Notes under the pieces: generated by a model
Databases searched by the model: none
What the model was told of the DNA's origin: nothing
What the model saw: only the letters and a program-made list of their open reading frames with translations
IMG/VR virus record: IMGVR_UViG_3300032296_001709
Location: 1 to 23,959 of that record
Source of the DNA: a virus
Reading direction: 5' to 3' (one strand)
Length of the DNA stretch: 23,959 bases
Made by a program: the position numbers and the translations under genes
In this document: in pieces, positions 1 through 23,959 of the stretch
How positions within the stretch are numbered: the stretch's first letter is position 1
Layout: every line of letters begins with the position of its first letter

Positions 1-104
1 CCGCCGAGGCCGGAGCCCCGAACGCGTTCGGATTGGTCGGCGCGGAGGCGAATCTCCCTGCGCCCCCCTTCTCGCTGTGCTTGCAGGGTCCCGAATCTGG
101 GGAT

Positions 105-149
105 AACCCTGTGGATATGTGGACAACCCTGTGGATATGTGGACAACCC
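105..149. repeat. 20-bp tandem direct repeat, 2.25 copies
   Basis: Two identical consecutive 20-bp units occupy 105-124 and 125-144, followed by the first five bases of a third copy. Each unit contains the half-overlapping motifs TGTGGATAT and TGTGGACAA, so the duplication multiplies DnaA-box-like sites. The exact identity suggests a recent duplication or selection on spacing. Confidence 0.9.
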
Positions 150-287
150 GAGGGTCATGGGTGGCCTTGTGGAAAAAGCTGTGAATATGTTGTGGACAAC
201 CGGGATCGTCAAAAAACCGGCAGGTTGTGGAAAACCTGCCGGTTGTGGATAACCAGTCGACCGCTGAAACCCCTACTCTGTGGAAAA
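110..287 (-). promoter_or_regulatory. Cluster of ten DnaA-box-like 9-mers
   Basis: Ten 9-mers of the form TGTGGNNAN, or one base off, lie in one orientation. They are TGTGGATAT (110, 130), TGTGGACAA (118, 138, 191), TGTGGAAAA (168, 226, 279), TGTGAATAT (180) and TGTGGATAA (244). Read on the minus strand, the site at 244 is the classical DnaA box TTATCCACA. The three TGTGGACAA copies read TTGTCCACA, the form favoured in high-GC actinobacterial origins. The density, about one per 18 bp, resembles a replication origin or DnaA-binding array. No replication gene lies in the window, so the role (phage origin, DnaA titration or a packaging-related array) is inferred. Confidence 0.55.
215..244 (-). 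terminator. Perfect 12-bp hairpin, terminator-like on minus strand
   Basis: AACCGGCAGGTT at 215-226 pairs perfectly with AACCTGCCGGTT at 233-244 around a 6-base loop. On the minus strand the stem runs into six consecutive T residues (complement of 211-216), which is the form of an intrinsic terminator for leftward transcription. On the plus strand no T-run follows. The loop and right flank carry two of the DnaA-box-like motifs, so the dyad may instead belong to that array. No minus-strand gene is visible for it to terminate. Confidence 0.4.
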
Positions 288-308
288 CCCCCGACGAATC
301 GAGGACTC

Positions 309-734
309 ATGCCCCCAGGCTCAAAACCCCAACCGCCAGGCAAATCAGATCAACGCGAATCAGTGTTCAAATGGAACGTTGCTGAACATGAAGGCTGGCA
401 ACACGGCAAAGTCCCGCCCTGCCCCAAAGGCCTTTCCAGCCACGGCCAGAAGGCCTGGAAGACATGGATGAACGCGTGGTGGGCAAGTTTCTATTCAGCC
501 GAAGATTTGCCGGGCCTCGAGTTACTTGTCTTCCTTTATGACCGGGTCATGAAAGAAGAAATCGACGTCACAAAAATCATGCCGCTACTGGATCGGTACG
601 GCATCACCCCGAAGGGACGGCAAGACCTTCGATGGGCACAGTTGCCGGAGAAGAAAGCCGATCCAGTTCTCAGCTCCGATGTTCAAGACGAAATTGCCGA
701 ACGCCGCCAGCAACGCCGAACAAATCTGGCCTGA
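309..734 (+). CDS. Terminase small subunit (P27-like)
   Basis: The 141-residue product fits a phage small terminase, the DNA-recognition part of the packaging motor, which binds the packaging site and recruits the large subunit. Support comes from its position directly before the large terminase, a length typical of the family, a segment RYGITPKGRQDLRW (near residues 95-108) that resembles the C-terminal motif of actinophage small terminases, and a basic C-terminus. I chose ATG 309 because GAGG lies four bases upstream and the longer frame from 33 would translate the non-coding repeats. The stop is six bases before the next ATG, so the pair is probably co-translated. The assignment rests on context plus a short motif; no enzymatic motif is expected. 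Confidence 0.75.
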   Translation: MPPGSKPQPPGKSDQRESVFKWNVAEHEGWQHGKVPPCPKGLSSHGQKAWKTWMNAWWASFYSAEDLPGLELLVFLYDRVMKEEIDVTKIMPLLDRYGITPKGRQDLRWAQLPEKKADPVLSSDVQDEIAERRQQRRTNLA

Positions 735-739
735 TCACG

Positions 740-2365
740 ATGCCCCTTACCCGACTAGTAGCCCCAACAGAATGGCCGACCCTCGGCTGGCAGGTCATTG
801 ATTGGACTGAGCAGTATCTATGTCACGGCCCTGGAGACATCCAAGGCGAACCGTTGGTGTGGGATGAAGAGTTCTGCCAGATCATCCTTGATTGCTACCG
901 GATTTTCCCGAAAGGCCATGAGAACGAAGGCCGAAGGGTTGTGTCCTATTTCGGCATTTCCATGCCAAAGGGAAGAGCCAAATCGGAATTTGCCGGCGCT
1001 TTGGTTTGCGCCGAACTTCTCGGACCGGTCCGATTCGATGGTTGGGACGCCAATGGTGACCCGGTCGGAAAACCTGTCACCTACCCCTTCATTCGGCCGT
1101 TGGCGACGGAGGAAGGCCAGACCGGCAACACCTACGGAAACATTCAGACAATGTTGGAACACGCGCGCGAACTGTTTCCCACCGAATGGCAGTTCAACCA
1201 ACTCGATATCGGGTCAACTCGGACACTTCTAGGCAAGGGCGGCCGATTGGGCGAGGTTCGACCGTCAACAGCCGGCGCCGCTTCAAAGGATGGCGGTAAA
1301 GAATCTTTCGCAGTTGTCGACGAACCCCATTTGTATTACTTGCCGGAGTTGCGGCAAATGCACGCCATGGTTCGTCGAAACACTAGGAAGAGAAAGATTG
1401 CCCAACCTTGGATGTTGGCGACAACCACAATGTTCCAACCAGGTCAACATTCGGTAGCTGAGGATCTTTACGATGAGGCCGAAAAGTTGTTGGAGAAACC
1501 GAAACGATCTTTCGGGTTTTGTTGGCATCATCGGGAAGGGATCATGTCGGAATCTGATTGGGATGACGATGCCGCACAGTTGGCGTCTCTGCGCGAGGCG
1601 TATGGCCCGGCCGCCGATTGGATGGATTTGGCTGGCATGGTTGAACACGAAATCCGTGCCCCCGGTTCCGTAAAAGCCGAAAACGCCCGTTATTTCCACA
1701 ACCTCCGATGGAAGGGCGACCAACGCGCGATCGATCCCGACAAATGGGATGCGTTGGCAGCTCCTTCTTTGAACCCTCAAGGAGGCGAGTTCATCGCTAT
1801 CGGCTTTGATGGTTCGGACCGTGGCGAACACGCCGACGACACTGTCCTTGTCGGATGGGTTCTCACAGAGAAACCCCATTTGTTTCTAATTGATCGTTGG
1901 CGCCGTCCGGAGTTCGCCGGCAGGGACTATCGGGTGCCTCGAGAGGAAATCCGAGAGAAAGTGGCGGAATTGCGGGAAACATATGAAGTTCGACGTTTCG
2001 CGTGCGATCCGCCTGGTTGGCGTGAGGAAATCGACTCTTGGGACAAGGAGTTCGGAGAACGCTATGGAGAACCGGTGGTGGTCGAAGTATTGACAAACCG
2101 TCCGACTCGGATGGGACCGGCCATCGACCGGTTCCTCGAGGCGATCGATGAACAATCTTTCACCCATGACGGTTCAGAGGAGTTGCGGGAATACGCTTTG
2201 AACGCCTTGTTGACGAAGTCAAAAGGTAGAACCGACTTGCCAGCCGTCGTGAAGCCTACAATTGATGCAAAGATCGACGGTTTAGTAGCCGCAATTCTCT
2301 CTTATGACGAGGTAGCCAAGATGTCCCCCGAACAGCCCGTCGCCCCGTTCGCGCTTCTCGCATGA
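740..2365 (+). CDS. Terminase large subunit
   Basis: This 541-aa protein is the ATPase/nuclease motor that packages DNA into the prohead. The N-terminal ATPase domain has a deviant Walker A motif MPKGRAKSE (residues 75-83) and a Walker B motif AVVDEPH (191-197) with the catalytic Glu. The C-terminal nuclease domain has candidate metal-binding acidic residues in FDGSD (D357), ACDPPGW (D423) and AKIDG (D513). The length is normal for HK97/P27-type terminases. The start is ATG 740, just after the small subunit stop; an in-frame upstream extension from 632 would overlap the small subunit gene extensively and is rejected. The stop overlaps the next ATG (ATGA), implying translational coupling. Confidence 0.93.
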   Translation: MPLTRLVAPTEWPTLGWQVIDWTEQYLCHGPGDIQGEPLVWDEEFCQIILDCYRIFPKGHENEGRRVVSYFGISMPKGRAKSEFAGALVCAELLGPVRFDGWDANGDPVGKPVTYPFIRPLATEEGQTGNTYGNIQTMLEHARELFPTEWQFNQLDIGSTRTLLGKGGRLGEVRPSTAGAASKDGGKESFAVVDEPHLYYLPELRQMHAMVRRNTRKRKIAQPWMLATTTMFQPGQHSVAEDLYDEAEKLLEKPKRSFGFCWHHREGIMSESDWDDDAAQLASLREAYGPAADWMDLAGMVEHEIRAPGSVKAENARYFHNLRWKGDQRAIDPDKWDALAAPSLNPQGGEFIAIGFDGSDRGEHADDTVLVGWVLTEKPHLFLIDRWRRPEFAGRDYRVPREEIREKVAELRETYEVRRFACDPPGWREEIDSWDKEFGERYGEPVVVEVLTNRPTRMGPAIDRFLEAIDEQSFTHDGSEELREYALNALLTKSKGRTDLPAVVKPTIDAKIDGLVAAILSYDEVAKMSPEQPVAPFALLA

Positions 2366-2502
2366 AAACCGCTTTGCTGTTTGTCATCGTGGGCCTTGTC
2401 TCTTTGACTGTCGGCCTCGCCCTTTCCCCTCTCCCATGGCTCGCATTTTGTGTCCCTGGGATTGCATTGATAGCCGCCGGCCTCCTCAAGGATGTTGAAT
2501 GA
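2362..2502 (+). CDS. Small two-helix membrane protein
   Basis: A 46-aa product has two hydrophobic stretches (about residues 3-21 and 24-42) separated by Pro-rich turns, and a short acidic tail ending DVE. It reads as a membrane hairpin. The start codon overlaps the large terminase stop and its own stop overlaps the portal ATG, so both junctions are ATGA. That placement makes it a real member of the head operon. Small membrane proteins of unknown role do occur near terminase/portal genes in actinophages. I cannot assign a function; a membrane anchor for head assembly or an exclusion-type protein are only possibilities. Confidence 0.7.
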   Translation: MKTALLFVIVGLVSLTVGLALSPLPWLAFCVPGIALIAAGLLKDVE

Positions 2503-3836
2503 GACTTCTAGACCGCCTCCGAAATGCCGGTGAACCCGAGCGTTCCTATAGCAACGGACTCACTTTTGAAGATGTCCTCGCCATGTTTTCTTTCAACGGA
2601 AACGTTTATCAGGGGATGGCTTCCCCGTTACGGGCACCAGGGCAGGCAGTCTCCGCCAACTTCTCCGGATATGTCCAAGGCGTCTACAACTCTTCTGGAG
2701 TTGTCGCCGGCGCTATCACAGCGCGCGCTTTGTTGATGTCTCAGATTCGGTTTCAGTGGCGTTCGTTGTTGCAAGGCGAAACAGGAAGACTGTTCGGCAA
2801 CACTGAGCTTTCCATTCTTGAACGCCCTGGCGATCTGACACGCGCCGAACTTCTTTACACGGCCGAACAACATAACAGTCTCGCCGGCAATGCCTTCTTT
2901 TACCGCAATGGCGGACAGTTGAAACTTTTGCGTCCGGATTGGGTCACAATCGTTTTCGGTTCCCTCGAGGGTGACATCGACCCAACTACCAGTCTTGACG
3001 CCGAACTTGTCGGCTACACATATCAGCCGGGTGGCCCGACAACTAAAAACGATCCAATCTTTTTGGCACCCTCCCAGGTTGCACATTGGAAACCTGAACC
3101 GGACCCGATGTTCTGGTGGAGAGGCCAATCATGGATTGGTTCGGTGCTTTCGGAAATCACAACCGACCGGCAAGCCACAGAGTTCAAATCAAAGTTTTTT
3201 GCTAATGCCGCAACACCACAATTGATTGTCACCCTCGACCCGCACACCACACAGCAACAGGCCACAGATATCGCCGGAGTCATCAATCAGCGCCATGAAG
3301 GTTCCGCCAACGCCTACAAAACTCTTGTTTTGGGTGGCGGAGCTGATGTCACAGTCGCCGGTTCGAATCTTCAACAACTCGACTTGAAAAACACTCAAGG
3401 CGTCGACGAAACCCGAATTGCGCTCAGATCCCGAGTGCCGGCCACTGTTCTCGGCATTTCCGAAGGACTGGCAGGATCCGCTTTGAACGCCGGCAATTAT
3501 TCTCAAACCCGGCGCCTCTGGTCTGATGCATGGTTCACCCCCACAGCACAGAACCTGTGTGCCGCCATGGAACGGATCCTTGCCTTACCGGTCGGCACCC
3601 CAGCGGAACTTTCCTTCGATCAATCCCAAATCATGTTCCTCCAAGAGGATCGCAAAGACGAAGCGGAAATTAGGGCTACACAGGCGTCATCGATGCGGCA
3701 ACTTGTCGAAGCCGGTTATGAACCGTCCACAGTCACAAAGTTCATTGAAACCGGGGATTCCACAGTGCTCACCCATACAGGCGTTTTCAGTGTTCAGTTG
3801 CAAGCCCCAACAAATGGTGAATCCGATGCCGTATGA
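2499..3836 (+). CDS. Portal protein (HK97 family)
   Basis: The 445-aa product is the dodecameric ring at the capsid vertex through which DNA is packaged and to which the tail attaches. Family features include the start RLLDRLRNAG, the segment KFFANAATPQLIVTL near residues 232-246 and the conserved block LGISEGLAGSALNAGNYSQT (about 317-336) typical of HK97-type portals. Length and position between terminase and protease are as expected. The start ATG 2499 overlaps the stop of the small membrane protein. The C-terminus overlaps the next gene by about ten bases. The tail is rich in Glu, Thr and Ser, as often seen. Confidence 0.92.
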   Translation: MRLLDRLRNAGEPERSYSNGLTFEDVLAMFSFNGNVYQGMASPLRAPGQAVSANFSGYVQGVYNSSGVVAGAITARALLMSQIRFQWRSLLQGETGRLFGNTELSILERPGDLTRAELLYTAEQHNSLAGNAFFYRNGGQLKLLRPDWVTIVFGSLEGDIDPTTSLDAELVGYTYQPGGPTTKNDPIFLAPSQVAHWKPEPDPMFWWRGQSWIGSVLSEITTDRQATEFKSKFFANAATPQLIVTLDPHTTQQQATDIAGVINQRHEGSANAYKTLVLGGGADVTVAGSNLQQLDLKNTQGVDETRIALRSRVPATVLGISEGLAGSALNAGNYSQTRRLWSDAWFTPTAQNLCAAMERILALPVGTPAELSFDQSQIMFLQEDRKDEAEIRATQASSMRQLVEAGYEPSTVTKFIETGDSTVLTHTGVFSVQLQAPTNGESDAV

Positions 3837-5379
3837 AGTGACTGACGATGCGGAAGGATGCGACGGCTACGCCGTAATCAAATCTGAAACCGGTGAAATC
3901 ATGGGTTGTCACCTCAGCGAAGCCGAAGCCGAAGACCAACTCACCGCCCTGAACATTGCCGAATATGGTGAAGACAGTCGGGCAGCTGATTCATACCCCC
4001 CAACTGACGGCATGGTCGATGAAGCCCAAAAAGGTTTGGATTGGCGCAGCGAATACGGGCGAGGCGGAACCCGCATCGGAATCGCGCGCGCCCGTGACAT
4101 AGTCAACCGGCGGCAACTCTCAATCGATACTTGGCGTCGGGTCAAAGCCTATTTTGATCGGCACGAAATCGATAAGAAGGCTGAAGGCTGGTCTCCTGGT
4201 GAAGACGGCTACCCCAGCAATGGCCGGATTGCATGGGCTTTGTGGGGTGGAGACGCAGGGCGCAGCCGTGCAACTGCCATCATGGAAAACGTGAACAATG
4301 ATGAAAGGTCCGTCATGGATGATCAAACCCGAAGCATCGAAGGTATTTATCCTGTGACGCCTTTGCAAAACAAACTTTATGAAGACCTCGAGGAAATCGT
4401 CGACATCTTCGGCAAGTTTGATCAGGGCATCGGAGCGCAGGGCGCCCATTACGCCGGACCCGACGTCAACCCTTTCGCCGCTGAAGGGCTTGTTTGTTCT
4501 AACTGTGCATTTTATGAAGGTCCGCGCGCTTGCGAAATTGTTGAAGGCGACATCGACCCGGCCGCAATATGCAAATTCTGGATCATTCCAGAATCTTTAC
4601 TTTCAAACCCCCCGGCTGAACCCGTTGATGAGGAAGAACCCATGATGGAAATGGAATCAGCACGATCAACCGAAAACCGGTCTGATCTTTACCGTGACGT
4701 CCCATTCGAAATTCGTGCGGCCGAAGACACAGGCGACGGGCTTACCCTCACCGGCTACGCCGCCGTTTTCAACCGATCAACCATGATTGACAACTACGAA
4801 GGCCGCTTCGAAGAACGAATCCGACCAGGGGCATTCAAACGATCCATCAACGCCAAAATGCCAGTCCTGCAATTCGAACACGGCCGGCATCCCCTTCTCG
4901 GATCAATGCCACTCGGACAGATCACAAAACTTCGTGAAGACGAACACGGTTTGTATGTCGAAGCACGACTCGCCGACAATTGGCTGATCCAACCAGTTCG
5001 CGATGCCATCGCCTCCGGATCGATCGACGGAATGAGTTTCCGTTTTCAAGTAGTTCGAGACAGTGTCGACGAATCAGGGAACATCCCCGTTCGGACTTTG
5101 GAAGAAGTCAAACTCCTAGAGTTGGGTCCTGTAGTATTCCCGGCATACGAATCGACAAGCGTTGGCGTACGGTCCGCTGATCTGTCACCATTGTTCTCAC
5201 TGCCCCAAAACGATCGGCAAGCGATCGCCAGGGCACTTGTTCTCGGCACCCAACCTGAACCCGCCAGTGATGGCACTTCGGGACGGCCCGCCGAATCGAA
5301 ACCGGACTCGCATACGCACTCCGGACTTACACCCACCCAGCGCAGCTCACAGTTGCGAGAAATCGAAGGAGTCCTCTAA
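3826..5379 (+). CDS. Multidomain prohead maturation protease
   Basis: The 517-aa product is much longer than a usual HK97 prohead protease (about 200 aa). Residues 1-50 are an acidic module (ETGEIMGCHLSEAEAEDQL). Residues 65-152 form a charged module (LDWRSEYGRGGTRIGIARAR, then SPGEDGYPSNGRIAWALWGG) that I recognise from phage structural genes but cannot name. Residues 224-249 hold four cysteines (C224, C227, C236, C249). Residues 285-450 are the protease, with FEHGRHPLLGS (candidate catalytic H352) and IDGMSFRF (candidate S404). The protease trims scaffold and capsid N-termini during maturation. ATG 3826 is chosen; ATG 3814 is a near-equal alternative, and neither has a good ribosome site. 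An internal start at 4642 could release the protease alone. Confidence 0.85.
   Translation: MPYEVTDDAEGCDGYAVIKSETGEIMGCHLSEAEAEDQLTALNIAEYGEDSRAADSYPPTDGMVDEAQKGLDWRSEYGRGGTRIGIARARDIVNRRQLSIDTWRRVKAYFDRHEIDKKAEGWSPGEDGYPSNGRIAWALWGGDAGRSRATAIMENVNNDERSVMDDQTRSIEGIYPVTPLQNKLYEDLEEIVDIFGKFDQGIGAQGAHYAGPDVNPFAAEGLVCSNCAFYEGPRACEIVEGDIDPAAICKFWIIPESLLSNPPAEPVDEEEPMMEMESARSTENRSDLYRDVPFEIRAAEDTGDGLTLTGYAAVFNRSTMIDNYEGRFEERIRPGAFKRSINAKMPVLQFEHGRHPLLGSMPLGQITKLREDEHGLYVEARLADNWLIQPVRDAIASGSIDGMSFRFQVVRDSVDESGNIPVRTLEEVKLLELGPVVFPAYESTSVGVRSADLSPLFSLPQNDRQAIARALVLGTQPEPASDGTSGRPAESKPDSHTHSGLTPTQRSSQLREIEGVL
4630..4644 (+). promoter_or_regulatory. Possible internal ribosome site and start for protease domain
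   Basis: GAGGAAG at 4630-4636 lies five bases before ATG 4642, in frame with the fusion protein. Starting here would give a 245-residue protein beginning MMEMESARSTE, close to the size of ordinary prohead proteases. The same bases encode an acidic run (DEEEP), so the purine-rich string may be coincidental. A weaker candidate lies at ATG 4315, with AAAGG at 4304-4308. Confidence 0.4.
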
Positions 5380-6782
5380 TGGACGAAAAGAACCTTCGTG
5401 AAGGCGTCGAATACGTCAAGTCGGTCCTTCGCGAAATGCACACAAACGCTGAAGAGCGTTCATTTGATCCAGACGAACAGGCTTCATGGGAAGCCGGCGC
5501 AGAGTATGTCCGCACCTCCGAGGCTGAACTAACCGCCCTCGAGGAGCGTAAAGCTCGCATCGCCGACTTTGCACCGGCCGCAACCGAAACAGGAGACGGA
5601 GCTATGGCCTCCATCAACGTCAACACTCACACCGCGCGCGACGCGTTCGACCACAGCACGCTCCCCCATGAGTCGGGAAGCGAACTTCGTGGCCGTGCCC
5701 TCGACGTCATCGAAAAGCATCTTCCGTCCTTCGTCACCGACGAAGCGCGCGAGAATGCAACGAAGATGCTGGAGAAGCGTTCCGGGGATCTGGACATTGT
5801 GGCCCGCCACATCGTCCGCACCTCTTCGCCGGAGTATCTCGAGGCTTTCGAGGATTACTTCCGCGCCCCTGGTGCCGGGGTTCCCCGCATCCTTTCCAAC
5901 GCTGAGGCCCGCACCGCCATGTCGCTCACCGCGGCAAATGGTGGGGTTCTTGTCCCCCAGTTCCTTGACCCGACAATCGTTCTCACCAACGCCGGTTCTT
6001 CGAACCAGGTTCGCGAGATTTCGAATGTGACGTCAATCACGACTGACCAGTGGGATGGTGTCACCTCCGCCGGAGTGACCGCCGAATGGCTTGCAGAGGG
6101 TACGGAAGCGGCAGACGCCACCCCGACTTTCGTTGGCCCGACGATCAACGTTCACAAGGCGGCAGCGTTTCTGTTCGGTTCGTACGAAGTCATCTCCGAT
6201 TCGGGTTTCAACGAGGTTGGCGCACTCATCGCCGACGCTCGCGACCGTCTCGAGGAGGCCGCGCACATCAACGGAACCGGTTCAGGTCAGCCCTACGGGC
6301 TTATCACCCGCCTGTCTGGCACCGGTCCGGTTGTCAACGGCACGTCCGGCGCAGCCGGTGCGGCATCCCTTGTCGCCGCCGACGCTTACGCCCTGGACAA
6401 TGCCCTTGGCGCCCGATTCCGTCGAAGCGCAGCGTTCCTAGGCCCCCGTTCCACCTACAACGCGCTTCGTACCGCAACCGATGCCAACGCTAACTTTTGG
6501 GCGGCATTCGGTGGCGGAGTCCCAGCACAGATGATCGGATACAACACGTATGCGAACGAATCAATGGACACCACCATTGTTTCCGGATCAAACGATTTTG
6601 TCCTCATCCTCGGGGCGTTCGAAAACTACAAGATCATCGATCGCGTTGGCGTCGAGATCATGTATCAGCCGATGGTCATGGGCGCCAACCAGCGTCCGAC
6701 CGGACAGGCCGGCTGGTTCGCCTTCTGGCGTACCGGCGCAGACGTCCTTACCTCCAACGCCTTCAAGGTTCTGAAGGTCTGA
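5379..6782 (+). CDS. Major capsid protein (HK97 fold)
   Basis: The 467-aa product forms the icosahedral shell. The first roughly 75 residues are charged and helical, like the delta/scaffold region that the prohead protease removes. The core includes GGVLVPQFLDPTIV (about 187-200), FLFGSYEVISDSG (about 264-276) and the C-terminal MVMGANQRPTGQAGWFAFWR region, all typical of HK97-type capsids. GAAGGAG at 5365-5371 lies seven bases before ATG 5379, which overlaps the previous stop (TAATG). Codon use is distinct: nine of ten Lys codons are AAG, against 8 of 25 in the next gene, which fits very high expression. An internal ATG at 5604 with AGGAG eight bases upstream could give a form lacking the first 75 residues. 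Confidence 0.93.
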   Translation: MDEKNLREGVEYVKSVLREMHTNAEERSFDPDEQASWEAGAEYVRTSEAELTALEERKARIADFAPAATETGDGAMASINVNTHTARDAFDHSTLPHESGSELRGRALDVIEKHLPSFVTDEARENATKMLEKRSGDLDIVARHIVRTSSPEYLEAFEDYFRAPGAGVPRILSNAEARTAMSLTAANGGVLVPQFLDPTIVLTNAGSSNQVREISNVTSITTDQWDGVTSAGVTAEWLAEGTEAADATPTFVGPTINVHKAAAFLFGSYEVISDSGFNEVGALIADARDRLEEAAHINGTGSGQPYGLITRLSGTGPVVNGTSGAAGAASLVAADAYALDNALGARFRRSAAFLGPRSTYNALRTATDANANFWAAFGGGVPAQMIGYNTYANESMDTTIVSGSNDFVLILGAFENYKIIDRVGVEIMYQPMVMGANQRPTGQAGWFAFWRTGADVLTSNAFKVLKV

Positions 6783-6800
6783 GCGTCTGAAAAGAAGTGA

Positions 6801-6836
6801 ACCGGGCCTCTCAGCGTCGGGGCTGAGAGGCCCGGT
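6801..6836 (+). terminator. Strong hairpin after the capsid gene
   Basis: ACCGGGCCTCTCAGC at 6801-6815 pairs perfectly with 6822-6836 around a 6-base loop GTCGGG. The 15-bp stem starts 18 bases after the capsid stop. No T-run follows (the next bases are CCACAACTCC). It may therefore be an mRNA 3'-end stabiliser or a partial terminator that lowers expression of downstream genes relative to capsid. Such hairpins are common after phage major capsid genes. Confidence 0.6.
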
Positions 6837-6846
6837 CCACAACTCC

Positions 6847-6879
6847 CCCCGATATTTCCCCGATATTTCCCCGACATCC
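6847..6879. repeat. 11-bp tandem repeat before glycosyltransferase gene
   Basis: CCCCGATATTT occurs at 6847-6857 and 6858-6868, followed by a degenerate third unit CCCCGACATCC at 6869-6879. It ends four bases before the AAGGAG ribosome site (6884-6889) of the next gene. It could be a short operator or a replication-slippage product. Confidence 0.7.
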
Positions 6880-6894
6880 CGACAAGGAGCAGTC

Positions 6895-8322
6895 ATGGCA
6901 TCCACCCCGAAGGTCGCCGTTGGCATTATCTACGGCAGTTTCGAACCAGACTTCGTTTTTTCCCTCTTGGCACTCAAATCGTGGGACGACAAAAACAACG
7001 GGGTTCTAGATCATGCCGGTTGGCTTATCGCGCAGGCAGGAACAAACCTGCCCCAACAAAGAAACACAGTCGTCAAAGCGTTTTTAGAAACAGACGCAGA
7101 TTGGCTGTTGTTCATCGACACTGACCAACGATTCGCGTTCAACATTGTCGACCAGCTCCTCGAATCAGCCGACCCCATCGAACGGCCCATCCTGTCGGCC
7201 TTGATCATGGCCGAAAAGTTCAACCCTCATCATCGGATTGTCCCAGCGTGCATCGGTTTCGAAACCCTCGACCCGCCAACCCCACGCGAATATCAAACAA
7301 TCCCCGCCGAACAGCACTGGCAGGTCGGAGCAGTCGGCTCCGGATGTGTCCTAATCCATCGAACCGTTTTCGAAAAGATTTGGGCAGCGAACCCGAAAGA
7401 CGCTCAACCATGGTTCAAATATGTTCAATGGGATTGGGTTGACCCCGACACCGGAAAAACTGTTTATGACATCATGGGCGAAGATTATGTGTTCAGTCTG
7501 CGCGCGCAGGCGTGCGGGTTTCGATGTTATGTCGACACCACAATCGAAGCCGGGCACATAAAGAAACGAACGTTGACGACACGGGACTTTTGGCCTCAAA
7601 TCCCGCCGGAACTCATCCCAATCAAAACCTTTGTGATCATCCCAGTCAAAGACAATTTGAAGATGACGAAGGCTTTGCTACGCCAACTTCATGACCAGGG
7701 CGAACACGACGGCATCCTTGTCCTGGATAACGGTTCAAATCCTGAAACGCGCAAATGGTTAGGCGCTCAAACTTTCGCCAAAGTTTTAGACACCGCCGGA
7801 ATGGGTATCCACGAAATGTGGAATGCCGGCGCACATTGGGCAATGAATCGGCATCCGAAAGCCAACATTGCTTTTCTCAACAATGACATTGTGATTGGTG
7901 AAAAGTTTATTGTCACAATGGCTGAAGCTTTACGATCCGATGATCGTCTTGTGGCCGTCTGCCCCAACTATGACGGACGAGAAGCCCCCGAAAAGGTTGT
8001 TCAGTTGCACGGCATTTGTGCCGACCGCTATGACGGAACCGGCGGCCTCGCCGGATTCGCGTTCATGGTCAAATCCGAATGGTTCCAGGAAGGCTGGCAT
8101 TTTCCGGAGGATTGCAAATGGTGGTTTGGAGACAATGACCTTGTCTTGTCGGTTGACATGGCTGGCGGCTGGTATGGCATGGCAACTGAAACGACTGTGG
8201 AACATATCGACGGAGGTTCAAAAACCGGGGACTGGGAAGATCCCGCCATGCAACAGCAACTTGCGAAAGACAAAGCCGCTTTTATGCGTCGATGGGCGCG
8301 TCATGGGGTTCAGGTTCAATGA
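6895..8322 (+). CDS. Tandem-domain glycosyltransferase
   Basis: The 475-aa protein appears to contain two GT-A type glycosyltransferase domains that transfer sugars from nucleotide-sugar donors. Domain 1 (about 1-235) has FIDTDQRF, a DxD-type metal/sugar-nucleotide motif, preceded by LPQQRNTVVKAFLETDADW, and a later GEDYVFSLRAQACGF typical of the catalytic Glu-Asp region. Domain 2 (about 242-475) begins KTFVIIPVKDN and has LVLDNGSNPETR, AFLNNDIVIG (an NND in the DxD position) and WWFGDNDLVLS. AAGGAG at 6884-6889 supports ATG 6895. It opens a five-gene coupled cassette right after the capsid gene. The acceptor is unknown; capsid or tail protein, or a host glycan, are inferences. Confidence 0.8.
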   Translation: MASTPKVAVGIIYGSFEPDFVFSLLALKSWDDKNNGVLDHAGWLIAQAGTNLPQQRNTVVKAFLETDADWLLFIDTDQRFAFNIVDQLLESADPIERPILSALIMAEKFNPHHRIVPACIGFETLDPPTPREYQTIPAEQHWQVGAVGSGCVLIHRTVFEKIWAANPKDAQPWFKYVQWDWVDPDTGKTVYDIMGEDYVFSLRAQACGFRCYVDTTIEAGHIKKRTLTTRDFWPQIPPELIPIKTFVIIPVKDNLKMTKALLRQLHDQGEHDGILVLDNGSNPETRKWLGAQTFAKVLDTAGMGIHEMWNAGAHWAMNRHPKANIAFLNNDIVIGEKFIVTMAEALRSDDRLVAVCPNYDGREAPEKVVQLHGICADRYDGTGGLAGFAFMVKSEWFQEGWHFPEDCKWWFGDNDLVLSVDMAGGWYGMATETTVEHIDGGSKTGDWEDPAMQQQLAKDKAAFMRRWARHGVQVQ

Positions 8323-8951
8323 AACCCAAACTTGCTTTGATGGTTGTAACCGATGGTCGTTGGGACTATCTCCAACGAACTCTCGAGTCCGCCGCTCAAT
8401 GTTTAGATTGGCCTTGGCATCAAAAACTTTTGATTGACGATTCAGGGGAAAAACAAGGGTTCAGCCCTGACGGGTTTGATTTTGTGAAAAACATGCCTCG
8501 ACGCGGTTTGGCCGGGGCGATTCAATCCGGTTGGGACGCTATTGACTCGGAAGTGGATTACGTCTTCCACCTCGAGGACGATTTCATTTTCCCTGATGTC
8601 GTAGACCTTGAACTCATGATTGAATTGTTGGAATACGAACCGGAACTCGCCCAAATCGCCTTGTTGCGTCAGCCCTGGTCTCCCCAGGAACAACAAGCCG
8701 GCGGAATCTATGGGGTAGACCCCGTCCGGTTCAAAAATAAATATGGTTTTGTCGAACAACGGCACCTTTTCACATTCAACCCGTGTCTTTATCCGGCTTC
8801 TATCACACGCGAATATGAGGCAGGTTTAGAAGCCGAACTCACTTCGGAATTGTTGAAAGATGGTTGGAGGTTCGGGTATTTGGGCGAACTTGGCGACGAA
8901 CCAAAAACTTTTCACATCGGACTTCGACGCTCAAAGAATTATCAACTATGA
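8319..8951 (+). CDS. Small glycosyltransferase-like protein
   Basis: The 210-aa product starts KPKLALMVVTDGRWDYLQRT, which matches the first strand and helix of family-2-like glycosyltransferases. It has LLIDDSGEKQ and VFHLEDDFIFP, where EDD sits in the DxD position. The part after residue 90 is shorter than a full GT-A enzyme, but a GxPKTFHIG-like ending is retained (EPKTFHIGLRRS). ATG 8319 overlaps the previous stop (ATGA), and its own stop overlaps the next ATG. Similar small proteins occur beside glycosyltransferases in actinophages. The sugar and acceptor cannot be told from sequence. Codon use (TTG, TTT, AAA) is like the preceding gene and unlike capsid. Confidence 0.7.
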   Translation: MKPKLALMVVTDGRWDYLQRTLESAAQCLDWPWHQKLLIDDSGEKQGFSPDGFDFVKNMPRRGLAGAIQSGWDAIDSEVDYVFHLEDDFIFPDVVDLELMIELLEYEPELAQIALLRQPWSPQEQQAGGIYGVDPVRFKNKYGFVEQRHLFTFNPCLYPASITREYEAGLEAELTSELLKDGWRFGYLGELGDEPKTFHIGLRRSKNYQL

Positions 8952-9526
8952 GTCCGGTAGTTGTTCTTTGTGCTGGTGGGCATGGGCAAGATATCGCCGC
9001 CATTTTGAAAGATGCCGGCCAGCCGTTCGCCGGATACTTAGACGACGAAGTCGACGGGCCCGACATTCTCGGCCCCTGCATCGATCTTCATTTATATGAC
9101 CGCTACCTAATCGGGCACAACAACTCTCGAATTCGAGAAGCATTAGACCGGGCTGAAGGAGCAGCGACAGCCATACACCCTTCAGCGGCCGTTCATTCGA
9201 CGCTACAGGCCCTTCCTGGTGTCGTAGTAGGGCAACACGCCACCATCGGCCCCAAAACCCGTCTAGGGCGCCACACACACATCAACGGCAACGTCTTCAT
9301 CACACGCGCGCAAATCGGCGATTTCGTCACCATCGGACCAGGGGCCACGATCTGTGGACACGTCACCATCGGGGCCGGCGCCCAAATCGGCGCAGGAGCT
9401 GTGATTTCCAACCTGGCCGAAATAGGGCCACGGGCCACAATTGGCGCCGGCACCGTTGTTTTACCTCGACAGAACATTCCACCAAACTCCACATGGGTCG
9501 GAGTCCCGGCAAGGCGGATCAAATGA
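8948..9526 (+). CDS. NeuD-like sugar O-acetyltransferase
   Basis: The 192-aa protein has the two-part layout of the NeuD/PglD family. The N-terminal part (1-60) has SPVVVLCAGGHGQDIAAIL, a Rossmann-like GGHG motif. From about residue 80 a left-handed beta-helix of hexapeptide repeats follows (VVVGQHATIGPKTRLG, then VTIGPGATICGHVTIG), ending in the usual WVGVPARRIK. Family members acetylate amino-sugars or sialic acids using acetyl-CoA. In this phage it sits between glycosyltransferase genes with ATGA overlaps at both ends, so it probably acetylates the sugar they attach, or its precursor. There is one candidate catalytic His near residue 78 (AIHPSAAVH). The substrate is unknown. Confidence 0.85.
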   Translation: MSPVVVLCAGGHGQDIAAILKDAGQPFAGYLDDEVDGPDILGPCIDLHLYDRYLIGHNNSRIREALDRAEGAATAIHPSAAVHSTLQALPGVVVGQHATIGPKTRLGRHTHINGNVFITRAQIGDFVTIGPGATICGHVTIGAGAQIGAGAVISNLAEIGPRATIGAGTVVLPRQNIPPNSTWVGVPARRIK

Positions 9527-10272
9527 AAACCGTGGCAATCACAATGGTTCGAGACGAAGAAGACGTCATCGACTGGACAATCGATCATCTTCTCAACCAG
9601 GGAATCGACCACATCATCGTCGCCGACAACCTCTCTGTAGACGAAACGCCCTGGAAACTCGCAGCCCTCGCCAACACCGGACAAATCACAATCATCCAAG
9701 ACGAAGAACCCGGCTACTACCAGGACGAAAAAATGACCCGGTTAGCCCACATGGCGGCCGACCAGTTCGAAGCCGAATGGGTTCTCCCCTTCGACGCCGA
9801 CGAATACTGGTATTGGACCGGCGGCACCCTCGCCGAATTCTTCAGCAAAACCACCGCCGACATCATCACCGCTACCGGCTGGGACCACATCGCCACCGAC
9901 GACGACGACCCCACCGAACTCAACCCGTTCCGAAGGATCATCCGCCGCCGCCAAAAACCCCAAAAAATGGGCAAAGTAGCGTTCCGATATCACCCCGGCA
10001 TTCACATCGATTTTGGAAACCATTTCCTTTTCAACCATCCCGGCCGACAAGCTCAGGCCCTCAATTATCGCCACTACCAATATCGATCCTTCGAACAACT
10101 CATCAGCAAAGCCCGCAACGGAGCCGCCGCCTACAACGCCACCACCCTCCACCCCACCTACGGGGCGCACTGGCGGCAACTCGGAAACCTCAACGACGCT
10201 GAACTATGGACCACCTGGCGGAAACTATGCGAAGAAACCGGCCTCATCAACGATCCGGCCCCCATGCCATGA
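9523..10272 (+). CDS. Glycosyltransferase, family-2-like (PF13704 type)
   Basis: The 249-aa protein begins MKTVAITMVRDEEDVIDWTI and continues GIDHIIVADNLSVDETP, the pattern of the Glyco_tranf_2_4 group (an N/RDEE motif, then D-N-x-S-x-D-x-T). WVLPFDADEYWYW near residues 86-98 supplies the DxD motif. Length is typical. ATGA overlaps link it to the acetyltransferase upstream and the next glycosyltransferase downstream. The codon use here is markedly C-ending (GCC, ACC, ATC) compared with the two genes before, suggesting a different history for this part of the cassette. The acceptor is unknown. Confidence 0.85.
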   Translation: MKTVAITMVRDEEDVIDWTIDHLLNQGIDHIIVADNLSVDETPWKLAALANTGQITIIQDEEPGYYQDEKMTRLAHMAADQFEAEWVLPFDADEYWYWTGGTLAEFFSKTTADIITATGWDHIATDDDDPTELNPFRRIIRRRQKPQKMGKVAFRYHPGIHIDFGNHFLFNHPGRQAQALNYRHYQYRSFEQLISKARNGAAAYNATTLHPTYGAHWRQLGNLNDAELWTTWRKLCEETGLINDPAPMP

Positions 10273-10943
10273 CCGTCGCAGTCATCATCCCCACCTTCAA
10301 CCGGCTTGAACTGACACAAAACTGTCTCAACTCCATCGCCAGACACGACCCGATCTACGAACTCATCATCGTCGACAACGGATCCACAGACGGAACCGAT
10401 CAACTCGCCACCATCGCCCTTGAAACTAATAAAGGTTTCGCCTATGCCTGCAACGCCGGGGCCGACCTCGCAACATCAGACCGCCTTATCTTCCTCAACA
10501 ATGACACCATCGTTCACCCCAACTGGACATCATTTACCGAACTTCTAGACGAACCTGAAATCGGAGTAGTGGGGCCGAAACTCATCTACCCCGACTGCCA
10601 AATCCAATCCGCCGGAATCGCCGTTGACTTCACACGGCCCCCAGGATTAGAAGCCTGGAACCTAAACACAGATTGGGCAACCACCCCCGCCGACGTTGAC
10701 GCCATCACCGGGGCATGTCTCGGCATCCGAAAAGAACTATTCCACCAACTCGGAGGCTTCGATATCGGGTACTGGAACGGCTACGAAGACGTCGACCTCT
10801 GCCTCGCATCCATACAAAAAGGATTCCGCAACGTCTACGATCCAAGGGCAACTGTGACCCATCTAGAGTCCCAATCCGGTCCGGCACGTTGGGCCGCCGT
10901 CACTGAGAACGTGACCCGACTTCGAAACAAATGGAGCCAATAA
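10269..10943 (+). CDS. Glycosyltransferase family 2
   Basis: The 224-aa protein is a textbook GT2 domain. TVAVIIPTFNRLELTQNCL opens the Rossmann-like fold, LIIVDNGSTDGT binds nucleotide, GFAYACNAG and FLNNDTIVHP give the metal-binding NND, and GYWNGYEDVDLCLA (about 167-180) supplies the catalytic acidic residues of rhamnosyl-type GT2 enzymes. The closest general types are rhamnosyl or N-acetylglucosaminyl transferases, but the donor cannot be told from sequence. ATG 10269 overlaps the previous stop. Its stop overlaps the head-tail connector start (TAATG), so the cassette is spliced directly into the structural operon without a gap. Confidence 0.9.
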   Translation: MTVAVIIPTFNRLELTQNCLNSIARHDPIYELIIVDNGSTDGTDQLATIALETNKGFAYACNAGADLATSDRLIFLNNDTIVHPNWTSFTELLDEPEIGVVGPKLIYPDCQIQSAGIAVDFTRPPGLEAWNLNTDWATTPADVDAITGACLGIRKELFHQLGGFDIGYWNGYEDVDLCLASIQKGFRNVYDPRATVTHLESQSGPARWAAVTENVTRLRNKWSQ

Positions 10944-11578
10944 TGGCAATCACCAACGGCTACGCCACCCTAAACGACTTCAAAACCTATCTTTTCCCCT
11001 CATCAAATTACGGGACATCCGAAGACCCGCAAATGGAAGCCGCGATCGAAGCCGCATCGCGAAGCATCGACGCCTACACCTCAAGAAGGTTTTATTCTGA
11101 TTCCACAGTTAGCGCGCGCGTCTACTACGCAGACAGTCCGATCCGTTGCGTCATCGACGATTTCTCAACCATCACAGGGTTGATTATAAAAACCGATACT
11201 GGCGATAATGGCACTTACGATCAGACGTGGGATAGCACCGAATATGTTTTGGAACCCATCAACAGCGAAATCGGTGGCATTTCCGGTCAGCCTTACAACA
11301 CCATCATTGCCACGATCCCCAAAATGTTTCCTACAACCGGTCGACGCCCTCGAGTCCAAGTAACGGCCAAATGGGGTTGGGCCGCTGTCCCCAACACTAT
11401 TTTTCAGTCGTGCCTTATCCAGGCGGCAAGGGTTTATCGTCGGGCACAAACCCCCGAAGGGTTCGCAGCTGGCGAAGGATTCGGCGCCATCCGAGTTTCA
11501 ACACGCCTCGACCCTGACGTCCAAATGATGATCGCCCCATATCGTCGACAAGGCGGACAAGGTCTGGTCATCGGATGA
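10943..11578 (+). CDS. Head-tail connector / adaptor protein
   Basis: The 211-aa product resembles the gp6-like head-tail connectors that form a ring under the portal. AITNGYATLNDFKTYL at the N-terminus and AAIEAASRSIDAYTSRRFYS are typical of actinophage connectors. The C-terminal half, with ARVYRRAQTPEGFAAGEGFG and DPDVQMMIAPYRR, also fits. ATG 10943 is chosen over the in-frame ATG 10931 because GGAG at 10933-10936 is spaced six bases from it. The previous stop overlaps the start, and its own stop overlaps the next ATG. The sequence between residues 60 and 140 is Tyr/Thr-rich, with the beta character common in these proteins. Confidence 0.8.
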   Translation: MAITNGYATLNDFKTYLFPSSNYGTSEDPQMEAAIEAASRSIDAYTSRRFYSDSTVSARVYYADSPIRCVIDDFSTITGLIIKTDTGDNGTYDQTWDSTEYVLEPINSEIGGISGQPYNTIIATIPKMFPTTGRRPRVQVTAKWGWAAVPNTIFQSCLIQAARVYRRAQTPEGFAAGEGFGAIRVSTRLDPDVQMMIAPYRRQGGQGLVIG

Positions 11579-11970
11579 ACCTCGCATCAGTTAGGGCCGG
11601 CATCACCAACACACTCCAAAACATCAACAACCTCCGCATTTACGAATGGATCCCCTCCCAAATTTCACCGCCCGCCGCTGTGGTTTCACTCGGAACAGGT
11701 CAATTCGACTCCGACAACCTTGACGGAATGCTTGTCGGCTACGGAGTCCTGGTGATGCTCACCAGGGCAGACGACCAAAAAGGTCAGGAACGCCTTGACG
11801 AATTTTTAGGGCAGGGCACAAACTCGATTTATCATGTCATCGACGCAAACCCCTCTCTGAACGGGGCTTGTGACTCATGTCGGGTAACCAGTTGGAACAA
11901 CCCCGGGACTTTCAACATTGGCGGAATCGAATATTTGGGGGTCGAAGTAACCCTCGAGGTTCTCGGCTGA
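11575..11970 (+). CDS. Tail terminator / neck protein candidate
   Basis: The 131-aa product starts MNLASVRAGITNTLQNINNL, contains SPPAAVVSLGTGQFDSDNLD, and ends in beta-strands with IEYLGVEVTLEVLG. This pattern is shared by small phage tail-terminator or neck proteins that cap the tail tube and join it to the head. It is linked to the connector by an ATGA overlap and directly abuts the next gene: its stop at 11968-11970 is followed at once by ATG 11971. The assignment is from context and general resemblance, as there is no catalytic motif. It could alternatively be a stopper protein. Confidence 0.65.
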   Translation: MNLASVRAGITNTLQNINNLRIYEWIPSQISPPAAVVSLGTGQFDSDNLDGMLVGYGVLVMLTRADDQKGQERLDEFLGQGTNSIYHVIDANPSLNGACDSCRVTSWNNPGTFNIGGIEYLGVEVTLEVLG

Positions 11971-13005
11971 ATGCGGATTCTCACAGTAGAACCCGGGCCG
12001 GCTTTCTCAGTCGCAGACGTCCACAGAGGCTGGTTGAAAGCCTTTCAACGGACAGGAAACCAAACTCACAACTTCAATCTTGCCGACCGAATCAACTTTT
12101 GCGAAAACGCCATCAGAGGCAAAGTCCCTGAAGCGGAAAAAGGGCATACAGCGGCACGCATGGTCGGAGAACAATTACGCGCCGTCTGTTTCGACTTTTG
12201 GCCCGATCTTGTCGTCATAACTTCAGCGTTTCTGGTACCGCCCGAAACTTTCGACATCATCCGATCACGCGGAATCAAAATCGCAGTAGTCCTCACGGAA
12301 TCACCCTACGAAGACCCTTCACAGCAACCCATCGCCGCCAGAGCCGACATAGCGTTCATCAACGACCCCAGCAACTTGGATCAATACCGGCTCACCCAAC
12401 CAAATACGTTTTACAGCCCCCAGGCGTATGACCCCGAAATTCATTACCGTCGACCAGTCCAAGACGACCTCCGTTCCGATTTCGCCTGGGTAGGAACAGC
12501 GTTCCCTTCCCGAATCGCCTTCTTCGAACAAGTCAACTGGGACGGGATAAACGTTGCTTTAGCCGGAAATTGGCAGGAACTAGACGAAAATTCACCGTTA
12601 CAACAATTCCTCATTCATGATGACGGCTGTTTCGCCAACGAAGACGCCGCAAACCTTTATTCATCAACTCATGTTTCGGCCAACCTATATCGAAAAGAAG
12701 GCGCCGCCGGCTTCGACACCGGATGGGCCATGGGGCCTCGAGAAATTGAACTAGCAGCAACAGGAACCTTTTTTCTTCGCGAACCCCGCCCCGAGTCCGA
12801 CCATGTCCTCCCCATGCTTCCTTCATTCGCAAACGCCGAAGACTTTGGTGAGAAACTAGGATGGTGGCTTCACCATCCCCAGCAACGCGAAGCAGCAGCG
12901 TTGAAAGCCCGAAACGCAGTAGCGGACCGGACCTTCGACAATAATGTCCGGCAAATGCTGGAACATGTCTCAGCTCTTCCGACCATCCCGACGGGCCGGC
13001 AGTAA
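11971..13005 (+). CDS. CgeB-like glycosyltransferase
   Basis: The 344-aa protein looks like a GT-B type glycosyltransferase of the CgeB/Glyco_trans_1_2 kind. The N-terminal domain has MRILTVEPGPAFS and FWPDLVVITSAFLVPPETFD. A middle part reads KIAVVLTESPYEDP and then DFAWVGTAFPSRIAFF. The C-terminal motif GPREIELAATGTFFLREP (about 254-271) corresponds to the conserved donor-binding R-x-x-E segment near the end of this family. It has no gap from the tail-terminator-like gene and lies 33 bases before the major tail protein gene, so it is embedded among tail genes, away from the main sugar cassette. Its location suggests tail-tube decoration, but the acceptor is inferred only. Confidence 0.8.
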   Translation: MRILTVEPGPAFSVADVHRGWLKAFQRTGNQTHNFNLADRINFCENAIRGKVPEAEKGHTAARMVGEQLRAVCFDFWPDLVVITSAFLVPPETFDIIRSRGIKIAVVLTESPYEDPSQQPIAARADIAFINDPSNLDQYRLTQPNTFYSPQAYDPEIHYRRPVQDDLRSDFAWVGTAFPSRIAFFEQVNWDGINVALAGNWQELDENSPLQQFLIHDDGCFANEDAANLYSSTHVSANLYRKEGAAGFDTGWAMGPREIELAATGTFFLREPRPESDHVLPMLPSFANAEDFGEKLGWWLHHPQQREAAALKARNAVADRTFDNNVRQMLEHVSALPTIPTGRQ

Positions 13006-13038
13006 ACCCCAAAACCCCAACTCTCCAAGGAGAAACCA

Positions 13039-13443
13039 ATGGCACGTCGCCACGGCCGCAACGGTCGCCTTTATCTCGGCATTGCTACCAGTGCTGCCGC
13101 CCCGTCTTCTGTCGCATTCCTCAAGCAGTGGTCAGCGGAGTTTGCCGTAGACACCGCTGAAGTCACGTCATTCGGTGACACAAACAAAGTCTATGTTTCG
13201 GGTCTCCCTGACGCTCAGGGCAGCTTCTCCGGATACTTCGACGACGCCACCGCTCAGTCCTACACCGCCGCCGTCGATGGTGATGCGCGCAAGTTTTACT
13301 TGTATCCCGACATCACTAACGCTCCGACCGTGTATTGGTACGGAACCGGCTTCTTCGACTTCTCAGTCGATTCGCCCGTCGACGGTCCCATCACCGTTTC
13401 GGGCAGCTGGCGCGCCGCCAGCACCATCGCCAAGAACGGCTGA
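13039..13443 (+). CDS. Major tail protein
   Basis: The 134-aa protein is likely the tail-tube subunit. It is beta-rich with an immunoglobulin-like ending (PITVSGSWRAAS). It has the typical small-MTP phrases LKQWSAEFAVDTAEVTSFGD and SFSGYFDDATAQSY that describe a test for a localised field in tube proteins of many actinophages. AAGGAG at 13027-13032 is well placed for ATG 13039, one of the best ribosome sites in the tail region. Three of four Lys codons are AAG, as in capsid. It lies upstream of the G/T chaperones and tape measure, as expected. Its stop overlaps the next start (TGATG). Confidence 0.85.
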   Translation: MARRHGRNGRLYLGIATSAAAPSSVAFLKQWSAEFAVDTAEVTSFGDTNKVYVSGLPDAQGSFSGYFDDATAQSYTAAVDGDARKFYLYPDITNAPTVYWYGTGFFDFSVDSPVDGPITVSGSWRAASTIAKNG

Positions 13444-13874
13444 TGGCTGTAGGCGCTGGGGTTTATGTCAGCAACCTGGCCGAGGTTCGGAAGTATCTGA
13501 GGAAGATACATCCGGACCTCGTCCCGGTTCTACGCGAAGACCTCAAAACCGCCATCATCATCAACACAATCCCTGCCATTCTTCGCCGGGTGCCATCAAA
13601 GTCGAATCGTGCCAGATTCACTGTCAAAGCCCGAGCTGGTGGAAACACTCTCTATGTTTTGGCTGGCGGCAAATCTTCAGTGGCCCCATATTTCGGTTGG
13701 CTGGATTTCGGTGGCACCCTCAAAAACAGGGGCAGGGGAAGAAACACCACAATTGTTCGGCCTATCATCAAAAAAGGCCGATATGTCTACCCTGGCATCA
13801 TGGAAACTCAAGACAGACTTGTGGAAGCCGCCGGCCGCGCAGTTGACAAAGCCGTCCAATCCGCTCTGAGATAA
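13443..13874 (+). CDS. HK97 gp10-like tail-completion protein
   Basis: The 143-aa basic protein has the profile of HK97 gp10-like neck/tail-completion proteins: an N-terminal helix (NLAEVRKYLRKIHPDLVPVL), a middle stretch APYFGWLDFGGTLKNRGRG, then RYVYPGIMETQDRLVEAAGR near the C-terminus. In many phages this gene lies before the major tail protein, whereas here it follows it, coupled by TGATG. The start is ATG 13443; a longer frame from 13335 lies within the major tail protein gene and is not credible. The function is probably head-tail joining, but the position leaves a tail-specific role open. Confidence 0.7.
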   Translation: MAVGAGVYVSNLAEVRKYLRKIHPDLVPVLREDLKTAIIINTIPAILRRVPSKSNRARFTVKARAGGNTLYVLAGGKSSVAPYFGWLDFGGTLKNRGRGRNTTIVRPIIKKGRYVYPGIMETQDRLVEAAGRAVDKAVQSALR

Positions 13875-13889
13875 AGGAACAGCCCGATC

Positions 13890-14186
13890 ATGTTCGCAAA
13901 ATATCGGATCACCCATCAAGACGAGACAGTGACCGAAGTTGAAGGCCGCAAAGTTGACGCCGTCAAGTTCGAACGTCGATTCAAAATGCCGGTATCAAAC
14001 CTTTTCGTAGACGGAGGGTTATACACCGAACATCTATGGTTCTTTGGTTGGTGCGCCGAAAAACGCGTCAATTCTGAACTACCCGATTTTGATGAATGGA
14101 TGGAATCGGTAAACGGGGTCGAAATCGTCATGGAAGACGAAACCGAAGAACACCCTACGGACCCGAGTTCTTCACCCTCGCTGTAG
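13890..14186 (+). CDS. Tail assembly chaperone G
   Basis: The 98-aa product sits between the tail tube and the tape measure genes and overlaps a second short frame at its 3' end, the usual arrangement of the G/GT tail chaperones that hold the tape measure during tail assembly. It has AKYRITHQDETVTEVEGR and the segment WFFGWCAEKRVNSELPDFDE, and an acidic Ser-rich tail. AAGGA at 13874-13878 precedes ATG 13890 by 11 bases, which is rather long. A -1 shift in the last third would fuse it to the T frame. Confidence 0.75.
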   Translation: MFAKYRITHQDETVTEVEGRKVDAVKFERRFKMPVSNLFVDGGLYTEHLWFFGWCAEKRVNSELPDFDEWMESVNGVEIVMEDETEEHPTDPSSSPSL

Positions 14187-14329
14187 CAGCGTTGGCGATC
14201 GACTCGGGGATCCCGATGACAACCCTTCTCGAGGAACCCGACCATTACCTCGACGCAATGTTCGAAGTCCAAACCAGACGCCGAGAAGCCACCGAATACG
14301 GACCGGATGCGAAGCGTTGGGACGAATGA
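14096..14329 (+). CDS. Tail assembly chaperone T frame (via -1 frameshift)
   Basis: This frame is offset by -1 from gene G and is open only from 14096, because 14093-14095 is TGA. Any shift must therefore occur in 14096-14186. Beyond the overlap it encodes FFTLAVAALAIDSGIPMTTL and then LEEPDHYLDAMFEVQTRRRE, which resembles the C-terminal part of actinophage GT chaperones. The portion upstream of about 14150 is Arg-rich and looks like a shadow, so independent initiation at ATG 14096 is unlikely. The fusion would be about 146 aa. No canonical X XXY YYZ heptamer is visible in the window. An ATG at 14216 could start a separate short protein instead. Confidence 0.6.
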   Translation: MDGIGKRGRNRHGRRNRRTPYGPEFFTLAVAALAIDSGIPMTTLLEEPDHYLDAMFEVQTRRREATEYGPDAKRWDE

Positions 14330-14338
14330 GGAACCAAA

Positions 14339-16630
14339 ATGGCCGGTGACAAAAGGGAAGTGAGGGTCGCCGTTGTAGGTGACGCCGCACAACTCCAACG
14401 CGAACTTCAAAAAGCCGAAGGCAAACTCGCCGGCTTCGGTGACAACGCCAAAAAGTCGGGCGATATTCTCCGCTCAGCTCTTTTCGGAGGAGCGGTTCTT
14501 TACGGGGCGAAGCAATTAGTGGACGCCGCCGGCAGTCTCCAACAGTCAATCGGTGGAACTGGCGCAGTGTTTGAAGACGCCGCTGGTTCAGTAAGCCAAT
14601 TTTCCAAAGAAGCCGCCAACCTTGTTGGACTTTCGGAGAATGCGGCTCGGACATTGACAAGCCGATTGGGGGCGTCCCTCAAAGGTTTCGGCATGTCGAC
14701 CGAAGAAGCGGCCAAACAAGCAGTGAACCTGACAACAATCGGCGCCGATCTTGCCGCCACTTTGGGCGGCAAAACTGACGACGCAGTAGCCGCCCTGGGA
14801 TCTGCATTGCGCGGAGAATACGACCCCCTGGAACGGTTTGGAATCGCCCTCAAAGCCTCCGAAGTGAACGCTAAGGCTGTGGCGATGGGGTTGGCGGCCT
14901 CGGAATCTGATGTGTCGGCATACGCCAAAGGGCAAGCCTCCCTTGCACTCATCACCGAACGGTCCGCATTTGCACAAGGCCAGTTCGCCAGGGAGGCTGA
15001 TACAGCCCAAGGACAGGCGCAGAGAGCCTCCGCAAGCATGGAAGACGCCTCCGCCAAACTTGGGGAATCATTACTTCCGATCTACACAAACATTCAAAAA
15101 GCAGTTAGCACAGCGGCAACAGCGTTCGGGGCTTTGCCGGATTCGATGCAAACCGGAGTTATCGCTTTCGTAGGGGTGGCCGCTGTTGCGAAACCTGCCA
15201 CAGAGGCAATCGGTTTCATGGTTTCGGCTGTGAAAATGGTTCCAGATTTATTCAACCGGGCGGCCCTAAAGGCCTACGACATGGCCGGTGCGATCGACAC
15301 AGCCGGCGCGAAGGCAAAGTCATCAGCGGCCAGCCTCGGAAAAATTGGGTTAGCCGCCGCCGGAGTTTTCGCAGTCGCCGAAGGATTCAAAGCAATCATT
15401 GCCGCTCAGGCAGATTTCAGTTCTACAGACGTCGAACGTGTCACCGCCTCCCTCAAAACCTTCGCCGGTGACGATGTCGGGGGTGTCCTCGCCGAAGACA
15501 TCAACAAGCTTCGTGACGCCATCAAATCTCTTGACAACACCAGCGGCACTTTCAACCAGTTGAAACTTGGGTTTAGCCAATACATCGGACAAGGCGAAAC
15601 AGACAAAGCGCGCAAATCGGTTGAAGCCGTAGATGACGCTTTGAAATCATTGTTTGAACAGGACCCGACGACCGCCGGATCCGCATATCAAAAACTGTTG
15701 TCCGATCTTGGCATTTCCGCCGAAAAAGGCCAGAAACTATTTGACGGATACGCCGGAGCCGTCGAAGACGCAAAACTTGCGACAGACGACTTGAAAAACC
15801 CGGTTGAAAACGCAACTCAGGCTTTGACCGATGAAGCCGTCGAAGCCGACAAAGCAAAAAAGGCTTTGGAAGATTTGTATGAAGTCACAACAGACCTTTT
15901 CGGTGCAAACATTTCTCTTGAAGAAGCCCAAATCGCTACTCGGAAAGCATTGACGGAATACACAAAAAGTTTGACTGACGGGAGTCTCACGGCCGACGAC
16001 CGTTTGGAAAAAGAACTTGCTTTGACAAAAGCAATCGAAAAAGAATCTGAAGCCGCCCTCGAGGCCGCAACCGCTCAAAGCATCCTTCAAAATAAAACGT
16101 TGACGGCCGGGGAATCAGCAAAAATCCAGTCGGACAAACTGATGGAACTTGCCGACACTCTCGCCCCCGATTCTCCGGTGAGGAAGCGGGTCCAAGGGCT
16201 TGCCTACGATTTGTTGGTGTTGTCTTTGCAAAAACCCAAAATTGAAGTTCAAGCTGAAACCACTGAAGCCGAAAGAAAAATTCGGACCTTGTTGGGTTTG
16301 ACTGGTGAATTGACCGGAGAATACGGGCAGGGACTCGGATTCAAAAAGCGCGCGTCGGGTGGTCCTGTCGACTCGGGTAGTCCGTACCTGGTGGGAGAGA
16401 AAGGCCCTGAACTGTTTATCCCATCGGGTTACGGTCGCATCATTGATGCTTTCTCAACCAGCAAAGCACTTCTCAGCAACGCCGGAGCCGGCATGGGTGG
16501 CAACAGTGGCAACAATGTCACTATCAACGTCAATGTTGCCCCGACCGCCGACAAAGCCGCCATTGGACAAACCATTGTCGAAGCAATATCTAGTTACGAA
16601 CGCCGCTCCGGTCCCGGGTGGAGATCATGA
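14339..16630 (+). CDS. Tape measure protein
   Basis: The 763-aa protein sets tail length and is ejected during infection. It starts with a helical, coiled-coil region (QLQRELQKAEGKLAGFGDNA) and has LGSALRGEYDPLERFGIALK, a motif of many actinophage tape measures. Two Ala/Val-rich hydrophobic segments follow (about 270-300 and 333-352). The C-terminus (about 670-700) has GGPVDSGSPYLVGEKGPELF, a hallmark of tape measure C-termini. GAGGA at 14328-14332 supports ATG 14339. At 763 residues it is short; at about 1.5 angstrom per residue the tail would be near 110-115 nm. The stop overlaps the next ATG (ATGA). Confidence 0.9.
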   Translation: MAGDKREVRVAVVGDAAQLQRELQKAEGKLAGFGDNAKKSGDILRSALFGGAVLYGAKQLVDAAGSLQQSIGGTGAVFEDAAGSVSQFSKEAANLVGLSENAARTLTSRLGASLKGFGMSTEEAAKQAVNLTTIGADLAATLGGKTDDAVAALGSALRGEYDPLERFGIALKASEVNAKAVAMGLAASESDVSAYAKGQASLALITERSAFAQGQFAREADTAQGQAQRASASMEDASAKLGESLLPIYTNIQKAVSTAATAFGALPDSMQTGVIAFVGVAAVAKPATEAIGFMVSAVKMVPDLFNRAALKAYDMAGAIDTAGAKAKSSAASLGKIGLAAAGVFAVAEGFKAIIAAQADFSSTDVERVTASLKTFAGDDVGGVLAEDINKLRDAIKSLDNTSGTFNQLKLGFSQYIGQGETDKARKSVEAVDDALKSLFEQDPTTAGSAYQKLLSDLGISAEKGQKLFDGYAGAVEDAKLATDDLKNPVENATQALTDEAVEADKAKKALEDLYEVTTDLFGANISLEEAQIATRKALTEYTKSLTDGSLTADDRLEKELALTKAIEKESEAALEAATAQSILQNKTLTAGESAKIQSDKLMELADTLAPDSPVRKRVQGLAYDLLVLSLQKPKIEVQAETTEAERKIRTLLGLTGELTGEYGQGLGFKKRASGGPVDSGSPYLVGEKGPELFIPSGYGRIIDAFSTSKALLSNAGAGMGGNSGNNVTINVNVAPTADKAAIGQTIVEAISSYERRSGPGWRS

Positions 16631-18600
16631 CTGAAACCTTGTTTGACGGAATGGTTTTGACAGTAGAAATCGGCTTTTCTACTTCCGCCGGACCAGGGAC
16701 GGTCCCTATCGGCTCAACCCTTGCGTCAATCACCTGGACTGATGTGACCGAACACATTCGGCAAGTGTCAACAACTCGAGGCCGATCCTCAGAACTAGAC
16801 ACCTATCCGGCCGGATCCTGCCAAATCATTCTTGACAACCGAAACCGACTGTTCGACCCCGAAAACACGGCCGGCACTTACTACGGCCAACTCACCCCTT
16901 TACGGCCCATCCGGATTCGAGTTACCCCTAATGGTGGGACGATCCGCTCTATTTTCTTCGGGTTCGTAGACCAATGGCCTCAGTCTTACGACTACCCCAA
17001 CGACGCAACTGTGACTGTGACCGCATCCGATGCGTTCAAAGTCCTCAACGAATTCAAACTCAACGCCTATTGGGGCACTGTGATCAGAGCTGCCAACCCG
17101 GTCGCCTGGTATCGACTCGCCGACCCGACCGGCACTGTTTACCCCTTCGAAACTCAAACCGGAATTTCTGGTTCGGCGATCTGGTATTCGTCGACACCAT
17201 TTGTGCAGTCGTCATGCACATCAGGCCAAAGCCTTATCGTCGACGACTCGGCCACGTCTTCATCATTCGACGGGAACAAAGCCATCCAAATCGTTGACCC
17301 ACTTCCTACATTCGGAAAGTTTTCAACCAACGAATGGTCCGCCGAAATGTGGATCCAAACCACAGAATCGACAACCGGCAACTACGGGATTTTCAATCAT
17401 GGCGATCATGACGGGGCAACCATCGGGATGGTTGTTTCCGGTGGAGTGGGAACAATCGTCGGCCAGTTCGGGAACTACGGCAATTCGGCATCTTTCGTCA
17501 CAAAAAACGTTCAAATCACCGTCAACGATGGGCAACCCCACCACATCGCCATTTCTTACAAATCCGACGCCCCGGTGGGGATCATCAATCAAATTTGGGT
17601 TGATGGCGTTTCTACTGCAACAACCTCAAGTTTCAGCGATGAAGTTGTCAACAATTACACTTTCGTCGATGTCGGGTATCCAACCAGCAAAAGCGCGACA
17701 CCGGCCAACAATTTCACCGAATACTTTCGAGGTTCGATACAGGATCTGGTTTTGTATCGGGAAACAACCTTGTTGGCCGCCGATGTTCTCGCCCATTACC
17801 AGGCCGGATCGGGACAAGGACGCGCTGGTGAACGCACAGACCAACGAATCACCTATCTCGCTTCTCTCACATCTTGGATGTCTGACGGTCTCGACCTTTC
17901 AACCGGAGACACCACCGTCCAAGGAATTCGAGTCAACGGTAAAGGCCTTCTCGACGCGTTGAAAGAAGTAGAAACAGCCGAACAAGGCCGCCTTTTCATG
18001 TCAGTCGACGGAAAAATCCGGTTTATCGACCGCAACGCCGAAGGGTTCGGCAACTTCATCACTTCCCAACAAACATTCTCGGATAACCCTGGCATTGGCG
18101 AAATCGCCTACTCCGACATTGTTTTCACATACGACGACCGGTACATAGCAAACGAAATCACGGTCACTCAACCCAACGGCACGACCTACACAGCGTCGGA
18201 CGCCACCAGCCAATCCAAATATTTCAAACGGACTTTAGATATTTCCGGTTTCATCGCCGACGACGGGTACTACACCACCAACACGGCAATTTCTAAACTC
18301 GGACAATATAAAGACCCGCAAATGCGAATTGACCAGCTCACCGTAAATGTTCGCCGATCAGACACCTACCAGTCGCCTTGTGTCACCCTCGACATCGGCG
18401 ACCGAATCACCGTAGAACGCACCCCCCAAAACGTGGGAAGTGAAATCCTGAAATATCTGATCATCGAAGGCGTAAAGCATTCGATAACTCGAGACAAGTG
18501 GGTTGTCACATTCAACACGACACCCACTTTGCAAAACGCACCGTTTGTCCTGGACTCGGCCACACTGGGAGTTCTCGACACCAATATCCTCGCCTATTAG
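16627..18600 (+). CDS. Minor tail protein with LamG-like domain
   Basis: The 657-aa product is probably a distal-tail or tail-tip protein. Residues 1-150 resemble an actinophage minor tail module (AGSCQIILDNRNRLFDPENT). Residues about 155-395 form a concanavalin/LamG-like beta-sandwich that starts NPVAWYRLADPTG, includes EWSAEMWIQT and GQPHHIAISYKSD, and closes with GSIQDLVLYRETTL. The rest (about 400-657) continues the tail module with RLFMSVDGKIRFIDRNAEG. LamG folds often bind glycans, so the inserted domain may contact the host surface. ATG 16627 overlaps the tape measure stop and is preferred over GTG 16618. Confidence 0.85.
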   Translation: MTETLFDGMVLTVEIGFSTSAGPGTVPIGSTLASITWTDVTEHIRQVSTTRGRSSELDTYPAGSCQIILDNRNRLFDPENTAGTYYGQLTPLRPIRIRVTPNGGTIRSIFFGFVDQWPQSYDYPNDATVTVTASDAFKVLNEFKLNAYWGTVIRAANPVAWYRLADPTGTVYPFETQTGISGSAIWYSSTPFVQSSCTSGQSLIVDDSATSSSFDGNKAIQIVDPLPTFGKFSTNEWSAEMWIQTTESTTGNYGIFNHGDHDGATIGMVVSGGVGTIVGQFGNYGNSASFVTKNVQITVNDGQPHHIAISYKSDAPVGIINQIWVDGVSTATTSSFSDEVVNNYTFVDVGYPTSKSATPANNFTEYFRGSIQDLVLYRETTLLAADVLAHYQAGSGQGRAGERTDQRITYLASLTSWMSDGLDLSTGDTTVQGIRVNGKGLLDALKEVETAEQGRLFMSVDGKIRFIDRNAEGFGNFITSQQTFSDNPGIGEIAYSDIVFTYDDRYIANEITVTQPNGTTYTASDATSQSKYFKRTLDISGFIADDGYYTTNTAISKLGQYKDPQMRIDQLTVNVRRSDTYQSPCVTLDIGDRITVERTPQNVGSEILKYLIIEGVKHSITRDKWVVTFNTTPTLQNAPFVLDSATLGVLDTNILAY

Positions 18601-18608
18601 GAGCATCA

Positions 18609-19271
18609 ATGGGGTCCGGTTTCAAAACCTTCACCGCAACAGTTCTGACCGCATCGGAAATGAACAATTATCTGATGGAACAATCGGTGATGACGTTTGC
18701 GTCTACCGGCGCGCGTGACGTTGCCGTAACCGCCCCTGAAGCCGGGATGGTCGCGTACATCCGTTCCAACGACTCCTCAGAAGGTTTGTACCATTACTCT
18801 TCGGCCTCAGCATGGCGCAAAGGCCCAGGCTGGAACTCCCCTTGGGGTGTTCAAGCGGCCGCCAAAATCACTAGCGGCACCTCATCGTCTGGCGCAACTC
18901 CGACGACAGTTTCAGGGTTCAGTATTTCAACTCCGAGCCTGCCAGCAAACCGTTACTTGAAACACACTGTTTCGGGTCACATCATTTTTGGTTCAGTGAA
19001 CGACACCGGCCGAATCGCTATCTACAACGCCGCTTCTAGCGGATCTGAAGTCGCAGCATCGGATTACACGCCCTATGCGAATTCAACGACAATCGCTTTC
19101 GGGATTTCGTTTAGCTGGTATGAAACGACCACGACAACCGCCGCTCTGGATCGCCGGATTGTCGTATACCGGGCAACGGGTTCATCATCGAATATCAGAT
19201 TTTTTGCTGATGCAACCCGGCCCGCTATCTACACCATCGAAGACATTGGACCTTCGGGGGCGCCGGCCTAA
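18609..19271 (+). CDS. Minor tail / fibre protein
   Basis: The 220-aa protein carries a motif I recognise from many actinophage tail genes: FKTFTATVLTASEMNNYLME, then MTFASTGARDVAVTAPEAGM and VAYIRSNDSSEGLYHYSSAS. The C-terminal half (about 90-220) is Ser/Thr-rich beta structure, perhaps a receptor-facing or trimerising domain. TAGGAG at 18598-18603 with five-base spacing supports ATG 18609. The stop overlaps the endolysin start (TAATG). I cannot say which part of the tail it belongs to; similar genes are annotated as minor tail proteins by context. Confidence 0.75.
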   Translation: MGSGFKTFTATVLTASEMNNYLMEQSVMTFASTGARDVAVTAPEAGMVAYIRSNDSSEGLYHYSSASAWRKGPGWNSPWGVQAAAKITSGTSSSGATPTTVSGFSISTPSLPANRYLKHTVSGHIIFGSVNDTGRIAIYNAASSGSEVAASDYTPYANSTTIAFGISFSWYETTTTTAALDRRIVVYRATGSSSNIRFFADATRPAIYTIEDIGPSGAPA

Positions 19272-20071
19272 TGGGTTACTACCTAATCGACAACCCACCG
19301 GCTTCCCCACAGTTTTATCCCTCAAGGTCGAACACGCCGACATACGCTGTAGGGGTTCATACCAGCGAAGGCCCCACCGGACCGGGAAGCGCGCGCAACC
19401 TCGCCGCGTTCATCGCGAAACGCTCCGACCCGGGGTCATACGCCTGTATCGTTGACAGTGAAGAAACGGTTGTGATGGTCCCGCCGGACTACACCACCTT
19501 TTCGGTAGCCGCATCCGGCTACAACTCTCGCACCTGGCACATTTGTCTAGCCGGACGATCCAGCGAATTGGACCCCGACGATCCGAACACACAATCGATG
19601 ATCTCCAGGGCCGGTGAAGCAATCAACGCATTGTGGAACCTTTTGGGCATTCCGTTATCAAACGCTGAATGGGTGGGCACCGCCGCACTCGAACGCCCCG
19701 GGTTATTCTGTCATGGTGACGTTCAGCCTTGGGATAGGTCTGATGCCTGGTCGACACATCCGGACCGCGCCCGTCTCGATCAGCTCCTCATCAACGCAAT
19801 CAATCCGCCGATCCCCCCAACCCCTCAGGACGATGAAATGAAACGGTATCTGATAAAAGGCAAGAATCGTCCGGACGTTTTTCTTTGTGACGCCGGTTTG
19901 GGTTGGAAATGGCATATTCCGGCAGGGCAAATGAAAAATGTTGTTTATGTCATCACCCAACCGTCTGGCGGCCAGTTTCTTATACCAGCCGGCGCCAATA
20001 CTGTCGTTGTAGAAGGCCAAACAGTTTGGGTTGCAGATCAGGCATTCACTGACGCAATCCCCACCATCTAA
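19271..20071 (+). CDS. Endolysin: N-acetylmuramoyl-L-alanine amidase
   Basis: The 266-aa protein has an Amidase_2/PGRP-like domain (about 20-180) that cleaves the bond between muramic acid and the stem peptide of the cell wall. Candidate zinc ligands are H30 (YAVGVHTSEG), H148 (FCHGDVQPWDRSDAWS) and D158 or H163; the exact third ligand is not certain. A Pro-rich linker (NPPIPPTPQDDE, about 178-189) leads to a separate C-terminal domain of about 75 residues, plausibly for cell-wall binding. There is no signal peptide, so it should need a holin. Two candidate holin genes follow, at 20092 and 22261. Confidence 0.85.
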   Translation: MGYYLIDNPPASPQFYPSRSNTPTYAVGVHTSEGPTGPGSARNLAAFIAKRSDPGSYACIVDSEETVVMVPPDYTTFSVAASGYNSRTWHICLAGRSSELDPDDPNTQSMISRAGEAINALWNLLGIPLSNAEWVGTAALERPGLFCHGDVQPWDRSDAWSTHPDRARLDQLLINAINPPIPPTPQDDEMKRYLIKGKNRPDVFLCDAGLGWKWHIPAGQMKNVVYVITQPSGGQFLIPAGANTVVVEGQTVWVADQAFTDAIPTI

Positions 20072-20091
20072 CAGGATCGGTAGCCGATGTC

Positions 20092-20337
20092 ATGGAATGG
20101 GAACCGATTATCGCCGCGTCAGTCACCGGGTTTCTAGCGTTCGCTGGGGTGATTTGGCAGTCACGGAAAACACGTCGCATCAACACCGACGAACACTCCG
20201 AGAATTCTAAAAAGTTGGATCGTATTGAACAGAAGGTTGACTCGACCGCTGTAAGGGTTGAAACTGTTTCGGACCGGCTTGACGATCACATCGTCCTTCA
20301 CCGCATGACATCCCGAAAGCCTTGGTGGCGTAGATGA
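20092..20337 (+). CDS. Small membrane protein with coiled coil, holin-like
   Basis: The 81-aa product has one hydrophobic helix at about residues 6-22 (IIAASVTGFLAFAGVIW). A charged heptad-like stretch follows (SKKLDRIEQKVDSTAVRVET) with a basic end (RKPWWRR). This matches small phage membrane proteins next to endolysins, such as DUF2746-like or class III-type holins. No good ribosome site precedes ATG 20092 (the nearest, AGGA at 20073, is 15 bases away). The stop overlaps the next start (ATGA). A second holin candidate at 22261 fits the r1t type better, so this one may be an antiholin or accessory protein. Confidence 0.6.
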   Translation: MEWEPIIAASVTGFLAFAGVIWQSRKTRRINTDEHSENSKKLDRIEQKVDSTAVRVETVSDRLDDHIVLHRMTSRKPWWRR

Positions 20338-20564
20338 CCTTTGCTGATGACGTCCGAGCAGAAACCCGCACCCCTGGCGTTGAATGCCGGTTGTGTTTTC
20401 TTTTGCGAAACCAAACCCCGAAAATCCGGGAAGAAGTCATGGAAGTTTTGGCCGACCCATCTTGGGATGCCGAAGCAATCTCTAGGGCTATGAAGCGGAG
20501 AGGGTGGGAAATCCGTGGCGAAGGAATCAGGAAACACCGACGAAACTGCCTCGTTCCGAAATGA
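20334..20564 (+). CDS. Small CxxC, HTH-like protein
   Basis: The 76-aa protein has GVECRLCFLL near the start (C18, C21) and RKHRRNC at the end (H68, C72), a possible zinc-binding set. Between them is a helical part, DAEAISRAMKRRGWEI, that looks like a helix-turn-helix with a basic recognition end. I have seen similar small proteins in actinophages just before phosphoesterase genes, but I know of no tested function. The gene overlaps the phosphoesterase gene by 50 bases in another frame, and its ATG overlaps the upstream stop. DNA binding is an inference from the basic C-terminus. Confidence 0.65.
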   Translation: MTFADDVRAETRTPGVECRLCFLLRNQTPKIREEVMEVLADPSWDAEAISRAMKRRGWEIRGEGIRKHRRNCLVPK

Positions 20565-21747
20565 AGTAGCGGCCGGATCGCGACATCGACGAACCCACCC
20601 TCAAGGCTGGGAACCTGGTGTCGCCTGGAACGGCCGTGAAGGCACCCTCACCACCCCACCCCTCGAGGCCGACCCGACGACAGGGGTGTGGTCTGAACTT
20701 GTTTCCGACTGGGGACTAGACCCGCTAACCACCGAAGTTGTCGAAGGATCTGTCCAGGTTCGGGCATGGGACACCCATGACGGCCGCCGGCTCCGTTACT
20801 ACCGGGCCACCCTACGCGCACGCGAATTCGACTACGACCGCCCCGACGTAGACGCCCTTTGCCGACTTATTGAACGCCGCAAACCAGTCAAAGCCACTGA
20901 ACCGTCCACACAGCCCCTCAGATCGCTTGTGTGCCTCTTAGCGGACTGGCAATTGGGAAAGGCAGGCGAAGCCAATGGCGGCACTCCAGAGACAATCCAA
21001 AGGATCTGTCAGGCCATCGACCAAATCCCCAAACGAATCCGTGAACTCAAAAAAGCCGGCCGCCCCGTCGACTCCGTCTACCTTGTCGGCCTTGGCGATC
21101 TAGTCGAACAATGCCACGGCCACTACCCCGGCCAAACCTTCAACGTCGACCTTGACAGACGAGAACAACTTCGCCTCGCTCGCCGACTCATACTCCGCAC
21201 CGTCGACAACATCATCGGGCACACCCCTCGAATCGTTTTGGCAGCTGTACCAGGCAACCACGGAGAAAACCGGTTGAACGGCAAAGCCTTCACCCGAACC
21301 ACCGACAACGACGACCTGGCAGTAGTGGAACAGGTCGCCGAAATCTTGGCCGCCAACCCCGACCGCTACGGATCTTGCACCACCGTCCTAGCCGCCGGAA
21401 ACAATCTGGTTTTAGACATCGCCGGAATCCCCGTCGGGTTCGCCCACGGCCACAAAGCCGGCGCCTCCGGACATCCAGCCGCCAAACTCGAAAACTGGTG
21501 GAAAGGCCAAGTGATGGGACGCCAACCAATCGCCGACGCCGACATCCTCATCACCGGCCACTATCACCATTTCATATGTTCAGAAACATCCGGCCGAACA
21601 TTCATGCAAGCCCCAGCGATGGACGGAGGATCCGGATGGTGGACCGACATGAGCGGCCAAAACTCCCCCTCCGGATTTCTCACTCTCGGCATCGGAACCG
21701 GCTACGGCCCTCGAGGCTGGGGCGACCTCCACATCCACTCCGTATAA
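20515..21747 (+). CDS. Metallophosphoesterase with N-terminal phage domain
   Basis: The 410-aa protein has a calcineurin-like phosphoesterase core: LLADWQLGK (D144), VGLGDLVEQ (D195), AVPGNHGE (N248, H249), FAHGHKAG (H311, H313) and ITGHYHH (H349, H351). These are the five metal-binding blocks of the fold. Residues 1-110 are a separate module (HPQGWEPGVAWNGREG, then WGLDPLTTEVVEG) seen with such phage phosphoesterases. The GTG at 20515 is used as start, with GGGTGGGA just upstream; no in-frame ATG is available earlier. It could be a nuclease (SbcD-like) or a nucleotide phosphodiesterase. It lies among lysis and fibre genes. Confidence 0.8.
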   Translation: MAKESGNTDETASFRNEVAAGSRHRRTHPQGWEPGVAWNGREGTLTTPPLEADPTTGVWSELVSDWGLDPLTTEVVEGSVQVRAWDTHDGRRLRYYRATLRAREFDYDRPDVDALCRLIERRKPVKATEPSTQPLRSLVCLLADWQLGKAGEANGGTPETIQRICQAIDQIPKRIRELKKAGRPVDSVYLVGLGDLVEQCHGHYPGQTFNVDLDRREQLRLARRLILRTVDNIIGHTPRIVLAAVPGNHGENRLNGKAFTRTTDNDDLAVVEQVAEILAANPDRYGSCTTVLAAGNNLVLDIAGIPVGFAHGHKAGASGHPAAKLENWWKGQVMGRQPIADADILITGHYHHFICSETSGRTFMQAPAMDGGSGWWTDMSGQNSPSGFLTLGIGTGYGPRGWGDLHIHSV

Positions 21748-21758
21748 AGGAACCCGAC

Positions 21759-22136
21759 ATGGAAGAAATAGAACCAGAAGAAGAATTCGACGCCCACTGG
21801 CCCTCCATCCTCCTGGACGCCTTCGCTTTAGTCCATGGGGATCGGGGCCGAGCGTACGGACCGCCCTGGGAGGATTACGCGCGCGTCACCTACACATTCA
21901 ACAGCCTTTGGGGTGCCGACGTCTTAGATGCCAACGCCGGCATTCTGTTTATGGTTTGCATGAAACTCGGCCGAATCGCCCACGGCCTCGAACAGGGTTT
22001 CGATGCCGACCAGTTGAAAGACTCAATCACCGACGCCGCCGGGTATTTGGACTGCCTTTACGGGTCACTTCTCAACCCGCTTCAAACCACTGTTCTTTTT
22101 GAAGACGACGAATCCGAATGGGACGAAGAGGAATGA
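21759..22136 (+). CDS. DUF6378-like protein
   Basis: The 125-aa acidic protein has HGDRGRAYGPPWEDYARV, a pattern of DUF6378-type phage proteins, followed by the helical block ADVLDANAGILFMVCMKLGR and ending DDESEWDEEE. The domain is related in layout to small helical nucleotide-pyrophosphatase-like folds, but no function is established to my knowledge. AAAGGAA at 21746-21752 is well spaced for ATG 21759. The frame from 21375 upstream is a shadow of the phosphoesterase gene. The stop overlaps the next ATG (ATGA). Confidence 0.75.
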   Translation: MEEIEPEEEFDAHWPSILLDAFALVHGDRGRAYGPPWEDYARVTYTFNSLWGADVLDANAGILFMVCMKLGRIAHGLEQGFDADQLKDSITDAAGYLDCLYGSLLNPLQTTVLFEDDESEWDEEE

Positions 22137-22261
22137 CGATCACGATTGAACCCGAGAGCATCCCAATCACCCGACCCGAAGAAGAACCGGAAGAGTACGA
22201 TCCTCAAGAGCATGAGTTTCCCGACGAACAGCCATACCCAACTCCTGACTGGAAACCGTGA
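22133..22261 (+). CDS. Acidic 42-residue peptide
   Basis: The 42-aa product (starting MTITIEPESIPITRPEEEPE) is highly acidic and Pro-rich, with no transmembrane segment. It sits between the DUF6378-like gene and the holin with overlapping start and stop codons on both sides, so it is probably translated. I do not recognise it. Confidence 0.55.
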   Translation: MTITIEPESIPITRPEEEPEEYDPQEHEFPDEQPYPTPDWKP

Positions 22262-22494
22262 TGTTCACAAAATCGTTTTTGAAGCAACTGGCGGAACGGG
22301 CCATCAAAACTTTCTCTCAAACCATCGTTGCTTTGGCCGGTGCAACCCAAATGGATTGGCTAAACCTTGACTGGCAACACCTTCTCGCCACTTCCGTTGT
22401 CGCCGCCCTCTTGTCTGCCCTGACCTCGATTGCATCCGACAAAATCGGACCCGCCGGCTCCCCGTCAGTCGTGAACACCTATCAGGGGCCGTGA
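22261..22494 (+). CDS. r1t-type holin
   Basis: The 77-aa protein has FLKQLAERAIKTFSQTIVAL followed by a hydrophobic helix, LDWQHLLATSVVAAL, and LSALTSIASDKIGPAGSPSV. This matches phage r1t-family holins, which form the lesion that lets the endolysin cross the membrane. ATG 22261 overlaps the previous stop; an in-frame GTG at 22258 is possible. It lies more than 2 kb after the amidase, separated by phosphoesterase and DUF6378 genes, so the lysis cassette is split. Confidence 0.85.
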   Translation: MFTKSFLKQLAERAIKTFSQTIVALAGATQMDWLNLDWQHLLATSVVAALLSALTSIASDKIGPAGSPSVVNTYQGP

Positions 22495-22495
22495 A

Positions 22496-22837
22496 ATGCC
22501 GGCCACATACAACATCACAATTCGGATGGGGGACACGGAAACCATTTCGGTCACCATTCAAGATTCGGCTGGGGCAGCGGTTGACATTTCGGGCCGTAGT
22601 TATGCCGCTCAGATCCGAAGCAACGCCGACGACACAACCGTCTTGGCAACGTTCGCTTGTGCCGTGGTTTCCGGTCCCGCCGGGACTTTGTCTGCAACTT
22701 TGACTTCCACCCAAACAGCGGCCCTTACTCCTGGGGTTGGGGTATGGGATTTGCAGGAAACAAACCCGGTTGGCCCTGTAGTCACGACATTGTTGGCAGG
22801 GCAAGTCACAATTGTTCAGGATGTCACTAGGTCATGA
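22496..22837 (+). CDS. BppU-like tail/baseplate-associated protein
   Basis: The 113-aa protein is beta-rich: MPATYNITIRMGDTETISVT, then QDSAGAAVDISGRSYAAQIR, then LTSTQTAALTPGVGVWDLQE and VTTLLAGQVTIVQDVTR. This resembles the N-terminal BppU/immunoglobulin-like domain of baseplate upper proteins, often found just before tail-fibre genes. AGGGG at 22484-22488 supports ATG 22496. The stop overlaps the next start (ATGA), linking it to the fibre gene. It may connect the fibre to the baseplate; the exact role is not proven. Confidence 0.7.
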   Translation: MPATYNITIRMGDTETISVTIQDSAGAAVDISGRSYAAQIRSNADDTTVLATFACAVVSGPAGTLSATLTSTQTAALTPGVGVWDLQETNPVGPVVTTLLAGQVTIVQDVTRS

Positions 22838-23959
22838 GTGAATCAGTAGTCCTGAAGTTGACTGATGTGACGTTGACGAATACGGAGTCAACGGTCGAAG
22901 TGACGCGCACAGTCCCCGAAATTGTGATCGCTGGCATTGCCGGGCCTGCCGGTCCCGCCGGAGCTGGTGGAGCACTCGGCTACTACGGGGCTTTTTCGGA
23001 TTACACAACCCAAACACCGGTAGCAGATACCGCAACAGCCATGTTGTTGGGAACGACTGATGAAGCCAACGGGGTTTCAATTGTTTCCGGTTCACAGATT
23101 ACGTTCGCTAATGCTGGAACTTACAATGTGCAATGGTCCGGCCAGTTCGTAAACACTGCAACCGCCGATTGTGATGTTTCCGTATGGTTCAGAAAAAACG
23201 GGGTCGATGTCCCGGGTTCCACAGGGATTGTGAATGTCCCGTCTAAGCACGGGTCTAGTTCGGGCCACGCGTTGCCTTCATGGAACTTTGTGTTGACTGT
23301 CGCCGCGAATGATTACGTCCAGTTTTACTGGTCGTCGCCGTTGACGTCTGTCGCTATCACGACTTTTCCGATTTCTGGTTCACCGACTCGACCGACTACG
23401 GCGAGTCTGGTGGTTACTGCTACGCAGGTCATGTATACGCAAGCCGGCCCGCAAGGCGCGACTGGCCCGCAGGGGTTTCAGGGCAATCAAGGTGTTCAGG
23501 GCAGCCAAGGTGTTCAAGGCACACAAGGTAACCAGGGCGCGCAAGGCAACCAGGGGGCGCAAGGCAGTCAAGGTGTTCAGGGCGTTCAGGGCAGCCAAGG
23601 CGCACAGGGCGCACAGGGCGCACAGGGCACACAAGGCAGTCAAGGTGTTCAGGGCGTTCAGGGCAGCCAAGGCGTTCAGGGCAGCCAAGGCGTTCAGGGC
23701 GCCGATGGGGCACAGGGCGCACAGGGCAGCCAAGGCAATCAAGGCGCACAGGGCGCACAGGGCGCGCAAGGCGCACAGGGCAGCCAAGGCGCACAGGGCG
23801 CCGATGGGGCACAAGGCGCACAAGGCAGCCAAGGCGTTCAGGGCAGTCAAGGCGTCCAAGGCAATCAGGGCGCACAGGGCGCACAGGGCAGCCAAGGCGT
23901 TCAGGGGGCGCAGGGCACCGCCGGCGCGCAGGGCGCACAGGGCAGCCAAGGCGTTCAGG
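22834..23959 (+). CDS. Collagen-like tail fibre, truncated at window end
   Basis: At least 375 residues are open to the window edge. Residues 1-34 are an N-terminal strand region (SVVLKLTDVTLTNTESTVEV). A short collagen-like bit follows (IAGPAGPAGAGG). A C1q/TNF-like jelly-roll region spans about 50-195 (GYYGAFSDYTTQT through PSWNFVLTVAANDYVQFYWS). From residue 205 an uninterrupted Gly-X-Y tract runs to the window end. Collagen-like tracts are known in phage fibres, where they form trimeric shafts. The start overlaps the BppU-like gene stop (ATGA). No stop is visible, so length and C-terminal domain are unknown. Long minus-strand frames over it are shadows. Confidence 0.85.
   Translation, partial: MSESVVLKLTDVTLTNTESTVEVTRTVPEIVIAGIAGPAGPAGAGGALGYYGAFSDYTTQTPVADTATAMLLGTTDEANGVSIVSGSQITFANAGTYNVQWSGQFVNTATADCDVSVWFRKNGVDVPGSTGIVNVPSKHGSSSGHALPSWNFVLTVAANDYVQFYWSSPLTSVAITTFPISGSPTRPTTASLVVTATQVMYTQAGPQGATGPQGFQGNQGVQGSQGVQGTQGNQGAQGNQGAQGSQGVQGVQGSQGAQGAQGAQGTQGSQGVQGVQGSQGVQGSQGVQGADGAQGAQGSQGNQGAQGAQGAQGAQGSQGAQGADGAQGAQGSQGVQGSQGVQGNQGAQGAQGSQGVQGAQGTAGAQGAQGSQGVQ
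23446..23959 (+). repeat. Collagen-like Gly-X-Gln coding repeat
   Basis: There are 57 consecutive Gly-X-Y triplets with no interruption, and Gln at Y in 53 of them; the exceptions are GAT, GAD twice and GTA. X is mainly Ala, Val, Ser, Asn or Thr. An 18-bp unit encoding GSQGVQ (GGC AGC CAA GGC GTT CAG) recurs exactly several times, so the tract has probably grown by block duplication. Ser codons are always followed by CAA, while GTT is mostly followed by CAG. Confidence 0.95.

Follow-up and report, generated by a model that had tools for sequence, protein, structure and literature searches.

The window, a virus record analysed over its full 23,959 nt, is the left end of a 35-kb phage of actinobacterial type, and its terminase genes are preceded by a dense, single-orientation array of sites that read as DnaA boxes and lie beside an inferred cos site. 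This array would be the left half of a larger cluster, about 17 boxes in all, that becomes whole only once the cohesive ends of the linear genome have been joined. The function we favour, tentatively, is that of an accessory to a phage origin with an iteron-type core, serving to recruit host DnaA: DnaA on the phased boxes would mark the joined-end region and aid the phage replication proteins in starting there, and the core origin would consist of iteron-like GGGACGCG repeats that lie in the neighbouring primase-polymerase/helicase gene, at its 3' end. Such an array would tie host DnaA to the site of the phage's switch between genome replication and packaging.

A box array ahead of the terminase genes

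A scan for TTRTCCACA with at most one mismatch found 13 sites in 23,959 nt, where dinucleotide shuffling of the entire window predicts 8.3 (s.d. 2.9). Positions 98–287 contain ten of the 13, every one on the minus strand (Table 1), and the TTNTCCACA boxes are thus clustered beyond chance. At the window's own rate, ten boxes in 190 nt correspond to a Poisson probability of ~3e-17, a value that takes no account of a 20-nt tandem repeat making up part of the array. A previous, sequence-only reading had placed ten boxes in 110–287; the clustering holds, but the range does not, with nine boxes in that interval and the tenth at 98–106. The same reading had distinguished one TTATCCACA and three TTGTCCACA among these same-orientation 9-mers and had put the array upstream of the terminase genes, and both observations were reproduced: these four are the exact boxes, and the others are TTTTCCACA (three), ATATCCACA (two) and TTATCCCCA (one). 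An open reading frame that runs through the array (117–734) was rejected as a gene, since box number and spacer lengths vary in the alignment of relatives and the box cores are nearly invariant. A stretch like the inverted repeat at 215–244, with a DnaA-like box across its loop, is also present in two relatives (G002 and L011).

Table 1. Coordinates of features in the window, and of the repeats near the right genome end
Feature	Position	Strand	Remarks
Leading sequence	1–55		Unlike the phage's right genome end
Inferred cosN, 10-nt CCCTGCGCCC	56–65		Contigs end just before or start just after; junction-spanning contigs include the 10-mer
Left genome end element CCCTTCTCGCTGTGC...GCAGGGTC	66–89	+	Resembles first bases of isolated actinophage records
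DnaA-like box TTATCCCCA	98–106	-	1 mismatch; homologous position +32 from left end
DnaA-like box ATATCCACA	110–118	-	1 mismatch
DnaA box TTGTCCACA	118–126	-	Exact
DnaA-like box ATATCCACA	130–138	-	1 mismatch
DnaA box TTGTCCACA	138–146	-	Exact
DnaA-like box TTTTCCACA	168–176	-	Motif scan
DnaA box TTGTCCACA	191–199	-	Exact
Perfect 12-nt inverted repeat, inside array	215–244		Arms 215–226 and 233–244
DnaA-like box TTTTCCACA	226–234	-	Overlaps loop of 215–244 inverted repeat
DnaA box TTATCCACA	244–252	-	Exact
DnaA-like box TTTTCCACA	279–287	-	terS ATG 21 nt downstream
Terminase small subunit (terS), type A	309–734	+	Terminase_7 match below curated cut-off; phrog_226
Terminase large subunit (terL)	740–2365	+	phrog_9; conserved start 740, ORF opening at 632
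GGGACGCG repeats	L300 5476–5601 = G001 34155–34280		Inside Prim-Pol gene 3' end

This position raises the question of a regulatory region, in which DnaA bound upstream of terS would control the late (packaging and structural) operon. The last box is close to the terS start, the left half of the array lies entirely upstream of the structural genes, and arrays of other phages tend to be 5' of TerL; against this, a scan of the + strand of positions 1–1000 for promoters of the sigma-70-like type only found none, the array continues past cos with its second half, and terS and terL stay in place in array-less relatives. Of the readings weighed here, we consider this the least probable. Searches for promoters and terminators found nothing convincing, and no tRNAs were found. 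Further into the window (6895–10943), several glycosyltransferase-like genes are flanked by a capsid gene on one side and a head-tail connector gene on the other.

Letters, flanks and spacing of the boxes

Whether the sites are DnaA boxes was judged by comparison with bacterial loci: among the 117 listed, 47 have an extended-motif array beside dnaA. Of the 117, 34 were used in one step; of the 47 dnaA loci, 42 were used for letters and 37 for spacing. Because the bacterial motif scan prescribed part of the motif, flanks were counted instead in 30 actinobacterial dnaA loci that had been chosen by DnaA alone and were returned from 60 genomes; these also served for spacing. On the phage side, 13 family loci were used for box positions, 12 for letters and 12 for flanks.

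C is absent from box position 3 in all 92 exact phage units and occurs there in 5 of 388 units in the 42 dnaA-bearing loci. The flanking position −1 is C in 69/92 phage units and 51/81 units of actinobacterial dnaA loci. Same-strand spacings of 11–12 nt account for 38% and 36% in the two phage halves, 49% in the 30 actinobacterial loci and 43% across 34 other viral arrays. In an alignment of relatives' arrays, box number changes, yet the columns without variation coincide mostly with box cores. The array thus has the letter pattern, flanks and spacing of arrays beside dnaA, and the identification of its units as DnaA boxes, first proposed from the window sequence, is well supported by these comparisons. 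One difference concerns TTTTCCACA, which makes up 43/92 phage units versus 65/388 in dnaA loci and 10/115 in the 12 actinobacterial ones among them; its excess may be taken as a small point against simple mimicry. Overall, the array appears to be a true DnaA-box cluster that would be bound by host DnaA. Since viral arrays beside unrelated terminases use the same motif, a single small terminase protein (TerS) is an unlikely reader of it.

Genome ends and an inferred cos site

The right genome end is included in G001, a contig of this phage that is longer (34,865 nt) and has one mismatch across the shared 23,959 nt. CCCTTCTCG forms the very start of seven family contigs (in one of the seven, and in its twin, it reads CCCTTTTCG), one begins a single base before a start of this type, and the right ends of five contigs (G001, G002, L304, L307 and L308) terminate at ...CAAC. 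Contigs that span the joint contain ten extra bases, CCCTGCGCCC, between these two observed ends. Because contigs stop before or start after CCCTGCGCCC and spanning contigs contain it, we infer a cos site with a 10-nt 3' overhang. Several isolated actinophage records open with an element similar to that of the left end, for example TGTGCGTACGGGTCTGG. In the window, the 10-mer is preceded by GAATCT versus ...CTCAAC at the right end of G001, and relatives spanning the joint read CAAC, CCCTGCGCCC and CCCTTCTCGC in succession; positions 1–55 may therefore be a chimeric joint at cos or an assembly artefact. The same 55 nt are also present in the 34.9-kb contig.

The right end of G001 carries seven further boxes (≤1 mismatch), the outer five in the opposite orientation; joining the ends gives a total of about 17 boxes around cos. 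The innermost boxes are fixed in place: the first box, 32 nt past the genome end in the window, is at +32 in 11/11 loci with an observed left end (two more agree if missing bases are added), and the innermost right-side box is at −33 in 9/9 array-bearing right ends. An array adjoining a packaging site, which had been suggested from the window alone, is supported, with boxes on both sides of the inferred cos.

A primase-polymerase gene and iteron-like repeats near the right end

Leftward from cos lie an HNH-like gene, so named from the look of its sequence and from actinophage gene order (searches gave no family match), and then a Prim-Pol/AAA_25 (primase-polymerase/helicase) gene that ends 523 nt from the right end of G001 and ~0.4 kb from the nearest boxes. 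The remark that no replication gene was in view is thus correct for the window, but does not extend to the whole phage.

Within the 3' end of the Prim-Pol gene, direct GGGACGCG repeats are present in 4–8 copies in 7/7 array-bearing right arms, within about half a kilobase of the box array; direct repeats in or beside a replication gene are what an iteron-type origin would have. In L300 (Table 1), the four RDA repeats at this place are all coded CGG GAC GCG, whereas an RDA elsewhere in the protein is not. The array-less L308 has CCGCCGC at five of the same positions. Joint change of repeat copies, here known from this one array-less genome, is as expected for binding sites of an initiator and favours an iteron-type core origin; the GGGACGCG repeats are candidate iterons, with possibly changed specificity in L308.

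Presence and absence in relatives

Each of the 17 family loci in which this region is covered, counting the phage of the window, has at least seven boxes, and the TerL proteins of these loci are about 87–100% identical to the window's. Outside this group, L393 and L394 (TerL 82%, TerS 56–59%) have 64–65 nt from contig start to terS and no box there, and the first 15 nt of L394 are identical to the array-bearing left end. A search of the 800 nt upstream of TerL for three exact boxes was positive in 0/59 examined relatives outside the group, drawn from the best 80 loci of 476 relatives, some of whose contigs are incomplete there. The cosN 10-mer is also present in L337 and L327 (portal 89%), which have another TerS/TerL type and lack boxes. 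In these array-less siblings, an ORF that looks ParB-like by its sequence (L337 640–1881) lies between cos and the P27-type small terminase gene. Finally, L308/G094 has the replication module of the array-bearing phages in the same order (Prim-Pol, 71%; nuclease; WhiB; HNH-like gene) and the same right terminus, with no box cluster in the 29.9 kb examined, a contig from which the terS/terL end is missing.

The motif scan of related genomes that had been proposed as a check therefore divides: the boxes are kept in the closest group (17/17) and absent at ~82% TerL identity and in the replication-module sibling. Given this distribution, the array is not an obligatory element of cos, and it is not an obligatory origin either. 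It is a lineage-specific insertion around cos, dispensable, as judged from these genomes, both for the window's terminase type and for its replication module.

These relatives also bear on a packaging element, in which the boxes would belong to cos and serve as binding sites either for TerS or for host DnaA acting as an accessory factor of terminase; lambda cos, too, makes use of a host protein. The fixed boxes at +32 and −33 are what such an element would have, and the siblings with another TerS/TerL type lack boxes on both sides. It is difficult to reconcile with L393 and L394, which have no box between terminus and terS, with the same 10-nt cosN being used alongside another terminase in array-less L327 and L337, with the left ends of isolated actinophages, 9/10 of which are without an exact box (the tenth has one), and with L042, in which box orientation is mostly flipped. 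We regard a packaging element as improbable.

The host is probably actinobacterial, as suggested by WhiB and by an Rpf-like transglycosylase domain in G001, the latter of which we take to be an actinobacterial link. A TerL query of genome contigs for a host by provirus gave 11 pattern matches and 0 relatives.

Possible origin function and DnaA titration

The accessory origin that we favour draws on gene order, the Prim-Pol/AAA_25 gene preceding the HNH-like gene and cos, and on some arrays of unrelated phages that lie near replication genes (L133, L068 and L142; the order in L133 is primase/helicase, array, small gene, TerL). Several observations count against it. No AT-rich unwinding element was found near the array, whose lowest nearby 50-nt GC is within the genome norm (in seven records, 13–92% of same-record segments are as low or lower), and no DnaA-trio (at least four [TA]A[GA] triplets) is near it, the sole hit in three records being far off, at G001 17963. 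GC skew is monotone and uninformative on origin position. The array is missing from L308/G094 with the same replication module and from L393/L394 with the same or a similar left end, and Prim-Pol (PF09250) was found in only 2 of 50 other array records, and a general association of arrays with this gene was rejected on this count. An origin and a sink had both been raised in the previous, sequence-only reading, and both are compatible with these findings.

The main rival to the accessory origin is a DnaA sink, in which the boxes would titrate host DnaA as phage copies rise and halt new rounds of host chromosome replication, with place and orientation of minor importance. About 17 boxes per genome, the absence of an unwinding element, the apparent dispensability of the array for terminase type and replication module, the differences in box number between relatives and the frequency of TTTTCCACA would all suit titration. 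The fixed distances of the inner boxes to cos, the straddling of cos and the tendency of other phages' arrays to sit 5' of TerL are left unexplained by it, and a sink seems to us rather unlikely.

A more specific proposal is that the two half-arrays form an orisome-like cluster only when cos is sealed, such that DnaA would read circularization and license replication, and terminase cutting would split the platform again. To this we give little credence. If it were true, one site would serve two opposed ends, DnaA binding and packaging, and phages of other clades whose arrays lie 5' of the terminase genes would have reached a similar arrangement. The role of the array can be tested with a natural matched pair that has the same left end with and without it.

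Arrays in other viruses

A scan for viral arrays gave at least 120 loci, of which 52 have at least five exact boxes in 300 nt; similarity reduction left 34, with L134 dropped as a member of the window phage's own family. A reversed-motif control returned 8 loci in the whole collection, with one letter choice versus three in the array scan, so that it is not a strict match. Among the arrays listed, TerL could be placed in 22/34, and 14/22 lie at most 2.5 kb 5' of TerL, where 3.5 would be expected, with a limit chosen after the distances were seen and with three members qualified (L116 counts only with contig ends joined, the placement of L083 falls short of the curated cut-off, and L154 is fragmentary). 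Because a single TerL clade (53–90% identity) accounts for nine of the 14, the fair count is by clade: 6/14 TerL clades among the arrays listed have an array within this distance, with 1.7 expected (P ~0.002) under uniform placement, and since arrays prefer intergenic DNA, this enrichment may be overstated. In ORF scans, terminase families came top among 106 near ORFs, and none was in the top 25 shown for far ORFs (106 of 153). A conserved array orientation was considered and dropped, given flips within the nine-array clade and in L042.

Among the arrays listed, several unrelated clades of phages thus have similar arrays on the 5' side of their terminase genes. With WhiB in 0/50 of the other viral array records, most of these viruses are probably not actinophages. 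An AT-richer phage (G041) has the same order, its array close to one contig end and TerL close to the other. If arrays 5' of terminase genes are common, as the arrays listed suggest, dependence on DnaA may be an overlooked host factor of uncultured phages.

Arrays of TGTGGATAA with 11–12-nt phasing were also seen in unrelated virus contigs (L140 9391–9455, L152 2588–2842 and L060 1058–1338), and a 3.8-kb plasmid record of Candidatus Pantoea edessiphila has 16 same-strand boxes (L206 3406–3618).

Comparison with known systems

Lambda cosB is a set of repeats to which TerS binds, lying between cosN and the gene for the small terminase subunit. The phage array likewise has repeats in the interval from the genome end to terS and holds its inner units at fixed positions, but its repeats have the letters of DnaA boxes, lie on both sides of cosN and are not kept across the same terminase and cos type (L393 and L394, TerL 82%). 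Titration sites of the datA type are DnaA-box clusters without an unwinding element; the array also lacks one, and differs in being on a phage and tied to cos, its titration being putative. P1 oriR is an iteron-type origin with DnaA boxes nearby, and with this origin and lambda ori (in gene O) the phage shares repeats inside or beside a replication gene and DnaA boxes in the vicinity. It differs from both in having many more boxes, set around cos, a Prim-Pol/AAA_25 fusion and iterons that are putative.

DnaA boxes near lambda ori are described in PMC3985674. For Pseudomonas phage vB_PseuGesM_254, PMC11512268 reports an origin predicted by Ori-Finder with DnaA boxes, a proposal similar to ours for DnaA boxes in a phage origin, and differs in highlighting an AT-containing region and GATC sites. 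The main text of a study of mycobacterial prophage origins (PMC7157519) is without the word DnaA. Among the open-licence papers listed that treat DnaA boxes together with phages, terminases, cos sites, origins or metagenomes, no title or abstract opening describes the present arrangement.

Relative to bacterial oriC, the left half of the phage array has a single orientation, more TTTTCCACA and no dnaA gene, and its lowest nearby 50-nt GC is the phage norm, compared with 16–24% GC in three box-rich dnaA loci. What the array shares with oriC, especially that of actinobacteria, is the same 9-mer, the avoidance of C at position 3 and preference for C at −1, and many 11–12-nt spacings, with up to 20 boxes in ~500 nt.

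Follow-up and report, generated by a model that had tools for sequence, protein, structure and literature searches.

A conserved glycosyltransferase cassette beside the capsid gene of an uncultured phage as candidate machinery for virion glycosylation

The head-tail operon of the virus recorded as IMGVR_UViG_3300032296_001709 in IMG/VR encodes a group of glycosyltransferases (GTs) that, judged by its sequence, probably acts as a set of soluble late enzymes that assemble a glycan on virion proteins, the head or the tail being an unproven target. The window, i.e. the whole stretch of DNA analysed (23,959 nt, positions 1 to 23,959 of the record), contains six GT proteins with seven GT domains within this operon (coordinate ranges given herein refer to the plus strand). 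A cassette of five genes, GTa-GTb-LbH-GTc-GTd (6895-10943), sits between the genes for the HK97-fold major capsid protein (MCP; 5379..6782; PF05065 4.4e-37, phrog_10) and the head-tail adaptor (10943..11578, with a longer ORF from 10931; phrog_442 8.3e-14), and a prohead protease gene is also among its flanks. The tail terminator (11575..11970; phrog_17840 1.8e-19) follows the adaptor, and the sixth GT, the GT-B-type protein GTe (11971..13005; PF13524 4.3e-12), is encoded between the tail-terminator gene and the gene for the major tail (tube) protein (13039..13443; phrog_10528 6e-10), directly before the latter. A collagen-like fibre gene starts at 22834. The original prediction had placed five genes between capsid and connector genes, and profile matches show all five ORFs to be real at these positions, but its range ended before GTe, which it had overlooked.

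GTa (6895..8322) combines two GT-A domains: the N-terminal one belongs to a capsid-linked family, carries DTD and GED motifs and matches the phrog_34859 glycosyltransferases (2e-13), and the C-terminal one is a GT2 domain with an NND motif (Pfam GT2, 2.3e-9). GTb (8319..8951; longer ORF from 8292) is a small GT-A-like glycosyltransferase with an LEDD motif that matches the PHROG galactosyltransferase family phrog_3047 (2.7e-8), and also Pfam GT2 (PF00535) at 8.8e-4, which is below the cut-off of that profile. GTc (9523..10272; longer ORF from 9493) is a Glyco_tranf_2_4 protein (PF13704, 6.7e-14) with a DADE motif, and GTd (10269..10943; longer ORF from 10206) is a family-2 glycosyltransferase with an NND motif (PF00535, 3.8e-20). 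None of the GTs has a convincing membrane segment, the peak of 1.71 in GTe being borderline. Among isolate phages, GTa finds partial matches only, at 24-26% identity, and GTe finds none; a PDB sequence search with GTa and GTe as queries returned nothing. An AlphaFold2 model of GTa was set aside (pLDDT 42).

The order of these genes is unbroken in every related contig in which the block was sought, even where protein identity drops to about 60%, and purifying selection acts on all genes (median pairwise dN/dS 0.08-0.22), so that the cassette cannot be regarded as a chance arrangement. As originally described, its genes are joined end to end: at each inner junction, neighbouring genes overlap by the 4 nt ATGA, in relatives as well. 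If conserved starts are used, such overlaps are found in 20/20, 24/25, 23/23 and 19/19 relatives at the four successive junctions from GTa to GTd, and in 18/18 between adaptor and terminator; the single exception (L015) looks like an effect of start choice. The GTd-adaptor junction is -1, -4 or -14 in relatives. GTe occupies the same position in 12/12 close relatives, and also in L128, L130 and L164. A recent mobile insertion is ruled out by the conservation of order and overlaps over deep divergence, and a decay of the genes by the low dN/dS values.

The proximity to the capsid gene was predicted correctly insofar as the MCP gene lies upstream of GTa, but the two are not directly joined. They are separated by a gap of 112 nt that had been overlooked and that contains a long conserved hairpin (6797..6840) with an invariant GTCGGGG loop. 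The stem covaries: among 12 relatives, 215/216 pair cells are formed, and 8/18 pairs are changed on both sides. Directly before the GTa ribosome-binding site follow CCCCGA[C/T] repeats (6847..6875) that are complementary to the hairpin loop and present in 2-5 copies in 16/16 sequences compared.

The non-GT member of the cassette, LbH (8948..9526), is by profiles and alignments a left-handed beta-helix protein of the NeuD/PglD/VioB type without the catalytic His. With these proteins (TIGR03570; VioB 7txp) it shares the domain layout, i.e. a hexapeptide-repeat beta-helix (Hexapep PF00132, 3.7e-17) and an N-terminal GGHG domain, and it retains the nucleotide-sugar motif and the C-terminal GVPAR segment. 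The NeuD-like character that had been predicted stands, whereas the acetyltransferase activity assigned along with it finds no support in its stated form. In VioB, 4m98 and 4m9c, the catalytic His sits in a hexad that is shorter by one residue and contains no His in all cassette homologues examined (IT-RAQIGDF in all those aligned, IAR-A in L050, as compared to LSHGVILGDY in VioB), and the NeuD of another phage (L094) keeps this His. LbH is therefore probably not a canonical acetyltransferase. That it nevertheless acetylates sugars, at N or O, by means of another catalytic residue appears doubtful but not far-fetched, and would be compatible with any scheme for the cassette; the retained fold and motifs, the purifying selection, and the invariance of His109 and His111 among near relatives agree with such an activity, while the altered hexad and the score against NeuD_NnaD (5.9e-38, but at 130.5 bits under the curated cut-off of 160.8) argue against it. 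The His-bearing L094 protein likewise scores below that cut-off. Matches of LbH in isolate phages are found only at 25-30%. The AlphaFold2 model of LbH was set aside (mean pLDDT 61), and Foldseek gave no match at E <0.7.

In distant phages, whose MCPs are about 30-46% identical, a homologue of the GTa N-domain is encoded just downstream of the capsid gene. An HK97-type MCP gene lies upstream of the GT in 71/79 loci, and in 54/56 where this is testable (at least 3 kb upstream), within 150 nt in 36, in a sample that was picked by GT similarity and not by capsid. Single-linkage clustering at 40% puts all sampled MCPs into one cluster, so that the linkage reflects a single old lineage and not many separate events. 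The family has the GT-A motifs D-x-D and G/S-E-D, with Asp79, Asp81, Glu197 and Asp198 invariant in 12 diverse members. Downstream of the GT follow variable sets of epimerases, methyltransferases and GTs; an epimerase occurs in 16/41 contigs, in 15 of them 1.4-5.8 kb downstream of the GT. The sixteenth is split over a contig end. The interval behind the capsid gene thus appears to be a capsid-linked sugar island. With the 54/56 linkage and this variability, the originally suggested building of an oligosaccharide on capsid or tail has the best support of all readings, whereas its acetylation is made doubtful by the absent His. Could the capsid adjacency reflect late timing only, with the enzymes glycosylating a tail-fibre or tail-tip protein? 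The collagen-like fibre would be a possible acceptor, GTe adjoins the tail-tube gene, and in the Nanopelagicales phages LanE43-AprE7 and AprF5 (OX376640, OX376641; PMC10202952), isolates cultured on Planktophila LanE-43 that also have a WhiB gene, a single homologue of the GTa N-domain (96.5% probability) is encoded among tail and fibre genes and not by the capsid gene. However, throughout the wider lineage it is the capsid gene and not the fibre genes that this family adjoins, and in a P22-like phage the homologous GT is encoded one gene downstream of the coat gene, which makes a fibre or tip target clearly unlikely.

What else could the enzymes modify? The host is probably an actinobacterium. 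A single scan of genome contigs matched only a distant Nocardia prophage capsid, and the assignment therefore rests on WhiB and Rpf-like genes. Phage GTs can convert the serotype of their hosts, and the cassette might in principle remodel a surface glycan of the host, in late infection or once lysogeny is established, e.g. to block superinfection or to keep progeny from sticking to debris. Variable sugar genes would suit variable host polysaccharides, and the authors of the AprE7/AprF5 study proposed DNA or host-surface roles for the GT of these phages (PMC10202952). However, the features of Gtr-type serotype conversion, i.e. a temperate lifestyle, a GtrA flippase and a membrane-anchored GT, are not seen here: no integrase was found in six relatives; a near-complete relative has none, and no Gtr-type genes were recognised in it. 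Reading of ORFs revealed no flippase. Together with the lack of convincing membrane segments and the expression from a late structural operon, this renders host remodelling very unlikely. Glycosylation of phage DNA for protection from host nucleases is a known role of some phage GTs as well. Here it seems very improbable, as no hydroxymethylase, thymidylate-synthase homologue, deazaguanine pathway or other base-modification genes were recognised when the ORFs of the near-complete relative, apart from some small ones, were scanned, as the genes lie in the head operon, and as multi-enzyme, variable, methylating and epimerising sets are better suited to an oligosaccharide.

For the favoured glycosylation of virion proteins, we envisage that the six GT proteins are produced late from the structural operon, draw on nucleotide sugars of the host, and assemble an oligosaccharide in the cytoplasm, directly on virion proteins that have just been synthesised. 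The acceptor would most likely be the capsid protein, and perhaps, through GTe, the tail tube. The first sugar would most plausibly be transferred to protein by the N-domain of GTa, the only part that the wider lineage has at the capsid site throughout; extension of the chain would fall to the GTa C-domain, GTb, GTc and GTd, and LbH would probably bind a nucleotide sugar or hold the enzymes together. The virion target, the order of steps, the role of LbH and the use of host sugars as donors are inferred. Six GTs in a head-tail operon, conserved order and overlaps, purifying selection, the capsid linkage, the variable island, and the absence of recognisable integrase, DNA-modification and Gtr-type genes in the relatives searched all point to such a function.

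Comparison with known systems provides both support and counter-arguments. Glycans on capsid and tail tube are known from mycobacteriophages, as stated in PMC12619734, and virion glycosylation has been attributed to gp108-110 of Che8, among others (Freeman et al. 2023, as cited in PMC12619734 and PMC11256854). The present phage resembles the Che8 type in being a siphophage with an actinobacterial host (inferred here), with several GT genes in a row and with capsid and tail tube as the proposed carriers of the glycan; as a further parallel, gp108 of Che8 appears by eye to carry a methyltransferase half. In contrast to the cassette, however, the Che8 GTs are encoded at the right genome end, far from the capsid gene, and there is no LbH protein. 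The GTs are also not orthologous: profile comparisons are near zero except for GTd and gp109 (89.9% probability), a weak match within the GT2 superfamily. In Che8, the glycans are at the C-termini, and MCP and tail tube both end with Gly-Ser, whereas the window MCP ends with KVLKV, at the end of its HK97 domain, and the tail tube with IAKNG, neither having an extended or Ser/Thr-ending C-terminus; the glycan site could lie elsewhere. The different C-termini, the lack of orthology to the Che8 GTs, the tail-gene location of the AprE7/AprF5 GT, and the restriction to a single lineage speak against virion glycosylation. The chlorovirus PBCV-1 also uses virus-encoded cytoplasmic GTs, with GT and methyltransferase activities that vary between relatives, for a glycan on its major capsid protein (PMC4691112), but it is a virus of eukaryotes, unrelated and differing in its capsid, and offers an analogy in mode of action only, without implying membership.

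Virion glycosylation as such is known in mycobacteriophages, but the location of the cassette, its gene set and the hot-spot behaviour appear to be new; no capsid-linked sugar island of phages came up in literature searches, which is no proof of absence. Reports of glycosylated bacteriophage virions date from recent times only, and the effect known for this glycosylation relates to antibodies of animals, which can scarcely drive selection in environmental phages. More tentatively, and with slightly less than even confidence, we propose that a broad uncultured, at least partly actinobacterial lineage has fixed an initiating GT beside the capsid gene and combines it with swappable sugar genes, so that each group would possess its own virion glycan, similar to O-antigens, and that in the clade of the window what was once a NeuD-type acetyltransferase now takes part in the assembly without a catalytic role. 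If this holds true, surface glycans would be both widespread and diversifying among such phages, the locus being fixed beside the capsid gene and the tailoring enzymes being variable, and the purpose of the glycan would become directly testable with respect to particle stability, to adsorption, and to shielding against the host surface or grazers. The GTa N-domain after an MCP gene would then be a gene marker to predict glycosylated phages from sequence.

The operon of the phage record (23,959 bases) runs in the order terminase, portal, prohead protease, HK97-fold major capsid protein (MCP, 5379-6782), five sugar genes, head-tail adaptor, tail terminator, a further glycosyltransferase (GTe, 11971-13005), major tail protein (tail tube, 13039-13443), tape measure, tail tip and endolysin. 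The five genes of the original prediction, which are the glycosyltransferases GTa (6895-8322) and GTb (8319-8951), the left-handed beta-helix protein LbH (8948-9526), and the glycosyltransferases GTc (9523-10272) and GTd (10269-10943), are real at the stated coordinates on the plus strand, and so are the overlaps said to join them: with gene starts chosen by conservation, GTb to GTd each begin inside the ATGA stop of the preceding gene (4-nt overlap), and the tail terminator begins likewise inside the ATGA that ends the adaptor gene. Overlooked had been GTe (PF13524, 4.3e-12) and a 112-base gap that separates this end-to-end block from the capsid gene. The 4-nt overlaps are identical across all relatives measured, with contig L015 as sole exception and apparently a matter of start choice; the GTd/adaptor junction varies (-1, -4 or -14), and GTe starts at the base right after the terminator stop codon in 12/12 relatives. 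The prohead-protease ORF (3526-5379) has a long N-terminal part with its own PHROG match (phrog_2859, residues 115-267) before the protease domain, and at 22834-23959 lies a collagen-like tail fibre with many GxQ repeats, within which the window stops and which a longer contig continues to its stop codon.

An IMG/VR search with GTa gave 34 related contigs, metagenomic throughout, one of which (34,865 bases) is essentially identical to the window across the common part. The same block was sought in these relatives, and in every contig that spans the region the order is kept with no gene missing or extra. A second clade retains this order at lower identity (MCP 79%, GTa about 72%, GTb 53-57%, LbH 61-69%, GTe 63-68%), and GTa still follows the MCP in the more distant contig L064 (MCP 56%). 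Median pairwise dN/dS is 0.12 for MCP, 0.08 for GTa, 0.18 for GTb, 0.17 for LbH, 0.21 for GTc, 0.22 for GTd, 0.15 for GTe and 0.08 for the tail tube; all of these are functional genes.

The capsid linkage can also be approached from the side of the enzyme. A diverse alignment of the GTa N-domain family, in which Asp79, Asp81, Glu197 and Asp198 are invariant, served as query for an IMG/VR scan independent of the capsid, which returned at least 562 relatives; the best 80 were kept and 79 loci analysed. Among these best matches, an HK97-type MCP lies upstream on the same strand in 71/79 loci (within 150 nt in 36, within 1.1 kb in 62), and in 54 of the 56 loci that have at least 3 kb upstream. In L188, one of the two MCP-less loci, the glycosyltransferase lies, by reading, between a MuF-like and a scaffold-like gene, still in the head operon. 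The MCPs of the sampled loci form 25 clusters at 70% and one at 40% single linkage, and the capsid linkage therefore represents one old lineage rather than many independent events. A P22-like phage from Manatee Spring, whose homologous glycosyltransferase lies one gene after the coat gene, provides one independent case. Among 93 ORFs sampled downstream of the glycosyltransferase on 31 contigs are 10 epimerase/dehydratase and 8 Methyltransf_23 matches; further matches are to families of GT2, GT-B, C-methyltransferase, RGP, 2OG oxygenase and deacetylase type. An epimerase is present in 16/41 contigs, in 15 of them on the same strand and 1.4-5.8 kb downstream (distances derived from the contig ranges of the scan matches), while the sixteenth is split over a contig end at matching distance.

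Phages with an MCP roughly 30-46% identical (L130-L148) were scanned with the window gene profiles; in eleven of these loci, 0.06-1.3 kb 3' of the MCP, there is a homologue of the GTa N-domain that consists of one domain only. Two adjacent separate homologues correspond to the two GTa domains in L167, and GTa thus looks like a domain fusion. In L128 and L130, GTe occupies the space between terminator and tail tube; it comes after the terminator in L132 and immediately before the tail tube in L164. The sugar genes between the N-domain homologue and the adaptor differ from phage to phage: L130 has a glycosyltransferase, a methyltransferase (PF13578), an FAD oxidoreductase (PF01266) and two further glycosyltransferases, L137 has an extra glycosyltransferase-like protein, methyltransferase-like proteins, an NDP-sugar epimerase (PF01370, 1e-29) and a GT2, and by sequence L132, L138 and L144 appear similar. 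No sugar block was seen at the corresponding site in Gordonia Mcklovin, prophiGD02-2 and L133.

The gap between MCP and GTa (6783-6894) contains a long, strongly covarying hairpin of 18 pairs; in 12 relatives, 215/216 cells are paired and both sides have changed in 8/18 pairs. Its loop GTCGGGG is invariant, and 3' of it follow 2-5 complementary CCCCGA[C/T] motifs, which in all relatives end at or near the GTa ribosome-binding site. Hairpin and repeats could possibly form a pseudoknot or attenuator, and the element may set the capsid:enzyme ratio.

LbH, the supposed ACETYLTRANSFERASE, had been regarded as a NeuD-like acetyltransferase. Kinship to the NeuD family is evident (5.9e-38, despite a score under the curated family cut-off), but the catalytic histidine is absent. 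The hexad histidine is the catalytic base in this family, and the PDB entries 4eaa and 4eab show the perosamine enzyme as its H141N and H141A mutants. In alignments with VioB (7txp), 4m98 and 4m9c, the hexad region reads LSHGVILGDY in VioB, VAHDCVIGDY in 4m9c and a gapped IT-RAQIGDF in the window and relatives, with no histidine there in any cassette homologue aligned, the 61% clade included. Both the GGHG motif and, at the C-terminus, the GVPAR segment are retained. The fold is thus maintained under selection, but the usual catalysis of the family, to judge from these alignments, has been given up. For LbH, a role as scaffold or in nucleotide-sugar binding is no less likely than a novel arrangement of catalytic residues. 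Structure models of LbH and GTa were poor. The NeuD of the unrelated phage L094 keeps the histidine (IGHGAQIGDF); there, at 2394-6141, a possible glycosyltransferase, this acetyltransferase and an aminotransferase-like gene lie immediately 5' of the portal gene, a parallel case of sugar genes grouped next to those for the head.

What do these enzymes modify? Position, timing, the lineage-wide capsid link and the lack of clear membrane segments in the glycosyltransferases (GTe peak 1.71) favour a head or tail protein as the probable target. The enzymes could instead act on DNA or the host surface, and DNA protection or superinfection control has been proposed for a related glycosyltransferase of phages E7 and F5 (PMC10202952), but these targets are less likely here, as among the ORFs scanned in the near-complete relative neither a base-modifying gene nor a Gtr-type flippase could be recognised, and six relatives searched for an integrase yielded none. 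The near-complete relative (L150), whose ends match those of a second contig (34,851 bases), encodes prim-pol/AAA, a PD-(D/E)XK protein, a collagen-like fibre and, in its second half, WhiB and an Rpf-like transglycosylase (10096-10440 and 13293-13847). WhiB is described as exclusive to Actinobacteriota (PMC10202952) and, together with the Rpf-like gene, supports an actinobacterial host; one genome-wide host scan was uninformative.

From mycobacteriophages, capsid and tail-tube proteins with glycans at their C-termini are known (PMC12619734; PMC11256854). Che8 has three glycosyltransferases near the right genome end, and the C-terminal half of its gp108 is, by reading, apparently methyltransferase-like; the window glycosyltransferases are not orthologues of these, and a Che8-like C-terminal tag is missing. 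In Streptomyces phage KimJongPhill, a block outside the structural operon (L154 3990-6463) combines two glycosyltransferases, one of them homologous to the GTa C-domain, with a methyltransferase and an oxygenase-like protein. In its way of working, the closest analogy is PBCV-1, which itself encodes its capsid glycosylation (PMC4691112). In E7 and F5, which were the first Nanopelagicales phages brought into culture (PMC10202952), a GTa N-domain homologue lies among tail genes, in E7 at OX376640 27549-28271 among tail and fibre genes, where the published annotation draws no virion link; the present data suggest virion glycosylation as the reading to consider first in these two phages.
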